Both the position numbers and the translations under genes were made by a program. Positions 1 to 64,000 of a DNA stretch of 64,000 nt are shown piece after piece (the first letter of the stretch is position 1; each line of letters opens with the position of its first letter). The stretch is from Candidatus Krumholzibacteriota bacterium (lineage in GTDB: Bacteria > Krumholzibacteriota > Krumholzibacteriia > LZORAL124-64-63), in contig JAJRZA010000065.1 in assembly GCA_024275485.1 (NCBI GenBank), forward strand, positions 1 to 64,000, in the 5' to 3' direction. Below the pieces are notes generated by a model. That model had not been told where the DNA came from. It was given only the letters and a program-made list of their open reading frames with translations, and did not search any database.

Positions 1-132
1 GATATTTTTTCGGAGCGGATCTTTCGTGATCACATTGAGTTACCGGAACGTTGGTCGGAATACTACGATGGCAAGGTCAAGACCCGGGCATTGGAGAGGA
101 ACTGTGAACATGAGTTGAGTTACGCACGGTAG
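1..132 (+). CDS. Hypothetical protein, C-terminal 43 residues only
   Basis: Frame 1 is open from the window edge to a TAG at 130-132 and encodes a charged 43-residue tail containing E-R-W-S-E-Y-Y and R-A-L-E-R. The general pattern (tryptophan followed by aromatic and charged residues, then an R-A-L-E helix near the end) faintly recalls the C-terminus of UPF0158-type small proteins, but too little is visible to assign a family. The start lies outside the window. Two short palindromes follow it within 100 bases. Confidence 0.5.
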   Translation, partial: DIFSERIFRDHIELPERWSEYYDGKVKTRALERNCEHELSYAR

Positions 133-161
133 GGGGTTAATCGAAGGAGGGTTTAATTCCC

Positions 162-226
162 CGCCCCTTGGGGCGCTCCTGGCTGGTATGCAAAAAATCT
201 AGCGATACCCCGCTGCTTGCGGCGGG
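162..226. repeat. Pair of REP-like short palindromes
   Basis: Two compact inverted repeats stand 33 bases apart. The first (162-175) pairs CGCCCC with GGGGCG across a TT loop. The second (209-226) pairs CCCGCTGC with GCGGCGGG, also across TT, with one G-T wobble. Both follow a short A/T-rich lead-in, as in bacterial REP or RAYT-associated palindromes. Neither is followed by a T-run, so they are not ordinary terminators. The 133-293 interval otherwise shows no gene. Confidence 0.5.
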
Positions 227-293
227 TGTGGTTCATTGGATGGTTGGGGAACCGGCCAACGATGGAAGGGAGAAACATTTTCGGGGGCACAAC

Positions 294-330
294 TAAAAAA
301 AAGCCCGGTCAACTGGCCGGGCCTTTTTTG
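294..330 (-). terminator. Rho-independent terminator of the glucan phosphorylase gene
   Basis: On the minus strand a GC stem (GCCCGG at 303-308 with CCGGGC at 317-322, loop between) is followed by eight T residues (the A-run 295-302 on the plus strand). It begins 12 bases past the phosphorylase stop. The opposite side also ends in a T-run, so it could act in both directions. Confidence 0.85.
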
Positions 331-341
331 TCCTCTAGGGA

Positions 342-2966
342 TCAACTCTTGGAAGTTTCCGGCTTCCCTTTGTCTTCGGTGGGAGAGCAATCCTTGCTGG
401 TGTTTCCTCCCCACCAGGTGACCAGCCCTGTCTCAAAACGTCCCAACGGGAAACCATTCTTGCGGGGCACCGCACGCACGGTGAAACCACGCTGTCCCGC
501 CCGGCGGCAGGAGATGTTTCCGACAAATACCACGGCTCCGTCGTGGATTTCATCGGTGGAGAAGAGGGTATCGGTTTCTCCATCTTCAATTTCACCAGCG
601 GCATTCAAAAGTCCGTGATAGACTTCCACCAATACATCCTCCACCGGGATATTACCAAGCATGACGGCCGCTCGGACAGGCAGTTGAGTGCCCATGGGGT
701 GAGCGGTCAGGGGTGGTGCGTCGACGCAGTTGATTTTTAGATTGCCCCAACCCTTGAGGGTCTCCTTCCGCCAGAGGCCCAGCGTTTCCGCTTTGCTGTA
801 TTGGTCGCTTTCCAGTCGTTGGGCATTTTCCAGGGCGGGCACGTAGAAACGCTGAGTATATTCTTCAACCATGCGGTTGGTATTGAACTCGGCGTTCACG
901 GTGCGCATGCTGTTTTTCATGATGCGGGTCCATTCGCGGGGCACATCATCACTGCTGCGGTCGTAGAAAATTGGTACGATTTCATTTTCCAGAAGGTCGT
1001 AAAGGGCGGTACTCTCCACTTCATCCTGGTAAATCTGGTCGTCGAAATCTTCCCCGCCGCCGATGGTCCAACCGTTTCCCTGCTCGTAACCTTCGCACCA
1101 CCAACCGTCGAGAATCGACAAATTGATGCCACCATTGGGCGGGACCTTCATTCCGCTGGTGCCACTGGCTTCCAGGGGACGGCGGGGAGTGTTCAACCAG
1201 ATGTCCACACCCTGCACCATGTAGCGGGCTACTTCAATGTTGTAGTCTTCAACAAAGACAATGTGGTGGCGAAAACCTTTTTCTTCGGCCAGGTGAACCA
1301 ATTGGCGGATGATCTCCTTGCCTGGCTGATCCTTGGGATGGGCCTTGCCCGCGAAGATCAACTGAACCGGACGATCCGGATCGTTGAGGATTTTAGCCAG
1401 GCGGACGGGATCGCGAAGAATCAGGGCCGCTCGTTTGTAGGTGGCGAATCGGCGGGCAAAACCAATGGTCAGGGCTTCGGGGTCCAGCACTTGGGAGGCC
1501 GCTTCAATGGTGGCTCGATGGGCACCTCTTTTACGGGCCTGTCTGTGCATGCGATTGCGAACGAAACCAACCAGGCGTTCGCGCATGCGTTCGTGGGACC
1601 GCCAGAGCTCGGCGTCGGGGATCAGCTCAACCCGGTCCCAGATGGTTTTGTTGGTGGGTTCCTCGTGCCAACGCGGTCCAAGATACCGATCATACAATCT
1701 GGCGATCTCGCTGCAAAGCCAACTGCGGGTGTGGATTCCGTTGGTCACGTGGGCAATGGGGATTTCTTCGGATGGTACGCCGGGCCATATGCTTTGCCAC
1801 ATTTCACGTGAAACATGCCCGTGCAGCTCGGATACTCCGTTGGTATTGCGACTGAGGCGCAAGGCCAGCACAGTCATGCAGAAAGTTTCATTCTGGTTGT
1901 TTGGGTTCTGACGCCCAAGAGCCAACAGTTCATCCATGGTCAACCCCAGGTCGCCGGCCTTTTTGGCCAGATAGGTGCGCACCAGGTCGGGCTGGAAGTG
2001 GTCGTTGCCGGCAGGCACGGGGGTGTGGGTGGTGAAAACATTGGTCGCCCGCACCATTTCAAAAGCCGTCTCGAAATTCAAACCTTGGTTTTTCATGAGC
2101 AGGCAGATTCGTTCCAGGGCCAGAAAGGCTGAATGACCTTCGTTCAGATGGCACATGGTAGGTTCGTGATCCAGCTTGATCAGGGCTCGCAGGCCTCCAA
2201 TGCCCAACAGGATCTCCTGGCGGATGCGCATTTCATTGTCACCGCCGTAGAGCCGACTGGTCAATTCCCGATCTTCAACCCGGTTCACCGGTAAATTGGT
2301 ATCCAACAGGAACAATGGGTTGCGGCCAACCTGGACTCGCCAGATTCGGGCGATGACCACTCGTCCAGGGTATTGAACCTCAATGGTCACATCCTTGTTG
2401 TCGTCATCTTTTTCCAGTTGCATGGACATGTTGTGAAAGTCGTTGACCGAGTATTCCTCCATCTGCCAGCCATCATGGTTCAGATATTGACGAAAATAGC
2501 CCGTCTGGTAGGCCAGTCCCACGCCCACCAGGGGCAGACCCAGGTCCGAGGCGGATTTCAGATGATCCCCGGCCAGAATACCCAAGCCCCCGCTGTACAG
2601 GGGCAGAGATTCATGCAGGCCGAACTCCAAGGAGAAATAGCCGATGCGCATATCAGTGCGCATCGGGTGTTCACTCTCGAACCAGGAGGTCAGGTTCAGG
2701 TAGCGATCCAGGTCGCCCATTACTCGTTCGAGGTGGGCCAGAAAGGCCCGGTCTTTGGCCAATTCCGCCACCCGCTCGGCAGACAAGGTGCCCAGAACCG
2801 CAATGGGGTTACCATGGTGGGCATCCCAGAGATTGGTATCAACCCGCCTCAGCAGGCTGATGGCTTCCACATTCCAGCTCCACCAGATGTTGTTGGCAAT
2901 TTCCAACAGGGGCTGCAGGGGTTCTGGAAGATTGGGTGTGACGGTGAACTGTTGGATTGCGGGCAT
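342..2966 (-). CDS. glgP: Alpha-glucan (glycogen/maltodextrin) phosphorylase
   Basis: Cytoplasmic enzyme that removes glucose units from the non-reducing ends of alpha-1,4-glucans with phosphate, giving glucose-1-phosphate. The 874 residues match the shorter alpha-glucan phosphorylase family: an N-terminal DUF3417-type region (about residues 10-110, with the N-N-I-W-W-S-W block) precedes the GT35 catalytic domain. The G-T-S-G-M-K motif that carries the pyridoxal-phosphate lysine is present, with the lysine at about residue 607. The ATG at 2966 follows a GAGGAGAGG ribosome-binding site. The gene is a single transcription unit, divergent from the next gene, with its own terminator. No other glycogen gene is in the window. 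Confidence 0.95.
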   Translation of the reverse strand: MPAIQQFTVTPNLPEPLQPLLEIANNIWWSWNVEAISLLRRVDTNLWDAHHGNPIAVLGTLSAERVAELAKDRAFLAHLERVMGDLDRYLNLTSWFESEHPMRTDMRIGYFSLEFGLHESLPLYSGGLGILAGDHLKSASDLGLPLVGVGLAYQTGYFRQYLNHDGWQMEEYSVNDFHNMSMQLEKDDDNKDVTIEVQYPGRVVIARIWRVQVGRNPLFLLDTNLPVNRVEDRELTSRLYGGDNEMRIRQEILLGIGGLRALIKLDHEPTMCHLNEGHSAFLALERICLLMKNQGLNFETAFEMVRATNVFTTHTPVPAGNDHFQPDLVRTYLAKKAGDLGLTMDELLALGRQNPNNQNETFCMTVLALRLSRNTNGVSELHGHVSREMWQSIWPGVPSEEIPIAHVTNGIHTRSWLCSEIARLYDRYLGPRWHEEPTNKTIWDRVELIPDAELWRSHERMRERLVGFVRNRMHRQARKRGAHRATIEAASQVLDPEALTIGFARRFATYKRAALILRDPVRLAKILNDPDRPVQLIFAGKAHPKDQPGKEIIRQLVHLAEEKGFRHHIVFVEDYNIEVARYMVQGVDIWLNTPRRPLEASGTSGMKVPPNGGINLSILDGWWCEGYEQGNGWTIGGGEDFDDQIYQDEVESTALYDLLENEIVPIFYDRSSDDVPREWTRIMKNSMRTVNAEFNTNRMVEEYTQRFYVPALENAQRLESDQYSKAETLGLWRKETLKGWGNLKINCVDAPPLTAHPMGTQLPVRAAVMLGNIPVEDVLVEVYHGLLNAAGEIEDGETDTLFSTDEIHDGAVVFVGNISCRRAGQRGFTVRAVPRKNGFPLGRFETGLVTWWGGNTSKDCSPTEDKGKPETSKS

Positions 2967-3098
2967 GGCCTCTCCTCGGAGTGCGGTTTTTCCTGACGAT
3001 CAAATGGTCGGGTTGACATCGACAGGAGTCTCTCATTATGTAGCTGAGATGTCAGCTTAATTTAGTTCCAAATCCGGAATATAGGCAACACCCGAAAG

Positions 3099-3953
3099 GT
3101 GTATTTCCTGATGCGTGCCTTTCTGAAATCCTCACATGGTTGGCAGGCCGCCAATATTTTGGATATTCGGCCGCATCGGGAATTTGTGCTGGGCCACCTT
3201 TCGGGAGCCACATCATATCCCTACAGCCAAAAAAAAGACCCCCCAATTCCATCAATTTTCTTGCCGCCGCGCCACGAGCCACTGTTGGTGGTGGCGCAAG
3301 AACCTCAACAAGGGCGCGATTTGGCCATGGAATTGGGGGGTCGGGGCCGGGTCCCGGTAGAGTTTCTGGTTTGGCGGCAGGAGGCTTGCCCGGCTGAATT
3401 TTTGGCCACCGGAAGCTCAGCAGCACATCTCTGGTCCGCGCCGCCCTGGTTGGTGCAATACGAGTCATGGTTACCGCCGCCGGCGGCGGGGCCTGTGCTG
3501 GACCTGGCTTGCGGCAGTGGTCGAGCCTTGGTTTGGCTGGCCGAAAGGGGTTACAGAACTGTGGGGATTGATTGGCAACCTGAGGCGCTTGCTCTGGGGC
3601 GGGTACTGGCAGAAAGCCGTGCAGTGAATTGCGATTTCCGGGTAGGGGATTTGCGGGATCCGGCCCAGGTGCCCCCGGGGCCATGGTCGGTCATTCTCAA
3701 TTTCCGGTTTCTGCACAGGGATTTGTTGGTCAGAATTCCCAAAATGTTGCAGCCTGGTGGGGTCGCCATGGCCCGAACTTTTCGGCAGGTTGCAGGTTAT
3801 GAAGGGCATCCCCAGCGAAAGCATCGATTGGAGGCCGGAGAATTACTGCAGGCTTTTGGGCCGGCAACCTGCGAAGTCATTGCCCACGAAGAGGGGCACG
3901 ATCCGGACGGTCGACCGGCTGCCGGGATTGTGGCCCGACGAATTGATTCCTGA
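3099..3953 (+). CDS. Rhodanese-like domain fused to SAM-dependent methyltransferase
   Basis: The protein has two parts. Residues about 18-95 resemble a rhodanese domain: I-L-D-I-R-P, then a G-H-L-S-G-A block, then the region where the catalytic loop should lie. That loop reads V-V-A-Q-E-P-Q-Q-G-R and lacks the catalytic cysteine, so sulfur transfer is unlikely. Residues about 118-284 form a class I methyltransferase with the SAM-binding motif D-L-A-C-G-S-G-R and a downstream acidic residue in V-G-I-D. Substrate unknown. The GTG at 3099 gives 284 residues; the in-frame ATG at 3111, eight to nine bases after AAAGGTG, may be the true start. It is convergent with the secreted protein that follows. 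Confidence 0.75.
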   Translation: MYFLMRAFLKSSHGWQAANILDIRPHREFVLGHLSGATSYPYSQKKDPPIPSIFLPPRHEPLLVVAQEPQQGRDLAMELGGRGRVPVEFLVWRQEACPAEFLATGSSAAHLWSAPPWLVQYESWLPPPAAGPVLDLACGSGRALVWLAERGYRTVGIDWQPEALALGRVLAESRAVNCDFRVGDLRDPAQVPPGPWSVILNFRFLHRDLLVRIPKMLQPGGVAMARTFRQVAGYEGHPQRKHRLEAGELLQAFGPATCEVIAHEEGHDPDGRPAAGIVARRIDS

Positions 3954-4008
3954 TCAATGGTCGTCCAACAATTCGGTGACGACGACAATTTGATGACTGA
4001 CGGGGAAG

Positions 4009-5751
4009 TTATTTGAGCAACAAGACCTTTTGGCTGCTCATCAAATACTCAGACTGCACGGTGATAAAGTAGGCTCCCGATTCCACCTGGCGTCCACGGT
4101 CGTCCTTTCCGTTCCAGACCAGTTCATGCCGCCCTGCCGCAAATAACTGATGGGCCAGCTCACGAACCGTTCGTCCCCGAATATCACGCACGGCGACGGT
4201 GACGGTCAGGTCATGGGAAACTTCAAAACTGATGGTGGTGCGGGGATTGAACGGGTTGGGCCAGGTATCATTGATGTGCAGCGGTTGCAGCATTCCGAGG
4301 CCGGAAAGACGGACCTGACTGATCAAGGACAAGGTTTCATCTCTTTGTCTCAGGTAAAGATGGTACAGGAAATCCTGTCCCGGCTCCGGCTGGAGAAGGT
4401 GGTCGAAAGCGACAAAATTCTCAAAATCAAGGAGTTGGAAGGGTACAGTGACCTGATTTTCCGGTTGGCCTTCAAGGCTTCTTTTCAGGACAAAATCAAC
4501 AGCCGAGGATTGATCGGCAAGGCTCCAGGAAATGCGGGGGATGCCCTGGGACCATTCGGATTCAAAGTTAAAAATATATGTTGGTGTGATTTCGCAATTG
4601 GATGACCAGGCGCCCATCTGGGGACACGAACCGCCCTGGTCTGCACAAGGAGAATCGGGTGCCAGGTGAAACAAGAAATCCTGCCCTGGATCGGGATTGC
4701 AAAATAGGGGATCCAGGGAAATATTTCCGTTGATGGAGGATTGCGGAGCGATGGTGCCATACCAATCTCCTCCGTTGTTTCCAAAAATATCGGTGCAGTT
4801 GATCATCGGTAGGGACGTCCCGCCACAAGCAATACCGGCACCATCCTGAAAGGCGAAAATGGAGTTGTCGATGGTGGGAAAGGAATCGATGCAGAGCATT
4901 CCGCCACCCAGAAATGCACTGGAGTTACCGACAACGGTGCAACCGTCAAGATTGGTTTTGGCACCATGAAAGCTGGCCAGGGCTCCTCCGTAACGGGCAA
5001 TATTGCCGTAAAAAGTACATTTCTGGAACATCGGCTGAGATTCGTAGTCGGCCATGACTGCTCCACCATAACCCAGTCTTCCGAAAGCCTGGTTTCTGTC
5101 AAAGCCGCATTGATAGGAAACAGGGGAGGAGTTCGCCCGGCAGGAGAGGGCCCCGCCCCAAAGGGCTTCATTCTCCTTAAAAAAACAGTTTTGCAAGAGA
5201 GGGCTGCTGTCGTAGCTGCAATCGAGAGCCCCGCCGCCGCCCAAGGGGGCGGTGTTGCCTTCAAAATTGCAGTTGATAATTTGGGGGGTGGAATGGGAAC
5301 AGCGTATTGCACCACCGTGAGCTTCGGCGGAGTTGTTGATGAAATTGCAATTGATGAGGCGCAAAATGCTATTGTTGATGAGGATGGCACCACCGCTTTG
5401 ATCGTACGCGGACGTGCCGGTAGCGGCACCATTGGTAAAGGTCATGTTCTGAATGATGGTTGTGGAATCCAGACTTTCACACAACATGATTCGGCCTCTG
5501 CCCTGGGCATCAATGATCACTTCGCTAGGCTCAGCGCCCAGTCCGGACAGCGTAACTCCCGGTGGAACCACCAAATCAATCTCATAATAGATGCCGGGGG
5601 CAATGAAAATTCGATCGCCATGTTCGGAATTAACCAGGGCTTCCTTGATGGAAGAGTAGTCATGAGGGACGTGAAGATCGTTCCCCAAAGCGGGTTGCTC
5701 CCCCATGATGATTGCTGAGATTATCAAAAGAGCAATTAAATGAAATTTCAT
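4009..5751 (-). CDS. Secreted right-handed beta-helix protein with FlgD-like C-terminal sorting domain
   Basis: About 580 residues beginning with a signal peptide (M-K-F-H-L-I-A-L-L-I-I-S). A pectin-lyase-like beta-helix follows (about residues 30-430), with recurrent N-C-x-F and G-G-A-x-x-C units and an opening D-Y-S-S-I-K-E-A-L segment. The last 90 residues are a FlgD-like or type 9-style sorting domain with N-P-F-N-P and a G-x-Y-F-I-T-V strand. The reading frame stays open upstream to 6006, but the ATG at 5751 is chosen because it follows AAGGAGGA and starts the signal peptide. It is probably a cell-surface or released protein; any enzymatic activity on polysaccharide is unproven because no catalytic residues could be placed. 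Confidence 0.85.
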   Translation of the reverse strand: MKFHLIALLIISAIIMGEQPALGNDLHVPHDYSSIKEALVNSEHGDRIFIAPGIYYEIDLVVPPGVTLSGLGAEPSEVIIDAQGRGRIMLCESLDSTTIIQNMTFTNGAATGTSAYDQSGGAILINNSILRLINCNFINNSAEAHGGAIRCSHSTPQIINCNFEGNTAPLGGGGALDCSYDSSPLLQNCFFKENEALWGGALSCRANSSPVSYQCGFDRNQAFGRLGYGGAVMADYESQPMFQKCTFYGNIARYGGALASFHGAKTNLDGCTVVGNSSAFLGGGMLCIDSFPTIDNSIFAFQDGAGIACGGTSLPMINCTDIFGNNGGDWYGTIAPQSSINGNISLDPLFCNPDPGQDFLFHLAPDSPCADQGGSCPQMGAWSSNCEITPTYIFNFESEWSQGIPRISWSLADQSSAVDFVLKRSLEGQPENQVTVPFQLLDFENFVAFDHLLQPEPGQDFLYHLYLRQRDETLSLISQVRLSGLGMLQPLHINDTWPNPFNPRTTISFEVSHDLTVTVAVRDIRGRTVRELAHQLFAAGRHELVWNGKDDRGRQVESGAYFITVQSEYLMSSQKVLLLK

Positions 5752-6027
5752 GAACGCTGCTCCTCCTTGAATCCAAGCGGCCTCACTTGGTACCGGCAAG
5801 TGGGGCGTGCCGCAGGCTACCTTCCAGGCACCCTCTGCAATATGGGGTCCCAATGGTTCTGTTGGCAACCCTGAAATTAAAAAATCAGGCTTTATTTTAA
5901 CAATTGGGAATGATTTCCAAAACTCATGCAACCTTTGCCAGAGTGCGAGTTTTATCTTACCTTGTTGTCCTATGTGGGATTGCAACGAAGTGGTTCTCGA
6001 CATCATCCAGCCAGGCGGTTTTAATAA

Positions 6028-6390
6028 ATGATGAGGAAGGCACTGTCTGCCAATGGGTTGATGATTTTTGTCGCTCTGGGTGTATTATTTGGCTTGATGA
6101 TTGTCGGTTTTACCGTCCGGGGGGATATTGCTGACGCTCCGGATGCGGAATACACCTGGACCGCCCCCGAATATGGCACTCCGGTTGACCACTATGTTGC
6201 TCAAGTTCTGGTCAATGATGTGGACATCCTGGTCATGGGACCGTTACTTTCCGGATATGCAAGGGTGGAAGTAGTCTACGGCAACAAGTACAGGATCCGG
6301 GTTGCAGGCGTTGACGCCGCGGGAAACCAGGGTCCCTACTCTGGTTGGTCGGTTCCCTACACTCCGGAATTGGCCCCACCCGAATTCTAG
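6028..6390 (+). CDS. Small membrane-anchored or exported fibronectin type III-like protein
   Basis: A 120-residue protein with one hydrophobic segment at about residues 11-29 (L-M-I-F-V-A-L-G-V-L-F-G-L). It is followed by a single beta-sandwich-like domain with the fibronectin type III pattern: W-T-A-P near the start, Y-R-I-R-V-A-G-V-D-A-A-G-N-Q-G in the middle and a W-S-V-P end. It is likely outside the cytoplasm. The start is uncertain (ATG 6028 or 6031), with only a weak AGGCGG upstream. It lies 27 bases before ychF and is divergent from the beta-helix gene. The 276 bases before it contain no recognisable gene. Confidence 0.55.
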   Translation: MMRKALSANGLMIFVALGVLFGLMIVGFTVRGDIADAPDAEYTWTAPEYGTPVDHYVAQVLVNDVDILVMGPLLSGYARVEVVYGNKYRIRVAGVDAAGNQGPYSGWSVPYTPELAPPEF

Positions 6391-6417
6391 ATATAACAAT
6401 CCCTGCTGGAGGAACAC

Positions 6418-7473
6418 GTGCAAATCGGCATCATCGGTGTGAAATTCACCGGCAAAACCACTTTGTTTAATGTCATCACCGGAGCCGGCCTTCCCACGGG
6501 CCAGGGCGGGGTCGATCCTCACCTTGCCGTGGGCAAGGTTCCGGATCCTCGGCTGACCAAATTGACGGAAATGTTCAACCCAAAACGGGAGATCCACACT
6601 AGTGTGGAATGGGTGGACATTCCTGGTTTTCAGGTCGGGGTGGGCGCTGCCGGTGCTCGTGAGGCGACCCGCTTTCTGGAACACGGCCGCAAAGTGGATG
6701 CTATGGCCCAGGTCATCCGCTGTTTCGATGGCGGATTTGGTACACCGGATGCCATGGGTGAACTGGAAAATCTCTCCATGGAACTGGCCCTTGCCGATCT
6801 TCAAATCATCGAAAACCGTCTGGAAAAACTCACCAAGGAAAAAGAGCGCATGGGCAAAGTGGCCAATCCCTTGGAGCCACCCATGTTTAAACGTTTCCAT
6901 GAGCATCTTGAGTCGGGGGGGGGCCTGCGCGATTTGGAATTGAACCCGGATGAAGAGAAAATGGCCTCGGGATACGCCTTTCTGACTGCTAAACCCCTGA
7001 TCGTTGTTTTTAATATGGAAGAAGGAAATGACGCTCCCGCCGATGTGATGAACGCAGCCCGGAAGGCCGGAGCCGAGATTGTCTCCCTTTGTGCCACCAT
7101 GGAAGAGGAACTGGCTGAGTTGGATCCAGATGAAGCTCGGGAATTTCTCGATGATCTGGGCATCGAAGAACCGGCCATGAATTTGATGATCCGCGCCTCT
7201 TACAGTGCACTGAGCCTGCAAAGCTTTTTCACCGTGGGGCCGGATGAGTGCCGGGCCTGGCCGGTGCGCAAGGGGTCCTTGGCTCCCACGGCAGCAGGTG
7301 TTATCCATTCGGATTTGCAGCGGGGTTTTATTCGTGCTGAAGTAACGGCCTACGATGACCTGATGGAAGCTGGCAGTATGTCCGCAGCCAAGGCCGCCAA
7401 CAAGGTGCGCCTCGAGGGCAAAGCCTACGAGGTTCAGGACGGGGATATTTTGGAGATTCGGTTCAGCGTGTGA
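6418..7473 (+). CDS. ychF: YchF/Ola1-type P-loop nucleotide-binding protein
   Basis: A 351-residue Obg-related P-loop protein of the YchF family, normally a ribosome-associated ATPase. The P-loop reads G-V-K-F-T-G-K-T-T, the G3 site is D-I-P-G, and the unusual nucleotide-specificity site N-M-E-E matches the family's N-x-x-E, which favours ATP over GTP. The C-terminal TGS region ends with the characteristic F-I-R-A-E-V and G-K-x-Y-x-V-Q-D-G-D motifs. Length is slightly under the usual 363. GTG start with GGAGG nine bases upstream. Its stop overlaps the next gene's start by one base. Confidence 0.92.
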   Translation: MQIGIIGVKFTGKTTLFNVITGAGLPTGQGGVDPHLAVGKVPDPRLTKLTEMFNPKREIHTSVEWVDIPGFQVGVGAAGAREATRFLEHGRKVDAMAQVIRCFDGGFGTPDAMGELENLSMELALADLQIIENRLEKLTKEKERMGKVANPLEPPMFKRFHEHLESGGGLRDLELNPDEEKMASGYAFLTAKPLIVVFNMEEGNDAPADVMNAARKAGAEIVSLCATMEEELAELDPDEAREFLDDLGIEEPAMNLMIRASYSALSLQSFFTVGPDECRAWPVRKGSLAPTAAGVIHSDLQRGFIRAEVTAYDDLMEAGSMSAAKAANKVRLEGKAYEVQDGDILEIRFSV

Positions 7474-9449
7474 TGTCCGTCGCCGGCAAACGATGGCTTT
7501 TGGGGGCCTTGGTGCCCGTGGTTCTGGTGGTTTGGTGGTCGGTCTTGCTGCACCAGGCCGAGTCTTCCATCTTTGCCCGCGTCCCCATGCTGGACGAGCA
7601 ACAATATCTGGCAGAGGCCCAGTATTATTCTGATGGCCACTTGGCGGGAAGCCCGCCCGGGCGGCCTTTTTTTATGTCTCCTTTGTACCCCCGCTTGTTG
7701 GCTGTGCTGGCAGTGGGAGCGGAGCCATCGGACGGGCTCATTCGTTCAGTGGGATTTTTTCGGGCAGTCCACTGGTTTCAAGTGTTGCTTTGGCTGGGCG
7801 CGGTGGTTTTGCTGAGGTTGACTGCAGGTCGAATATTTTCCACGGCCTCTGCGGCCAATCCATGGCTGCTTTGGTTGCCTTCGATTTTGTTCATTTTTTA
7901 TCGACCACTGGCAATCTACACCATGATGGTTCTGGTGGAGATGCCACTCGTTTTCCTCATCACTCTATTGTTGTTTTTCCTGAGTGCCCCGCCCAGACAC
8001 CGGTTGGTGTCCGGAGCCATGGGCCTGGTCCTCGGCCTGGCCGTTCTGCTGCGTGGGTCGATGTTTGTTTTGACACCCCTGGTGTTGCTGGTCTTGTGGC
8101 GCTCCAATATGCCGCCACGAGAGAGGCTGAATCACCTGGTCCTGTTTGCTTTAACCCTTGCGATAATGCTTGCACCGCCGATGATCCACAATTCCCGACT
8201 GACGGGACATCTGTCTGGGCCCTCTCTAAATGGCGGCCTCAACCTGTACCTTGGCAATGGTCCCGGAGCTACGGGATTGGGCACAAGCCTTCCGGGTGAT
8301 TGGCTGGCAGACCCAGCAGGCACTGCCGAACTGGCCAGGCGTCTGCAAAAAGAATCCGTGAAGGTGACCGAGGCCGACCTGCTCTGGAGACGCCTGGCCA
8401 CCAAAGCCATGGCCGATGATCCTGTTCGGGTTTTGAATCTGGTCCTGAAAAAGATGCACCTGCAGACCCAAGCCTGGGAAATGGATCAGGTGACTTCTCT
8501 GAATGGCTGGCGCCTGGAAGTTCCTTTGCTGGAGGTTTTATTCCTGCCCTGGTGGGCAATAGTGATTCCTGCGGTCTGGGGGCTGGCATCATTGGTTGGT
8601 AACACCGGGCGCAACCCTTTGCGTGCTTCGGCAGGAATCCTGTTGAGTTTGATTTTCATCCAGAGTTTGTTCTTTGTAGTAAGTCGTTATCGCATGGTGC
8701 TGGTGCCGGTTCTGTGCCTTCTGGCTTTGGCTGGAATCCTTGAGGCTATGCGGATTGTTCGTCATGAAGGTCCTCGAGGAATGGGACGATTGCTCCCGGC
8801 ATCCCTTGCGGTGGCAGGGTCGATTCTGCTGGTCATTCCCTGGGGCTTGAGTTCAGCCCGATCGGCCTGGGAGCCCTTGGCTCTGGCCAATTATGCCCAA
8901 CGCTGGGCTGTTCTGGGAGCGGTGGAACAAGATTCCTTCGCACTGCAAAGAGCGGTTGAAATCTACGAGACCTCGGTTGAAAAGTGGCCTGATCAATCGG
9001 GACCGTATCTGGGTTATTCGGCGGTGTTACGCGAACTGGATCGGCCTGACGAAGCTGATAATATTTTGCAACAGGGTATCCAACGGGTTGCAGCCAACCT
9101 TGAATTGCGGCGGGGATTGCTTTCTGCGCATCTGGCAGCCAACCGCACCAAACAGGCCCTTGATGTGGCCCAACGCCTTCTGCGGGATTATCCGAACGAT
9201 GCCATGACTTTGCACAACGCTTCGGTCCTGTTGGCGGGTCGCGGTCAAATGGATGAAGCCGAAGCCATGGCTCGACGGCTGATCAGGGCGCATCCATCAC
9301 AAGCCCAGGGTTATGTGGACCTGGGTATTTTGTTGGCCAGGGTCGGGCAAATTGATCGGGCCCGCGATATTTTTCAACAAGGCTTGAAAGCCAATCCCGA
9401 ACACCCGCTCCTGACCCGGAATCTGCACCGTCTTGCCGATTCCCGTTGA
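7473..9449 (+). CDS. GT-C type membrane glycosyltransferase with C-terminal TPR repeats
   Basis: About 658 residues. The first 480 hold roughly ten hydrophobic segments. An early loop carries the acidic pair D-E in M-L-D-E-Q-Q-Y, the typical position of the catalytic acidic residues in GT-C enzymes (PMT, ArnT, PglB-like) that take sugars from polyprenyl-phosphate donors. The last 170 residues contain about four TPR units outside the membrane part. Donor and acceptor are unknown. ATG at 7473 forms a TGATG overlap with ychF (GTG at 7470 is also possible), so the two are translationally coupled although functionally unrelated. TPR-tailed GT-C proteins are often linked to surface glycan or protein glycosylation. 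Confidence 0.8.
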   Translation: MSVAGKRWLLGALVPVVLVVWWSVLLHQAESSIFARVPMLDEQQYLAEAQYYSDGHLAGSPPGRPFFMSPLYPRLLAVLAVGAEPSDGLIRSVGFFRAVHWFQVLLWLGAVVLLRLTAGRIFSTASAANPWLLWLPSILFIFYRPLAIYTMMVLVEMPLVFLITLLLFFLSAPPRHRLVSGAMGLVLGLAVLLRGSMFVLTPLVLLVLWRSNMPPRERLNHLVLFALTLAIMLAPPMIHNSRLTGHLSGPSLNGGLNLYLGNGPGATGLGTSLPGDWLADPAGTAELARRLQKESVKVTEADLLWRRLATKAMADDPVRVLNLVLKKMHLQTQAWEMDQVTSLNGWRLEVPLLEVLFLPWWAIVIPAVWGLASLVGNTGRNPLRASAGILLSLIFIQSLFFVVSRYRMVLVPVLCLLALAGILEAMRIVRHEGPRGMGRLLPASLAVAGSILLVIPWGLSSARSAWEPLALANYAQRWAVLGAVEQDSFALQRAVEIYETSVEKWPDQSGPYLGYSAVLRELDRPDEADNILQQGIQRVAANLELRRGLLSAHLAANRTKQALDVAQRLLRDYPNDAMTLHNASVLLAGRGQMDEAEAMARRLIRAHPSQAQGYVDLGILLARVGQIDRARDIFQQGLKANPEHPLLTRNLHRLADSR

Positions 9450-9602
9450 ACACTCGCGGGCCGGCCATTGGACCGGCTGAAGTTTCGATATTCCGATATT
9501 TTTTTCCCAAATACCGATGGTTTTCAGATCTCCCTGCGTTTGGTGGTTTGGACAGGGCAGTAAAATCTCAATCTACCGGGTCACAAACCCATGGAGAAGA
9601 AA

Positions 9603-10235
9603 ATGAAAAACTTGAAAACAAACCAGAAACGCGCTCTCGTTGTTGTCCCCATTTTCCTGATTATTCTGGCCGGCGCCGGCTTGGCTACCGCTCAGGGCAT
9701 GGGGCATGGCAAAGGCATTGGCGGTGGACCAGGCGATGGCCTTGATTGCGAGGGTCCCGGCTTCGGCCCCGGGCATCGCCTTGAAATGATGGCCCATCGG
9801 CTGGACTTGAGTGAGGACCAACAGGCCAACATCAAGAAAATCTTTGAAGAAGGTCGCAAGGACGGCCTGGAAAAGCGCAAGGAACTGATGCGCCTGCGCA
9901 ACGAGATGCACGGCGAAATGCTCAAGGACAACCCGTCGGAAAAAACAGTGCTCGGCATCAACAGCAAAATGGGTGATTTGAAAACCGAAATGAAGGCTTT
10001 GCGCCTGAAAGCCCGCTTGGCTGTCAGGCTGGCGTTGACACCGCAGCAGCGTGATCAGATGCTGTTGATGGGCGGCCCTGGCGGACACGATGGATGTGGC
10101 AAAAAAGGTGGACGGGGTGGACATCACGGCCAGCGCGGATCCAAGGGCTTTGGTGGCTGTGACGGTTCCGGAGGCGGCTCCTGCTCTGGTGGTGGTCCCG
10201 GTTTCCATCGTGGCGGAAATTTTGGCGGCGAATAA
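9603..10235 (+). CDS. Spy/CpxP-like periplasmic protein with Cys/His/Gly-rich tail
   Basis: A 210-residue exported protein. A signal peptide (about residues 1-31, ending A-T-A-Q) is followed by a helical region with the L-D-L-S-E-D-Q-Q and L-T-P-Q-Q-R-D-Q elements of the Spy/CpxP (LTxxQ) fold, used for periplasmic chaperoning or metal/stress sensing. The last 50 residues are rich in glycine, histidine and cysteine and could bind metal. ATG 9603 is preferred over the in-frame ATG at 9591 because GGAG lies six bases before it. It is first in a likely operon with an ECF sigma factor 27 bases downstream. Confidence 0.8.
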   Translation: MKNLKTNQKRALVVVPIFLIILAGAGLATAQGMGHGKGIGGGPGDGLDCEGPGFGPGHRLEMMAHRLDLSEDQQANIKKIFEEGRKDGLEKRKELMRLRNEMHGEMLKDNPSEKTVLGINSKMGDLKTEMKALRLKARLAVRLALTPQQRDQMLLMGGPGGHDGCGKKGGRGGHHGQRGSKGFGGCDGSGGGSCSGGGPGFHRGGNFGGE

Positions 10236-10262
10236 CAGAGCAGGCAATAGAGGGTGCAGTCA

Positions 10263-10823
10263 GTGCCAAGAAACACCAGTGATGATTCTCTCATGGCCGC
10301 CGTGGCAAGAGGCGAGGAGGCGGCTTTCCGCCTCCTCGTCCAGCGTTGGGAAAACCAGATACGGGCATTCCTTATCCACATGCTCTCGTCGGTGGAAGAA
10401 GCCGAAGACCTGACCCAGGATACCTTTGTTCAGGTGTTTCGCAAAGCCGATCGATATCAGGGGGAAGGGAAGTTTCGTAGCTGGTTGTTTCGCATCGCTG
10501 GGAATCTGGCCCGCAGCAAATTGAGGCGTCGGAAAATCCTGGGCTGGGTGAGTTTCAACCCCGACTTTCATGACCGGGCCGATCATGGCGAAAATCCGGC
10601 TTCGCAGTTGGAAAGAAAAAGGGAAGCGGAAATGGTACAGGGAGCCATGGCGAAGTTGCCTCAGCGACAACGGCAGGCCCTGGTTCTTCATCGTTTCCAG
10701 GGAATGAAGTACAAAGAAATAGCCGAGGCCATGGATGTGACGGTCCCTGCGGTGGAATCACTAATTCAGCGGGCCATGGGGCAACTGCGCAACATGCTAC
10801 TTGGAAAGGCGGACAGGTCATGA
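10263..10823 (+). CDS. ECF-type RNA polymerase sigma factor
   Basis: About 186 residues with the two ECF domains. Region 2 contains D-L-T-Q-D-T-F and F-R-S-W-L-F-R-I-A-G-N-L, which contact core polymerase and the -10 element. Region 4 has L-P-x-R-Q-R-Q-A and a helix-turn-helix ending with V-P-A-V-E-S-L-I-Q-R-A. The GTG at 10263 sits six bases after GAGGGTG; an upstream GTG at 10254 would add three residues. Its stop overlaps the anti-sigma start (ATGA), a classic arrangement. It probably controls its own operon in response to an envelope signal. Confidence 0.9.
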   Translation: MPRNTSDDSLMAAVARGEEAAFRLLVQRWENQIRAFLIHMLSSVEEAEDLTQDTFVQVFRKADRYQGEGKFRSWLFRIAGNLARSKLRRRKILGWVSFNPDFHDRADHGENPASQLERKREAEMVQGAMAKLPQRQRQALVLHRFQGMKYKEIAEAMDVTVPAVESLIQRAMGQLRNMLLGKADRS

Positions 10824-11311
10824 CCAACGAACACCAAATTTTCCATGACCGGATCCAGTCCTGGCTATCGGGGCAACTGGGCAGTGGGGCTTTGGAAAAA
10901 TTCGAAACTCACCGGAAGGAATGTCCCGAATGTGCCTCACAGGCTCAAGCCGAAAAAGAACTGTGGGAATTGCTTGGCGAAGGTCGGATTCAGAACCTGG
11001 GCCCGATTCCCAGTGTATGGCCCCAAATTCAGCAGAGGGTTTTCGATTCCCCGGGCAATAACCTTCTTTTCGGAAATGGTTGGTTCTTTGGCGGCGGCCA
11101 AGTGGTTCGCGCCTCCCTGGCAGCCTGTGCCGTGGCAGCCGGTCTGATGGTCGGGGTCTTGATTCCGGGACTTTCGGGTCGAGCCAGTGCCGATGACATC
11201 AACAGTGACTTGTGGGTGAGCGAAGCTTCCTGGCTCGACGAAACGGCCACTGATGGCTTGGCCGGCATTTGGCTGAGCCCAGGTTTGTCCGACGAAAGTG
11301 ACGGATCATGA
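10820..11311 (+). CDS. Membrane anti-sigma factor with zinc-finger-type N-terminus
   Basis: A 163-residue single-pass protein. The cytosolic N-terminus has the H-x3-C-x2-C zinc anti-sigma signature (F-E-T-H-R-K-E-C-P-E-C-A, histidine near residue 31), which binds and holds the partner sigma factor. A hydrophobic segment (about residues 95-118) is followed by a short periplasmic tail. It overlaps the sigma gene by four bases upstream and the second CpxP-like gene by four bases downstream, so all three are co-translated. The two CpxP-like neighbours are natural candidates for the periplasmic sensing part. Confidence 0.88.
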   Translation: MTNEHQIFHDRIQSWLSGQLGSGALEKFETHRKECPECASQAQAEKELWELLGEGRIQNLGPIPSVWPQIQQRVFDSPGNNLLFGNGWFFGGGQVVRASLAACAVAAGLMVGVLIPGLSGRASADDINSDLWVSEASWLDETATDGLAGIWLSPGLSDESDGS

Positions 11312-11877
11312 AAAAAATTCTGGTTCTCGTATTGTTGCTTTCGGTGGGTTTGAACATCGGATTGGGAGCTCGAATGCTTGGTGACAGCAAGCACAAATAC
11401 CGTGACCAACCAGGTTGGGGCATGCGCAGTGGATTCGGTTCGGATCGAAATGGAGGCCATGGCCGCGGTGGCGGCGACCGGGATGGAACTTTCTGGCGCG
11501 GGGTGATGGAACGGCGGTTGAACCATGTGGCCGAACAGTTGGGACTGGATGAAGAGCAGGCCGAGTCTTTCAAAAAGGCCCATAAAGTGGCTGCGGAAAA
11601 GTTCCTTGAACAGAGGACCAAGGTCATGGAGGCTCGTGGTCGACTCAGGGATGCTGCCTCAAAACCGGTTTTTGAAACATCATCTCTCAGACCCCTGATT
11701 GCTGAAGTTGGCCGTCAACAGGCAAAATTGGACTCCATGGTGACAGAAACAATGCTCCAGGAGATGGAAATCCTTGATGAAGATCAGCGCCGGCTTTACA
11801 TGAGCATCCTGCCTTTGAATCGATTTGCAGGGCGCAGTGGCGGCCCGGGGCACCCGCCAAGGCATGGGGGTCGTTGA
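11308..11877 (+). CDS. Second CpxP/CnrX-like periplasmic sensor-type protein
   Basis: A 189-residue protein with an N-terminal hydrophobic signal or anchor (K-K-I-L-V-L-V-L-L-L-S), a Gly/His/Asp-rich linker (about residues 40-70) and a helical bundle with L-G-L-D-E-E-Q and I-L-D-E-D-Q-R-R-L-Y elements typical of the heavy-metal-resistance/CpxP superfamily. The C-terminus is again rich in G, H and R. Its ATGA overlap with the anti-sigma gene suggests it modulates that protein, comparable in layout to the CnrYXH nickel/cobalt system. The metal or stress sensed cannot be read from the sequence. Confidence 0.78.
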   Translation: MKKILVLVLLLSVGLNIGLGARMLGDSKHKYRDQPGWGMRSGFGSDRNGGHGRGGGDRDGTFWRGVMERRLNHVAEQLGLDEEQAESFKKAHKVAAEKFLEQRTKVMEARGRLRDAASKPVFETSSLRPLIAEVGRQQAKLDSMVTETMLQEMEILDEDQRRLYMSILPLNRFAGRSGGPGHPPRHGGR

Positions 11878-11929
11878 TTCATTTAAAAGGGTCCTTTGGG
11901 GTGATCCTGTCCCTGGTCTAATAATCAAG

Positions 11930-11959
11930 TTGACAGCCAAGCTGCCAATTTCTTATCTA
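11930..11959 (+). promoter_or_regulatory. Candidate sigma-70 promoter for the TPR lipoprotein gene
   Basis: A perfect TTGACA (11930-11935) is separated by 18 bases from TATCTA (11954-11959). The -10 is weak. It lies about 165 bases before the chosen start of the TPR lipoprotein. Nothing else is recognisable in 11878-12122. Confidence 0.4.
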
Positions 11960-12122
11960 TTACAGGCGAAGGGGCGGGTTTCCGCCGTTAGATTAGTTGG
12001 TTTCGGGCGCCTTTCTCATTATTAGGGGCGTTCCAGCCGTTCCCCACTTTATTCCGGGTTTATCCTGCCAAGGGTATTCCCAATCCGGCAATCCTTGCCG
12101 CCAAGTCCCGAGGGGATTTTTA

Positions 12123-13334
12123 ATGACTCAATCGCGTCTCATCCTGTTGGCCGGTCTGTTGGCTGTGATCGCTGTGGCGGGTTGTCGCTCGGCACACACC
12201 ACCAGCGCCATTCTGTACATTGACGAGCAGAACTACGACAAGGCCGTTCACGTGATCCATGAGGGCTTTCAATACGGGGATGACGAACCCGACGCCTACT
12301 ACTATTTGGGCGAAGCCTACAGTCACCTGGCCGAAGAGTCCGTTGAAGCAGATGACTTTCCGCAAGCCAGGAAGAACTACGAATTGGCCTACGATGCCTA
12401 CAAGCGGGCCCTTGAGTTGGATCCGGTGGAATGGACAAAAATGGTCAGCACCTCCCTGGAGTACAATTACGGGACCCGGGTTCGCCAGGCTGCCCTGGAT
12501 TGGGAGGGAGGCTTCTTTGAGCAGGCCGAAGGTCATCTTCGTCTGGCTTATGCCGCCCTGCCCGATAGTTTGACTCCCATCAAAAGTATTGCGCGCATGA
12601 AGATGCAAATGGCGGACCAGGATACAACGGGAAAGATGGCCACTCCTCTGCGGGAAGAGGCTCTGGAACTTCTGGACCAGGCTTTGGCTGCCAATCCGGA
12701 GGCCTATGCCTTGAACCTGAACAAGGCCAATGTCCTGGATCAGCTGGGTCGTGACGATGAAGCCAGTACCCTATATGATGAACTCCTGACCGAGCACGGC
12801 GACGATACCAGTCTTTTGTTGGACATCGCATCCCTGGCCGTGGACAAGGGCGACTATGCTCGTGCCGCCGACTTCTACGTCAAAGTCGTGGATCTGAATG
12901 AAGCCGATGTGGATGCCAGCAATGATGGTGACAACAAGCTGTTGCTGCGTGCTGCCGGCAGCTGGTATGCCACACCTTCGGTGTTGCGGTTCGATGATGC
13001 CATCGCTGCCTTGGACCGGTCCGCAGAGTTGGACCACGTCCTGGACGAAAAAACCATCCTGGCCAGGCTGAGGACATATCTGGCTTATGGCAAGAAGTTG
13101 AAACAGGATGCTGCCCTGGAGACGGATGAAGTGCTCAAAGCCGACCTGATGGCCCGCAGTGATGAAAAACTCCGCCGTGCAGTGGAAATCGGCATTGCCA
13201 TGACCAACAATTTCCCGGCCAATGCCCAGGGTTTCCTTCAGCTGAGCATGGCGCAAATTGAAACGAAAGATTTTGCCGCCTCGGACGCCAGCTTCAAGAC
13301 CTATGAAGAACTGGAATCCGGATCCGGGTTTTAG
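12123..13334 (+). CDS. TPR-repeat lipoprotein
   Basis: A 403-residue lipoprotein. The signal sequence (L-L-A-G-L-L-A-V-I-A-V-A-G-C) ends in a lipobox with the modifiable cysteine near residue 21. The rest is mostly helical with TPR-like units, for example an A-Y-Y-Y-L-G-E-A-Y repeat, L-E-L-D-P near residue 100 and L-N-L-N-K-A-N-V-L-D near residue 200. ATG 12123 is chosen over the longer open frame from 11997 because it starts the signal peptide. It is probably a periplasmic scaffold, and no enzymatic motif is visible. It is separated from rho by 375 bases and a hairpin that may terminate it. Confidence 0.82.
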   Translation: MTQSRLILLAGLLAVIAVAGCRSAHTTSAILYIDEQNYDKAVHVIHEGFQYGDDEPDAYYYLGEAYSHLAEESVEADDFPQARKNYELAYDAYKRALELDPVEWTKMVSTSLEYNYGTRVRQAALDWEGGFFEQAEGHLRLAYAALPDSLTPIKSIARMKMQMADQDTTGKMATPLREEALELLDQALAANPEAYALNLNKANVLDQLGRDDEASTLYDELLTEHGDDTSLLLDIASLAVDKGDYARAADFYVKVVDLNEADVDASNDGDNKLLLRAAGSWYATPSVLRFDDAIAALDRSAELDHVLDEKTILARLRTYLAYGKKLKQDAALETDEVLKADLMARSDEKLRRAVEIGIAMTNNFPANAQGFLQLSMAQIETKDFAASDASFKTYEELESGSGF

Positions 13335-13342
13335 AATTTAGG

Positions 13343-13370
13343 GAGGGGCGGTTTGTTTGCCCCTTGCTAT
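13343..13370 (+). terminator. Weak hairpin terminator after the TPR lipoprotein gene
   Basis: GGGGC (13345-13349) pairs with GCCCC (13359-13363), with a T-rich loop and a short TTGCTAT tail. The stem is short and the T-run poor, so termination is only plausible. Confidence 0.35.
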
Positions 13371-13391
13371 ATTGTACACCATTGCATCCTA

Positions 13392-13432
13392 TTTGGCCTT
13401 GGCCGACCGGGGTAACACAGGTCAAGGCCAAA
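13392..13432. repeat. Ten-base perfect inverted repeat in the rho upstream region
   Basis: TTTGGCCTTG (13392-13401) and CAAGGCCAAA (13423-13432) form a perfect stem with a 21-base spacer, about 280 bases before rho. No T-run follows. It could be an operator or a leader RNA hairpin. The 13335-13709 interval also has a 70-codon open frame (13357-13569) with a hydrophobic stretch, which I could not support as a gene. Confidence 0.45.
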
Positions 13433-13709
13433 ACATTGTCAGAAAAAAATTGCGGACCATAAAAGAATCGGTTCCCTTATTGGCACTCTTTGTGCTAGTA
13501 TTCACCAATAATCCGGTTGCTGCTCCGGAGACTCCGTTTGCTGACGGAGAATTGATCAGACCTCAATGAAATAACACACCTCTTTTGAGATATACCTGCT
13601 TACCGCAGAATATACCGGAATCGGTTATTAGGACCGTGATCGGTGTGCTAGGTGGGCAACAAAACCCCCAACCGACCTCAACACAAAAAAGTCAGGTTCT
13701 AGGAGCAAA

Positions 13710-14957
13710 ATGGATATCAAGATACTGCAGGAAATGAACATTCACGAGCTGGTGGAAGTTGCTCGGGGCATGGACATTGAAGCGGTCAGCACCCTCCGGA
13801 AATCGGAACTCATCTTCAAGATTCTCGAGGGCCAAACAGAAAAGAACGGGCTCATTTACGCTGAAGGCGTGCTGCAGGTTCTGGCTGAAGGTTACGGATT
13901 CCTGCGCGCGGCCAAATACAACTACCTGCCCGGTCCCGATGATATCTACCTCTCTCCTTCCCAGATCAAGAAGTTCGCACTCAAGACCGGTGATACTGTT
14001 GCCGGGCAAGTGCGTCCGCCCAAGGACAATGAACGGTATTTTGCCTTGCTGAAGGTTGAGTCCGTCAACTACAAGGACCCCCAGGCGGCCAAAAAGGTAA
14101 CTCTCTTTGACAACCTTACCCCGCTTTATCCTGAGGACCGGCTCGATCTTGAGGTCGATCCCAAGATTCTGACCACTCGGCTGATCAATTTGTTGTGCCC
14201 CATTGGCAAGGGGCAGCGCGGGCTTATCGTTTCGCCCCCTCGAGCGGGTAAAACGGTCATTTTGCAGCAAATTGCCAACGCCATCAGCATCAACCAACCT
14301 GAAGTGCATCTGATTGTCTTGCTGATTGACGAGCGCCCTGAGGAAGTCACGGATATGGCCCGGTCGGTGAATGGTGAAGTTGTCAGTTCCACCTTCGACG
14401 AGCCGGCCGAGCGTCACGTTCAGGTCGCCAACATGGTGCTGGCCAAGAGCCGCCGGCTGGTGGAGAACGGTTTGGATGTGGTCATTCTGCTGGACTCGAT
14501 CACCCGTCTGGCAAGGGCTCACAACGCAGTTGTGCCTCATTCCGGAAAAATTCTTTCCGGTGGTGTGGATTCCAACGCTCTGCAAAAGCCCAAACGTTTC
14601 TTTGGCGCCGCCCGCAACATTGAGGATGGCGGGTCGCTGACCATCATCGCCACCGCCCTGGTGGAGACCGGTAGCCGCATGGATGAAGTTATTTTCGAAG
14701 AATTCAAGGGCACCGGTAACATGGAAATGGTGCTCGACCGAAAGATAGCCGACCGCCGAGTTTATCCGGCCATGGACATTTTCAAGTCCGGAACACGCAA
14801 GGAAGACCTGCTCATCGATAGCAAGGATCTGGCGAAAATCTGGGTTCTGCGCAAGTACCTGAGTGATTACAACCCCATTGAAGCCATGGAATTCCTCATC
14901 GCGAAATTGGGCAAAACCAAGAGTAACGAGCAGTTCCTTGGGGCCATGAACACTTGA
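13710..14957 (+). CDS. rho: Transcription termination factor Rho
   Basis: A hexameric RNA-dependent ATPase that ends transcription at Rho-dependent sites. The 415 residues contain the N-terminal helical Rho domain, the cold-shock-like RNA-binding domain (G-Y-G-F-L-R), a P-loop (P-P-R-A-G-K-T), Walker B ([13 protein letters not shown]) and the Q-loop region with S-G-G-V-D. Length is typical, with no Asp/Glu-rich insertion. The ATG follows TAGGAGC. The 375-base upstream region may carry regulatory RNA, since Rho commonly controls its own leader. Confidence 0.97.
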
Positions 14958-15117
14958 TTTTCTGCCTTTTTGCAGGGGCGAAGATCTTAAGAATGAACTG
15001 GGCGTTGGTTTCGTTGGGTATTTTGATTAAAAATATCCTTGCAATTGACCCCATTCCTTACTTCTTTTTGGCCTCAACCTGTATTTAAGGATCCAGGCCT
15101 AAAAGGTAGCAAGTAAA

Positions 15118-15333
15118 ATGAAACAGAACATTCATCCAAAATACGTCGACTGCACCATCACCTGCCTCTGTGGCAATGTGATCAACACCCGGTCGACCAA
15201 AGACAAGCTGAACGTTGAAATCTGCTCCAACTGCCATCCGTTCTTCACGGGACAGCAGAAGATCATCGATACCGCTGGTCGCGTGGAGCGTTTCCGCAAA
15301 CGCTACGAGAACGTTTCCTACAATAAAAAATAG
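15118..15333 (+). CDS. rpmE: 50S ribosomal protein L31, zinc-binding type
   Basis: A 71-residue large-subunit ribosomal protein. It begins M-K-x-x-I-H-P and keeps the zinc cysteines (C-L-C in the first knuckle and C-S-N-C in the second), so it is the C+ form used when zinc is sufficient. The C-terminal R-V-E-R-F-R-K-R-Y tail is typical. The rho-rpmE-DUF1385-prfA-prmC-murA order is a common bacterial arrangement. A strong terminator follows. Confidence 0.96.
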
Positions 15334-15383
15334 GACCGTTTTCCATAGAGCTTTGTTCGGCCTTGTGTGGCATCAGAGCTTCA

Positions 15384-15420
15384 AGAGGGTGCTGGGTGAT
15401 TGTCCCGGCACCCTCTCTTT
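15384..15420 (+). terminator. Rho-independent terminator after rpmE
   Basis: AGAGGGTGC pairs with GCACCCTCT, with a further inner GGG/CCC pairing, then CTTT. It separates rpmE from the DUF1385-prfA-prmC-murA operon. Confidence 0.8.
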
Positions 15421-15467
15421 GATGCTTTGACAGAACACTTGGTGGAACCAACCTGCAGGAGTCATGC

Positions 15468-16550
15468 ATGAGTGAAACTCAAGAAACAGCCGCAGCAGTG
15501 GACAACTCGCCATCGGTGGATTCGAAGGACGCCCGAACCATGGATCTGGCGGTGGGAGGACAGGCCCTGATTGAAGGCGTGATGATGCGCAGTCCCTCAT
15601 TCCTGGCCATGGCCGTGCGCACGCCCGACGGTCGCATTGTGGTGCGCAAGAAAACTTTCGGCAGCATCATGAAGAAACTGCCTTTCCTGAATATCCCTGT
15701 TTTACGCGGTGGTATCCACCTCATTGAAACCATGGGACTTGGCATCAATGCCTTGATGTTCTCGGCCGACCAGGCCATCAGCGAAGACCGGGTCGACTCC
15801 AACAAAACCAACATCAAGGATACCCTGATGATGTGGGGAACGGTTGTGGTTTCGTTTGCCTTGAGCCTCGGACTCTTCTTCTATGTTCCCATCCTGTTGA
15901 CGGACCTGATTGTGGGCGAGGAAGCCGGCAGTCTGGTTTGGAATATTGTGGACGGGATTATTCGTGTGACCATGTTTGTGATCTACCTCCTGGCCGTCAG
16001 CAAACTGCCGGACATGGCACGGGTCTTCCAGTATCATGGTGCCGAGCACAAAAGCATTCACGCTTTTGAAAACGGCAAGAGTCTGGACGCCGATGGCGCC
16101 CGGCCTTTCCCCACATTGCATCCTCGTTGCGGGACCAGTTTCCTTTTTTTCGTGATGCTGATTTCCATTTTTGTTTTTGCCCTGCTGGGACGGCCTGAAG
16201 ATATTGCCGACCGTTTGCAACGCATCGCTTTTGTGCCGGTGATTGGTGGGCTGGCCTATGAGGCGATCAAGCTGTCAGGCAAGTATGCCAAAGCCTGGTG
16301 TCTCAAGCCGGTTATTTTGCCGGGGTTGTGGCTGCAAAAGATCACCACCAGTGAGCCGGATGACCAGCAGCTTACCGTGGGCATGGCTGCTTTGCGTGCG
16401 GTGCTGACTCCGGAAGCGGATGACTTCAGCGAACGGGTGTATTACGATATGCCGGATCTGGAAAACGATGACGAAACCGAGCCGGCTTCCGCGGATGCTG
16501 CCAACCATGAGGCCGTGCAAAACCAGACCAAAGACGGAGATGCTTCGTGA
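15468..16550 (+). CDS. DUF1385 (YqhQ-like) membrane protein
   Basis: A 360-residue integral membrane protein of the DUF1385/YqhQ family. The family hallmark V-G-G-Q-A-L-I-E-G-V-M-M-R-S opens the conserved domain at about residue 27. R-V-F-Q-Y-H-G-A-E-H-K and H-P-R-C-G-T-S lie in the central membrane region (about four hydrophobic segments). The last 50 residues are acidic and variable. Molecular function is not established. The ATG is six bases after AGGAG. Its stop overlaps the prfA GTG by four bases, so it is co-translated with release factor 1, a conserved neighbourhood. Confidence 0.9.
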   Translation: MSETQETAAAVDNSPSVDSKDARTMDLAVGGQALIEGVMMRSPSFLAMAVRTPDGRIVVRKKTFGSIMKKLPFLNIPVLRGGIHLIETMGLGINALMFSADQAISEDRVDSNKTNIKDTLMMWGTVVVSFALSLGLFFYVPILLTDLIVGEEAGSLVWNIVDGIIRVTMFVIYLLAVSKLPDMARVFQYHGAEHKSIHAFENGKSLDADGARPFPTLHPRCGTSFLFFVMLISIFVFALLGRPEDIADRLQRIAFVPVIGGLAYEAIKLSGKYAKAWCLKPVILPGLWLQKITTSEPDDQQLTVGMAALRAVLTPEADDFSERVYYDMPDLENDDETEPASADAANHEAVQNQTKDGDAS

Positions 16551-17620
16551 AGGCCAATGTTGAGACTTTGCGTGACCGCTATCGGGAATTGAGCGAGGAG
16601 CTGTCCAAGCCCGAGTCCCTGAACGATCAGGCCAGCTATCGCAAGCTGACCCGGGAGCATTCCCGGGTGGGCAAGCATCTGGCCATTGGCGACAAGTGGT
16701 TGTCCCTCGGGCAACAACTTGCCGACAACAAGGAGTTGCTGCAGGCGGAGTCGGATCCTGAGATGCAGGAGATGATCCGCGAGGAACTGGCTGTACTTGA
16801 GCCGGCTTTTGTGGCCGCCGAAAAGTAATTGGAAACCGCCCTGCTGCCCCATGATCCCAACGATGACCGCGATGTCATTCTGGAAGTTCGAGCCGGTACC
16901 GGTGGCGACGAGGCTGCCCTCTTTGCGGAAGAAATCGCTCGCATGTACATTCGTTACAGCGAAAAGCAGGGTTGGAAGACAGAGCTCATCGATGTGACCG
17001 AAGGCACTTCCGGCGGGGTCAAGGAAGTGGTTTATGCCGTGCGTGGCGAAGGGGCCTTCGGGATCCTGCGCTGGGAAAGCGGTGTGCATCGGGTGCAACG
17101 GGTACCAGCCACCGAAAGCCAGGGACGGGTCCATACTTCCGCAGTGACGGTGGCTGCTTTGCCCGAAGCCGAAGATGTCGATATCGATATCCGCACGGAA
17201 GATTTGCGCATTGACGTTTATCGTGCCCAGGGTCCTGGCGGACAGTCGGTTAACACCACGGACAGCGCGGTGCGCATCACCCATGTGCCGACGGGCCTGG
17301 TGGTTCAGTGTCAGGATGAAAAAAGTCAGCACAAGAACAAGGCCAAGGCCATGGGGGTGCTGCGTTCACGTCTGCTGGAAAAGGCCATCATGGAGCAGGA
17401 GGCGGAGATGGCCGCCGAGCGAAAGAGTCAGGTTGGCACCGGAGATCGCAGCGCAAAAATCCGCACCTACAACTTTCCCCAATGCCGGGTCACGGATCAC
17501 CGTATCGGCCTGACGATTCACAGCCTGGATGCCGTCATGGAAGGCAACCTGGATGAAATTGTGAACGCAATTCTGGCCTATCGTCGGGAAGAAGCCCTGG
17601 CCGCCACACGCAAGGGATGA
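16547..17620 (+). CDS. prfA: Peptide chain release factor 1, interrupted by an in-frame TAA at codon 94
   Basis: RF1 recognises UAA/UAG and triggers release of the finished protein. The frame from GTG 16547 (GGAG eight bases upstream) to TGA 17620 gives the normal RF1 length (about 357 codons) and all key motifs: the P-A-T codon-recognition tripeptide (in V-P-A-T-E-S-Q-G-R) and G-G-Q with its glutamine at codon 233. However, codon 94 (16826-16828) is TAA, with no frameshift. By my memory of E. coli RF1 it aligns with a glutamine, with no gap on either side, so a single CAA-to-TAA change explains it. The upstream part (93 residues) is domain 1; the rest (263 residues) holds domains 2-4 and starts with TTG directly after the stop. 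Possibilities are a sequencing error, a nonsense mutation, suppression, or a split gene with re-initiation. Operon: DUF1385, prfA, prmC, murA. Confidence 0.85.
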
Positions 17621-18531
17621 ACCCCCATCAAGGCAATAAAACGGTGCGTGACCTGATCCAGGTCACGGCTGACTATTTCGAAGGCAAAGGGTTGGACTCG
17701 GCTCGCCTCAACGCAGAACGTCTGCTGGGTGATGTGCTGGGATTCTCGCGCATGGAGCTTTTTCTGCAGGCTGATCGGCCGGTGATGAGCGAGGAAATGG
17801 ATCGCTACCGAGAGCTGGTCCGTCGTCGCGGAGCGGGTGAACCCCTGCAGACAATCCTTGGCATGACCGAATTCTACTCCCGGCCCTTCAAAGTGGAACC
17901 CGGGGTTTTCATTCCCCGGCCTGAAACCGAACACCTTGTGGAAGCGGCTGCGAATCTGCTCTCACCTGCGGACCGGCGTTTGCTGGCCCCGGTGGCTCTT
18001 GAAGTGGGGTGTGGTACGGGTATCGTCGGCATCAGTCTGGCCTGCGAGGTTCCCCGGCTGGTGGTGCATGCCTCGGATATCAATCCCAAGGCCATCGAAC
18101 TGGCCCAACGCAACGCCCGACTGCTGGAAGTTGACGCCCGGGTGAATTTTCACCAGGGCAGCCGTTTTGATCCTTTTCCGGAACAACTGCAGGGCAAAGT
18201 GGATTTGTTGGCAAGCAATCCTCCCTACGTGCGGCGGGACGATATTGACGGTTTGTTTATTGAGGTTGCCGAACATGAGCCCCGCGAAGCCCTGGATGGT
18301 GGTCCGGACGGTTTGGTTTTCTATCGGGCCCTGGCCGCGGAAATGGGACGCTGGGTGCGTCCTGGTGGGCACATCATTGTGGAGATCGGTGCTGATCAGG
18401 CTGATGAGGTGATCGCCATTCTGGCTGCCTCCGGCGGGTTGGATATTCAGGTTTTGAAAGACTACAGCGATCGGGATCGAGTCGTTTCGGCCCGGCTTGG
18501 AGATGCTGAGAGTAAGCTGCAGGGAGGCTGA
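17617..18531 (+). CDS. prmC: Release factor glutamine methyltransferase PrmC
   Basis: Methylates the glutamine of the G-G-Q motif in RF1 and RF2 using SAM. 304 residues: an N-terminal helical substrate-binding domain, the conserved F-I-P-R-P-E-T-E block, a SAM-binding [10 protein letters not shown] and the catalytic N-P-P-Y at about residue 203. Its ATG overlaps the prfA stop by four bases (ATGA), so it is translationally coupled to its own substrate's gene. If prfA translation stops at codon 94, PrmC synthesis could drop through loss of that coupling. Confidence 0.95.
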
Positions 18532-18533
18532 GC

Positions 18534-19790
18534 TTGGACAGATTTGTGATACAGGGACCAACCCCGCTGGAGGGGGAAATTGCCGTGGGCGGTGCCAAAA
18601 ACGCGGTTTTGCCGTTGATGGCCGCAGCCTTGTTGGCCCGGGGCGAAACTATCGTTGAAAACGTGCCCGATCTGGTGGATGTGCGTTTTTTCATGACCAT
18701 TCTGGAAGAACTGGGCGCGCGCTGCGTGCTGGAAAAAAGCCAACTCACCATCGATACCACCAACCAGGATGGCTGCAGCGCCCCCTATGATTTGGTACGC
18801 AAAATGCGCGCCAGCATCTATGTGCTGGGTCCATTGCTGGCCTATCACGGCGAGGCAAGGGTTTCGCTGCCCGGAGGTTGTGCCTGGGGTCCGAGGCCGG
18901 TCAATCTTCATCTGGATGCCATGCAGGCTCTGGGTGCGCAGTTGGATCTGGACGAAGGTTACATCGTCGGCAAGACCCAGGGGCGCTTGATAGGAACCCG
19001 TTTTCGTTTTGAGCCTGTTTCGGTGGGAGCCACGGCCAATGTGCTGATGGCTGCAGTTTTGGCCCAAGGCACCACGGACCTGGAAAACTGCGCGGTTGAG
19101 CCTGAAATTACGGGTTTGGCCGAAGCGCTGGTTCGCAGTGGGGCAAAAATTGAAGGCATCGGCACCACCAGCATACGCATTGAAGGGGTGCGGGAAATTG
19201 CTCCCCTGAAGCATCGCGTGATGGCCGATCGCATCGAGGCGGGGACTTTTATGGCCGGTGTGGCCATGACCACTGGAAGAGTGACCATGACCAGGGTCGA
19301 TCCTGCCCATTTGCGGTCGGTGATCAGTGTGCTTCAGGACATCGGCTGCGAAATCACCGAAGATCATGATCTGATCACCGTTGAAATGGATAGGCGACCC
19401 CGGAGTGTTGAAGTCGTCACCCGGCCTTATCCCGGTTTTCCCACCGATATGCAGGCCCAGATCATGGCTGTCTGCACTTTGGCCGAAGGTACCAGCTATA
19501 TGACCGACAGCATCTACCAGGATCGTTTCACCCATGTTTCGGAACTGAATCGACTGGGTGCGGATATCCGTTTGGACGGCAGCAAAGCCACCATCATTGG
19601 TGCCGGGCAACTGCAGGGCGCACCGGTGATGGCCACCGATCTGCGGGCCAGTGCGGCCTTGGTGTTGGCTGGGGCGGCGGCTCACGGGACCACTCTCGTG
19701 AACCGGGTCTATCACATTGATCGGGGTTATGAAAAGATCGAGATTCGGCTGGCAGCCCTGGGTGCAAACATCAGGCGGGAGGCCTATTGA
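18534..19790 (+). CDS. murA: UDP-N-acetylglucosamine 1-carboxyvinyltransferase MurA
   Basis: First committed step of peptidoglycan synthesis: transfers enolpyruvate from PEP to UDP-GlcNAc in the cytoplasm. 418 residues with the conserved G-A-K-N-A (UDP-sugar/PEP lysine), the active-site loop L-P-G-G-C at residues 112-116 and F-P-T-D-M-Q, whose aspartate is the catalytic base. The loop cysteine (C116, E. coli C115) is present, so the enzyme should be sensitive to fosfomycin as judged from the residue alone. It begins with TTG two bases after the prmC stop; no ATG alternative exists near the conserved N-terminus. Confidence 0.96.
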   Translation: MDRFVIQGPTPLEGEIAVGGAKNAVLPLMAAALLARGETIVENVPDLVDVRFFMTILEELGARCVLEKSQLTIDTTNQDGCSAPYDLVRKMRASIYVLGPLLAYHGEARVSLPGGCAWGPRPVNLHLDAMQALGAQLDLDEGYIVGKTQGRLIGTRFRFEPVSVGATANVLMAAVLAQGTTDLENCAVEPEITGLAEALVRSGAKIEGIGTTSIRIEGVREIAPLKHRVMADRIEAGTFMAGVAMTTGRVTMTRVDPAHLRSVISVLQDIGCEITEDHDLITVEMDRRPRSVEVVTRPYPGFPTDMQAQIMAVCTLAEGTSYMTDSIYQDRFTHVSELNRLGADIRLDGSKATIIGAGQLQGAPVMATDLRASAALVLAGAAAHGTTLVNRVYHIDRGYEKIEIRLAALGANIRREAY

Positions 19791-19868
19791 GTTCCGACAC
19801 CTTCCTGGCCAGGGGCACAGCTCTTTGTTTATCTTGGTTCGATCATTCTCTTTCCCGGAAAGGTATCT

Positions 19869-21791
19869 TTGTCCATGCCTCAGGAACGCCATTTCATACT
19901 CGGGGCCGCAGGTCATGTGGATCACGGCAAGACTGCCCTGATCACCGCATTGACAGGAACCAACACCGATCGCCTCAAGGAAGAGCGCGATCGCGGTATC
20001 AGCATCGAACTGGGTTTTGCCGAGTTTGAGCTGGCCGATGGTCTCAAGCTCGGGGTGGTGGATATGCCCGGCCACGAGAAGTTCGTCAAGCAGATGGTGT
20101 CCGGCGCCGGCGGTGTGGACCTGGCTTTTCTGGTGGTGGCCGCTGATGAAGGCGTGATGCCTCAAACGGTGGAGCATCTGGAGATCCTGGATTCCCTCGG
20201 AGTCGCCAGCGGCGTGGTGGTCATGACCAAAATCGACATGGTGGACGAAGACATCCTCGCCGTGGCTACTGAAGAAGCAATCGAACTGGTGGCAGGCACC
20301 TTTCTGGAAGGCAAGCCGGTGGTTGCGGTCTCCGCCCATACCGGAGCTGGTCTGGACGATCTCAAGGCAGCCTTGCAAAGCGAAGCCCTCGCTTTGCCTT
20401 TACGCAGGGAAGATGGTTTTTTTCGCCTGCCGGTGGATCGCATCTTCACCCTGCCGGGTGCGGGTGTCGTGGTCACGGGAACCTGTTGGAGTGGTTCGGT
20501 GGCCGGTGGTGATCGTTTGGTGGTGCAACCCACGGGGCAGAAAATCCGTGTGCGCGAGGTGCAGGTTCACGGAGTGAAGGCCGATCGGGGTGCTTCGGGC
20601 CAACGTTTGGCCCTGGCCCTGCACGGGGTCAAAAAAGACGAGATGGAACGCGGATACCAGGTTTTGGCCCCGGGCTCGGTGGAGCCCACCCGTCGCATCG
20701 ATATTCGGATCAACGTGATGTCTCACTATCAGGGTGTGATCAAGAATCGTCAGCGGGTTCACGTGAACCATGCTGGGCGCGAGGTGCTCGGACGCATCGT
20801 CCTGCTGGACGAGCACGAGCTGGGTGGTGAAGGCGGTCCTCGCCTGGGATTGGCCCAGATGCATCTGGAATCAGAACTGATGGCGGTGCGGGATGACAGG
20901 CTGGTTCTGCGGTTCTATTCGCCAGTGGTGAGCATTGCAGGGGCAGTGGTCCTTGATGCCAGTCCCGCCCCCCACAAACGCTTTGACGAGAAAGTCAGTG
21001 AAATCCTGTTGATCATGGAAGAAGGCGATACCACCGACCTTTTCCGTCAGAATTTGAAGGACTCGGGGTTGACGGGCCTGCCGTTGTCCGAGGCCATGGG
21101 CCAGCAGGACGATGCCCAGGCCATGGTGGTGGGCAAGCGACTTTACAATCGGGAGTTGTTGGCTGAATTGGCCGAGCGCATCGCCGGTCTGGTCAGGGAC
21201 TATGCGGGCCGTTTCCCCCTGCGGCTCGGCATTCCCAAGGAAGAGGCTCGCCGCAAGTGCAAGTTCAAAAGCGGCGCAGCCGAGTGGAACGCCATCTGTC
21301 AGGCCTTGGCCAGGCAGGATGTGTGGCTGGTGGTTGGCGATCGGATCGTGCTGACGTCCGACGGCCCGGATCTGACCAAAGAAATGCAGGAGGCCGTCCT
21401 ACTTGCTGCTGCGGAGCTGGCGTCTTTCGGGCTGGACTGGCCCGGCCAGGAAAACTGGGCCGCCGAATCGAAAATATTTCAGAAGGCCGACGGCTCTGCC
21501 GCCCTGAAGGAATTTAAACCGCAGGAAGTCATGCGCCATCTGGTGGATCACGGCCTGGCGGTGTCCATCAACAACGAATACCTGGTTTCGCCGGCGGCTC
21601 ATGAAGACTTGCTGGACCGGTTGCGCCTGCATTTTGCCGACGAAAGGGAGATGGCATTTGCTGTTTTCCGCCAGTTGAGTGGTTTGACCCGCAAGCTGGG
21701 CATCCCCATGCTGGAGCATTTGGACCAGGTGGGTATGACCGTGCGTCAGGGTGATGTCAGGCGGGCAGGACCCGCTTTAAAGGAGAATTGA
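19869..21791 (+). CDS. selB: Selenocysteine-specific elongation factor SelB
   Basis: A GTP-dependent factor that brings selenocysteyl-tRNA to UGA codons followed by a SECIS hairpin. 640 residues: G1 loop G-H-V-D-H-G-K-T, D-M-P-G-H (G3), T-K-I-D-M (G4), the EF-Tu-like beta-barrels (residues about 175-340) and four C-terminal winged-helix repeats for SECIS binding. The TTG at 19869 follows GGAAAGG with correct spacing; the ATG at 19875 is the alternative. It implies that the organism decodes UGA as selenocysteine, though selA, selD and tRNA-Sec are not in the window. It overlaps ispG by one base. Confidence 0.95.
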   Translation: MSMPQERHFILGAAGHVDHGKTALITALTGTNTDRLKEERDRGISIELGFAEFELADGLKLGVVDMPGHEKFVKQMVSGAGGVDLAFLVVAADEGVMPQTVEHLEILDSLGVASGVVVMTKIDMVDEDILAVATEEAIELVAGTFLEGKPVVAVSAHTGAGLDDLKAALQSEALALPLRREDGFFRLPVDRIFTLPGAGVVVTGTCWSGSVAGGDRLVVQPTGQKIRVREVQVHGVKADRGASGQRLALALHGVKKDEMERGYQVLAPGSVEPTRRIDIRINVMSHYQGVIKNRQRVHVNHAGREVLGRIVLLDEHELGGEGGPRLGLAQMHLESELMAVRDDRLVLRFYSPVVSIAGAVVLDASPAPHKRFDEKVSEILLIMEEGDTTDLFRQNLKDSGLTGLPLSEAMGQQDDAQAMVVGKRLYNRELLAELAERIAGLVRDYAGRFPLRLGIPKEEARRKCKFKSGAAEWNAICQALARQDVWLVVGDRIVLTSDGPDLTKEMQEAVLLAAAELASFGLDWPGQENWAAESKIFQKADGSAALKEFKPQEVMRHLVDHGLAVSINNEYLVSPAAHEDLLDRLRLHFADEREMAFAVFRQLSGLTRKLGIPMLEHLDQVGMTVRQGDVRRAGPALKEN

Positions 21792-22894
21792 TGAGTGGCG
21801 AATTGATCAATGACAAAGCAATTCCGGTGGACCCCGTTTGTAGCAACCGGGTAAAAACCCGCCAAATCAACGTGGGTGGCCTGACCATCGGTGGCGATGC
21901 TCCGGTGCGGGTGCAAACCATGACCTGCACCAAGACCGGTGATGCAGATGCCACCCTGGAACAAATCCGGGAGCTGGCTACCGCAGGCGCTGAGATCGTT
22001 CGCGTCACGGTGAACGATGAGGCGGCAGGCCTGGCCCTGCCTCGCATCGTGGCTGAAAGTAATACTCCACTGGTGGCTGATATCCATTTCGACAACAAAT
22101 TGGCTTTGGTCTCCCTGAAGGCGGGCATCGCCAAGTTGCGCATCAATCCGGGGAACATCGGGTCCAAGGACAAGGTTCGTGAAGTGGCTGCTGCCGCCCT
22201 TGATCTGGGTGTGCCCATTCGCATTGGGGTCAATGGGGGCAGCTTGCATCGTCGGTATGATGAGCTGCACAAAAGTGACCCCGCAGGGGCCCTGGTTCAG
22301 AGCGCGTTGGATGAAATCGAAACCCTGGCGGCGGTGGGTTTTCACGATGTGGCCGTCAGCCTGAAGAGCAGTGAACCCCGGGAAGTGGTGGATGCTTGTC
22401 GTCGTTTTGCGAAGATCAGTGATGTTCCCCAGCACCTCGGGGTGACCGAAGCGGGCACTCTATTGGCGGGTACATCACGCTCAGTGGCTGCCATGTCGGT
22501 GCTTTTGTCAGAGGGTATTGGCGATACGGTGCGCATCAGTCTGGCTGCTGATCCGGTGCAGGAGGTTTTGGCTGCTTTCCATATGCTCAGCGCGTTGGGA
22601 TTGCGGCAGGGTTTTGCCCGGGTGGTGGCTTGCCCCACCTGCGGGCGCGTGGAAGTGGACGTGGTGAAGCTGGCTGCCCGGGTGGAGGAATTGGCCAAGG
22701 AATTGCCCCCCGACCGAGTGGTCGCGGTTATGGGCTGCATCGTCAACGGCCCGGGAGAGGCCAAGGCAGCCGATTTGGGTATTGCCGCCGGAAAAACCAA
22801 GGTGGCCATCTACCGCATGGGCGAATTGCACCGGACCATCGGCAAGGAAGACCTGGAAGCGGTTCTGGTTGCCGAAATTGAACGATTGAAATAA
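21791..22894 (+). CDS. ispG: 4-hydroxy-3-methylbut-2-enyl diphosphate synthase (GcpE/IspG)
   Basis: A [4Fe-4S] enzyme of the MEP isoprenoid pathway that converts MEcPP to HMBPP. 367 residues, the short bacterial form without the extra domain of plants. The TIM-barrel part starts with V-R-V-Q-T-M-T. The cluster ligands lie in C-P-T-C-G-R and M-G-C-I-V-N-G-P-G-E, where the glutamate is also the fourth-ligand candidate. The ATG overlaps the selB stop as TGATG with AGGAG five bases upstream. No other isoprenoid gene is nearby. Confidence 0.95.
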   Translation: MSGELINDKAIPVDPVCSNRVKTRQINVGGLTIGGDAPVRVQTMTCTKTGDADATLEQIRELATAGAEIVRVTVNDEAAGLALPRIVAESNTPLVADIHFDNKLALVSLKAGIAKLRINPGNIGSKDKVREVAAAALDLGVPIRIGVNGGSLHRRYDELHKSDPAGALVQSALDEIETLAAVGFHDVAVSLKSSEPREVVDACRRFAKISDVPQHLGVTEAGTLLAGTSRSVAAMSVLLSEGIGDTVRISLAADPVQEVLAAFHMLSALGLRQGFARVVACPTCGRVEVDVVKLAARVEELAKELPPDRVVAVMGCIVNGPGEAKAADLGIAAGKTKVAIYRMGELHRTIGKEDLEAVLVAEIERLK

Positions 22895-23001
22895 ATCCTG
22901 TTTTCGCAGTTCCTATGGGCAGGTTTCCCTTTAGTGGGCCTGGGATTGCCCGATATCCATCTGGTAGAGGGGAACCCACATTCTTGCTCAAGGTCTGCGG
23001 A

Positions 23002-24189
23002 ATGATACATCTGACAAAAGATATTTTTGATCAACCATCCACCACCAGCTTTGGTGTGGATCGCCTGCAGGCTCTGCAGTCTTTCAATGCCCGCATGGTT
23101 TGCATGACCGTGGACGAATCGTCCTACGAAGAAGTGGTCCGGGGTGTCTGGAGAGTCATTGGCTGCGACTACTGCGCTCTTTTCCTGAAATCTCCCCACA
23201 GCGGTCATCTGGTCCTGAAGGCTTCCTTTGGCTATGATCAAGTGCCCGAAGGTCTTGTGGTGGAATGCGACGATCCCACCAGTATTCATGCCCAGGCTTT
23301 CGTCGAGGAATATCAGGTTTACCTGGATGATCTCTCCGATACCCCCGGTGTGAATCCCCTGTGCGGCGAAATGGGCAGCAGCCTTGTATTACCGGTTATC
23401 TCCAGTCATGGACCGGTGGGAGTTTTCGATTTCAGCAGTCGGCAGCAGTGGGCTTTCAGTCCTCAGGAAATCGGCATGTGCAGTATGGTGGTGGACCAGA
23501 TATCCTATTCCCTGGAAAACATCCGCCTGATAAGGGAGCTGCGCGATAGCCGGGATGCGGTCATTCGGGGCATGGCCACGCTTTCGGAGATTCGCGATTC
23601 GCATATCGGTGGACATCTGAACCGTATCTGCGCCATGAGCTGTTACCTGTCCGAACGTTTGGTGGGACGTGTGGGTTATCAAAATGTGACGCCTTCTTTC
23701 ATCTCCATCATCGAACGGGCGGCCGCTTTACACGATGTGGGCAAGGTGGGAATTCCGGATACCATTCTGTTGAAACCCGGAAAGCTCACAGATGAGGAAT
23801 TTGATATCATGCGCACTCACACCACCATCGGTGGCGAGCTGCTGGAAAGTTTGATTGATGATTTTGGCGAATACGCTCTGATCACCATGGGAGCCACCGT
23901 AGCCCGCGCTCATCACGAGCGGTGGGATGGCAAGGGTTACCCCAACAATCTTTCAGGCAAGAACATTCCCCTGGAGGCGCGCATTGTGGCCATCTGCGAT
24001 GTGTATGATGCTTTGACCAGCCGTCGTGTCTACAAGGAGGCCTGGAGCCACGATGACACCATGAAGCTGTTGAAAGATGGAGCCGGAACCCAGTTTGATC
24101 CGGAGTTGGTGGAAATTTTCCTGTCCAGACCGAAGAAATTGCTGAAAATTCGCAGTCAGTTTCCTGACAAAGTGATCAGCACAGCATGA
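23002..24189 (+). CDS. GAF and HD-GYP domain protein, probable cyclic-di-GMP phosphodiesterase
   Basis: 395 residues. A GAF-like sensor domain (about residues 30-185) precedes an HD-GYP domain. Catalytic signatures are intact: H-D-V-G-K-V-G-I-P at residues 244-252, H-H-E-R-W-D-G-K-G-Y-P at 304-314 and the later D-V-Y-D-A-L-T-S. These match enzymes that hydrolyse cyclic-di-GMP to pGpG or GMP. It lacks a receiver domain and membrane segments, so the input is probably a cytosolic ligand bound by GAF. ATG 23002 is favoured over an upstream frame from 22915 because the extra residues do not resemble the family. It stands alone, followed by about 130 non-coding bases. Confidence 0.88.
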   Translation: MIHLTKDIFDQPSTTSFGVDRLQALQSFNARMVCMTVDESSYEEVVRGVWRVIGCDYCALFLKSPHSGHLVLKASFGYDQVPEGLVVECDDPTSIHAQAFVEEYQVYLDDLSDTPGVNPLCGEMGSSLVLPVISSHGPVGVFDFSSRQQWAFSPQEIGMCSMVVDQISYSLENIRLIRELRDSRDAVIRGMATLSEIRDSHIGGHLNRICAMSCYLSERLVGRVGYQNVTPSFISIIERAAALHDVGKVGIPDTILLKPGKLTDEEFDIMRTHTTIGGELLESLIDDFGEYALITMGATVARAHHERWDGKGYPNNLSGKNIPLEARIVAICDVYDALTSRRVYKEAWSHDDTMKLLKDGAGTQFDPELVEIFLSRPKKLLKIRSQFPDKVISTA

Positions 24190-24309
24190 TGCGAAAAATC
24201 AAGGCCATACCCATGGGGATCACCCATCCGGCGGGGCTTCAGTTCGGACTACAATTTCACTAATACTTGACAGTTAGGGCAGTTAGCACCCACGATGGAC
24301 CTAAATTTA

Positions 24310-24318
24310 TGGTATAAT
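24310..24318 (+). promoter_or_regulatory. Extended -10 promoter (TGGTATAAT) for the CHAT gene
   Basis: A perfect TATAAT (24313-24318) is preceded by TGG, the extended -10 element, with no good -35 at normal distance. Transcription would begin near 24325, which excludes an ATG at 24317 inside the box and supports the ATG at 24368. Confidence 0.6.
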
Positions 24319-24367
24319 GAACCATTGCACATGTGACTCAGGTACCAACTGCAGAGACGGGAAACCA

Positions 24368-27300
24368 ATGCACCGTTGTTTTTGCATCTTGTTAGGGCTT
24401 TTTTGTATTGTTCCGGTTCTGGCGGCTGGGGCAATATCCAGTGAAAGCTCCCTTTCCGACCGTTTTGCCAGTGAAATCCAGGCCCTGGGCGGTCTTGTGG
24501 ACGACGGTTTCTATCCTGATGTTTTGGAAAAAGGGCAGGCTCTGCTTTCCGGTGTTCGCGCCGAGTTCCCCCATGGTAGTTTCGACGAAGCCAAGATTCT
24601 CGACTTCATGGTTCATGCATCCTACCGCAGTGGTCGGGTAATGGACCCCCAGGCCATCATAATGGGAGAACAGGCCATCCAAATAAAGGAGACTGTTTTT
24701 GGCCCGGATGATCCGGAAACCGCCAACAGCCTGATGCATCTGGGCAACCTCTACATCCAACGTTGGGAATGCGAAAAATCGATTCCCCTGCATGATCGGG
24801 CGCTGACCATTCTGGCTCTGGCCGGGCCTGGTTACGATTACCAGCGCGCCACGATTCTCAGCAGTCAGGGAGTAGCTTACCGCCGCCTGGCCCAGGCCGG
24901 GAAAGCTTTCGAACTCTACAGTCAGGCCTTGGCCATCCAGGAGCGGGTCCTGGGCCCGGAGCACCCCGACGTAGCTTCCATTTTGAACAATCAGGCCAGT
25001 GTTCTTGCTGATCGCGGGGATTATTCCACCGCAGAAAAACTACACCGGCGGGCCATTGCCATCCGGGAGGCGGCCCTGGGGCCGGATCATGAGTGGGTGG
25101 GCGAATCGGCCAACAATCTGGCCGGCATTCTGAGCTATCTGGGCAAATACAATGAGGCTCTGGAATATCAAGAGCGAGCTGTGCGCATCTTCAAACTCAA
25201 ACTCGGCACCGAGCACCCGCGTTACTGGACTACCAAGCTGAATCTGGGCCTTGCCTATCTCGACATGGGTGACCCTGGCGGGGCCCTGCCCATCTGTCGG
25301 GACGTCTTGCAGAACATGAGAAAACTGTATGGTGAGGATAGTCCGCAAACCTGTTACGAGTTGGATGCCCTGGCCGGTTGTTACTACGGCCTTAAGGACT
25401 ACGAGTTGGCCCTGGAACTCTATTCCCAGTCATTGCGCATAGGTGAGACCTCTTATGGCCAAGGCAGTTATGAAACCGCTGAAACCATCAAGGAGCAAGG
25501 CAAATGCCTCATCGCCCTGGATCGACTGGATGAGGCAGTGGAAAGGCTGAACTACAGCTTGGCGATCATGGCAGGAGATATTGACGGAGACAACGGTATT
25601 CTGTGTGGGCCCTTGAATCAGCTGGCGGAGCTGCATTTGAAGAGAAAGGAGTATGATCAGGCCCTGGTTCATGCCCAACGGTCCAGTTTTTTGAGCACCA
25701 GGGATCTTGGGACTGGGCACCCGCTCCTTGCGGAGAGCAGCCTCCTGGAAGCACGAGCACTCCTGGGCCAGGGAGATAAGGAAGGGGCTCTGGACCATGC
25801 CCTGCTTGCCGAAAAAATCAGCCGTCGACATCTGCAACAGACCATGCAGGTCCTGTCTGAAGATAGGGCCCTCGATTACGCGGGTATCCGTGTCGATGGC
25901 TTGGATTTGGCGCTCTCGGTCCTGACCGATGGGGAGTCGGGCAGACGGGTGGCCAGGGTTTGGGATGCGGTCATCCGCTCACGGTCGATGGTTCTTGATC
26001 AGTACACCGCCCGCAACCGAATTCTGAGTGACAGGGGTGATTCCCTGGCCGCCGCCCTGATGGACAGTTCGCTGGTGTTGCGGGAGCGCCTTGCCAATCT
26101 CGGCATGCGCGGCCCCGGTTGGGAAGACGTATCGGTTTATCACCAAATGCTCACCGAAACAGAGGCTGATCTGGAGACCATTGAAAGGCGGCTTTCCCTT
26201 CAAAGCTCGCAATTTCTCCACTGGCAGAAGGATCATCAACTGGGATTTGATCAGGTGTCCCGGTCTCTGCCGGCGGCAAGCACACTGATCGCCTTCGTGC
26301 GTTGTGCCGACGCTGCGGGATACGAAACCTACAAGGTGTTTATCCTGGATGACCCCGAAGCTGAACCGCGCATTCTGAATCTTGGCGCTGCCGAGCGCAT
26401 CGATGCCAAGGTGGCCGCCTGGCATGATCAAGCTGCTCTGGGGACCCGCCACCGTACCCAGTACAAACCCGAGCAAGCTTCCATCGTCGCTTCCCGGGGT
26501 TTTCTCATGGTGTCCAGCAGCGCTGAGGATCAGTTGGCATCCTACCTGAAGGCGGGGTCTGACCTGCGCCGGCTGGTGTGGGATCCGTTGAAGGGTGAGG
26601 TCGGTGGTAATGATCAGATTTTTGTTGTCCCCGATGGCAGTATTCATTTGCTGAACCTGGCAGCCCTACCTGAAGATGATGGTCGCTTTTTGGTGGAATC
26701 GGATCACCTTTTTCACATCCTCGTTTCTGAAAAAACCCTCGCCATGCCACAGGCGTCAACGAACAAGCCCCTGCGTCTGTTGGCTATCGGTGGCGTGGAC
26801 TACGACCTGACCCGCGGTCCCCAAGGGTTGACTTTTCCACCCCTTCCTCATGCCCGCACGGAAGTTGAGCAGTTGGGCGCCATTTGGTCCGCAAAGGACG
26901 GCAAGACCACGCTGTTGATGGGCTGCGAGGCTACGGTGGAAAATTTGAAGAAGGAAATAGCCGGGGCAGGGATTCTACATCTTGCCACTCACGGGTTCTT
27001 TCTGCCTGCTTCCAGGGGTATTGAGGGGACCGGTCAAAATGACAATCCCCTGGTGCGAACGGGACTGGTTCTGGCCGGAACCGGAAATCTTCAGCAGGCG
27101 ACAACAGGTTGCTACGATGGGATTGTCACCGCCGAAGAAGTCTCGGCCCTGGATCTGAACGGAGTCCAATGGGCCGTTCTGTCTGCCTGCAACACTGGTT
27201 TGGGTGAGTTGGATACACGGGGCGAAGGTGTGTTCGGCTTGCGCCGGGTCTTTGCCCTGGCCGGGGCACGCACCGTCATCATGAGCCTGTGGTCCGTGGA

Positions 27301-27481
27301 AGACGAATCGTCCCACCAATGGATGTGTGCCCTTTACAAGGCACATTGGCAAAATGGCTTGGACACGGCCGCCGCGGTGCGTAAGGCTTCCCTGGAGGTA
27401 CTTGCCCTGCGTCGTGATGCCGGGTTGAGCGTTCACCCCTACTACTGGGCAGGCTTTGTTGCCTCAGGAGATTGGCGATAG
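24368..27481 (+). CDS. Exported TPR-CHAT protease
   Basis: 1037 residues. An N-terminal signal peptide (C-I-L-L-G-L-F-C-I-V-P-V-L-A-A-G) is followed by about eight TPR units with the 42-residue kinesin-light-chain spacing (residues about 95-480, with recurrent L-G-P-x-H-P). A helical linker follows, then a C-terminal CHAT domain (about 740-1037). CHAT domains are caspase/separase-like cysteine peptidases. The dyad is visible as histidine 875 in L-A-T-H-G and cysteine 941 in L-S-A-C-N-T-G, followed by the family block G-A-R-T-V-I-M-S-L-W-S-V. The signal peptide implies activity outside the cytoplasm. It is followed after nine bases by an ECF-like sigma gene, suggesting a signalling unit. Confidence 0.88.
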   Translation: MHRCFCILLGLFCIVPVLAAGAISSESSLSDRFASEIQALGGLVDDGFYPDVLEKGQALLSGVRAEFPHGSFDEAKILDFMVHASYRSGRVMDPQAIIMGEQAIQIKETVFGPDDPETANSLMHLGNLYIQRWECEKSIPLHDRALTILALAGPGYDYQRATILSSQGVAYRRLAQAGKAFELYSQALAIQERVLGPEHPDVASILNNQASVLADRGDYSTAEKLHRRAIAIREAALGPDHEWVGESANNLAGILSYLGKYNEALEYQERAVRIFKLKLGTEHPRYWTTKLNLGLAYLDMGDPGGALPICRDVLQNMRKLYGEDSPQTCYELDALAGCYYGLKDYELALELYSQSLRIGETSYGQGSYETAETIKEQGKCLIALDRLDEAVERLNYSLAIMAGDIDGDNGILCGPLNQLAELHLKRKEYDQALVHAQRSSFLSTRDLGTGHPLLAESSLLEARALLGQGDKEGALDHALLAEKISRRHLQQTMQVLSEDRALDYAGIRVDGLDLALSVLTDGESGRRVARVWDAVIRSRSMVLDQYTARNRILSDRGDSLAAALMDSSLVLRERLANLGMRGPGWEDVSVYHQMLTETEADLETIERRLSLQSSQFLHWQKDHQLGFDQVSRSLPAASTLIAFVRCADAAGYETYKVFILDDPEAEPRILNLGAAERIDAKVAAWHDQAALGTRHRTQYKPEQASIVASRGFLMVSSSAEDQLASYLKAGSDLRRLVWDPLKGEVGGNDQIFVVPDGSIHLLNLAALPEDDGRFLVESDHLFHILVSEKTLAMPQASTNKPLRLLAIGGVDYDLTRGPQGLTFPPLPHARTEVEQLGAIWSAKDGKTTLLMGCEATVENLKKEIAGAGILHLATHGFFLPASRGIEGTGQNDNPLVRTGLVLAGTGNLQQATTGCYDGIVTAEEVSALDLNGVQWAVLSACNTGLGELDTRGEGVFGLRRVFALAGARTVIMSLWSVEDESSHQWMCALYKAHWQNGLDTAAAVRKASLEVLALRRDAGLSVHPYYWAGFVASGDWR

Positions 27482-27490
27482 GAACTGATC

Positions 27491-28105
27491 TTGCCGGATA
27501 TTCATCAAATCGAACTTGCAGCACGAGATCCGCAAGAGGAGGCTCTGGTCAGAGGTTTGTCCGAAGGGGATCCTCTGGAGGTGGAGAAATTCATCAATAG
27601 ATCCCACCGTCCTGTCTATGCCATGACCGCTCGACTGACCTCCGACCCGGATATGCGCCACGACTGGAGCCAGGAAATCCTGCTGAAGATACTCCAGGAA
27701 ATGTCTGCCGGCCGGTTCGTCTACCAGCGGCCCGGCTGCTTCTGGGCCTGGTTTCAGATGCGCACCAACTTCCTGCTGATCAATCTTTACCACCAGCACA
27801 AAAAACATACCGAGCGTTGGAGCACCGGCGAAGTCGGGGCGGCCATTGTGGATAAGGTACCCATGAACAGGGGCCAGGATCCCTTGCGGTTGCTGGAGGA
27901 AGTCGAGTCCCGGCGAGTGGTAGAGGAATGCCTGCAGGAGTTGCCCAACGAAGAACATCGGCGGGCTATGCACTTGTTGCTCTTTCAGGACCAGACGTAC
28001 CAGGAGGTGGCCGATGCCATGGATGCTCCCCTGAACACTGTTCGTTCCTGGATTCGTCGGGCTCGCATCACCATGCGGCAGTGTGTGGCCGGAAAGCTTG
28101 CCTGA
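27491..28105 (+). CDS. ECF-like sigma factor adjacent to the CHAT protease
   Basis: 204 residues with weak but complete ECF organisation. Region 2 contains H-D-W-S-Q-E-I-L-L-K-I-L in place of the usual D-x-x-Q-E motif. Region 4 has L-P-N-E-E-H-R-R-A and a helix-turn-helix Y-Q-E-V-A-D-A-M followed by L-N-T-V-R-S-W-I-R-R-A. The TTG start follows AGGAACTGATC; the CHAT stop is nine bases upstream. It is more divergent than the ECF factor at 10.3 kb. The gene after it encodes a membrane protein that could restrain it. Confidence 0.82.
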   Translation: MPDIHQIELAARDPQEEALVRGLSEGDPLEVEKFINRSHRPVYAMTARLTSDPDMRHDWSQEILLKILQEMSAGRFVYQRPGCFWAWFQMRTNFLLINLYHQHKKHTERWSTGEVGAAIVDKVPMNRGQDPLRLLEEVESRRVVEECLQELPNEEHRRAMHLLLFQDQTYQEVADAMDAPLNTVRSWIRRARITMRQCVAGKLA

Positions 28106-28206
28106 CCTGAAACAATCGAAGAAAAATCATCTGCAACTTTGCCAGCCAGGAGCTGGTCTTTCTTTTGAGCGAAACAATTTAATCTAAAATACAGGGAAGT
28201 AGTCCG

Positions 28207-29055
28207 ATGAGTGACCTTTCACCGATTGAGCTTGAAAAATTGATCCTGGGTTACGAGGAATTGGGAGTTGCCGACAAGGCGGTTGCCGACCGTATCCTGA
28301 AACGGCAGTCTGAGTTGGCGGCCAAGCTGAAATGGCACCAGGACAAGGAGAATCAGGCCCGAAACGCCGCTTCCTGCACCGGGGAGTTCTGGAACGACGA
28401 ATACCTGGATGCGGCCGATGAGCAGGCCCAACAGGAGAGTCTGCGCAAGATACTGGCCGCCATTGAATGGCATCAGGAAACTCGACCATCTGGCCTGGCC
28501 GGTCGCCTGCGTAGCGGGATCAAGTGGATGTTGCCGCTGGCGGCCTTGCTGGCCTTGGCCATCCTGTTGCCCCGCGGTGGTACACCGGAGATGTTGCTAC
28601 AGGATCTCACTGTCACACGGATCGAGTTGAACACCGATGGCAGCCGGGGGATCAATCATCCCGCCCCGATCGATGGCGTTCTGCACAGCGGTCAGGCTTT
28701 TGCCCTGGATTTCACTCTGGTCGACCAGGCCTACGTGGTGGTCTACCACGTGGGGCCGGCGGGTCGGGTTTCCCGGGTATTTCCCGTGTCCATCACAGGA
28801 GCTGTTTCTCGCCACGATGGAGGCAGGGAACATCAGATCCCAGATCCGGATTCGGGCGAAGTTTGGATCCTTGGCACCGAAACGGGTACCGAAAGCTTCC
28901 TGTTGGCGGTCGGCAGTGCATGGCCGACGGGTCTTGAAAGCATAAGGGTCGACTCCGGTTCTGCGGACCGCGGCAAAATTTTGGCAAGTCTGAGAAACCA
29001 ACTCGAAGACATCATGCCCCAGGTCGATCTCTATGAATTTGACCATGTAGATTAG
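28207..29055 (+). CDS. Single-pass membrane protein with DUF4384-like extracytoplasmic domain
   Basis: 282 residues: a helical, charged cytosolic segment (1-100), one membrane helix (about 103-122, L-P-L-A-A-L-L-A-L-A-I-L-L-P) and an extracytoplasmic beta-rich domain resembling DUF4384 (S-G-Q-A-F-A-L-D-F-T-L-V-D-Q-A-Y-V-V-V-Y, followed by R-V-F-P). No zinc-finger anti-sigma motif is present. The position after sigma and CHAT genes and the topology fit a sensor or anti-sigma, but this is inference. The 101-base gap upstream has a short stem (CCAGC/GCTGG) and an A/T-rich stretch. Confidence 0.6.
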   Translation: MSDLSPIELEKLILGYEELGVADKAVADRILKRQSELAAKLKWHQDKENQARNAASCTGEFWNDEYLDAADEQAQQESLRKILAAIEWHQETRPSGLAGRLRSGIKWMLPLAALLALAILLPRGGTPEMLLQDLTVTRIELNTDGSRGINHPAPIDGVLHSGQAFALDFTLVDQAYVVVYHVGPAGRVSRVFPVSITGAVSRHDGGREHQIPDPDSGEVWILGTETGTESFLLAVGSAWPTGLESIRVDSGSADRGKILASLRNQLEDIMPQVDLYEFDHVD

Positions 29056-29188
29056 TCAGGTCGCTGCTGACTTATCACCGGCGGTGGGTTTTTTAGGGCC
29101 GAATGCAACTTCCGGCCCGGAAGATTGGTGTTTAAATGGAAACCGATTATCGATTATCGGTACCAACAACTGGAAAGGGAGAACCGGC

Positions 29189-29725
29189 GTGAAATTATTT
29201 CCAATCCCCAAGCTACTGCTATTCTGCCTGTTGCTGTTGTCGCTGCTGTGGGCAGTATCGGCCTCGGGCACCCAGGTTAAGTTGGTGACCCCAAGCAACG
29301 GCTCGGGATCACTGAGCAGTGCCTCCTACCAGGTGAAACTCACGGTGGGTCAGGTAGCAAGTGGGCAATCCCAGTCGGTCAGCTACATCATGAATACCGG
29401 GTTTTGGAATATGCTGGGGTCTACCTACCTGGTCGCAGTGGATGACGGTGTATTTCCCGGTCTCCGCAATCAGCTCTTCAAAAACTATCCCAATCCCTTC
29501 AATCCCAGTACCCGCATCAGTTTCAGCCTGGATGCGGAAGCCGAGGTGCGCATTGACCTCTTCGACCTGAAGGGACGGAAAGTGGATACGCTGCTCCAGG
29601 AGGTTCGACCAGCAGGGCCTCATTCCATCACCTACCAGCCGGCAAATCTGGCCAGTGGGGTTTACTTCGTCTTGATGCGGGCGGGTTCATTCCGCGCCAC
29701 TCAACGGATAATGTTGGTCAAATAA
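29189..29725 (+). CDS. Small secreted protein with FlgD-like C-terminal sorting domain
   Basis: 178 residues: a signal peptide (L-L-L-F-C-L-L-L-L-S-L-L-W-A-V-S-A), a short beta-rich region with the Y-Q-V-K-L-T-V-G-Q element often seen before such tails, and a C-terminal sorting domain with N-Y-P-N-P-F-N-P and G-V-Y-F-V. GTG 29189, eight bases after AAGGGAGA, is chosen; the frame is open further upstream to 29084. It begins a run of four exported proteins. Function is unknown. Confidence 0.75.
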   Translation: MKLFPIPKLLLFCLLLLSLLWAVSASGTQVKLVTPSNGSGSLSSASYQVKLTVGQVASGQSQSVSYIMNTGFWNMLGSTYLVAVDDGVFPGLRNQLFKNYPNPFNPSTRISFSLDAEAEVRIDLFDLKGRKVDTLLQEVRPAGPHSITYQPANLASGVYFVLMRAGSFRATQRIMLVK

Positions 29726-29773
29726 ATGCATTATAAATTGCCTGGGTTTTCCAATAACCGGAGGATAATGAAG

Positions 29774-31849
29774 ATGAAACGGACACTGATTTTGACCATG
29801 CTCATGCTGGCGTTGGCTCTTCCAGCCTTGGCGCTGGTTCCGGAAACCATGAATGTTCAGGGTGTGTTGAGCAGCAACACCGGGGTCGTTCTTCCCGATG
29901 GAGACTACGAGATCTTTTTCCAACTTTGGGACGCGGCTGTCGACGGCAGCGATTCCTGGGGTGAAACACAAATAGTCCATCAGGAGGGCGGAGTGTTCAA
30001 CGCCATCCTCGGTGCGCACGGGCAAGGCCTGCCGCCTCAGGAATTTGCCCAGAGGGTTTGGTTGAGCATCACCGTTGAAGGTGAAATGGAAATGGAACCG
30101 CGTATTGAACTCACCTCTTCCCCCTATGCCTTTCGCGCGGCCACTGTGGACCCGAACGCTGCGGTGCGTAAACTCAACGGCATGACCAACAATATTAATT
30201 TGGTAGGTGGAGCCAACGTGACTGTCACCCAGGTGGACACGACACTGGTGATCGCCGCCACCGCTGGTGCCGGTGGAGATGACGGGGACTGGGAAATGGA
30301 CGGACAGGATGTCTATCATCCCGACGGCCGGGTAAAAATAGGCCTTTATCCACCAGCCGCCTTGAATGAAGGTTTTCCGCCCGCTCGTGACGCCGAAGCA
30401 GGGAAAACGACCATAGACGGGTCCAAATTGGCTGTCAAAGCCTACAGTGAGGGCATCTACAGCACCATGATCGATATTGATACTCTGGCTGATGATCGCC
30501 ACGCCCTTTTCGCCAAGCGGCAGGGGTCAGGAACCACTCCCAATCACGGAACTGGTTATGGTGTGTTTGAAACCAACACTGCGGTGACCGGCTACAACGA
30601 TTGGGGTCACAGTTACACCTTTGGTGTCGCGGGATACACCTGGTTCGATTTCAGCTACACTGGTGGCGTGCTGGGTTCTAACAATTCAGGTACTTATTGG
30701 GGCTCCCTCGCTTACCGGGACGGCAATGGCTTTTACTGGGGAATGTACACCCCCAACAGTTTGTATGTTGGCCAACTGACCCGAACCTTCGCCCTGCAAG
30801 TGCTTGATGGTGCCAGCAGCGGCTACATTCTGACCAGTGACTCCAGTGGAAATGCTTCCTGGCAACCACCGTCCACAGCCCAGTCCGATGGCGACTGGAC
30901 CATCAGCGGGAATGACCTGTTTCATTCTGGATACGGTACGGTAGCCATCGGCACAACCACCCCAACTCCACTTATTGATGCGGGCTTGGGGACGGCCCTG
31001 CAGATCAACTCCTACGCCATGCCAACTTTGTGTCTGGATCGCACCGTGGGCAATTTTGAGCGTTGGGCTATCTACAATGCCGGTGACGGGCTGCGCATCG
31101 GGCGAACCGAAGTGGCCGACCAATTCCCCACCAGCGGTATGTTAATCACCGATACGGTGACCGAATTCCTGGATAACAACGGGGATACCTTGATCAAGTT
31201 GAGCACGGCTGATGTGGACCAAACGGGGTCCCAACTTTCCTTGTGGAGCACATCTCCATACACCACCGCGCCAATGTTGACTCTGGATAGCCAGTCCAAT
31301 TCCAGTAATTATGGCGGTAGCCTTACTGTTCGCGACCAGGCCGGCGAAGTCGAAGTCGTTGTCACAGGTAATTACAACAACACCCATGTCGGTCGGGTGA
31401 TAACTCCGGTCCTGGAAATCACCGGCGGTTCCGATTTGTCCGAGCAGTTCGACATCGGCAACACCAGTCTGTTGCCCGAGCCCGGCATGGTTGTGAGTAT
31501 CGATCCGGATCAGCCTGGTCATTTGACTCTCTGTGAAGCTGCGTACGACCGGCGGGTGGCCGGAGTGATCAGCGGAGCCGGCGGTGTCAATACGGGTCTG
31601 ATGATGGGGCAAACCGACAGCAAGGCCGACGGCGAGCATCCGGTGGCGTTGGTCGGTCGGGTCTATGTGTGGGCCGATGCCAGCCATGGTCCCATCGAAC
31701 CGGGTGACCTTTTAACCACCAGCGATCTTCCAGGTCATGCCATGAAGGTGGAAGACCATGGGCGGGCCATGGGCGCCATCCTAGGTAAGGCCATGACCGG
31801 GTTGACGGAAGGCCAAGGGCTGATTCTCACTCTGGTCTCCTTGCAGTAA
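29774..31849 (+). CDS. Large secreted fibre-like protein
   Basis: About 691 residues with a signal peptide (L-I-L-T-M-L-M-L-A-L-A-L-P-A-L-A). The N-terminal 100 residues form a beta domain common in surface proteins of this group (starting V-P-E-T-M-N-V-Q-G). The middle is repetitive beta sequence. The last 130 residues form a conserved module with R-V-A-G-V-I-S-G-A, H-P-V-A-L-V-G-R-V-Y, P-G-D-L-L-T-T-S and G-A-I-L-G-K-A, reminiscent of tail-fibre-type or peptidase-G2-like ends. ATG 29774 lies nine bases after GGAGG; ATG 29768 is also possible. It is probably a surface or extracellular structural protein. Confidence 0.7.
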   Translation: MKRTLILTMLMLALALPALALVPETMNVQGVLSSNTGVVLPDGDYEIFFQLWDAAVDGSDSWGETQIVHQEGGVFNAILGAHGQGLPPQEFAQRVWLSITVEGEMEMEPRIELTSSPYAFRAATVDPNAAVRKLNGMTNNINLVGGANVTVTQVDTTLVIAATAGAGGDDGDWEMDGQDVYHPDGRVKIGLYPPAALNEGFPPARDAEAGKTTIDGSKLAVKAYSEGIYSTMIDIDTLADDRHALFAKRQGSGTTPNHGTGYGVFETNTAVTGYNDWGHSYTFGVAGYTWFDFSYTGGVLGSNNSGTYWGSLAYRDGNGFYWGMYTPNSLYVGQLTRTFALQVLDGASSGYILTSDSSGNASWQPPSTAQSDGDWTISGNDLFHSGYGTVAIGTTTPTPLIDAGLGTALQINSYAMPTLCLDRTVGNFERWAIYNAGDGLRIGRTEVADQFPTSGMLITDTVTEFLDNNGDTLIKLSTADVDQTGSQLSLWSTSPYTTAPMLTLDSQSNSSNYGGSLTVRDQAGEVEVVVTGNYNNTHVGRVITPVLEITGGSDLSEQFDIGNTSLLPEPGMVVSIDPDQPGHLTLCEAAYDRRVAGVISGAGGVNTGLMMGQTDSKADGEHPVALVGRVYVWADASHGPIEPGDLLTTSDLPGHAMKVEDHGRAMGAILGKAMTGLTEGQGLILTLVSLQ

Positions 31850-31858
31850 GGGGGCACC

Positions 31859-34390
31859 ATGTTGAAAACCATTCAAATGGTGATTGTGGCCGGCCTTTTG
31901 ACGGGCTTTTTACAAACTCCACCGGCAACCGCCCAGCAGGGTACCTGGAGCCGTCTCAGCGGAAGGACGCTAACGGAATTTCCGCCGGGCAAGGAAGGTG
32001 TCACAGCAGAGGGTGAACCATGGCATGAAGATATCCGCCGGGTGACTGAAGGGTTGAACCCCTTTCACACGCCTGAGGGGTATCGGGAAGCTCTCCAGAG
32101 TACAGGGATGAGCGACCATCTCGCCGGTTCTTCGCTTTCGGCTCCCGACAGCAGGGATTCCTGGAGTCAACGGGGGCCCATAGGTGCTTTCAGCACCGCT
32201 CCGCGCAACGGACGTATTTCCGGAATCCAGATCATAGATCCGGATAATTCTTCGCCCTCGGTTTTTGTCGGTTCCTGCCAGGGAGGGCTCTGGGTGGCCC
32301 AAAACTCGGGTGTCGATGGGGGTATCTGGGAGGACATCGGTCGCTTGTTGCCAAATCCTTCGGTGCGTGGTTTCGCAGTGGACCCGGCCAATGACCAGCA
32401 CATCATCGTCGGCACCGGGGACCATAAAAGATACGACGGCTCGGGAATGTATGAAACTTACGATGGCGGCAACAGCTGGTGGCCCAAGTCGACCCCGTCG
32501 TCACCCAGTTATTATTATCGGGTCATTTATCAAAACCGGCCCAGTTCCCCTGCGCATCAATATGTAATGGCGGCCACATCGGCGGGGCTGTTTCTCTCAA
32601 GCAATCGCGGGACAACCTGGTACAGTGCCCATTATATGGACGGCGATCCCACTACCACGGGGTTGTGGACCGACCTTCTTGAGCACCCGACCCAACCGAA
32701 TATCCTTTATGCCTGTGTTTCTGGTCGCTTGTACCCGGAATTGAACGGGGTTTACAAGTCCGAAGACTATGGCGAGAACTGGTTTCACCTTCCCGATACG
32801 ACTCTTCCCCAGGGGAACGAGTGGGGTCGTGCCTCATTGGCCATCTGCCGATCAACTCCTGACGTGCTAGCGGTTCTGGTGGAAGGTGGCGGCCTAATCC
32901 AGGGTGTCTACAAAACCACCGATGGAGGGGGAAATTGGACAAACATTACCGGATCCCTCGCAGGATTCGGTGGAGATCAGATCGTGCACGCGCAGGCCAT
33001 CGCCATTCGTCCGACCAACCCGAATCAAATCTTTGTGGGAGCGGTCTATCTCGCCATGAGCAACAACGGGGGCGCATCCTGGGCCCTTGGCGAAGATACC
33101 GGAATCAATTGGGGACACTCAGATATTACCCAACTCTATTTTTCGGATGTTTTGTCCGATGACACCTTGTGGATCTGCAACGATGGCGGTGTCTACTATC
33201 ACGACTTCAACACCGGCGGTGATTTCAGCTTTATCGGCGGACCGGTGACCGGCTTGGCTTGTTCGGAGATCGACTTTATGGATGCCGACCGGGATGTGCG
33301 CGTCATCGGTCTTCAGGACAACGGTATCCTTTTTTCCAACAACCATGGCCAATCCTGGTATTTTGAGTCCTCCGGCGACGGGGCCGATGTGGAGATCTAT
33401 GACCCCGTGGCGGGAGATTATATGTACAACGCGGGATCCTATCCTAGTGAACCTCAGTGGCACACTTTCCGCAAACCCTACGATAGCTGGGCGACCTATC
33501 TTCCCAGTCCCTACCCGGTGTATATGCCTCGCCTGACTCACCAAACCGACACGGGGCTGATGGCCACCAACGATCAACAATCCATCTACGCCATGGATGC
33601 GGAATCGGGAACCACCTGGAATCAGATCATCACTGATCTTCAAACCGATGAATACTTTATCCGAAGCGTCACCGCGAGCCAGGCGGCCGATGGGGCGTAT
33701 TACGTTCTCTATTGGGATTACAACCCCGGCGATCTGACTGTGGTGCGCGAGGTTGCCGGTGAGGGCTGGGTCACTACCCACACCGAAAACATCATGGGCA
33801 ACGGCCAGAGGATCACCAGTGTCACGCCATCACGGGAATGGCCAGGCGAGGCCTGGGTCACCCTGGCTGGCACCGCGGGCCAGGGCAAGGTCATGCACAC
33901 GACGGATTTCGGCGTTTCCTGGATGGATCTCACCAACCAGCTGAGTTCAGTCACGGTTGTGGAAACCATCGAGGTCCAACCATTCAATCCCCTGGTCCTT
34001 TTTGTGGGTACCAACCTGGGAATGTTCCGTTCCACCGACGGAGGCCAAAATTGGCTTCCCTTCCAAACCGGTCTGCCAATCGGGCGTTGCAAGGAGCTGC
34101 GTTTTGTCATTGATCCCTTCAATGTGCAGCACACTTTGGAATTGGCCATGGACGGTCGGGGATTGTGGACCATGCCCATCGCCTCGCCGCGTATTATTTT
34201 TGTGGACAAGGATGCCACCGGACCGGAGGCCGGCTCACGCGAACACCCTTACCACTCCATCGGCAGTGGAATTCAAAATGCTCCGGCAGGGGCGATCGTG
34301 GCCGTGCGGTCCAACACCTACATCGAACCATATATTTTCTCGGGCGACGTGCAGATCATGACCTGGAACGGGAGGACACTGATCAGATGA
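31859..34390 (+). CDS. Secreted Asp-box (BNR/sortilin-like) beta-propeller protein
   Basis: 843 residues with a signal peptide. Many Asp-box motifs (D-G-G-N-S-W, R-G-T-T-W, Y-G-E-N-W, D-G-G-G-N-W, N-G-G-A-S-W, D-G-G-Q-N-W) mark two or more beta-propellers, as in sortilin (VPS10) and photosystem assembly-like proteins. The last 60 residues resemble the first turns of a pectin-lyase beta-helix (F-V-D-K-D-A-T-G, then H-P-Y-H-S-I). ATG after AAGGGGGCACC. It overlaps the metalloprotease gene by four bases, so the two are probably made together. No catalytic role is visible; adhesion or binding is likely. Confidence 0.8.
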   Translation: MLKTIQMVIVAGLLTGFLQTPPATAQQGTWSRLSGRTLTEFPPGKEGVTAEGEPWHEDIRRVTEGLNPFHTPEGYREALQSTGMSDHLAGSSLSAPDSRDSWSQRGPIGAFSTAPRNGRISGIQIIDPDNSSPSVFVGSCQGGLWVAQNSGVDGGIWEDIGRLLPNPSVRGFAVDPANDQHIIVGTGDHKRYDGSGMYETYDGGNSWWPKSTPSSPSYYYRVIYQNRPSSPAHQYVMAATSAGLFLSSNRGTTWYSAHYMDGDPTTTGLWTDLLEHPTQPNILYACVSGRLYPELNGVYKSEDYGENWFHLPDTTLPQGNEWGRASLAICRSTPDVLAVLVEGGGLIQGVYKTTDGGGNWTNITGSLAGFGGDQIVHAQAIAIRPTNPNQIFVGAVYLAMSNNGGASWALGEDTGINWGHSDITQLYFSDVLSDDTLWICNDGGVYYHDFNTGGDFSFIGGPVTGLACSEIDFMDADRDVRVIGLQDNGILFSNNHGQSWYFESSGDGADVEIYDPVAGDYMYNAGSYPSEPQWHTFRKPYDSWATYLPSPYPVYMPRLTHQTDTGLMATNDQQSIYAMDAESGTTWNQIITDLQTDEYFIRSVTASQAADGAYYVLYWDYNPGDLTVVREVAGEGWVTTHTENIMGNGQRITSVTPSREWPGEAWVTLAGTAGQGKVMHTTDFGVSWMDLTNQLSSVTVVETIEVQPFNPLVLFVGTNLGMFRSTDGGQNWLPFQTGLPIGRCKELRFVIDPFNVQHTLELAMDGRGLWTMPIASPRIIFVDKDATGPEAGSREHPYHSIGSGIQNAPAGAIVAVRSNTYIEPYIFSGDVQIMTWNGRTLIR

Positions 34391-35829
34391 AATTCCTACT
34401 GGTGATATTATTGATTTTGGTACCCTTGGCCTGTTCAGGCCAGCTGCTTTGGTCGGTTGAAGATGGGCAGTTGGTGATTGATCAGGCCCTGTTGGATGAC
34501 GTGGTGGCAAAAAGTTCTCGGCAATTCGATATAGCCGTCGCTGGTGGCAAGTTTCGTGTGGACGTGGACGAAGTCACCGCACCCAATTTGGGCGTGACCA
34601 GTGTTTCGGGCCGCATTGATGGCCATCAAGAGTCCTTTTTCCTGCTCTGCCGCACCGAAAACGGAACCGCTATCGCCTTTTTTCGGACACCCGACGGTTC
34701 CGCCTACCGCCTGGACCATACAAAAGGCCAGGACCAGGTTTATGCAGTTGAGGTGGGGGAATTTGAGAGTTGCGCCGGAGGTTTGGAATCGGGAGCGGTG
34801 AGGCGGGGGGGAGATCCTCACCGCCATCTTCCGGCACGACCTCTGGACCCGGACAAATCCCGTTCAGTGGCCGACGACGGCAGCCGACACGACATCGTCA
34901 TCGGCTACACCCCGGCGGCTGAAGTCTACATGGGAGGGTGGGACTACATCCGCGCCGAGGCCCAGCTGGCCGTTGACGCTGCCAATCTGACCTACAACAA
35001 CAGCCAAATTGCCTCAGAATTGCGCCTGGTGTTCGTCAAATCCACGGATTACGAAGAGATATCCGCCTGGAACTTCAACGATCATTTGTCCTATTTGTGG
35101 TATCCGAACGACGGTCATATGGATGACATGCTGCCCGCCAGGGAATCGGTGGGTGCGGACTTTGTCTCGGTGCTCATTGATGGTCGGGATTTTTACGGAG
35201 ATTTGATTGCCTGTGGCGTGGCCCCGGTCATGCAATCGGACATGGTCAACCAGGGTTTTCAGGATCTGGCCCTTTCGATTGTCTCGGTTCAGTGCGCCAC
35301 GACGAATTGGTCCCTGGCCCATGAGGTGGGGCACAATCGGGGTTGCGCCCACGATCGGGATAACGCGACTATTGATGGGGCCTACTCCTATTCTTACGGT
35401 AACCTCTTTGCCTGGGACGAGGTGGAGGAAACCGGATTACGCACCGTCATGGCCTATGATCATTTCTATTTTCCTCACGAGCGTGTCCCATATTTTTCCA
35501 ATCCCGAAGTCGAATTTGCAGGCGACGCCACCGGGGTTTGGCCGGGTCTCGAAGGTGAAGCCCACAACGCTCTTACCCACGACAACACCTCTTCCGTGTG
35601 CGCCGCTTTTCGCGGTGAGCGAACCTTTGTGAAATTTAGCTACAACGGGGGATACTACGATGGCCTGATCCTGTTTCCGTTCCCAACCATTGCCGATGCG
35701 GTGGCCGGTTCGCGGGATGGAGGGAATATCGTGATCCAGGAGAGCAAAGCGGATTTTACCGGGGTTCTTAATGATCCTCGATCTTTCATCAGCGATGCCG
35801 ATGGGAGCATAGTTCTGGGCGGATCCTGA
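34387..35829 (+). CDS. Secreted metzincin-type zinc metalloprotease
   Basis: 480 residues with a signal peptide (L-L-V-I-L-L-I-L-V-P-L-A-C-S, possibly a lipobox with cysteine at about residue 15). The zinc site H-E-V-G-H-x5-H-D lies at residues 312-323 and is followed by the Met-turn T-V-M-A-Y-D (M355), typical of reprolysin/M12B-like metzincins. A pro-region probably precedes the catalytic domain. The last 60 residues again look like a truncated beta-helix (F-P-T-I-A-D-A-V-A). ATG 34387 within the overlap with the propeller gene is chosen over a longer frame from 34165. Confidence 0.85.
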   Translation: MKFLLVILLILVPLACSGQLLWSVEDGQLVIDQALLDDVVAKSSRQFDIAVAGGKFRVDVDEVTAPNLGVTSVSGRIDGHQESFFLLCRTENGTAIAFFRTPDGSAYRLDHTKGQDQVYAVEVGEFESCAGGLESGAVRRGGDPHRHLPARPLDPDKSRSVADDGSRHDIVIGYTPAAEVYMGGWDYIRAEAQLAVDAANLTYNNSQIASELRLVFVKSTDYEEISAWNFNDHLSYLWYPNDGHMDDMLPARESVGADFVSVLIDGRDFYGDLIACGVAPVMQSDMVNQGFQDLALSIVSVQCATTNWSLAHEVGHNRGCAHDRDNATIDGAYSYSYGNLFAWDEVEETGLRTVMAYDHFYFPHERVPYFSNPEVEFAGDATGVWPGLEGEAHNALTHDNTSSVCAAFRGERTFVKFSYNGGYYDGLILFPFPTIADAVAGSRDGGNIVIQESKADFTGVLNDPRSFISDADGSIVLGGS

Positions 35830-35883
35830 TACGATTGGCTGAATCCCGCCCTTTGAACTGGTATACGGCGACTTTAAGACACC

Positions 35884-36573
35884 CTATCCGGAAACCTCTT
35901 CCCCGAAATTAACGGCAATCCTGAATATTCCTTCCAGCATCGAAAGCTCACTCACCAACAACTCCGACTGATCCGGATCCCGCAGCGAAACATGAAAGGT
36001 CAGCTTGATCTGCTCTCCCATGCGCTCGGATTTAACCTGAACCATTTGATAACTGCGACAATATTTCTGAAAAACCGGCTCATAAAAGCGGGAGTCTTCG
36101 CTGCTGTCGGTAGGCAACATGGAAAAGGTAACCATAAACTCGCTGCGTCCGGCAGCCCCGTGACGCGACCAATGCAGAACAAAAATAAAGAGCCCCACCA
36201 AGAGCGCGCCGATGAGGGCGATTTTCAAATTTCCCGTTCCGGCGGCCATGCCTACCGCCAGGGAATAGAAAACAAAAGCCGTATCACGCGTATCCTTGAC
36301 CACGGTGCGAAAACGAATAATGGACATGGCTCCGGCCAACCCGAAAGCACGGGCAATGTTGTTGCCGATGACCATCATCACCAGTGACATCAGCATGGAC
36401 AACAATACGAGGGTGTTGACAAAGGAAAAGGAAACAGTCAACTGCCGATGAGTGCTGCGGTAAACCCATGAGATGAACAACCCCAGCGCAAAGGCCAGGG
36501 TGGTGTTGAGCATGATCTGCCCGGCGGTCCAGGGTTCTGGCCTGATGGCCAGTGATTGCAGCAGTTCATCCAT
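35884..36573 (-). CDS. DUF4956 membrane protein
   Basis: 229 residues with four predicted membrane segments in the first 140 residues and a soluble tail. The conserved A-F-G-L-A-G-A-M-S-I-I-R-F-R-T block between helices marks the DUF4956 family, which is commonly encoded beside VTC-domain proteins. Its role is unknown; a channel or membrane partner of the VTC protein is plausible. It is last in a four-gene minus-strand operon, six bases after the VTC gene. Confidence 0.85.
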   Translation of the reverse strand: MDELLQSLAIRPEPWTAGQIMLNTTLAFALGLFISWVYRSTHRQLTVSFSFVNTLVLLSMLMSLVMMVIGNNIARAFGLAGAMSIIRFRTVVKDTRDTAFVFYSLAVGMAAGTGNLKIALIGALLVGLFIFVLHWSRHGAAGRSEFMVTFSMLPTDSSEDSRFYEPVFQKYCRSYQMVQVKSERMGEQIKLTFHVSLRDPDQSELLVSELSMLEGIFRIAVNFGEEVSG

Positions 36574-36579
36574 GAGAGC

Positions 36580-37350
36580 TTAACCTTCCGCTTCCAGGGC
36601 TTTGGCCGCTTCGGCCTCATTGTCCGGGTTCAGCAGCCAGGCATCAATGCCGGTGCAGTATTTGGAATAGGACCCTGATCTTAGATTCAACTTGCGGATC
36701 AGCAAGGCCATCCAGGTGGGCATGGCCTCGTTGAACTTCAGCTCCAAAACGAATTGGCGGTCTTCGAACTGCACCAGGGAATCCTCGTCGAAAAGCTGTT
36801 CCATTGTCGGGTTCAATAAGCTGCGGATGTTGCGGTCAAATGTGACCCGCACGGTTCGATCCCGTTGCCCAACAAAGGCTTCCCGCTCATAGGTCACCAA
36901 CACCACCGGGTGCAATCGTTTCATGTTCAACAGGTAGCGGATCTTGCCCAGAACCGAACGATCGCGGAAGCTGGGTTTGTCATCAAAAACCACCTCGGGT
37001 TTCACGCCATTCATGGCGTGATCCACCTTCTCCAGTGGCAGCATCAACCTGTCCTTGAAGCCGACCCTGCCAAACTTACGCTTGATCTCCACAAAAGCGA
37101 TGCTGTTGGTCTCGGGTGAGTTGTAGGTGCGTACCCGCAGCTTGCGTCGATTATTAAGGCTGTCCATTTTTTCGTGATAAAAATTCAGGTCATCAGAGTC
37201 GAAATAGATGCTGCGAACGGTGTAGCTCTGGTTGGGAAGATCGGCACAATAAGGATCATGCTGAGTATGGCCGACAATGAGCGGGCGGATCTGGCCGATC
37301 ATGGAGACCGGCAGATAAAACTTCAACTCATGCCGCATGTCGTCTCTCAT
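36580..37350 (-). CDS. VTC-domain protein (polyphosphate polymerase-like)
   Basis: About 256 residues forming a VTC-type tunnel-fold domain. Basic tunnel motifs are visible: R-K-L-R-V-R-T-Y, E-I-K-R-K-F-G, V-T-Y-E-R, R-V-T-F-D, E-L-K-F-N and S-K-Y near the end. In yeast Vtc4 this fold makes polyphosphate from ATP; in bacteria the activity of these domains is mostly untested. ATG 37350 (overlapping the HlyD-like gene by four bases, with GGAGG upstream) is preferred to the longer frame from 37407. It is cytosolic and coupled to DUF4956. Confidence 0.85.
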   Translation of the reverse strand: MRDDMRHELKFYLPVSMIGQIRPLIVGHTQHDPYCADLPNQSYTVRSIYFDSDDLNFYHEKMDSLNNRRKLRVRTYNSPETNSIAFVEIKRKFGRVGFKDRLMLPLEKVDHAMNGVKPEVVFDDKPSFRDRSVLGKIRYLLNMKRLHPVVLVTYEREAFVGQRDRTVRVTFDRNIRSLLNPTMEQLFDEDSLVQFEDRQFVLELKFNEAMPTWMALLIRKLNLRSGSYSKYCTGIDAWLLNPDNEAEAAKALEAEG

Positions 37351-38459
37351 CGGGACCAGACCTCCTTTCTGAAGGCCGTGAGGAATTCCTTCTTGAACTG
37401 GTGCCAAAGACTGGTGGTGGGACCGAAAATTTTCGCCCGGCCAATTATGCCCGCTACCAGACGGCCATCAGGGTTATCCAGAAGGCCATAAACCGTGATG
37501 AAGGGACCAGCTTTGGTCAGGGCAACCTTATGATCGATGCGCAGAACCTCACCGATGAATTCATGGTCGGAATACCCTGGAAAAACAATTTTCAGCATCT
37601 GCCCGACCATGGGTTTTTGTGCCTGCCCCTGGGGTATGAGGATGCGGGCGATCATGGTGTCGCAATCCGAAACACTCAGCAGGGAACCGGAGTTATCCTG
37701 CAGGCTCAGGTGTCCGCCGATGGGAGTGCGAATTTCCAAGGCATCGACCGTGGACTGCAACGCAGCCAGTTCACGTTGGAGCGAGGCAATTTTGGTGAGT
37801 GACCGCTCGATTTCTTCGGGTGAGGCCCCGGTAGCCAGTTCTTCTCGTTTGGCACGAGCAATTTTCACATCCAATTCCAAAAGATCCAGACTGGACTGGA
37901 AGGCTTCCCAATCCTCCGAACTGAGAATTTCCTGCTGAAAAAGATTCTTTTGACGGTGGTATTGAACCATGTAGGCCGCCAGTTCGGATTCGGCCAACAT
38001 GATGGTCAATTCGGCACGTTTCATCACTGTGGGCTTGGCTCCGGATTTGAGGACCTCAAGTTCAGCCCGGGCCTCAGTAAGGGAAGTTTCCCTTTCGATC
38101 AGTTCAAGGGCCAACGAGGTGGAGTTTGCGGTAGCCAAGAGATCGCCCGCCGAAACCAGGGAGCTGCGGCCGCTGCCGGCCGTATCGACCGCCAGGGAAA
38201 AGTCCACAAACGAGGGGCGATCAAACTGGTAGACGCGATAATGACGAAACTCCCCGACCAGCAGATCGTCGGTGCCTGTTTTGTAGGAACCGGGCCGCAG
38301 CTCCTCCAATTTCCAGTGTCGGGCCGGATCAATAAGACAACTTCCAGAAACTGATTCCGGGATTTTGATCGTCATGGCCAAAACCACGGCCAAACATACA
38401 AACACACTGATGATGATCAGGGTATTGCGCAGCCGACAGGGTTCTGGTACGTACTTCAT
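37347..38459 (-). CDS. HlyD-like periplasmic adaptor protein
   Basis: 370 residues: one N-terminal membrane helix (L-I-I-I-S-V-F-V-C-L-A-V-V-L-A-M), a long helical hairpin (about 110-240) and a beta-barrel/lipoyl region with I-R-T-P-I-G-G-H-L. This is the layout of membrane fusion proteins that link inner-membrane pumps to outer-membrane channels. No ABC, RND or outer-membrane partner lies beside it; instead it is embedded in the VTC/DUF4956 operon, overlapping VTC by four bases. Confidence 0.78.
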   Translation of the reverse strand: MKYVPEPCRLRNTLIIISVFVCLAVVLAMTIKIPESVSGSCLIDPARHWKLEELRPGSYKTGTDDLLVGEFRHYRVYQFDRPSFVDFSLAVDTAGSGRSSLVSAGDLLATANSTSLALELIERETSLTEARAELEVLKSGAKPTVMKRAELTIMLAESELAAYMVQYHRQKNLFQQEILSSEDWEAFQSSLDLLELDVKIARAKREELATGASPEEIERSLTKIASLQRELAALQSTVDALEIRTPIGGHLSLQDNSGSLLSVSDCDTMIARILIPQGQAQKPMVGQMLKIVFPGYSDHEFIGEVLRIDHKVALTKAGPFITVYGLLDNPDGRLVAGIIGRAKIFGPTTSLWHQFKKEFLTAFRKEVWSR

Positions 38460-38476
38460 CCTGAGTGCTCACATGA

Positions 38477-39016
38477 TTAATATTTCAGGGGCTGGCCCAT
38501 ATCCCAAAGACGGGCAAACACCCCAACAAAGGTTTTGACGGTATAATCATCCGTGATATCCATCAGCAGTTCGAGATTTTTTCCGCCAGCGGATTTTGTC
38601 CAGTTCCAGGATCCGGTCAATACGCGTTTATTGTCGCACAAGACGAACTTGGCGTGCAACTTTCCCTGACTGCGGGGCCAGGCTCTGATCTGGGCCCCGG
38701 CTTTGGCCAACTCATCCACCAGGCTATCCTTCTTGCCGCTTTCCTTTTCATCACATAGAACCCGCAATTTCACGCCTCTTTGCAAGGCTTCCAGCAAAAC
38801 CGGCAACAGCTTGGGATCGTCGAATTTGTAGACGACAGCGGATACCGAACCGTGGACCTGGCCAAGGGCTGAACCCATCAGATCACGCGAATTCAGGTCC
38901 AGGCTGAGATCGACAACCACCTTTGGTTGCCGGGGTGTTCTATCCCCGGTTTCGCCGAACATCGCCGGGCTGCCTGCAACCATGAAAACAAATAAAACAG
39001 ATAGACACAGTTTCAC
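38477..39016 (-). CDS. Exported phospholipase D-like protein with one HKD motif
   Basis: 179 residues with a signal peptide (L-S-V-L-F-V-F-M-V-A-G) and a single PLD catalytic half, H-A-K-F-V-L-C-D followed by L-T-G-S-W-N-W-T, near residues 121-143. Such single-HKD proteins act as dimers, like Nuc endonuclease. GTG start at 39016. It is first in the operon, 17 bases before the HlyD-like gene, so it may process the exported product or act on lipid or nucleic acid; the substrate is unknown. Confidence 0.8.
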   Translation of the reverse strand: MKLCLSVLFVFMVAGSPAMFGETGDRTPRQPKVVVDLSLDLNSRDLMGSALGQVHGSVSAVVYKFDDPKLLPVLLEALQRGVKLRVLCDEKESGKKDSLVDELAKAGAQIRAWPRSQGKLHAKFVLCDNKRVLTGSWNWTKSAGGKNLELLMDITDDYTVKTFVGVFARLWDMGQPLKY

Positions 39017-39171
39017 TGGAAAATCCCGCTTTGAAAGAACCTTTCATCTTCAACTGTAATTTTACCATATATTTACACACGATTTCAAGGATGAACCGTT
39101 CTGATATCAACTATTTAACGTTTCCAAATACCTCATTTTACCATGGAAGACCTTGGGCAGAGCTCTCTGCG

Positions 39172-39216
39172 AAAAACAGAACCGGTCGCCAGCCCTTTTG
39201 GGGCAGACGACCGGTT
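39172..39216 (-). terminator. Rho-independent terminator of the methionine-rich secreted protein gene
   Basis: On the minus strand AACCGGTCG pairs perfectly with CGACCGGTT, with a second inner GCCC/GGGC stem, and is followed by CTGTTTTTC. It lies 28 bases after the stop of the large secreted protein. The rest of 39017-39243 holds no gene. Confidence 0.8.
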
Positions 39217-39243
39217 GGACGGTGAATCAACAGGGTCTTCCAG

Positions 39244-41505
39244 TTATTTCAGCAAAGTCATCTTGCCAACCTGCTTTTGTCCATCGGTATTCAGCACATA
39301 GTAATACAGGCCGGAAGCCACGTTTTTAGGCTGAAAAACAGCTTCGTGGGATCCTGAAGCCAGGTCCCCGCGCACCAGATTCTGCACCAATTTACCCCGC
39401 AGATCATAAACCGAGAGATCCACGGTTCCGGACTGGGAAAGTTCGAAGCGAATCACGGTCCTGGGGTTGAAGGGATTGGGATCATTCTGATGCAACACGG
39501 CCACCGAAGCGGGGTAGTTGTTCTCCTGATCATTTCCCCAGTTGTTGGTGCCAAGCCGCAGCTTGGCCTTGGCTGCGAACACCGGAGCCAGGCCTTCGGG
39601 TTGTTCGGAAATGTAGGGGATTCCGTCATAATCCGAGTCATTGCCCACCTCGCCGGTGGGCATATCCTCGGCCAGCTGCATCTTGTTGGCCACCTGATCC
39701 CAGAAGGCGACGTAGACATCGGTGGCTTCGTCGTGACCGCCCACCAGACGGGCTTCGCGCAGGGCGCCGGAAATCAGGGCCACGGTGCGGGGGGTGTATT
39801 CCGCCATCAATGAATGAATATTCGTGGCGAAAGCCGAGTCGTCGGCATGGTAGAAGTTTGCCATGAGGGCCTCGTAGGCCGCATCGGCGGCGTTCAGATA
39901 GCTTGCTTCGCCGGTGGCGGAGTAGGCGGCGTACAGGGCACGCACGGCGGCGGCCTGGGCTTCGACCGTATGGGGGCCACGCTTGCCGTCGCCAATTCCG
40001 TGAATTGGCACCACGCTGGCGTAAAGATTGTTGTCATCGGCCATGTGGTTGATCATGAAATCAGCCTGGGCGGCCATGGCCTCAAGGGCCATGGGAGCCA
40101 GGGGAGTACCGGTAAATTCTTCCTGGAAAACATTCAAGGCCACCAGAGAGTAAGCCGCATTGACGGCTGAAACGTTGTTGCTCAATTGCACAATGTTGGT
40201 GGTGAGGCCGCCCTGGAAGTCTTCTGCACCAATGGACTTGGCCAAAGGCATGCTCATGGGGAGACTGAAGTCCACGAAGGTACCCATTTCACCGTCGTAG
40301 TGCATGGCCATCATGTTCAGGAAGATGACTTTTGAGACCCCCGTCATCATATCAAAAGGTCCGGGTATGCCGGTTTCCATCATGGAGGCGGGAAAAGGGT
40401 CACCGTCGAAGACACTGTGGTAGGCCATGTGAGCTTCGTCGGAATTGTTGTTGGGGTCCATCATGTTCTTGAAGCTGGTGGTTCCCCACAAAAGGGAAGC
40501 CTGTCCGAACAAGTCACTTCTGGCATCGACTACTTCGTAGGAGCCTACCCGCGGGGGCAGACCGTCCATGACCATTTCTTCGGTCACGGCGATGCGGCGG
40601 GGGAAGTATCTCAGGCCATTCATGGGATCGTAGGTTACGGGGTCGACGCCACCGAGGGCGCTGCCGTCGTAGGCCAGGTTCTCCAGGAGACTCTTGACCT
40701 TGTTGATGGATTCGGCGGTCAGCACCTGGCCGATGAAACCGTCCAGGTTGTCGCCACCGTAAAAGACGTTGTTGTCGGGGTCGAACACTCCGTCCGGCCC
40801 GTCGGGAGTGATGTTGCCGTCGGGGACGACTTCATTTTCGTCACCATCATGGAATCCACCCAGCATGTCCTGGGCCCAGAGGTATTGTTTCATCAGGGAC
40901 TGGCCCATGGATGCGGGGGAGATTTGGTGGATCATGGAGCTGCGATCCCAGCGCAGGGTGGAGAAATCCATGTGGAAATTTGAATCCACTGCCTGGGAAT
41001 AGTGGGGATTGCCGCCGATGAATTCACCGAACTGGGGCCAGGCGCCCAATGGAGGCGTCTGGTTGGCGTTCATTCCGAAACCCATGATGGCCATCATCAG
41101 CATATCGTCTTCGTTGTAGCCATTCATCATGCCGCCGGTGTGAGAGCCGTCGAAATCGGGGCCCATCATGGCTGCATTGGCCATGATGATCGGAGACCAC
41201 ATCATGTGGATTCCGATGCCCGAGCGGGAAACCACAGTTCCTAGCTGATAACGGGAGTACTCGTAATTCTCGATGCCCAGCACGTAGGCCGCGCGGTCGG
41301 GGAAATCAGGCACCATGGGATCAAGCATGTCCAGGTCATAACCGACTTCTTCGGCGTAGGGTTCGCCGCTTTCGTTGATTTCATTGGCCAGGAGCATCTG
41401 GTCGGCGGTGTTGTAGTGGTTCGTGTCGGTGATGTGGACTTGACTGAAGGCGGGCAGGGCGGATATGGCCACGAGGATCACGGCCATTATTTTTAAGTGT
41501 TTCAT
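39244..41505 (-). CDS. Large methionine-rich secreted protein with FlgD-like sorting domain
   Basis: 753 residues: a signal peptide (I-L-V-A-I-S-A-L-P-A-F-S), an unusual N-terminal 160 residues with methionine clusters (G-M-M-N-G-Y-N-E-D-D-M-L-M-M), a helical middle whose A-A-A-V-R-A-L-Y-A-A-Y pattern suggests an alpha/alpha toroid, and a C-terminal sorting domain with D-P-N-P-F-N-P and G-L-Y-Y-Y-V. An acidic calcium-like stretch (N-D-S-D-Y-D-G-I-P) precedes the tail. The ATG follows AAGGAGATCCC. I do not recognise the family; methionine clusters hint at soft-metal binding, which is speculation. It is a single-gene unit with its own terminator. Confidence 0.75.
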   Translation of the reverse strand: MKHLKIMAVILVAISALPAFSQVHITDTNHYNTADQMLLANEINESGEPYAEEVGYDLDMLDPMVPDFPDRAAYVLGIENYEYSRYQLGTVVSRSGIGIHMMWSPIIMANAAMMGPDFDGSHTGGMMNGYNEDDMLMMAIMGFGMNANQTPPLGAWPQFGEFIGGNPHYSQAVDSNFHMDFSTLRWDRSSMIHQISPASMGQSLMKQYLWAQDMLGGFHDGDENEVVPDGNITPDGPDGVFDPDNNVFYGGDNLDGFIGQVLTAESINKVKSLLENLAYDGSALGGVDPVTYDPMNGLRYFPRRIAVTEEMVMDGLPPRVGSYEVVDARSDLFGQASLLWGTTSFKNMMDPNNNSDEAHMAYHSVFDGDPFPASMMETGIPGPFDMMTGVSKVIFLNMMAMHYDGEMGTFVDFSLPMSMPLAKSIGAEDFQGGLTTNIVQLSNNVSAVNAAYSLVALNVFQEEFTGTPLAPMALEAMAAQADFMINHMADDNNLYASVVPIHGIGDGKRGPHTVEAQAAAVRALYAAYSATGEASYLNAADAAYEALMANFYHADDSAFATNIHSLMAEYTPRTVALISGALREARLVGGHDEATDVYVAFWDQVANKMQLAEDMPTGEVGNDSDYDGIPYISEQPEGLAPVFAAKAKLRLGTNNWGNDQENNYPASVAVLHQNDPNPFNPRTVIRFELSQSGTVDLSVYDLRGKLVQNLVRGDLASGSHEAVFQPKNVASGLYYYVLNTDGQKQVGKMTLLK

Positions 41506-41641
41506 GGGATCTCCTTGAATTAGAATGACTTAGAGCCGCGTCTTGCGCGGGGTTTTTATTCGGATACCAAGGGTGTGTGACTTGAGGGTGGGATTTGTTA
41601 CAAAAAAATTGGAAAAAAAAACAGGAATCACCATATACCCT

Positions 41642-41971
41642 TCAAACGCACAAAACATACGCAATAGAAACCAAATGATGGTCATCATGTTCCGCCGCAA
41701 AAACCATTAAATCCAAAATCCTCATCGATCGATCCAAACGGGGATGCCTGGCCAAAGCTCTTCAATGGAAATCAAGTGCCCGACATCTTCCTGGACAGAC
41801 CAACTCTCACCATCCTTGAAAACAAAACGGTTCGTCGATAGCTCCTGCTCCCTTTCGCTGATTCGAGCTGGTGTCCCCGCGCAACCTCTCCAGAACGTTG
41901 GGAATCATGGACAAGGGCAAATCAAAGATGAACGGACGCTGGATCCAGGGCAACCGGTCAGGTGTTTTCAT
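41642..41971 (-). pseudogene. Decayed DinB-family gene
   Basis: From ATG 41971 (GGAG upstream) the frame reads like a DinB-superfamily start: R-P-F-I-F-D-L-P-L, then P-N-V-L-E-R-L-R-G. One extra G in a run of four breaks the frame there. In the next frame G-T-P-A-R and W-S-V-Q-E-D-V-G-H-L follow until a stop at 41722. The typical C-terminal element F-A-A-E-H-D-D-H-H-L appears in a third frame, ending at 41642. About a third of the normal length (middle region) is missing. The gene is inactive. Confidence 0.78.
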
Positions 41972-42201
41972 GATTAACTCCAAGGAATACGGAATCAATA
42001 ACTGGACAAAACCAGCTTCGAACAAGTGATACGGCAATTGCCAAAATAAGTTAAGTCTATCCCGAGGTTGACGAAACCACGTTAAAGAAAATCCTTACGC
42101 AGGACCAAAACCACGGGCACAAGCGTCATCAAACGCGCATTTCCCGCCATTGGTTTTAAAGTCGTGTGCAAAAACAGGGCTCCGCACAAAAAGGCCAGAA
42201 T

Positions 42202-43857
42202 ATGACGATTTCCACCAAAACCTACTGGGCCTTGATCGGGTTGTTCGCCCTGTCTTTGTTTGTCCATGTCAACTTCCTCGGTGGCAGTCTCAGCAGCCTC
42301 TCCATCGAGGACGAATACACCTACGACCAGTCCCTGGACATCACCGGGTCCCTCGGTAGTGTCAACCTGCGGATGTATGTGCCCAAACCAATGGTCGGCT
42401 TGGAAATCAGGGATGAAAGAATCGAAACCGCCGATCTTGACCTCGTGATCGAAGAGACCGTCGGCGGACGTTTGGTTGTGGTTAAGGGAAATACCGACAA
42501 CCAAGCCCGGCACATCCGTTACCAGGCCAAGCTGCGTTCACTACCCCTGATTTTTACCCTGGACGAGGGCCGCGGTTGGGAGGCTCCCACTCAGGCCGAC
42601 TCCCTGTGGTTGATCTCAACTGAAAACATCCAAACCGGCCATTCCGAAGTCTCGCTGCTACTGGCCCGTCTCTTTGAACTGGACAAGAAAAAATTTGGGG
42701 ATTCCGCGGGCCGCAACTGGGACCACCGGCAATGGCAGGAAGTTCTGTCCGACAAAAACGTCGGCCCGGTCCAGGCCCTGCATGTGATCTACGACCATGC
42801 CCTCGACGGCATCCAACCCGCCACCTTCAGCGGCAAGACCGACGCAGTGACGGCCCTGCGGCTGGGCGAATCCAGTTGCGGTGGTAAATCGCGACTGATG
42901 GTGGCCCTTTGCCGTACCCTGGGAATTCCCGCTCGCCTGGTCGGCGGGGTGATCATGAACCAGGGGGTGCGCAAGCGGGCCCATCACATCTGGGTGGAAA
43001 CCCGGCTGGGCAAGACCTGGGTTCCCTTCGATCCTCTGAATGATTATTTCGGCATGAAACCGGCGCACTTTCTGCCCCTCTACACCGGCGATCTGCCCCT
43101 GATCAAACACTCCCGGGGAATTACCCTGGACTACGGTTTTACATCCGTTAAAAATCGGGTTCCCCAGAGTTGGCAGGGCGATTCGGCTGTATCCCAGGTT
43201 GACGACGGCGGCTCTACGAGCACCTCCGGCTCCCTGGTGCCGATGTTGAACCGGCACAACTATTCAGCCATCATGCTGGCCCCCATCTGTCTGTTGTTTA
43301 TTGTCTTTGCCCGGCAGGTGATCGGGCTGGTGACCATCGGTACTTTTCTGCCCATTCTCCTGGCTTTTTCGTTGATTCAGCAAGACTGGCTGGTAACGGG
43401 CGGTCAGATGGTCTTGGCCCTTCTGCTGGGGGTGATCGTGCGGTTCATACTGATGCGTTTGGCCCTGTTGCATGTGCCGCGCACGGCGGTCATGATCACC
43501 TTTGTGGTGCTGGTATTTCTCTCGTTTTCGGTGGCCATGTCCCGCCTCGATTCTCTCTCCGGAGTGGGGGGGCTGATCCTGCCGCTGGCCGCCCTGGCCA
43601 TGGCGGTGGAGAAATTCACCCTCGTGGCAATGGACAAGGGTACGGCCAGTGCCTTGGTCCTGATGGCCCAGACACTCATTGCTGTGGCGGTTTGCCGGCT
43701 GATCATGGTGACCCCGTTTTTCCAGAATGTGACCATTGCCTTTCCCGAGATCCTTTTCGGAGTCATCGCCATGATTATCCAGCTGGGAAATTACCGGGGG
43801 CTGCGTCTGAAGGAATTGTGGCGCTTCCGCCAGGTTCGCAAGGAGGTGAGCCTGTGA
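42202..43857 (+). CDS. Transglutaminase-like domain fused to 7TM module
   Basis: 551 residues: an N-terminal helix, a periplasmic region with a transglutaminase-like domain (about 130-330) and seven membrane helices (about 350-530). This matches the family known as inactive transglutaminase fused to seven transmembrane helices. Here the triad positions look filled: C226 in S-S-C-G-G-K, H262 in H-I-W-V-E-T and D277 in V-P-F-D-P, each spaced as in active enzymes. In known genomes this family is paired with a RimK-related ATP-grasp ligase, as here: its stop overlaps the ligase start by four bases. ATG 42202 follows AAAGGCC. Confidence 0.88.
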   Translation: MTISTKTYWALIGLFALSLFVHVNFLGGSLSSLSIEDEYTYDQSLDITGSLGSVNLRMYVPKPMVGLEIRDERIETADLDLVIEETVGGRLVVVKGNTDNQARHIRYQAKLRSLPLIFTLDEGRGWEAPTQADSLWLISTENIQTGHSEVSLLLARLFELDKKKFGDSAGRNWDHRQWQEVLSDKNVGPVQALHVIYDHALDGIQPATFSGKTDAVTALRLGESSCGGKSRLMVALCRTLGIPARLVGGVIMNQGVRKRAHHIWVETRLGKTWVPFDPLNDYFGMKPAHFLPLYTGDLPLIKHSRGITLDYGFTSVKNRVPQSWQGDSAVSQVDDGGSTSTSGSLVPMLNRHNYSAIMLAPICLLFIVFARQVIGLVTIGTFLPILLAFSLIQQDWLVTGGQMVLALLLGVIVRFILMRLALLHVPRTAVMITFVVLVFLSFSVAMSRLDSLSGVGGLILPLAALAMAVEKFTLVAMDKGTASALVLMAQTLIAVAVCRLIMVTPFFQNVTIAFPEILFGVIAMIIQLGNYRGLRLKELWRFRQVRKEVSL

Positions 43858-46800
43858 TTTCCCAGATAAAACAGTGGTGGCGCGAGGGACCCGGCAGCGG
43901 TGACATATTGGGGATCAATCGCCGTAATCTGGATCTTGTTTTTGCCGATTTCGAACCCGGGAAGTTTCGGGATCTGGATGACAAGTTGGCCGCCAAGGAG
44001 TTGATGGAAAGGGCCGGGGTCAAAGTTCCGCAAACCCTGGGCTGGGTTTCCAGTCAGATGGAAATGGCGACCCTTGACAATCTTTTGGCTGAGCAGGACA
44101 GCCTGGTCCTGAAGCCGAGCAACGGGTTTGGCGGCAAGGGCATCGTCATACTACGCAAAAATGAGGCCGGGTCCTGGACCAAGGCCCGTGGTGGGGAGAT
44201 CTCTAGCGAGGAAATCCGGAGACACGCGGCGGATATCCTGTCGGGTATCTTCAGCCTCGACGAGTCTGAAGATACCGTCATCTGTGAAGAGCTGATCATT
44301 CCCCATCCCTTCTTTTCCAAATTGGGACCCGAGGGTCTGTGTGATGTTCGCATCATCCTGGAAAAACACGTTCCCCTGCAGGCCATGTGCCGGGTACCCA
44401 CCACGCTCTCCGATGGAAAGGCCAACCTCCACGGTGGGGGTGTGGGCCTGGGAGTCAACCTGGATGATGGCCTGGTCAACGGGGCCATGGTTGGGGACCT
44501 ACGGATTACCAAACATCCGGATACCAAACTGCCTGTGTTGGGGTTGCAACTTCCCGACTGGGAGGAGTGCCTTGCCCTGGCGGTGGCCGCATCCCGCACC
44601 GTGGAGGTGGACTACCTGGGGGTGGATATCGTCGTGGACGGTAAGCGCGGCCCCTTGGTCCTGGAAATCAACGCCCGGCCGGGGCTGGCCATCCAGATTG
44701 CCAACGCCCAGGGACAGCCGGTGACAACCCGCGCTCCCAGCTCTCGTCTGGATAAGGCCACCTCCTATTTCAACTGGGTGCTGCTTTTGATGGTTGTGGT
44801 CTCGCCGCTGGGTTTCCAATGGTGGCAGAACCAATTCAGCGAGGCCCTGATTTTTGACTTGGGTTCCGAGGAAACCAGAACAGCTGTGGTCGCGGCCCGG
44901 GAGGCGGAGGACAACCTGCTGGACAGGGATGTGCCCCACCAGATCGAGGAGATCAATCTGGGCGAAACCAGCAAGGGTTTCAACAACGCCCGCAAGGCGG
45001 CCGCGGCGGGATATACCCGGCAGGCTTTGCGTCTTTACAGCACCGTGCTCGCTGATTCCAGTCTGGCGCCGTTTGCGTTGAACAACATGGCTATCCTCGT
45101 CGGGCGGGCAGGTCAGGACAGCTTGGCCTTGGCTTACCTCAATGAAGCGGTCACGCGTTTTCCGGCCTACTATCGGGGATTTTATAACCTGGGGCTGGCC
45201 CTGGAAAAATCCGGTCAAAAGGTCAAAGCCCGAGAAGCCTTCGATCGTTCCCTGGCCCTGAAACCCAATCACGCTCCGACCTGGGCGGCTTTGGGAAGTC
45301 TGGAATTCGGCAACAAGGACTACGCGGAGGCGACTATTGCCTTCGGCAAAGCCATCCGTTATGATCCGACGATCAAGGGTTCCCGCTTCAAGCTGGGGCT
45401 GTCGAACCGGCTGCTGAAAGATTTCCCCGCAGCCCAGAAAAGTTTTGAAGAATTGTTGACCCTGGATCCGGACAACGAAGCCGCGGTTTACTGGCTGGCC
45501 CGAACCTACCGTGACTTGTCTCAACAGGACAGCGACAACCGGACCCACTTTCTGGCTCGGACCCATGCCCTGTTCAAGGAGTTTTCCCGGAAGACCCCCA
45601 GGATCAATTCCATGGCAGGGACCATGGCCTTTGAGCGGGGTGACCTGTTGGTGGCCCAGAAGATTTTTGAAGAGATGAGCAAAGGGAAATATCGTCCCGG
45701 GTACCACAATCTGGCCTTGGCCGCAACTGCTCTGGAACTCGGCAACTGGGATCTGGCCACTACCGCGGCCAATGGTGGCAGACGTCACGACTCCCGGACC
45801 TCGGCCCGGTTGAAATATTTGGCTCAGCTGGGTCAATCGCTGGCCAACCGCAGTTTGCCTCGCCTGGATCCCAGGCATGCTCCGGGGCCGATTCCCCACC
45901 TGATGGCGGCCCTGCTGGACGAAAACCAACGGCTGGTAGGATCAATTCTTGTCGAGATTGAACAATCCGTGGGACAGGAAGATGTTTCCTGGGCCAAGTG
46001 GCTGGCCGGCAGGGATGACCAGCAGGATCATGCCCGAGCCGTTGATTTTCCCAGTGCCCTGCGCCCCTATACCGTCGCTGCGGCCAATCTCGATGCCTTC
46101 CTGGAGTCTGAAACAAAGATTTCCGACTCCTACGGTTTGTACCTGGGATACATGACCTCCAACCAGGCCGGAAATGTGCCCGATACGTGGCTTGTGCAAC
46201 AACAATTGCGCATTCTGCGCCCCGATTACCTGCCCCTGCTGCTGGAGGATTTTCAGGACGCGATGGATATCGGCGAGGTCAATCAGGCCATTGATGTCGG
46301 CCAGCGGATCCAGAAATTCGGGGTGGTTGATCCCCACTTTATTTTCGATCTGGCGGCCTTGCATCTTTCGGATGGCAAGCCCAGGACGGCCCGCAAGCTT
46401 TTGCGCTCTCTGCCTGAGGAATCCCGTCAGGCCCCCAAGGCTATCATCATCGAGGGACGTCTGGCCATGGCGGCTGAACGCTACTCCACGGCCATCAAGC
46501 TTCTGAAGGGGTTGTTGAAACGCGATCCCGACAACCTGGAGGCACGCTTCGCCCTGGGCGAGGCCCGGCTGGACAAGGGGGAGTTCAGGAGTGCGGCCCG
46601 GGAGCTGCGCAAAGCCGTTGATCTGGCTCCAGCCCGACGGGATATTCGCCAGGCCCTGGCCCAGTCGTTGATGAAACGCAAAAAGTACTCCGATGCCGTT
46701 CACGAATGGTCGGTGCTGTTGTCGCTGGAACCGGATAATTTTTCGACGCGTTTCAACTACGCGCTCTGCCTGCAGAGGACCGAGGATTACGCCAAGGCCC

Positions 46801-46991
46801 TGGCCCAGTACGATACCATCCTGGCCAGTGGTCCGCCGCGAACCAGTACGGTATTCAACCGTGGACTTGCCCTGGAACATCTTGGCCGAACCGCAGAAGC
46901 CCTGGAAGCCTACCAACTCGTTCTCGAACTGGTGCCCACCCACCCCGCCTCACTACGTAAACTTGAACTATTGGAAGGACCCCTCCCATGA
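43854..46991 (+). CDS. RimK-related ATP-grasp ligase fused via one TM helix to a TPR array
   Basis: 1045 residues. The first 300 are an ATP-grasp amide ligase of the alpha-L-glutamate-ligase-like family: L-V-L-K-P-S-N-G-F-G-G-K-G (nucleotide loop) and E-I-N-A-R-P-G-L (metal-binding end). One membrane helix follows (about 305-325, F-N-W-V-L-L-L-M-V-V-V). The remaining 700 residues are TPR-type repeats expected to lie in the periplasm. The family normally ends after the ligase domain, so the TM-TPR extension is unusual. GTG 43854 has an excellent AGGAGGTGA site and overlaps the 7TM gene; the 3' end overlaps the outer-membrane gene by four bases (ATGA). Confidence 0.88.
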   Translation: MISQIKQWWREGPGSGDILGINRRNLDLVFADFEPGKFRDLDDKLAAKELMERAGVKVPQTLGWVSSQMEMATLDNLLAEQDSLVLKPSNGFGGKGIVILRKNEAGSWTKARGGEISSEEIRRHAADILSGIFSLDESEDTVICEELIIPHPFFSKLGPEGLCDVRIILEKHVPLQAMCRVPTTLSDGKANLHGGGVGLGVNLDDGLVNGAMVGDLRITKHPDTKLPVLGLQLPDWEECLALAVAASRTVEVDYLGVDIVVDGKRGPLVLEINARPGLAIQIANAQGQPVTTRAPSSRLDKATSYFNWVLLLMVVVSPLGFQWWQNQFSEALIFDLGSEETRTAVVAAREAEDNLLDRDVPHQIEEINLGETSKGFNNARKAAAAGYTRQALRLYSTVLADSSLAPFALNNMAILVGRAGQDSLALAYLNEAVTRFPAYYRGFYNLGLALEKSGQKVKAREAFDRSLALKPNHAPTWAALGSLEFGNKDYAEATIAFGKAIRYDPTIKGSRFKLGLSNRLLKDFPAAQKSFEELLTLDPDNEAAVYWLARTYRDLSQQDSDNRTHFLARTHALFKEFSRKTPRINSMAGTMAFERGDLLVAQKIFEEMSKGKYRPGYHNLALAATALELGNWDLATTAANGGRRHDSRTSARLKYLAQLGQSLANRSLPRLDPRHAPGPIPHLMAALLDENQRLVGSILVEIEQSVGQEDVSWAKWLAGRDDQQDHARAVDFPSALRPYTVAAANLDAFLESETKISDSYGLYLGYMTSNQAGNVPDTWLVQQQLRILRPDYLPLLLEDFQDAMDIGEVNQAIDVGQRIQKFGVVDPHFIFDLAALHLSDGKPRTARKLLRSLPEESRQAPKAIIIEGRLAMAAERYSTAIKLLKGLLKRDPDNLEARFALGEARLDKGEFRSAARELRKAVDLAPARRDIRQALAQSLMKRKKYSDAVHEWSVLLSLEPDNFSTRFNYALCLQRTEDYAKALAQYDTILASGPPRTSTVFNRGLALEHLGRTAEALEAYQLVLELVPTHPASLRKLELLEGPLP

Positions 46992-48685
46992 TGATTTTGA
47001 AGCTTTTCGGAAATAAGGCTCTCAGCAGCGGACTCCTTGTTCTCCTGGTGACCATGGTCTGGTTCGGCGCTTCCGAGGCCGAGGCTTCCTGGAAATCCGT
47101 CCGGCCCGACAGTACCGTTGAGCGGGTACGTCTGGTGGTCGTCTCGGAGCAGGAAGAAGATCGCACGTTGCGGGGAATCTGGACCGTTCTGGAACCAGGG
47201 CAGAATATAACTTTTGCCCTGACCGGAGATGGTCGCATTCGGCTGGAGACCAGGTCCGTCTACCGGAATCCTGATGATGAGGACTATTACCGGTTGAAAG
47301 TGGCCCTGGCCGATACCGTGCGCAAGTTGAAAAGGCGTTCAGTTTGGGAACACAACGTTCATTTCCAGCGGGGTGAGGGACAGTCCAACCCGGGCGAAGT
47401 AAGAACCATCGTTGGTGTGGGGGAACTTGATCAGCTGAGTCTGGACTGGCAGGCAAGCACCGGGAACCTGGTGGTGGAGAACCAGGCCAGGAACAAGCGG
47501 GTGATCCTATGTCGCGTATTGCTGGGCACCGGTGTGAGCAAGGTCGGGCGGAAGAAAGCGGAGAAACGGGGCAAGACCCTGGATCAGTCCCTGGGAATCG
47601 AAGCCCTGGTTCCTGGCGTGGGTTGGGACAGCAACGCCCTCCTGACAGCCAAAGACGACTCCACCGCCGACCCAGAGGCGGAATGGTTCCTGCCGGTTTC
47701 GATCAAGGCCCACTTCGACAAGGACATCAATACCCGGACCTCCTTTCAGGGCAAGTATTCCTTCTCGGGGGCTTTCTACCAGAACCCCGTCCTGGATACA
47801 AGAAAACACCGCCTCAAACTGGGTGGTGAGACCCGCATCGGCTCCCAGCGAGCCCGTGGGGGAGTTGATCTGTTTTATGGTTATCGGTTCACCCACAAGA
47901 ACGATACCTACAACGGCCGCAATGATCGCGAGGAGTTCGAGACCATCGACCGCTTGACCGGCCTGCCGATTCCCTTGGGCAACCGTTTTGACTACAACGA
48001 GCATCGACTGGAGGGCGGCCTGCGAAAGAAACTGGGCCGCCAGGTGGAGACGACCTTTTCGATGTTCGGACTGGTCAAGGACTATATCCAGGATTTTTCG
48101 GAATATCCGGACATCTACTCCCTGGACCAGGACCATCTGGAGATGGAACTGGAAATTACCTGGCGAATTTTGAACAATACCAAACTTACCGGCCGCTTCA
48201 CCTATCTGGCCAAGGATTACGACGAGAAATTCTCTCGTGCCACCGATGGGACCGAAGTGACCGATACCCCGACTTCCCTTCGAAATTCCAACTTCGTACT
48301 GGTGGCCGAATACGGGCGGGGCCCTGGCCTGCGGGCTCATGCCGATCTGAAGGTATTCCAGAGTAAAGACCAGTATGCGGGTTATTGGGACTATGCCGGC
48401 TTGGCCGTCGAAGGCGGTCTCGGCTGGCGGTGGGAAACCGGGCACAAGTTGAGCGCCAGCGTACGGCGCTCGCATAAGGACTACGACAACGCCCGTCTGA
48501 GCTACGACCCAGCAGGTGATTTGCGAGTCAAGGAAGTCCTGAATGTAAGGATTGGCGGGGACTATATTCTCTCCGGGAACTGGGAAGTGTTTTTCCAATA
48601 CCACTTCAAGAACGCCGACAATAACAATACCAGTTTTGCCTATTTGCGGACGGTAATCGTAGCGGGGCTGAATTTTCGGCATTGA
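46988..48685 (+). CDS. Outer-membrane beta-barrel protein of the ATP-grasp operon
   Basis: 565 residues: a signal peptide (L-L-V-L-L-V-T-M-V-W-F-G-A-S-E-A), a periplasmic beta domain (about 35-190) and a C-terminal region of alternating amphipathic strands (about 200-565) ending in V-I-V-A-G-L-N-F, as in outer-membrane barrels. No sequence family was recognised. The four-base overlap with the ATP-grasp-TPR gene implies stoichiometric production. A TPR scaffold plus barrel is the arrangement used by polymer exporters such as PgaA, BcsC and AlgK/AlgE, so an export role is suggested by analogy only. Confidence 0.75.
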   Translation: MMILKLFGNKALSSGLLVLLVTMVWFGASEAEASWKSVRPDSTVERVRLVVVSEQEEDRTLRGIWTVLEPGQNITFALTGDGRIRLETRSVYRNPDDEDYYRLKVALADTVRKLKRRSVWEHNVHFQRGEGQSNPGEVRTIVGVGELDQLSLDWQASTGNLVVENQARNKRVILCRVLLGTGVSKVGRKKAEKRGKTLDQSLGIEALVPGVGWDSNALLTAKDDSTADPEAEWFLPVSIKAHFDKDINTRTSFQGKYSFSGAFYQNPVLDTRKHRLKLGGETRIGSQRARGGVDLFYGYRFTHKNDTYNGRNDREEFETIDRLTGLPIPLGNRFDYNEHRLEGGLRKKLGRQVETTFSMFGLVKDYIQDFSEYPDIYSLDQDHLEMELEITWRILNNTKLTGRFTYLAKDYDEKFSRATDGTEVTDTPTSLRNSNFVLVAEYGRGPGLRAHADLKVFQSKDQYAGYWDYAGLAVEGGLGWRWETGHKLSASVRRSHKDYDNARLSYDPAGDLRVKEVLNVRIGGDYILSGNWEVFFQYHFKNADNNNTSFAYLRTVIVAGLNFRH

Positions 48686-48689
48686 GTAA

Positions 48690-48866
48690 TACCAGGACGG
48701 GCTATCCATTGATGGTTGCGTCTGGAACCCTTCGGTCTTTTCCAGGAACCGCGACCACTTCACGGTCGATGGAACACTGATTGAGGCTAGCGTCTCGTTG
48801 ATCTGGGGCTTGAGAAGGCGGGTTGGATCTTTAAGCTCTCTGCCGCAACTTGTAATATCGAAATGA
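48690..48866 (+). mobile_element. IS5-family transposase remnant
   Basis: A frame running to TGA 48866 contains two joined pieces typical of IS5-group transposases: G-L-S-I-D-G-C-V-W-N-P-S-V-F-S-R-N-R-D, then H-F-T-V-D-G-T-L-I-E-A, whose aspartate belongs to the DDE site. About 50 residues between them in intact enzymes are deleted, and both ends are missing. No terminal inverted repeats were found. It is inactive. The rest of 48867-49000 shows no gene. Confidence 0.7.
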
Positions 48867-49003
48867 TGCGGAGATTAATGGCAGAAACCGTCTGACGGCG
48901 GTTGTGAGAGGCGATTTCACCCCCAGCAGGATTCGAGATTGGTGCCTTGAGGCTGGTAATTTCCTCGGTCCTACCAGCGGAATAACCAAAATTCCGATTT
49001 ATC

Positions 49004-49032
49004 TTGTAAAATTTTTTAATTTATGGTATGTA
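49004..49032 (+). promoter_or_regulatory. Candidate promoter for the small secreted protein
   Basis: TTGTAA (49004-49009), 17 bases, then TATGTA (49027-49032) preceded by TGG, an extended -10-like context in an A/T-rich stretch about 55 bases before the start codon. Matches are partial. Confidence 0.4.
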
Positions 49033-49084
49033 TTTAGTGTGGGAACTTTATATAGCATTCAAATTGCAATTCGGAGGGAACACC

Positions 49085-49690
49085 ATGCTTTCAAGGTTAA
49101 TGGTACTTTTGTTGATTGTCGGCCTGTTGGTCGCTGCCGCTCCCATTCTTGCTCAATCGGTTACCTACTGCGATGAGTTTCTCGGGCCATTCGGTGATTT
49201 CAACCTGACCATTCCGCGTTATGATGTTGATGATTATTCCCTGCTTGATGCGGAAGTCCTGTTGACGGTTTCCTATGCTGGTACTTTTGTGGGTGAAAAC
49301 GTCGATCCGGATCTCACCTGCAGTTTCGGTTTCAGCATGGACTCTGCCCTTGAGACCTCCAGCCTGACGGATGAGGCCATGGTCGCTACCAGCTTTGTTG
49401 AACTTTCCGGTGACATTCCGGTGGGAGAAGGCGTCAACCTGCCCTTCGACGGGGTTTTCTGGAATGGCGCTACCGTTGAATGGACCAATCTTCTCGATTT
49501 CCACGCTGATCAGGATTTGGTTTTTATGGTTCCATCCTCTATGATGGGATTTGTGGTTCAGATGTTCGGTGAGGGTGTCTTCAGCTGGACCTTGAATCTG
49601 AATGCCCAGGTTTGTGTGACCTATACCTTCGATATTGCTGTGCCGGTGGAAAGTATCACTTTTGATTCCATCAAGGCGACATATCGCTAG
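49085..49690 (+). CDS. Small secreted protein, possible choice-of-anchor E-like domain
   Basis: 201 residues: a signal peptide (L-M-V-L-L-L-I-V-G-L-L-V-A-A-A-P-I-L-A-Q) then an all-beta domain beginning near F-N-L-T-I-P-R-Y-D and D-A-E-V-L-L-T-V. This recalls the choice-of-anchor E domains that carry a C-terminal anchor, but no anchor motif is seen here. The ATG follows GGAGGGAACACC. It forms a monocistronic unit between a candidate promoter and a strong terminator. Function unknown. Confidence 0.65.
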   Translation: MLSRLMVLLLIVGLLVAAAPILAQSVTYCDEFLGPFGDFNLTIPRYDVDDYSLLDAEVLLTVSYAGTFVGENVDPDLTCSFGFSMDSALETSSLTDEAMVATSFVELSGDIPVGEGVNLPFDGVFWNGATVEWTNLLDFHADQDLVFMVPSSMMGFVVQMFGEGVFSWTLNLNAQVCVTYTFDIAVPVESITFDSIKATYR

Positions 49691-49718
49691 CAGGCTGTTG
49701 ATAAACTCATGGCCCGAT

Positions 49719-49750
49719 AAAACTCCCTGCCTGCGCGGGGAGTTTTTTTT
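49719..49750. terminator. Strong, probably bidirectional terminator
   Basis: AAACTCCC pairs with GGGAGTTT and is followed on the plus strand by eight T residues. On the minus strand GGGAGTTTTATC follows the same stem, so it may also end the rqcH transcript 49 bases away. Confidence 0.8.
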
Positions 49751-49798
49751 CCAAATTGTCGATTTCAAGCCTCTTTCCCAGGGCCGGTGCCAAGCAAT

Positions 49799-51277
49799 TC
49801 AAACAGGATGCACACCCGGCGCAACACCGGGTTCGACAAAGAGATTTTTTTCCTGCAAACAAACAGCCAATCCCGGTGGTGCCTTGCGCGGCTTGCGCAC
49901 GAAGCGTTTCTCCGTGAAAATGACGGGCACCAGTGCCGAATGTTTGGCTTTGCTGTGCAGGGCGGCCAAGGCGGCAGCCTTCTCGATTACGGTTTTGGGA
50001 ACCTGCTCAGGGTGCCCGGTTGTGCGCAAAACCACATGACTGCCGGCCACCCCCTGGGCATGCAGCCAGATATCCTTGCCGTGGCTGGCCCGATGGGTCA
50101 GCTGATCGTTCTCCTTGTTGTTGCGACCAATCCAGACTTCCCATTTTTCGTCTATCAGGTAGCGTCGGAAGGGACGCACTGGTTCGTCCGGACCATGGGC
50201 GCGTTTTCCGGCAGTGCGTTTGCTGATGGTGTGTTTACCTATGGAGCTTTTGGCCACCGGCAGCAACTGGCTGTGATCGCTGGTCCACTGGTGCAGGGCG
50301 CCGAGTTTTTCTTCGTCATCATTCACCAGTTCGATGCTGTCCAGGCCCGCCTGGGCCGCCTGATGGCGAATCTGCAATTTTTCACTGCGCGCGAGATTCT
50401 TGGCGATGATGTCATGGCCTTTGTCGGCCTTTCGCGCCCTGCGGAACCATCCTTCCATGTTCACGGCCGGAGGCAGGGCCGGATCCAGGGGAATGGAAAT
50501 CGGCGAGCCGTCCTGCAGATCATGAATGTCGGCCGATTCCTGCCCTTGCTTCAAATGGTGCAGATTGGCAGCCAGGGCTTCGGCCCAGCGGCGGTACTGT
50601 TCGCCTTTGTGGGCTGTCTCAAGATCGCGGCGCAGGTTGATCACCAGGCGGTCCGTGGTGGTGGCGACTCTTTTTAGAGTGGCCTGCTGCTGGGTGAATA
50701 GGTCCTGGGCCAGACGATGTTTGAACGAGGTAAGCATTTGCGCAAAGAGTTCATCGGCCCATGATTCCGGGTTTCCGGTATCTCCGGAGTTCCAGGTATC
50801 CACTGGTGGAATCTCCGCGACTCGAGGATGGGGAATCTTGTGCCGGGCCCAAAGCAAGCGGCCCTTTCGGTCCAGCAGGGTGGTGTTGCCGCGCTGGCCG
50901 AACATCTGATGCAAAAGGTATAGTGGCTGTTTATCGGTGGTCAAAAAGTGAAAGGCAACCACCCGGTCACTTGGCAAAACACCCAGGTCCACCAGGCGAC
51001 TTCGGGTCAGCTGTTGCCCCAGAAGGTGACCTTTGGCCACTGGCAAAGCCTGTTTCACCGCTTCGGACCAGGTGCCCTCGGTGGCAAACATGTAGTTGCA
51101 GCCTGGCCTAGAAGATAGTACCAACCCCGGCCGCTCATCCCCAACGAGGTGCAGACGCAACCAATCCGGTCCCACGGCCACCCGAAAGATTTCCTGGTTG
51201 CGCCACTTTTGCCGAAGGCGAGCGCCCAGGTCTTGCAAAACCTGCAAATCGGTCCAGGGCGCAGGCGGTTTAGCCAT
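49799..51277 (-). CDS. rqcH: NFACT-family protein RqcH (ribosome quality control)
   Basis: A 492-residue NFACT protein: an N-terminal NFACT-N domain with a P-S-D-R-V-V segment containing the conserved Asp-Arg pair, a coiled-coil middle, and a C-terminal NFACT-R domain with G-K-D-I-W-L-H-A-Q-G-V-A-G-S-H-V-V-L-R. In B. subtilis RqcH adds C-terminal alanine tails to chains stalled on large subunits. ATG 51277 overlaps the stop of the upstream gene by one base. It lacks the extra C-terminal regions of eukaryotic NEMF. Confidence 0.85.
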   Translation of the reverse strand: MAKPPAPWTDLQVLQDLGARLRQKWRNQEIFRVAVGPDWLRLHLVGDERPGLVLSSRPGCNYMFATEGTWSEAVKQALPVAKGHLLGQQLTRSRLVDLGVLPSDRVVAFHFLTTDKQPLYLLHQMFGQRGNTTLLDRKGRLLWARHKIPHPRVAEIPPVDTWNSGDTGNPESWADELFAQMLTSFKHRLAQDLFTQQQATLKRVATTTDRLVINLRRDLETAHKGEQYRRWAEALAANLHHLKQGQESADIHDLQDGSPISIPLDPALPPAVNMEGWFRRARKADKGHDIIAKNLARSEKLQIRHQAAQAGLDSIELVNDDEEKLGALHQWTSDHSQLLPVAKSSIGKHTISKRTAGKRAHGPDEPVRPFRRYLIDEKWEVWIGRNNKENDQLTHRASHGKDIWLHAQGVAGSHVVLRTTGHPEQVPKTVIEKAAALAALHSKAKHSALVPVIFTEKRFVRKPRKAPPGLAVCLQEKNLFVEPGVAPGVHPV

Positions 51278-51735
51278 CAAAAGAAGGTGTAGCCGAAGGT
51301 GATTTTAAAGCCGGGACTGTCCAGAACGCCCAGGCGGATTTCACCCATGATTTCGTGTTGGTTGTCCTGCTTGTTGGTGAATCCAGCCAGGACACTGAAA
51401 CCCAGGTCGAGGTCGCCGTCTCTCAAATCGCTGTCCAGATAATTCAAGGAGAGGCTGCCACCACCATAAAAACCCCAAGGGTCGGTGGTCAGTTCGGTGA
51501 ACTGGTAAGCCAGGTCGCCGTTCAGGGTGATGACGGTGGAGGCGTCGCCGAAGCCCATCTCCAGGTTGGGGGTCATCTCCACGTTGGGGAAGAGTTCGCC
51601 CAGCTTGGCGTGGACACCGAAGTGCATTTGATTGATGCGGTCCCAGCTGGTGTAGCCCACGCGCGGGCCCAGGTCAAGGGCCAGAGCGGTGGTGGCGGTC
51701 AACAGGATCAGGAGTGTGGTTGTGGCGCGAAGCAT
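51277..51735 (-). CDS. Small outer-membrane beta-barrel protein
   Basis: 152 residues: a signal peptide (L-L-I-L-L-T-A-T-T-A-L-A) and about eight alternating amphipathic strands ending with K-I-T-F-G-Y-T-F-F, a typical aromatic outer-membrane end. Size fits an OmpW/OmpX-like barrel. It is coupled to rqcH by a TGATG overlap though no functional link is known. Confidence 0.7.
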   Translation of the reverse strand: MLRATTTLLILLTATTALALDLGPRVGYTSWDRINQMHFGVHAKLGELFPNVEMTPNLEMGFGDASTVITLNGDLAYQFTELTTDPWGFYGGGSLSLNYLDSDLRDGDLDLGFSVLAGFTNKQDNQHEIMGEIRLGVLDSPGFKITFGYTFF

Positions 51736-51881
51736 AGGGGGCCTTTCTGCTGGTTGGGCTGCCGGGGAATCTGCTGGGTCACATGGTAAGCTGAACGATC
51801 CTTTGACTCAACTCAATTCAAGGGGAAAACCGAGGGTGCAGCGCAATGCCAGGAAAAGCCAGTTGTGCCGATCCCCATCGC

Positions 51882-53492
51882 TCACAATAGTTTTCGAATT
51901 TCCGCCGCCACCCTGTACCCGACTTCCATCTCCTCATCGATAACAGCGCAGGCCCCGGCCTCTTCCAGGTCAGCGCGGAATCGATGGAAACGAGCGCGGA
52001 CGACGATCTTCAAGTCTGGAGCTAGGGCGTGGATCTGTTCAGTGATCCGCCTGGCTGTGGCGGGGTCGGGGATGGTCACAGCCACAGCCTTGACCGAATC
52101 GATCTGAGCGTGCTTGAGCACCTGCAGGCTGGTTGCGTCGCCGACAACCATCGGAATGCCCAGGGCCTGTGCATCGGCTATCGAACTTGCATTGAGTTCA
52201 ATGGCAATCAGTGCACGGCCATCCTTTGTCAACTCTTCAGCGACACGTCTGCCTGCCGGCCCGTAGCCGATGATTGCGATGCGATCCTCATGGATTTCAG
52301 GTTCCGCTGCCCTGCCGGCGGGGACTGATCTGCGATCCAATATTCGACAGATGCGGGGGGCGAAAGCGACCAGGTAAGGAGTTGCGAAAAGCGATATAAC
52401 GGTTGCGGCGATGATCAGCTCGAAGATTCCTTCGCCAATCATGTTATGCTGACGCGACTGACCGGCCAGGACGAATGAAAACTCACCCACCTGAGCCAGG
52501 CAGATACCGGTGGCCAGAGACTGCCCGAGGGAAAAACGGAATAGGCGAACCACGCCGGTGATCAGGATCATCTTGCCGAAGATGATCACCGCGACCAGAC
52601 CCGTCACCTGGGACCAATGTTCAAGGGCCCAGGCAGGGTTGGTCATCATCCCGATCGAGGAGAAGAAGAGGGTGACGAACAGCGTCTTGAGAGGTGCCAC
52701 ATCGGCGTGAATCTGGGTGGCGAACGGGGACTCGGCCAACATCATGCCGGCCAGGAACGCACCCAGGACGGGGGACAGTCCCAGGGCATGGGCACCCCAG
52801 GCGCTCCCGATGGCCGCCACCATGACCAGCAACACAGGGGTCTCGCGATCTGCAGTGACCCTGGTGCCCAGCAGCAAGGGGGCCAATCGCGTCAATGCGT
52901 ACAGTGCGATCGTCAACAGAACGACCATTCCCATGGCGCGGATCAAAGCCCAGACCACATCTATCGGTGAGCCCTTGCCGGCAAGAATCGTCACGGTCAA
53001 AATTAAGGGGACCAAGGCAATGTCCTGAAGCAGCAGGATGCCCAGGGCATTGCGGCCGTGCACACTGTCAATCTCGGATCTTTGCACCAGCAGCCGGATC
53101 ACCACCGCAGTACTGCTGAGTGCAATGATTGCCCCGATCGCGAAGGCTGCGTGCAGGTCAAGTCCGAACAGGGTGCCGACGTACAACCCGAGGCCGGTTG
53201 TCAGCACGACCTGCAGCGTGCCGCCGCCAAGGGCGATGGCGCCGATGCTGCGCAACTTGCTGCGAGAAAATTCCAGTCCGATCACAAACAGCAACAAGGC
53301 CACACCAAGTTCGGCGATGCCGGTGACTGCTTTGTGGTTGGGTATGAGGTTCAGGGCGTTTGGTCCGAGCAATGTTCCGGCGAGCAGGTAGCCGAGAATA
53401 GCGTTCTGCTTCAGGCGTTCAAGCAGGGCGCCCAGAAGCATGGCGGCTGCCAACAAGATCAGCACGTCAAGCAATGCGGTCCATAGGTTCAT
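51882..53492 (-). CDS. CPA2-type cation:proton antiporter with RCK_N domain (KefB-like)
   Basis: 536 residues: twelve or so membrane helices in the first 385 residues with the family's L-L-F-V-I-G-L-E and Q-D-I-A-L-V-P segments, then a cytosolic TrkA-N (RCK) domain with the Rossmann motif I-I-G-Y-G-P-A-G. Such proteins exchange K+ or Na+ for protons under control of NAD(H) or glutathione adducts. ATG 53492 has GGGAG eight bases upstream; GTG 53501 is the alternative. No glutathione-binding ancillary protein (KefF/G) is nearby. It is a single-gene unit. Confidence 0.88.
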   Translation of the reverse strand: MNLWTALLDVLILLAAAMLLGALLERLKQNAILGYLLAGTLLGPNALNLIPNHKAVTGIAELGVALLLFVIGLEFSRSKLRSIGAIALGGGTLQVVLTTGLGLYVGTLFGLDLHAAFAIGAIIALSSTAVVIRLLVQRSEIDSVHGRNALGILLLQDIALVPLILTVTILAGKGSPIDVVWALIRAMGMVVLLTIALYALTRLAPLLLGTRVTADRETPVLLVMVAAIGSAWGAHALGLSPVLGAFLAGMMLAESPFATQIHADVAPLKTLFVTLFFSSIGMMTNPAWALEHWSQVTGLVAVIIFGKMILITGVVRLFRFSLGQSLATGICLAQVGEFSFVLAGQSRQHNMIGEGIFELIIAATVISLFATPYLVAFAPRICRILDRRSVPAGRAAEPEIHEDRIAIIGYGPAGRRVAEELTKDGRALIAIELNASSIADAQALGIPMVVGDATSLQVLKHAQIDSVKAVAVTIPDPATARRITEQIHALAPDLKIVVRARFHRFRADLEEAGACAVIDEEMEVGYRVAAEIRKLL

Positions 53493-53715
53493 CGTCGTCA
53501 CTCCCGTGAAAGGATCGGCTCCTATGAAGGAACCAACTCCTTCAGGGGATATGCATCACATTGGCAGGGGGCCGTAGAATCGATCACCCATACCACCATA
53601 GCAAAGATGACGCCTCCATCCCAGTACAAGTATCCCGGTCCTCGTATCTCTTGCCTCTCAGCTCTTCCTGCCCTAAACTTCCCCCAACTTTAACATCTTC
53701 CACTGGAGGCTCCAT

Positions 53716-54597
53716 ATGCTGAGCATGACCGGTTTCGGCAACGGCGAAAAACAGGTTGGTCCCGTCACCGTGACGGTGGAATTGCGGTCGGTGAACCACC
53801 GGTTTCTGGACGTCGGCCTGAAACTGTACGGATCCCTGGCCGCGTATGAAATGGAAATTCGCCAATTCCTGAAGGAAAACGTATCGCGGGGGCGGGTGAC
53901 CGTTTCCGCTCAGATGGTCATGGACAAGGATGCTGCCACTGCGAGTCTGGACCCCGAGCGCCTGAGCCAGGCCCTTATCATGCTGAAGTCCGCAGCCAAG
54001 GGGATCTTGGATGCCACCGGTCAGGAGCAGCCCATCACCCTGGATCACCTGTTGGCGGTACCGGAGATTTTGCGCCCCCAGGAAATGGAAATTTCTCCTG
54101 AAGATGTGAAGTCCGTTCTCATGGGTGCTCTCAAGGATGCCCACGTTGGTCTAATGCTCACCAAGCAGAAAGAGGGCGCTGCGCTGGTCGCGGAGATGAA
54201 AACACGTCTGGATACACTGTCCACCAACCTGAAGGAGGTGGAAAAACGGGCTCCCGAGGCTGCAGCCCATATTCAGGCCAAGCTGGAGGAGCGTCTGGCC
54301 AAAATCCTGGACGAGCCTCTGGATCCGCAGCGCCAGGCGCAGGAAATCGCATTGCTGGCCGACAAAGCCAACATCAACGAAGAGACCGAGCGGTTGGGCA
54401 TCCACATTCAGCACTTCCACGCGGCTCTCAATGGTGGTGGCCAGGTGGCCAAGCGTTTGAATTTCCTCCTGCAGGAGATGCACCGCGAGGTGAACACCAT
54501 GGGCTCCAAGACCAACCTCATGGACATCACCCAATCAGTGATCACCATGAAGGACGAAGTGGAATCCATGCGCGAACAGATCATGAACCTGGAGTAG
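53716..54597 (+). CDS. yicC: YicC-family endoribonuclease
   Basis: 293 residues of the YicC/YloC family, an RNase recently linked to sRNA turnover. Family signatures: M-T-G-F-G-N-G-E at the N-terminus, S-V-N-H-R-F-L-D, and the C-terminal G-G-G-Q-V-A-K-R-L-N-F-L-L-Q-E-M-x-R-E with S-K-T-N. The ATG follows TGGAGGCTCCAT. It opens the yicC-gmk-rpoZ-coaBC cluster, a conserved arrangement. Metal-dependent catalysis is known for the family. Confidence 0.94.
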   Translation: MLSMTGFGNGEKQVGPVTVTVELRSVNHRFLDVGLKLYGSLAAYEMEIRQFLKENVSRGRVTVSAQMVMDKDAATASLDPERLSQALIMLKSAAKGILDATGQEQPITLDHLLAVPEILRPQEMEISPEDVKSVLMGALKDAHVGLMLTKQKEGAALVAEMKTRLDTLSTNLKEVEKRAPEAAAHIQAKLEERLAKILDEPLDPQRQAQEIALLADKANINEETERLGIHIQHFHAALNGGGQVAKRLNFLLQEMHREVNTMGSKTNLMDITQSVITMKDEVESMREQIMNLE

Positions 54598-54608
54598 GTG
54601 ATGCCAAG

Positions 54609-55193
54609 ATGATTGTCCTGATCACCGGTCCGTCGGGCGCCGGCAAAAGCACTTTTGTTCACAAGCTGATGGCCGACGACGACCGTCTGGCCTTCTCCAT
54701 TTCCACCACCACGCGACCCATTCGCGAGGGTGAAGTGGACGGGCGGGATTACGATTTTGTGGATGACGAGACTTTTGACCAGCTGGTTGAAGAGGACGCC
54801 TTTGTCGAGTGGGCCCACGTTCACGACAACCGTTACGGGACAAGGCGCAGCCGTCTGGACGAGATGGTTGCCGCCGGGAAGATTCCCATTTTGGATATTG
54901 ATGTGCAGGGTGGGGTCAAGGTTATCGATATGCATGGCCCGGAGCTGGTTTCCGTGTTTCTATTCCCTCCTTCCTGGGATGAGTTGGAGCTGCGACTGCG
55001 CAGTCGGGCCACCGACACTGATGAGGTTATCGCCACCCGGCTGAAGAATGCCCGCCTGGAGGTCGGTTTTGCCGGTCGATATACCTATTGGCTTGTGAAT
55101 GACGATTTGGACCAGGCGGTGCGGCGTATGGCTGCCATCATTCTGGCTGAGAGCTGCCGGAGTGGGGCTTTTCAGACCAGTCCCTTGGAATAA
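54609..55193 (+). CDS. gmk: Guanylate kinase
   Basis: 194 residues; phosphorylates GMP to GDP. P-loop G-P-S-G-A-G-K-S-T at the start, the GMP-binding region S-T-T-T-R-P-x-R-x-G-E and D-Y-x-F, and I-L-D-I-D-V-Q-G-G for the base of the active site. The ATG is about nine bases after AGGTG, 11 bases past yicC. It ends before a promoter-like element for rpoZ. Confidence 0.95.
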   Translation: MIVLITGPSGAGKSTFVHKLMADDDRLAFSISTTTRPIREGEVDGRDYDFVDDETFDQLVEEDAFVEWAHVHDNRYGTRRSRLDEMVAAGKIPILDIDVQGGVKVIDMHGPELVSVFLFPPSWDELELRLRSRATDTDEVIATRLKNARLEVGFAGRYTYWLVNDDLDQAVRRMAAIILAESCRSGAFQTSPLE

Positions 55194-55233
55194 AAGGGTG
55201 GCGGAAAACATCCTGGGCGAACACTCATATTCC

Positions 55234-55261
55234 TTGCAATCTTAAGGTTTTGGTTTATTGT
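55234..55261 (+). promoter_or_regulatory. Candidate promoter for rpoZ-coaBC
   Basis: TTGCAA (55234-55239), 16 bases, TATTGT (55256-55261). Transcription near 55268 would favour ATG 55323 as the rpoZ start over the upstream ATG at 55269. Confidence 0.4.
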
Positions 55262-55322
55262 TCTTTGGTTGCACCAACGCAATTGGTGGGTGCGTGTATC
55301 AATAACCGCAGAGGAAGGCCGC

Positions 55323-55568
55323 ATGACTTATATTCCGCGTAATAAAGTTGTCGATTTGATTCCCAACAAATTCAAGGCCATCAAGATTGCCGCCCTCGAG
55401 GCTCGGCGCCTGAATGAGCGCGCCCGCATGTTTGAAGTGACCCTACCCGGAAAAATCACCACCCTGGCTGTGGAACGTCTGATCGACGGCAAAGTGGAGT
55501 GGTACGACCAGAAAGAGCGTGCCCGTGAAATCCGCGCCGCAAAAGAGGCGGAGCAGGAAGAGGGATAA
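55323..55568 (+). CDS. rpoZ: RNA polymerase omega subunit
   Basis: 81 residues. The V-V-D-L-I-P-N-K-F start and A-A-L-E-A-R-R-L-N-E helix match omega, which supports beta-prime folding and ppGpp binding. The ATG follows GAGGAAGGCCGC; an upstream in-frame ATG at 55269 would add 18 residues unlike the family. It sits three bases before coaBC, in the usual gmk-rpoZ-coaBC order. Confidence 0.88.
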   Translation: MTYIPRNKVVDLIPNKFKAIKIAALEARRLNERARMFEVTLPGKITTLAVERLIDGKVEWYDQKERAREIRAAKEAEQEEG

Positions 55569-55571
55569 ACC

Positions 55572-56858
55572 ATGACCTCTGCTCGCGTTCTTTTGCTGGT
55601 TTCCGGCGGAATCGCTGCCTACAAGGCTTGTTTTTTAGCCCGTTTGCTTTTGCAGGCGGGCTTTTCCGTTAAAGTGGCCATGACCGAAGCCGCCAGCAAA
55701 TTTGTCACTCCTCTTACTTTTCAGGCCCTGACGGGGAATCCCGTGGCCACTGATCTTTGGGGTGAAGGCCAGAGTGAAGCCCTCGATCACATCGAATACG
55801 CCCGTTGGGCAGATTTGGCCATTGTGGCGCCGGCCACGGCCAACACCATGGCCAAAGCAGCTCATGGCATTGCCGATGATCTTGTTTCCACTTTGCTGCT
55901 CGCTTTTCCCGGCCCGCTGCTGATGGCACCGGCCATGAACGACAACATGTGGAAGCATACCGCCACCCAGGCCAATCTGGAAACCCTGCACCAGCGGGGT
56001 GTGGCCACCGTTGGGCCGGGTGAAGGTTGGCTGGCCTGCGGCACCAACAGCCAGGGGCGCATGAGTGAGCCCGAGGATATTTTGGCGGCTGCACTGGAGA
56101 TGGCAGGATCTCTGGAGGGACTCCGGCCGGACCAACATCCCTGGTCTGAAACCAGAACTGAGAATCAGGGTTTCTGGGCTGGCAAGCGAGTGCTGATCAC
56201 TGCGGGTCCCACCCATGAGATCATCGACCCCGTGCGTTATGTTGCCAACCGCTCGTCCGGTGCCATGGGTTTTGCTTTGGCTTCGTCAGCGGTTAAGGCT
56301 GGTGCCAAAGTGCACTTGGTGCTTGGACCTACCCATTTGATTGCCCCGCGGGGTTTGGAGCATCTGGAAAATGTGGAGTCGGCCAAGGAAATGGCTGACG
56401 CCGTAGCAGCCGGTTTGGCCCAGGGTGCCGATTGGCTGTTCATGTCGGCAGCGGTGGCGGACTTCAGTCCGGCTGAACCTGCTGCCGAGAAAATTAAAAA
56501 AGAAGCCCTTGGAGACAATTGGGCTTTGGCCTTGAAACCCAATTCTGATATTCTGGCCGAGGTGGTGCCCGTGCATCGCCGCCCTGAATTGAAGGTGGTG
56601 GGCTTCGCATTGGAAACCGAAGATGTTCTGGCCCGGGCCAAAGCCAAACGCCAGGCCAAGCAGATGGATTACATCGTGGCCAACAACCCCACCTCCGAAG
56701 GGGCTGGTTTTGGCATGGTCAACCACCAGGCAACGTTGCTGGGTGAAAAAGGTGTGATCTGGCAGAGCGAATCGATTCCCAAAAGCGAATTGGCCAGTGG
56801 TATTTTAAAGAATTTGGCTGAAACCGAAAAAGATATTCACCATGACTCACGCGGATGA
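55572..56858 (+). CDS. coaBC: Bifunctional phosphopantothenoylcysteine decarboxylase / phosphopantothenate-cysteine ligase
   Basis: 428 residues; catalyses the two steps from 4'-phosphopantothenate to 4'-phosphopantetheine in CoA synthesis. The CoaC half has the flavin-binding G-G-I-A-A-Y-K-A, an aspartate/asparagine loop and P-A-M-N-D-N-M-W; the CoaB half has G-P-T-H-E-I-I-D-P-V-R and A-A-V-A-D-F. GAGGGATAAACC precedes the ATG. The 3' end overlaps the uracil-DNA glycosylase gene by 17 bases. Confidence 0.95.
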   Translation: MTSARVLLLVSGGIAAYKACFLARLLLQAGFSVKVAMTEAASKFVTPLTFQALTGNPVATDLWGEGQSEALDHIEYARWADLAIVAPATANTMAKAAHGIADDLVSTLLLAFPGPLLMAPAMNDNMWKHTATQANLETLHQRGVATVGPGEGWLACGTNSQGRMSEPEDILAAALEMAGSLEGLRPDQHPWSETRTENQGFWAGKRVLITAGPTHEIIDPVRYVANRSSGAMGFALASSAVKAGAKVHLVLGPTHLIAPRGLEHLENVESAKEMADAVAAGLAQGADWLFMSAAVADFSPAEPAAEKIKKEALGDNWALALKPNSDILAEVVPVHRRPELKVVGFALETEDVLARAKAKRQAKQMDYIVANNPTSEGAGFGMVNHQATLLGEKGVIWQSESIPKSELASGILKNLAETEKDIHHDSRG

Positions 56859-57771
56859 TAATCCTGACAAACTGAAAGCCGATTTGCGCAAGTGGGTGCT
56901 TCAGCATGAAGGTCAGGGGCTCGATTGGTTTTTGGATGAAGGTTTTGTGGCTGAGACTGTTCAAGCGGTTGATCACCAAATTGCCATAGCAACGGAACCG
57001 GACGAGTCAGCGGAACAGCCTGTCGCCAAATCTTCTCCCCTAACCCCGCCGCCTCCAGCCCCCAAGCCCGCACCTGCCATCATTGACCCGGTTTTCAAAC
57101 AGGAATGCGAGCGTTTTGTCGAGACCACACTTCGTCTCATTGCCAAGCAGCCTGCACATCAGGGTTCTGGCGACATCCTGCTGGATCAATTCAACGGTGA
57201 TTCCAACCAGGCCCTGTCCGCCCTGCGGGACGAAGTTCAGCCCTGCCAGGCTTGTGATTTGGCCAAAAGTCGAACCCAGGTTGTTTTTGGAGCGGGCAGC
57301 GCCCAGGCCGGGGTATTGTTCATTGGCGAAGCTCCCGGTAGGGATGAAGATCTGCAAGGTGAGCCCTTTGTGGGTGCCAGTGGGAAGTTGTTGACCCAAA
57401 TCATCGAAGCCATCGGTTTTGATCGGAATCATATCTTTATCTGCAACATCCTGAAGTGCCGTCCGCCGGGAAACCGAGATCCTTTACGCGAAGAAGTGGA
57501 GGCCTGCGAAACGTATCTCAAGCGACAGCTGGCCATTATCCGTCCCAGAATTATTTGTTGCCTGGGGCGAGTGGCTGCTCAGACTTTGTTGGGTACTGAT
57601 CTGAGTCTCGGCAAGCTGCGCCGCGGAGTGCATTTTTATGCAGGAATTCCCGTGATGGCCACTTACCACCCGGCGGCTCTTTTGCGCAACCCAGCCTGGA
57701 AGCGGGACACCTGGAACGACGTGCAACGTTTGCGCGCTTTGCACGATGCCCTCGAATTGGAGAAAACCTGA
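56842..57771 (+). CDS. Family 4-type uracil-DNA glycosylase
   Basis: 309 residues. The N-terminal 110 residues are variable and proline-rich. The catalytic part has the family 4 [4Fe-4S] cysteines (C-Q-A-C, later C-R-P-P-G-N-R-D and C-C-L), motif A G-E-A-P-G-R-D-E-D and the H-P-A-A-L-L-R-N motif. It removes uracil from DNA arising by cytosine deamination. ATG 56842 lies within the coaBC end, so the genes are co-transcribed. Confidence 0.88.
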   Translation: MTHADDNPDKLKADLRKWVLQHEGQGLDWFLDEGFVAETVQAVDHQIAIATEPDESAEQPVAKSSPLTPPPPAPKPAPAIIDPVFKQECERFVETTLRLIAKQPAHQGSGDILLDQFNGDSNQALSALRDEVQPCQACDLAKSRTQVVFGAGSAQAGVLFIGEAPGRDEDLQGEPFVGASGKLLTQIIEAIGFDRNHIFICNILKCRPPGNRDPLREEVEACETYLKRQLAIIRPRIICCLGRVAAQTLLGTDLSLGKLRRGVHFYAGIPVMATYHPAALLRNPAWKRDTWNDVQRLRALHDALELEKT

Positions 57772-57772
57772 G

Positions 57773-59149
57773 ATGCCTGGGCCCAGACTTTTTCTCATTG
57801 ATGATGAACAGGATTATTGCCAGGACCTTTCGTTGGTGCTGGGATCAAAGTTCGAGATGAGCTCGGCCCACAACGGTACTGAGGCTCTGGAATATATGAA
57901 AACTAATAATCCCGATATTATTTTATTGGATGTGAATCTGGGCGAAGACCAGATGTCGGGTCTGGAAATCCTGGAGCACATCAGGGCTTTGCCGGATGCT
58001 CCGCCGGTGCTGATGTTGTCGGGCAATCAGGATGTCGATACGGTGGTGCAAGCCATCCAAATGGGAGCCTTTCATTACGCTACCAAGCCCATTGATCTGC
58101 CTCAGATTCTGAACCTGATCGACAAGGCTCTAAGTTCGCGTGCGAACTCATTGGCCATTCGGGCCCACCGGAACGATGTGGAACGTTTGACGGGATCTTT
58201 TGTGGCTGGTGACGAGTCTACCTTGCGGCTGCTGTCCCAAATCGATACGGTAGCCCAGACCGACGCAACCGTCCTGATCACCGGCGAATCGGGAACCGGC
58301 AAGGAAATGGTGGCTAGGCGCATCCATGATCGAAGCCTGGTGAGTAATGGTCCTTTTGTTGGCATCAATTGTGGTGCTATTCCAGCGGAGATTATTGAGT
58401 CGGAAATGTTTGGGCACGCTCGGGGGGCTTTCACCGGGGCGAGTCAGCAACGGGTTGGCAAATTCGAGATGGCCTCGGGTGGTACGCTTTTCCTGGATGA
58501 AATTGGCGATAGTCCTTTGCCTTTTCAGGTCAAATTGTTGCGGGTGCTGGGGGAGAGAGTATTTAGCAGGGTTGGTGAAAACAATAGTATTGAGGTGAAT
58601 GCCCGCATCATTGCCGCCACCAGCAAGGACTTGGAAAATGCCATCACCACGGGTGAATTTCGATCCGAGTTGTTTTACCGGTTGAACATTTTTCGCATTC
58701 ATCTTCTGCCGTTGAATGATCGTCCTGGTGATATTTTGCCTTTGGCTGAAAATTTTTTGAAGATTTCCGCTTCCCGGTATCGCAAGGAGATTTATGGTTT
58801 TTCTCCTGTGGTTCAGGAACGGATGCTTCAGTACCATTGGCGGGGAAATGTTCGGGAGTTGGGTAATCAGATTGAACGTGCGGTTTTGAATTGTCAGGCC
58901 AACGTAATTGGCTTGGGGGATATTTTCCAATCCGGGGAGTCGGGGGATAGTACCAGGGAAGAACTCGGATCCTATGATGAATTCAAGAATCGGGTTACCC
59001 CGCAATGGCAAGAGAGTTATCTGAGAACGAGGCTTACCGAAAGCCAAGGAAATATTTCTCAAGCAGCCAAAGCCAGCGGAATGTCACGGCAGAATTTTCG
59101 TCTGCTCATGCAACAACTGGGATTGAAATCTGAGGATTTCCGTGTGTAA
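57773..59149 (+). CDS. NtrC-family sigma-54-dependent response regulator
   Basis: 458 residues: a receiver domain with phosphorylatable D53 and a following conserved lysine, an AAA+ sigma-54 activation domain with Walker A G-E-S-G-T-G-K-E and the sigma-54-contacting G-A-F-T-G-A loop at residues 218-223, then a Fis-type helix-turn-helix at the C-terminus. ATG 57773, one base after the udg stop, starts the receiver domain; no histidine kinase is nearby, so the partner is unlinked. The stop overlaps the first of two direct repeats upstream of a -24/-12 promoter, suggesting it may act on that promoter. Confidence 0.92.
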   Translation: MPGPRLFLIDDEQDYCQDLSLVLGSKFEMSSAHNGTEALEYMKTNNPDIILLDVNLGEDQMSGLEILEHIRALPDAPPVLMLSGNQDVDTVVQAIQMGAFHYATKPIDLPQILNLIDKALSSRANSLAIRAHRNDVERLTGSFVAGDESTLRLLSQIDTVAQTDATVLITGESGTGKEMVARRIHDRSLVSNGPFVGINCGAIPAEIIESEMFGHARGAFTGASQQRVGKFEMASGGTLFLDEIGDSPLPFQVKLLRVLGERVFSRVGENNSIEVNARIIAATSKDLENAITTGEFRSELFYRLNIFRIHLLPLNDRPGDILPLAENFLKISASRYRKEIYGFSPVVQERMLQYHWRGNVRELGNQIERAVLNCQANVIGLGDIFQSGESGDSTREELGSYDEFKNRVTPQWQESYLRTRLTESQGNISQAAKASGMSRQNFRLLMQQLGLKSEDFRV

Positions 59150-59307
59150 CACCTTTGTTGTGTGTGTAACAAGCTCAGGACTATGGTAACTTATTTAAAT
59201 CCAGGCGTTTAGGCAATATTCAGGATTTCGCTGCCAAATTGATGTTGCACACACCAGTCCAAAACCCTCTTAGAAAATTACTTATAGGAAGTTAACCGCT
59301 TGTTACA
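59142..59307. promoter_or_regulatory. Candidate activator-binding repeats upstream of the sigma-54 promoter
   Basis: GTGTGTAACA occurs at 59142-59151 and 59162-59171, exactly 20 bases (two helical turns) apart, and the inverted core TGTTACA at 59301-59307. These lie about 35-200 bases upstream of the -24/-12 element, the distance typical of bEBP sites. Binding by the adjacent regulator is inference. Confidence 0.5.
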
Positions 59308-59342
59308 TAATAAGTAAAGAAGTTCTGAAATTCCCACTGTTT

Positions 59343-59359
59343 CTGGTACACCAATTGCC
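59343..59359 (+). promoter_or_regulatory. Sigma-54 (-24/-12) promoter
   Basis: CTGG at 59343-59346 and TTGC at 59355-59358 have the invariant GG and GC exactly ten bases apart. The intervening TACA has one mismatch from the best -24 consensus. It directs transcription toward the 59588 gene, leaving a leader of about 220 bases. The leader contains a hairpin-like CCAAGGA/TCCTTGG pair (about 59374-59398). Confidence 0.65.
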
Positions 59360-59587
59360 ATATACAAAGAGACCCAAGGAGCATCTCCGTTCCTTGGTGC
59401 TTGGGGGGAGACCCAGGCGAACGGTTTGAATTCCGGGGAGGTGTCGGTCAGGGGGGAGGGTTGATATCGCTCCGGGTACTATTCGGTGGGGGATTGGTAT
59501 TGGGAGTCGGCAAAGTCGAGATAGCGTTGGGCGAGAGCTTTCACGGTTGAGTCGACTCCCTGATAAAACGGGAGGACGGGTGCTGGT

Positions 59588-59953
59588 ATGAAGCCAATGA
59601 TGGAAAAATCAGGCCAGGCCCTCAATATCATCATTTATGCTCAGAGCGGAGTTCTTGCTGGAGATTTGGCAGCTTTGCTCTCGGGCCACCACCATGTTGA
59701 CCTCCAAACAAACCTAAACAGTATCATCAACGCCATGAACCTGAAAACCGACATCTTGTTGCTGGTCAAGGATAACCAAAGTATCGAACCTTTGGATCCA
59801 ACAATAGTCTTGAAAGTGGCCGAAAAAACCAACTGCAAAGTGATCATGTTGGGAGACTGGAAGGAAATCCCCAATGAGAAATACAAAAACAGAGTTGATC
59901 TCCTGCCGAGAATGCCTTCGCCTAAAGTATTGTTGGATATTATTAAGCGATAA
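59588..59953 (+). CDS. Degenerate receiver-like protein
   Basis: 121 residues in a receiver-like alternation of strands and helices (L-N-I-I-I-Y-A-Q, then D-I-L-L-L-V-K, then K-V-I-M-L-G-D), but the phosphoacceptor aspartate position at the end of the third strand is valine, and the first-strand acidic pair is missing. It is probably a pseudo-receiver that binds a protein partner. The start is uncertain (ATG 59588 or 59597), with GGAGG 12 bases upstream. It is likely driven by the sigma-54 promoter. Confidence 0.6.
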   Translation: MKPMMEKSGQALNIIIYAQSGVLAGDLAALLSGHHHVDLQTNLNSIINAMNLKTDILLLVKDNQSIEPLDPTIVLKVAEKTNCKVIMLGDWKEIPNEKYKNRVDLLPRMPSPKVLLDIIKR

Positions 59954-59960
59954 TCCCGCT

Positions 59961-61397
59961 TCAAATCAAGACAGGCATCCCCATCAGGGGCCAGATTTTC
60001 CAGACGAAGAGCATCAGTACGCCAATCAGCATCACGCTGGCTGGGATTCCTGCCAGGAAGAACTCCTTGGTGGAAAACTGATTGCTTTCATAAGCAATGG
60101 CGTTAGGTGCAGCCCCCACCAAGAGCATGAAAGGCATACCGGCGGTGGCCAGGGCTACGAACATGACGACTTCCGGCTCTACCCCAATGTAGGGGGCCAT
60201 CACCAGGGACACCGGCAGGGTGATGGCGATGGCGGCAACGTTCATGATGAAATTGGTCATCACCAGAATGAGGATGGCCACCCCCAGGATGAAGACTAGC
60301 CAGGGGGCCCCTGCCAGTTGACGCAACCAGCCAATAGCCAGCCACTCGGCGGCGCCGGTTTGCCAAAGACAAAAACCGATGCTCATGGCCCCGCCAAAAA
60401 GCAGAATGATATTCCAAGGCACGGCTTCGAGGTCTTTGGTGCGCAAAATCCCCGTAACAAAAAACAGGATGGCGGCCACCAGGATGATGGCGCTTTTGTG
60501 GAAGGGCGCCAGGACCGGAATAAAGGAACGAAGGCTCAAAATAAGCATCAGACTGGCGACGATCACGAGGGTGGCGATTTCCTTCTTGCGCACAGGGCCG
60601 AGGGCCTTGTACAGGCCGGCGGCCTTGTCTCGCAGGCCGGGCAACTCGCCTCGCTCCGGTTTGAACACAAGGCAAATGTACCCCCAAAGCAACAGCACCA
60701 TGGTGATGCCCAAGGGAAACATGAACTCGGTAATCTCAAAAAAGGAGATTTCCTGACCGGTCAGTTGCTTGAAAAATCCAATGGCCACAGCCCCCCTGGC
60801 GGCACCCAACAATGTGATGATGCTGCCTGCACCAGCAGTCCAGGCCATGCCGATGAAGAGGCCCTTGCCAAACCGAGTGGGCCGTCCGCTCGGCTCGTAC
60901 AGCTGGTGAACCACCAGCAACAGGGGGAAAACAGCTGCTGCCACGGCGGTATGGGCCATAAAAAGAGTCATGGTGGCGGTCATGCTGAACACACCGAGGT
61001 AAATGATGGAAGTGCGCTCGGGGATGGCCTTGAGCATGAAGAAGGCCATGCGTTTGGTCAAACCGGTGCTGGAAAAAGCCGCCCCGATGAGCAGGCTGCC
61101 AAAGATAAAAAAGACCGAAGGATCCATAAAGTCGGTCATGGCCTGGCGTGATTCACGAATAAACCACAACGATTGAACCACAGCGATGGTCAGGCCGGTG
61201 ATTCCGGCGGGAAGCACTTCAAAAACCCACCAGATACCGGCCAAAAGGAAGAGCCCCAGGGCCGCTTTACCTTCGTGGGTCAGGACAATGGAGTTGCCTG
61301 CAGGATCCACGGCATTGGGCATGGCGGGCGCCAGATAGAAGCCGGCAAACAGAGCCAGGCCCAGGAGAAAAGGAAGCAGCCGGCGTTTTTTACGCAA
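59961..61397 (-). CDS. DASS (SLC13) family anion:sodium symporter
   Basis: 478 residues, about 12 membrane segments, of the divalent anion:Na+ symporter superfamily. Features are G-L-F-L-L-A-G-I-W-W-V-F-E near the start, repeated S/T-N-x-x-like hairpins and the L-L-V-G-A-A-P-N-A-I-A-Y motif near the end. Substrates of the family are C4-dicarboxylates, citrate or sulfate; which applies cannot be told. It overlaps the upstream methyltransferase gene by eight bases, so both are one minus-strand unit. Confidence 0.85.
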   Translation of the reverse strand: MRKKRRLLPFLLGLALFAGFYLAPAMPNAVDPAGNSIVLTHEGKAALGLFLLAGIWWVFEVLPAGITGLTIAVVQSLWFIRESRQAMTDFMDPSVFFIFGSLLIGAAFSSTGLTKRMAFFMLKAIPERTSIIYLGVFSMTATMTLFMAHTAVAAAVFPLLLVVHQLYEPSGRPTRFGKGLFIGMAWTAGAGSIITLLGAARGAVAIGFFKQLTGQEISFFEITEFMFPLGITMVLLLWGYICLVFKPERGELPGLRDKAAGLYKALGPVRKKEIATLVIVASLMLILSLRSFIPVLAPFHKSAIILVAAILFFVTGILRTKDLEAVPWNIILLFGGAMSIGFCLWQTGAAEWLAIGWLRQLAGAPWLVFILGVAILILVMTNFIMNVAAIAITLPVSLVMAPYIGVEPEVVMFVALATAGMPFMLLVGAAPNAIAYESNQFSTKEFFLAGIPASVMLIGVLMLFVWKIWPLMGMPVLI

Positions 61398-62259
61398 TCG
61401 TCACCACCAGGGGGAATTCGAATTCTTCACTTTCGCCGGTGATCGCAGGGTGGAACACCGGGTCGGAAAAGCCTGCATCGGCCAACAAGGCAACAAGTTG
61501 AGCTTCGGTCCAAGCCTTGTGACACTGGACATACCTCTGCAGACTACCGGATTTCTGTTCCAGAATCCAGTGCACATGCACTTCGGTGGCGGATTCTTCA
61601 TCCCAACCGAATTCCTGGAGCCAAAGATGCGGTTTGTCGCAGAAGATCGATGATTGCTGGCAAGACCACTCGCTGCTCTCTTCTTCCACAAAAATATCCG
61701 CCGGTTGGTATTCCAGGACAAATCGCCCGCCCCGGCGCAGGCAACTTTTCAGACGGGGCAGGAAATCGCGAACCATCTCAGGCGAGAAGGAATGAAATTC
61801 TCCAAACCAAAACGTGAGGACATCCACCGGGCCGTCCACAAGTTTGCAAAAATCGTCTGGCAGTTCGGTGAGATCCAGATTCAGAAAGTGGCAATCCAAT
61901 TGTTCGGCTTCGGCCTTGGTGCGAGCCCACTCCAGGGGGGCGGGAGCGAAATCGAACCCGGTGGATCGAAAACCACGCCGTGCCAATTCGTGGCCATATA
62001 GACCCGGTCCGCAGCCCACATCCAGAACGTGACTCCCGGCGGGAATTTGGGATACCAGCCAATCCACATGCCGGTCGATCATTTCGGAGTTGCGGCTGGC
62101 CATGTGGGTGCTCGGGTCCAAGTGCAAGAGCAGCATACGCTCGCTGAAAGTAGGGTCATTCCAGGGAATTTGATAGCCATCTACCCAGGGTTTTGGAGGG
62201 TGTGGGGCAGCCAATATCTTTTGCAGGGCTTGCTGGTGATCCAAGGTGACCTCGTTCAT
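61390..62259 (-). CDS. Class I SAM-dependent methyltransferase
   Basis: 289 residues: an N-terminal lid region, then the SAM motif L-D-V-G-C-G-P-G-L-Y (about residue 87), a second-strand acidic residue in G-F-D-F, and a methyltransferase core. ATG 62259 is preferred over the frame from 62286. The gene starts near the DnaA-box region and runs away from it. Substrate is not evident; the C-terminal 100 residues resemble small-molecule methyltransferases. Confidence 0.8.
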   Translation of the reverse strand: MNEVTLDHQQALQKILAAPHPPKPWVDGYQIPWNDPTFSERMLLLHLDPSTHMASRNSEMIDRHVDWLVSQIPAGSHVLDVGCGPGLYGHELARRGFRSTGFDFAPAPLEWARTKAEAEQLDCHFLNLDLTELPDDFCKLVDGPVDVLTFWFGEFHSFSPEMVRDFLPRLKSCLRRGGRFVLEYQPADIFVEEESSEWSCQQSSIFCDKPHLWLQEFGWDEESATEVHVHWILEQKSGSLQRYVQCHKAWTEAQLVALLADAGFSDPVFHPAITGESEEFEFPLVVTIA

Positions 62260-62315
62260 GTTGCAAGATGAGGCTAGCGTTGGCACGGATGACGAAAAAA
62301 TAATCTATCCAAAGG

Positions 62316-62487
62316 TTATCCCCACTTATCCACAATCGTCAACCGACACATTTGTGGGGGCTTGGGGACCTTTTGCAGGGGATTATCCACCCGACAGCCC
62401 AGGTTTTCCACATTATTTGGGACTTATCCACAGGTTCTTCAAGTGTTGTCCCGGGGTGTTACTCTTGTTGTCCCCAGGTTATCCACA
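62316..62487 (+). promoter_or_regulatory. DnaA-box cluster (candidate oriC or DnaA-controlled promoter)
   Basis: Three perfect TTATCCACA boxes (62326-62334, 62424-62432, 62479-62487) and three near-matches (TTATCCCCA 62316-62324, TTATCCACC 62383-62391, TTTTCCACA 62404-62412), all in one orientation, lie in 172 bases. The 62260-62650 gap contains no gene. An A/T-rich GAAAAAATAATC precedes the boxes. dnaB follows 160 bases downstream. Confidence 0.65.
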
Positions 62488-62650
62488 GGATAATGGTGGT
62501 GGGAATCGGGCCGGGATGACAATCCTGTTCGCTCATGATAGATTTAGGCAACCAGTAAATCCCAGGTGGAAATCCCTTGATTTGCTGGACGGATTTACCC
62601 TGCCCGCCGTGGCATTTTTTCTTTCTCCATATTTGTACTGAGGTGTGATT

Positions 62651-64000
62651 TTGGCAGCCCAGAGTTTACCGGAACCCAGTCCGAAAAAGAGTCGGTCCCG
62701 CCATGATAGAGGATCTTCCTTCGGCTACGACAATCTTCCCCGTGATCGCCAGCCGCCTTTCAATGAAGAGGCGGAACAGGCCGTGCTGGGCGCAGCCATG
62801 ATGGATCGGGAGGCGGTGGGTCTGGCCCGGGAAAAGGTCGATTTTCCGGACTTCTACCGGCTTGAACACCAGCTCATTTTCCGGGCCATGTGCCGTTTGT
62901 ACGAAGAAGACCAGGCCATTGATCCGATCACCGTTGCCGATACCCTGAAAAAGGGTGGCGAAGAATTTCTGGGCCGGGAAAAGAAAAAGCAACTTGAAGA
63001 CAGGGATCTGCTGGAGATGGTCGGAGGCATGGACTTCCTGATTGATCTGGCAGGCATGATGGGCACCGCGGCCAATGTCTACTACCACGCAGGAATCGTG
63101 CATGAAAAAGGGGTGCTGCGCAATCTGATCAGCGTATCGAACTCCATCGCCGCCGAGGCTTTTGGGGCCGAAGACGAGGCTGCAGCCATATTGGACCGGG
63201 CCCAGGGGCGCATTTATGAAATCAGTGAGGACACTCGTCAGGGCGGTTTCGAAGCCGTCGATTCCATTGTTCCTGATGCTTTCAAAAGTATCGAGGAGGC
63301 CTTCCAGAACAATGACGACGTCACCGGTCTGCGCACCGGCTTTACAGAGCTTGACAGAAAAACCGGTGGTCTGCAAAACAGTGACCTGATCATTCTGGCG
63401 GCACGTCCTTCCATGGGTAAAACCAGTTTTGCCCTGAACATGGCTTACAACGTGGCGGTGAATGAGGGTGTTGGTGTGGGTGTTTTCAGCTTGGAAATGA
63501 GCCGCGAGCAGTTGGTCATGCGGATGCTGGGTTCCAGTGGACCTTTCAACCTGCACAACCTGCGTCGGGGGCGTTTGAAGGCTGAAGACTGGCCAAATCT
63601 TACATCCGCCTGCGAAAAACTTTCCCAGGCTCCCATTTACATCGATGATACCAGCGGCATCAATGTGCTGGAGATGAAAGCCAAGGCTCGTCGACTGAAA
63701 CAGCAGCACGGCCTCGGGCTCATCATCATCGACTATATGCAGCTGATGTCTGGCAGTGGTCGTATTGAAAACCGTCAGCAGGAAATTTCCGTCATCAGCC
63801 GTAATCTGAAGGCCATGGCCAAGGATCTGAATGTGCCGGTGCTTGCGTTGAGTCAGCTCTCGCGTGGAGTCGAGGCGCGTGGAGACCACAGACCCATGTT
63901 GAGTGATCTGCGTGAATCCGGGGCCATTGAACAGGATGCCGATCTGGTCATGTTCATTTTCCGGGAAGAAGTTTACAAACCCGAGGATGAAACCCTGCGC
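62651..64000 (+). CDS. dnaB: Replicative DNA helicase DnaB (5' part)
   Basis: The frame is open to the window edge (450 codons seen; about 30-60 missing). The N-terminal domain begins Q-A-V-L-G-A-A-M-M-D, a linker follows, and the RecA-like ATPase domain has Walker A P-S-M-G-K-T and Walker B I-I-I-D-Y-M-Q-L-M. It unwinds DNA at the replication fork. TTG 62651 is five bases after GAGGTG; GTG 62645 is the alternative. No intein interrupts the visible ATPase region. It sits just after the DnaA-box cluster. Confidence 0.93.
   Translation, partial: MAAQSLPEPSPKKSRSRHDRGSSFGYDNLPRDRQPPFNEEAEQAVLGAAMMDREAVGLAREKVDFPDFYRLEHQLIFRAMCRLYEEDQAIDPITVADTLKKGGEEFLGREKKKQLEDRDLLEMVGGMDFLIDLAGMMGTAANVYYHAGIVHEKGVLRNLISVSNSIAAEAFGAEDEAAAILDRAQGRIYEISEDTRQGGFEAVDSIVPDAFKSIEEAFQNNDDVTGLRTGFTELDRKTGGLQNSDLIILAARPSMGKTSFALNMAYNVAVNEGVGVGVFSLEMSREQLVMRMLGSSGPFNLHNLRRGRLKAEDWPNLTSACEKLSQAPIYIDDTSGINVLEMKAKARRLKQQHGLGLIIIDYMQLMSGSGRIENRQQEISVISRNLKAMAKDLNVPVLALSQLSRGVEARGDHRPMLSDLRESGAIEQDADLVMFIFREEVYKPEDETLR

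Follow-up and report, generated by a model that had tools for sequence, protein, structure and literature searches.

A TPR-CHAT protease gene, an ECF σ factor gene, and a gene for a predicted zinc-less membrane anti-σ factor form a recurring unit in Krumholzibacteriia

We analyzed a window of 64,000 nucleotides from a Candidatus Krumholzibacteriota bacterium (GenBank assembly GCA_024275485.1, contig JAJRZA010000065.1, positions 1 to 64,000) and focused on three consecutive genes, which encode a TPR-CHAT protein, a σ factor (referred to as SIG here), and a single-pass membrane protein (Table 1). An earlier note, made from the sequence alone, had placed three open reading frames (ORFs) here, and all of them were recovered at those places, with the CHAT start, first taken as 24317, since revised; it was also confirmed that nine bases separate the end of the CHAT gene (27481) from the first base of SIG (27491). 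The closest named match to SIG, from a Candidatus Krumholzibacteriia metagenome-assembled genome, is 79% identical. The three genes are real and are kept as a unit in Krumholzibacteriia.

Table 1. Positions of the genes and promoter elements in the window
Feature	Position	Strand	Basis or remark
Extended −10 element TGGTATAAT before the CHAT gene (presumed housekeeping-type promoter, no SIG motif)	24310..24318	+	sequence
TPR-CHAT protease, predicted to be exported	24368..27481	+	PF12770, TPR; dyad H875/C941; start revised from 24317
SIG, predicted ECF σ factor	27491..28105	+	TIGR02937, PF08281, family profile
ECF-type promoter GCAACTT-N15-GGTCTT before the anti-σ gene	28133..28160	+	conserved in the SIG-membrane gap of orthologs
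Predicted membrane anti-σ factor: cytosolic helical N terminus, one TM (∼105-120), outer Ig-like DUF4384 domain	28207..29055	+	DUF4384 match, model, homology to the zinc anti-σ clade
Second promoter copy before the exported-protein gene	29105..29132	+	also in L040, L041, L054, L188
Gene for an exported protein ending in a T9SS-type sorting tail, predicted to be a SIG target	29189..29725	+	PF18962 35.5 bits, TIGR04183 36.1 bits

The CHAT protein matches PF12770 with 208 bits (cutoff, 24) and TPR_12 with 203 bits. Its His-Cys dyad, described earlier as intact, consists of H875 (CAC, 26990-26992) and C941 (TGC, 27188-27190) in the 1,037-amino-acid form. Both residues are invariant in the 13 CHAT sequences compared and, at the equivalent positions H268 and C334, in 40 of 40 CHAT domains, which suggests selection for catalysis. 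With a domain score above the cutoff and the dyad in place, the protein classifies as a predicted CHAT peptidase. Translation more likely starts at ATG 24368 than at 24317, since the latter ATG overlaps a TATAAT box (24313-24318) and the ortholog at locus L040 begins at the equivalent MHRSF. The box is part of the extended −10 element TGGTATAAT, which we take to be of the housekeeping type, going by the promoter consensus; L040, L043, L044, and L045 have similar boxes at the corresponding position. In agreement with the export claimed earlier, the protein looks exported by a sequence rule for signal-peptide-like N termini, and by this crude, home-made rule such N termini are present in 80 of the 87 CHAT ORFs whose 5′ end is intact. 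The structural model (pLDDT, 83.6) is closest to Csx29/Craspase chains, the best fold match being Csx29 (Z, 27.1; RMSD, 6.9; 615 aligned), while separase and DdvA were also matched. Searched against the PDB, the CHAT domain as a single sequence gave no match, whereas the family profile did, with 8rot as its best match (1.7e-14; entry title, transmembrane anti-sigma factor DdvA).

SIG scores 54.2 bits against the NCBIfam sigma70-ECF model TIGR02937 (cutoff, 42.9; residues 31 to 198) and also exceeds the cutoff for Sigma70_r4_2 (PF08281, 35.5 bits), while PF04542 was reached only at an E value of 0.04. Its family profile matches full-length ECF σ factors in the PDB (2e-15). The ECF-like σ factor noticed earlier beside the CHAT gene is thus over a curated cutoff, and the role of SIG as an ECF σ factor is well supported by its sequence.

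As claimed previously, the membrane protein carries a DUF4384-like outer domain (DUF4384, 31.8 bits). Its model contains helices at residues 6-14, 21-33, 35-56, and 69-91, followed by the TM helix and the outer Ig-like domain. The matches of a fold search with the whole model were filled by the Ig-like domain and included no anti-σ fold, but this search is uninformative for the N-terminal part. The earlier note had held the lack of an anti-σ zinc motif against an anti-σ role. The motif, H-x3-C-x2-C, is indeed absent from the window protein and seven close orthologs, but its absence is compatible with such a role, since a sister clade keeps it: it is present in all five members of this deeper-branching clade (L049 to L053, of which L052 is a second copy in the source genome), where it follows an L-x-L-x-x-E-x-L motif common to both clades. 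Two of these five members match the zf-HC2 model below the cutoff (E values, 0.0026 and 0.0041), and zf-HC2 was found in 14 of 40 motif-bearing relatives; a Pfam search of the window membrane protein itself yielded no anti-σ match. In profile comparisons, the zinc-less clade (A7) aligned over its full length with the zinc clade (A9; E value, 1.6e-27), and the zinc clade aligned with other CHAT-linked zinc anti-σ factors (A8; 1.4e-11), while the direct comparison of A7 with A8 was weak (4.9e-5) and covered 35 columns (11-45), which fall on the zinc region. The fold of the class I anti-σ factors (ASDI) comprises a three-helix bundle and a fourth helix, with H-x3-C-x2-C, where present, lying across helices 2 and 3. 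Zinc and non-zinc members mix within this class, so that the motif is an optional feature, and it has often been lost, as part of PMC7406223 describes. Judged by homology, the membrane protein is a class I anti-σ factor that derives from zinc-binding (H-x3-C-x2-C) anti-σ factors but no longer has their zinc ligands. Its role as a zinc-less anti-σ factor is well supported by these comparisons; the same homology makes it the likely partner of SIG, as suggested earlier, and it likely holds SIG captive.

Several comparisons were set aside. The PDB match of the anti-σ profile to 3hug_B, presumably the zinc anti-σ factor RslA, coincides with the zinc position but, with an E value of 0.84, is not strong enough to be used, and sequence searches of the anti-σ factor against the PDB gave chance-like matches only. 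An hhalign comparison of profiles A1 and A5 was dropped as partly circular through shared members, and the A7, A8, and A9 comparisons were used instead; given that A5 was built from motif-chosen ORFs, its invariant H, C, and C are uninformative alone.

For the conservation of the gene set, we searched 80 genomes of the phylum for the σ factor and fetched the loci of matches above 90 bits. This yielded 16 matches from 14 genomes, two of them in the source genome, with all remaining matches below 64 bits, and 15 loci were compared besides the window. Eight of the 15 (L040, L041, L043 to L047, and L053) have the window order with the CHAT gene beside SIG, although L043 ends before the membrane gene; three (L049 to L051) have the order SIG-membrane-CHAT; and two (L052 and L054) contain SIG and the membrane gene but are cut by contig ends. 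The other two are L042, which is degenerate, and L048, which has SIG alone. The full set is thus found at seven other loci as CHAT-SIG-membrane and at three as SIG-membrane-CHAT, showing that the arrangement is not due to chance. The synteny check that had been proposed for this locus was run in this way and found the genes conserved together, in two gene orders. Full-length members of the membrane-protein profile occur only beside SIG-type σ factors, together with fragments; the weaker matches are mostly DUF4384-like parts of other, ∼600-amino-acid proteins. Distance matrices from 10 loci correlate at 0.92 (SIG-membrane), 0.88 (SIG-CHAT), and 0.87 (membrane-CHAT), values reached in none of 2,000 permutations but from which species relatedness was not removed. 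On the 222-kb contig of L042, the CHAT gene has lost residues ∼208 to 1024 and the anti-σ factor everything after residue ∼106, while SIG is intact, and this joint loss is the outcome that a link from CHAT to the anti-σ factor predicts, in one case and in an assembly of unstated kind.

In the window and its orthologs, the sequence GCAACTY-N14-16-GGTSTT or a close variant separates SIG from the membrane gene, and in several of them it is also found before the next exported gene; in the window, the predicted target starts at GTG 29189, 56 nucleotides downstream of the promoter. The source genome contains eight such sites versus two for the reversed pattern. Across the eight genomes with a window-type SIG there are 45 sites (reversed, 18), versus 32 (reversed, 34) in 26 genomes without SIG. 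Among unique sites, 9 of 17 in genomes with SIG precede the anti-σ gene (three) or an exported ORF (six), versus 0 of 20 in genomes without it (Fisher, 2e-4), in a count that covers 17 of the 51 sites in 12 SIG genomes and 20 of the 32 in the 26 others, with two duplicate G040 sites dropped. No promoter site was found in three of the SIG genomes (G065, G071, and G072). The site is also kept at orthologous targets, namely, those for two exported proteins, one of 626 amino acids (three genomes) and one of 211 amino acids (two genomes); this comparison comprises 20 stretches that were largely chosen by eye, and the count of 17 versus 20 sites is the fairer one. Predicted targets include the sorting-tail protein and a β-lactamase-family protein. 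No SIG promoter motif was found before the CHAT gene; given its housekeeping-type promoter, this places CHAT better as an input of the system than as an output.

To place these loci in a wider context, we counted ECF σ factors near CHAT genes. Among the genomes of one family (f1), 34 of 38 contain CHAT genes, with 127 matches in all, of which we examined 95, the remainder being mostly truncated or weak; with L047, from another family, added, 96 CHAT ORFs were considered. An ECF σ factor lies within 1.5 kb of 79 of the 96 (78 of 95 without L047) and of 53 of the 62 that are flanked by 1.5 kb or more of sequence on either side, leaving 17 of the 96 with none within this distance. Relative to the 79 CHAT ORFs, the σ factor is downstream on the same strand (29 cases), divergent (29), upstream on the same strand (19), or convergent (2), and it is followed by a motif-bearing membrane ORF in 43. 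Pfam Sigma70_r2 was found in 53 of the 70 CHAT-linked σ factors submitted. The source genome has 23 Sigma70_r2 and 20 Sigma70_r4_2 matches, corresponding to 29 distinct places in 3.98 Mb, so that a near σ factor would be expected by chance in ∼5% of cases; all five of its CHAT genes have a σ factor neighbor if contigs C57 and C64 are joined, which for this second copy relies on gene order only, as the contig ends do not overlap, and four do otherwise. In the genomes of a further family (f5), 10 of the 21 CHAT genes examined (34 listed) have a near σ factor. The linkage of CHAT and σ factor genes is therefore strong but not universal, and among L007 to L009, loci taken from the contig scan, no CHAT match was found.

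Regulated proteolysis of class I membrane anti-σ factors is known from RseA/DegS/RseP. The present locus resembles that system in having a predicted single-pass anti-σ factor beside an ECF σ factor, a protease predicted to lie outside the membrane, and an RseP-type protease in the genome, here an M50 gene (PF02163, 216.5 bits); it differs in that the site 1 protease would be an operon-encoded, caspase-like CHAT rather than a DegS-type serine protease. Proteolysis of the RseA/DegS/RseP type is also treated in part of PMC10028731, where the type III-E CRISPR proteins Csx29, a TPR-CHAT protease, Csx30, an inhibitor, and CASP-σ, an ECF σ factor, are described as encoded together, with cutting of Csx30 proposed to release CASP-σ. 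Craspase is RNA-guided, whereas CHAT looks exported here and the putative inhibitor sits in the membrane and carries an outer domain; profile A1 of the anti-σ factor found no Csx30 among PDB sequences up to an E value of 10, in a comparison of sequence only. In Myxococcus xanthus, DdvA (8rot), a transmembrane anti-σ factor by its entry title, likewise retains the CHAT His and Cys (LATHG, LAACEGG), and parts of PMC4374960 and PMC12288465 give it an ECF partner, DdvS, as SIG would be here. By entry title and molecule name, CHAT and anti-σ factor are one chain in DdvA but two separate products here, and DdvS controls an antiphage island (PMC12288465, in part), while the targets predicted here are exported proteins. 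None of the 96 CHAT ORFs has H-x3-C-x2-C in its first 220 residues, a screen for DdvA-type fusions that would miss a zinc-less one.

We propose, with a probability of roughly 0.6, that the locus encodes a protease-gated switch in which exported CHAT frees SIG by cleaving the anti-σ factor in its outer part. The earlier note had suggested a protease-controlled σ switch; the homology to zinc anti-σ factors, the promoter with part of the regulon, and the recurrence of the pairing at most CHAT genes of this lineage are additions to that account. In favor of the proposal are the gene identities, the synteny in two orders, the correlated distances, the intact dyad, the link to zinc anti-σ factors, the promoter and its targets, the PDB match of the CHAT profile to DdvA, the joint loss in L042, and the RseP-type gene. 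The cytosolic N-terminal domain of the single-pass anti-σ factor would hold SIG, while TPR-CHAT, made from the housekeeping-type promoter and exported, would share the outside compartment with the DUF4384 domain. There, the TPR solenoid may meet an envelope signal or a partner, upon which CHAT would cleave the anti-σ factor on its outer side (site 1). An RseP-type site 2 protease would complete the cleavage and release SIG, and free SIG would transcribe the anti-σ gene, as negative feedback, together with genes for exported proteins. Counting against this reading, no conserved cut site for CHAT was identified in the anti-σ factor, the window protein has no anti-σ match in Pfam, some CHAT genes of families f1 and f5 have no σ factor nearby, and one locus (L048) has SIG alone.

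The σ/anti-σ pair could also be real without any cutting, if the TPR-CHAT body bound the outer domain and held or shielded it, as the fused part may do in DdvA. The solved DdvA structure, a transmembrane anti-σ factor with a CHAT domain, is consistent with this, as is the Ig-like sandwich of the outer domain, a plausible docking module, but the invariance of the catalytic residues in all 40 CHATs suggests selected catalysis, and we consider such binding-only action unlikely. Envelope stress operons often carry proteases, and CHAT may be one with other substrates, a partner in the same stress operon, with another protease or a ligand opening the anti-σ factor. The divergent loci (29 of 79), where CHAT and the σ factor are in separate transcription units, would fit, whereas CHAT, with no SIG promoter before it, is not an obvious output, and in L042 the catalytic domain of CHAT and the outer part of the anti-σ factor are missing together; we regard this explanation as quite improbable. 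Given that the CHAT fold is nearest to Csx29, an antiphage or CRISPR-linked module like Craspase could be considered as well. CHAT looks exported, however, the predicted targets are exported proteins, and PADLOC gave no match at an E value of 0.01 for CHAT, SIG, the membrane protein, or the next two genes, making such a module very improbable.

CHAT proteases, which are caspase-like, are familiar mainly from CRISPR and conflict systems. CHAT genes beside ECF σ/anti-σ pairs with a readable promoter and targets offer a simple setting in which to test the cutting of an anti-σ factor outside the membrane. The linkage of CHAT and σ factor genes is in part already in print, for ECF54 and for Csx29/Csx30, and experiments on Csx29-Csx30-CASP-σ and on DdvA provide precedents for some elements of the scheme. 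ECF54 is described in part of PMC8999054 as having CHAT proteins (with carboxypeptidase and subtilase) in its conserved context and as being without an anti-σ factor; here, an anti-σ homolog is present. New here are the combination of an exported CHAT, encoded as a chain of its own, with a membrane anti-σ factor of the zinc-less type, the readable regulon, and the recurrence across the lineage, and our searches of open-license PMC papers listed no description of an exported CHAT beside an ECF σ factor and a membrane anti-σ factor. More tentatively, exported TPR-CHAT acting in trans on a membrane anti-σ factor might be a widespread form of ECF gating in Krumholzibacteriia, and the TPR-CHAT/inhibitor/ECF unit might be an older module behind the fused DdvA and behind Craspase (Csx29/Csx30/CASP-σ), a proposal that we consider possible but doubtful. 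The CHAT-ECF units of this lineage are a candidate source for the σ branch of Craspase.

The L048 locus keeps SIG and its promoter with no CHAT or anti-σ gene nearby, showing that SIG can exist without them; it also keeps a Sortilin-type gene, homologous to positions 31859-34390 of the window.

The window also holds a conventional ECF/zinc anti-σ locus (9591-11877), in which two short, exported-looking proteins lie one on either side of the pair formed by the σ factor and the small membrane protein. The remaining three CHAT genes of the same genome (loci L055, L057 and L058) each adjoin a different ECF-like σ factor and a membrane protein with an H-x3-C-x2-C motif.

Additional features of the window
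Feature	Position	Placement
ECF σ factor, ordinary type	10254-10823	
Small membrane protein with H-x3-C-x2-C	10820-11311	After the ECF σ factor at 10254-10823
Reprolysin-type metalloprotease ORF	34165-35829	Downstream of the Sortilin-type gene

Among the relatives, one locus (L048, G003:C591 3608-7117) carries a SIG homolog with CHAT and the anti-σ factor absent nearby; the promoter flanks this homolog on both sides, and a Sortilin-type exported gene comes after. At another (L042, G065:C89 5878-7660), CHAT is present without its catalytic domain, together with which the membrane and outer part of the anti-σ factor has been lost, and SIG is intact. The CHAT ORFs of L064 and L068 are very long (about 1580 amino acids), with no σ factor found in the sequence examined around them. 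The anti-σ profile also matches a DUF4384-like domain in a separate family of proteins of about 600 amino acids each, which is widespread and found in many genomes (e.g., G012:C113:9999-10469).

Follow-up and report, generated by a model that had tools for sequence, protein, structure and literature searches.

The window, that is, the whole analysed stretch of 64,000 nucleotides of Candidatus Krumholzibacteriota DNA, contains a cassette of three genes located on the plus strand, namely gene 1 (42202-43857), which encodes a transglutaminase-7TM protein, gene 2 (43854-46991, GTG start codon), which encodes an ATP-grasp ligase fused through a TM helix to TPRs, and gene 3 (46988-48685), which encodes a predicted outer-membrane barrel. 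A sequence-only reading of this DNA had described three genes overlapping by four bases each, and this was borne out by the coordinates and both overlaps read from the sequence. The overlap of genes 1 and 2 (43854-43857, plus strand) was also found in the genomes G007, G008 and G009, and that of genes 2 and 3 (46988-46991, plus strand) in the same three genomes and in G055. The closest named relative of the three-gene locus is a Candidatus Krumholzibacteriota MAG (contig JAJRWA010000048.1). No RNA elements were found at the locus, and the promoter and terminator counts there were no different from those of shuffled sequences.

The protein of gene 1 resembles RloB of the rlo operon and was attributed to the 7TM_transglut family (PF14402; E=2e-38, 132.7 bits at a cut-off of 25), with a match to Transglut_core (PF01841; E=1e-18); PF14400 did not match this protein. 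It was found to have a single N-terminal helix, serving as a TM anchor, and a bundle of helices at the C-terminus that ends in a basic tail, although this picture rests in part on a low-confidence AlphaFold model (pLDDT 37, built from two sequences). A search of the gene 1 protein against solved structures gave no match. The arrangement of the N-terminal helix and the C-terminal 7TM bundle with its basic tail allows us to assume that the transglutaminase-fold domain is periplasmic and that both termini are cytosolic. The putative catalytic triad (42877-43032, plus strand), identified by alignment, is intact and consists of C226 (42877-42879), H262 (42985-42987) and D277 (43030-43032). In an alignment of seven Krumholzibacteriota proteins with two RloB proteins, Cys and His were present in all seven of the former and Asp in five of them, whereas the RloB proteins of Legionella and Aeromonas had none of the three residues. 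In the cassettes of G059 and G060, where the ligase and TPR parts are split, Cys replaces the catalytic Asp (PFCPTN), and Cys and His are retained.

Gene 2 begins with an ATP-grasp amide-ligase domain (43854-44738, plus strand), which was recognised by ATPgrasp_ST (PF14397; E=9e-60, 202.6 bits, above the cut-off). The best NCBIfam model was TIGR02291 (alpha-L-glutamate ligase-like; E=3e-78), whose score of 262.9 bits is below the equivalog cut-off of 314.2, so this ligase is a relative of the named equivalog rather than a member of it. The ligase core is of the RloC-type/RimK-type ATP-grasp fold, is 34-36% identical to the rlo ligase cores and shares 59 invariant alignment positions with RloC of Legionella and Aeromonas. 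The ligase is followed by a single TM helix (residues 303-321; 44760-44816, plus strand), assigned by hydropathy and flanking charges, which is the only hydrophobic helix between the ligase and the TPRs. The remainder of the protein is a TPR solenoid of about 670 residues (44979-46988, plus strand), matched by many TPR models. In the source genome (G000), G007 and G009, the charges flanking the TM helix speak for a ligase in the cytosol and TPRs in the periplasm; for G008 they are not decisive. Since the TPRs lie beyond the TM helix in the fused form and belong to a separate gene product with its own membrane anchor in the split form of G059 and G060, the solenoid is likely periplasmic and the ligase likely cytosolic.

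The protein of gene 3 starts with a signal peptide and an N-terminal domain that extends to residue 198 (46988-47581, plus strand); according to the alignment of homologues, this domain is probably beta-rich and is missing from the split-type cassettes. The rest (47582-48685, plus strand) is predicted to be an outer-membrane beta-barrel. Against Pfam, gene 3 itself gave only a sub-threshold match to BBP2_2; this family scored narrowly above the cut-off for the homologue in G008, and the homologue in G007 had a sub-threshold match to OMP_b-brl. A comparison of the barrel with solved structures gave no sequence match; the AlphaFold model, obtained from a single sequence, had a pLDDT of 28, too low for use. 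Seven sequences of the gene 3 type (19-66% identical) were aligned. Averaged over the alignment, the hydrophobic/polar alternation of residues 199-565 was 0.95 vs 0.56 ± 0.05 in locally shuffled alignments, and none of the 2000 shuffles reached the observed value. The alternation pattern shows about 16 strong strands, paired as hairpins, and a C-terminal strand of the kind typical of barrels, which supports the barrel prediction. The anatomy proposed in the sequence-only reading, namely a cytosolic ligase, one TM helix, periplasmic TPRs and an outer-membrane barrel, is supported by hydropathy and charges, by the anchor of the split form and by strand alternation.

The first two genes had been taken for known partners, and this is correct: they correspond to the rloB/rloC pair of P. 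aeruginosa, in which RloA is a secreted retropepsin, RloB an inactive transglutaminase-7TM protein and RloC a cytosolic ATP-grasp protein (PMC12239564). RloA cleaves polyglutamate, rloA mutants are rescued by the loss of rloB or rloC, and in Pseudomonas the operon controls the tolerance of osmotic stress, biofilm and the sensitivity to beta-lactams (PMC12239564). A search of plasmid records revealed rlo-type loci in Aeromonas and in Legionella; the Legionella plasmid carries an annotated rlo-type operon with the same gene order as that of P. aeruginosa and no annotated TPR or barrel gene. In the rloABC loci of Pseudomonas, Legionella and Aeromonas, as in the cassette, the 7TM-transglutaminase-fold protein adjoins an RloC-type ligase. 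The differences are that rlo includes the RloA retropepsin, which the cassette locus lacks, that the transglutaminase domain of rlo is degenerate, whereas the triad of the cassette is intact, and that rlo has neither the TPR fusion nor the barrel. In addition, gene 1 scored 116.7 bits against the RloB equivalog NF052267, far from its cut-off of 900. The RloA retropepsin family (PF05618) is absent from the source genome and was found in two of the eight cassette genomes, away from the cassette locus. The intact triad and the lack of a retropepsin at the locus suggest that the transglutaminase domain may assume the cutting or transfer role held by the retropepsin in rlo.

To evaluate the distribution of the cassette, 80 Krumholzibacteriota genomes, including the source genome, were searched. 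Strong ligase matches were found in eight of them (G000, G007, G008, G009, G054, G055, G059 and G060), and the barrel profile detected seven of these eight; G054 was left out of the barrel score, as the DNA 3' of its ligase is masked. The sequence-only reading had predicted co-occurrence in related genomes, and the ligase and the barrel did occur together in all seven testable carriers, compared with one barrel relic in the 72 other genomes (Fisher p = 3e-9, with genomes treated as independent though they are related). This relic, of about 115 residues, is an isolated C-terminal fragment in G042 (L084:6567-6911, minus strand) with neither a ligase nor a 7TM gene, and it is possibly a remnant of a lost cassette. 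The 7TM-transglutaminase gene was present in all ligase carriers except G055, whose contig starts inside the ligase. The search for the same gene order in related genomes, which had been proposed as a check, showed that it recurs in other genera. The distribution is patchy, as none of the five other genomes of the same genus carries the cassette. Its flanks have little in common beyond the cassette itself, except between G059 and G060, which indicates that the cassette is self-contained. Beyond the phylum, the search covered plasmid records, viral contigs and one species-genome scan for close relatives of gene 1. Besides the rlo-type loci, the plasmid records yielded one ligase homologue in Halobacterium, and other proteins of the transglutaminase family matched over short stretches; no relatives of the cassette were found in the viral contigs. 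Since the search was restricted to these sets, the cassette may be more widespread than Krumholzibacteriota. A search for a published ligase-TPR-transglutaminase operon found none in the set of papers that it covered.

Two architectures were distinguished. The split form, seen in G059 and G060, has one gene for the ligase and another for a TPR protein of 520 aa with an N-terminal anchor; the order is transglutaminase-7TM, ligase, TPR and barrel, after which comes a secreted protein that is repetitive and has a T9SS-type tail. This independently suggests a location of the TPRs past the inner membrane. The secreted repeat protein (CarboxypepD_reg/SpaA-like; L011:12889-14829 and L010:342-2279), located directly 3' of the split-type barrel, is a possible substrate of the cassette. 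In a ligase tree of nine sequences with a midpoint root, all fused ligases group together, and those of the split type are nearer to RloC; the ligase-TPR fusion is probably derived from the split arrangement. G000 and G054 belong to the same family as G059 and G060, yet they cluster with the cassettes of another family, so it is likely either that the cassette has been transferred or that the two types are ancient.

A comparison with known exporters indicated that the predicted parts of the cassette match the layout of the synthase-dependent exporters BcsC, with 19 TPRs, and PgaA, with at least 13 repeats, each of which has a barrel of 16 strands (PMC11379886, PMC9384988). In these systems, a long periplasmic TPR solenoid and an outer-membrane barrel serve an inner-membrane synthase (PMC11379886, PMC9384988). 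However, in BcsC and PgaA the TPR region is joined to the barrel, whereas in the cassette it is part of the ligase protein and the barrel has a gene of its own. The synthase partner also differs, being a glycosyltransferase in the former and an ATP-grasp ligase in the cassette, which contains no glycosyltransferase.

The poly-gamma-glutamate synthase PgsBC/CapBC likewise combines an amide ligase with a polytopic membrane subunit, but its ligase is of the Mur-ligase type and not ATP-grasp. A homology of the 7TM domain to CapC (PF14102) had been suggested by eye and was not established: there was no Pfam cross-match, and the whole-domain hhalign score was non-significant and inside the shuffled range. 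A faint motif similarity was seen between the N-half of the 7TM domain and the C-half of CapC (1 of 100 shuffles, in one of four half-domain pairings). Elsewhere in G000 (L030:302-3364, G000:C50, near 120018), a gene with a Mur-ligase domain overlaps a CapC gene (PF14102), and this pair is likely a poly-gamma-glutamate-type synthase. CapC was found in 29 of the 80 genomes of the Gram-negative Krumholzibacteriota. In G001 (L016:5977-9117), 7TM_transglut is fused to an ATP-grasp of the D-Ala-D-Ala-ligase type and has no transglutaminase domain; the fusion gene is located directly 3' of a HlyD-type adaptor gene and two esterase-like genes. It hints that the 7TM domain is a membrane partner of amide ligases.

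In our reading, the cassette is a new form of the RloB/RloC module in which the parts make up a trans-envelope machine, and this machine would bring an amide-linked product to the cell surface. From the computed parts, their order and overlaps, the co-occurrence, the intact catalytic residues and the likely topology, we infer the substrate, the catalysis, the TPR-barrel contact and the export as follows. The cytosolic ATP-grasp domain would form amide bonds, most likely by extending a growing chain, or loading an acceptor, with glutamate or some other amino acid, and the 7TM subunit would receive the product at the inner membrane. The periplasmic Cys-His-Asp transglutaminase domain would then cut, transfer or attach it. 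The TPR solenoid, held at the inner membrane by the TM helix of the ligase, would cross the periplasm and dock to the barrel; the product would then either leave through the barrel or become fixed to the surface there. A secreted amide-linked polymer, as proposed in the sequence-only reading, may be what the cassette produces.

Such a single machine, built on the RloB/RloC module, is the reading that we favour, with about an even chance of being right. It is suggested by the homology of the ligase to RloC and of the 7TM protein to RloB, both of which belong to the same genetic pathway as a protease that cleaves polyglutamate (PMC12239564), by the ligase-barrel co-occurrence and the overlapping gene order kept in different flanks, by the membrane helix or anchor that precedes the TPRs in the fused and split forms, and by the strand alternation of the barrel. 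The match of the part list to exporters composed of TPRs and a 16-strand barrel (PMC11379886, PMC9384988) and the fusion in G001 of the 7TM domain to another ATP-grasp ligase behind a HlyD-type adaptor point in the same direction. The charges of the TPR region and of the predicted barrel lumen are near neutral and provide no argument for polyglutamate or another polyanion. This near-neutrality and the replacement of the catalytic Asp by Cys in G059 and G060 count against a delivery machine, as do the rlo phenotypes, which speak for a role in cell-wall homeostasis more than for one in secretion.

These phenotypes lead to the main rival, an envelope homeostasis system without export, in which the target modified by the ligase and the 7TM protein would be periplasmic or linked to peptidoglycan, and the TPRs and the barrel would be a tether or sensor between the inner and outer membranes. 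Osmotic, cell-shape and beta-lactam phenotypes have been described for rlo mutants, and the system is not known to secrete a product (PMC12239564); disruption of a 7TM gene with an inactive transglutaminase led to more vesicles in Shewanella (PMC12096838). However, rlo systems manage without the TPRs and the barrel, and a mere tether needs no conserved large barrel, which was found here only together with the ligase. We consider this explanation possible and on the whole unlikely.

An improbable alternative is that proteins at the cell surface, either secreted or of the T9SS type, receive amino acids from the cassette or are cross-linked by it. Transglutaminase folds can either form or cut amide bonds, and the CarboxypepD_reg/SpaA-like protein with its T9SS tail does lie 3' of the barrel in G059 and G060. 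However, the gene for this protein is missing from the other cassettes, and proteins with similar tails are common in Krumholzibacteriota genomes. Finally, cytosolic TPR domains are common and Pfam does not strongly recognise the barrel of gene 3, but a chance neighbourhood, in which a cytosolic TPR fusion and a porin have no relation to the rlo-like pair beside them, is very improbable and is already disfavoured, because the gene order is shared with other genera, co-occurrence and order are kept in at least seven genomes with different flanks, and a membrane helix precedes the TPRs in both the fused and the split forms.

The cassette bears on what RloB/RloC produce in Pseudomonas and on the destination of this product (PMC12239564): the connection of a natural variant to a bridge in the periplasm and to an outer-membrane barrel suggests an outward route for the product from the inner membrane. 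A bolder and rather doubtful proposal is that the trans-envelope machine represents a new class of Gram-negative secretion machine, consisting of an ATP-grasp polymerase with its own TPR bridge, a 7TM channel and a barrel, which would make and secrete a poly-amino acid, e.g., poly-alpha-glutamate. If this were true, the machine would exist in reduced form as rloBC in Pseudomonas and Vibrio, with the product remaining in the periplasm.

Two further observations concern the minus strand of the window. Just upstream of the cassette (35884-39016), genes encoding DUF4956, VTC-domain, HlyD-like and PLD-like proteins are located in a row, which is a possible second envelope or polymer locus. Between this row and gene 1 (39244-41505), there is a gene for a secreted protein of 753 aa that has a C-terminal tail of the T9SS type and weakly resembles C5-epimerases.
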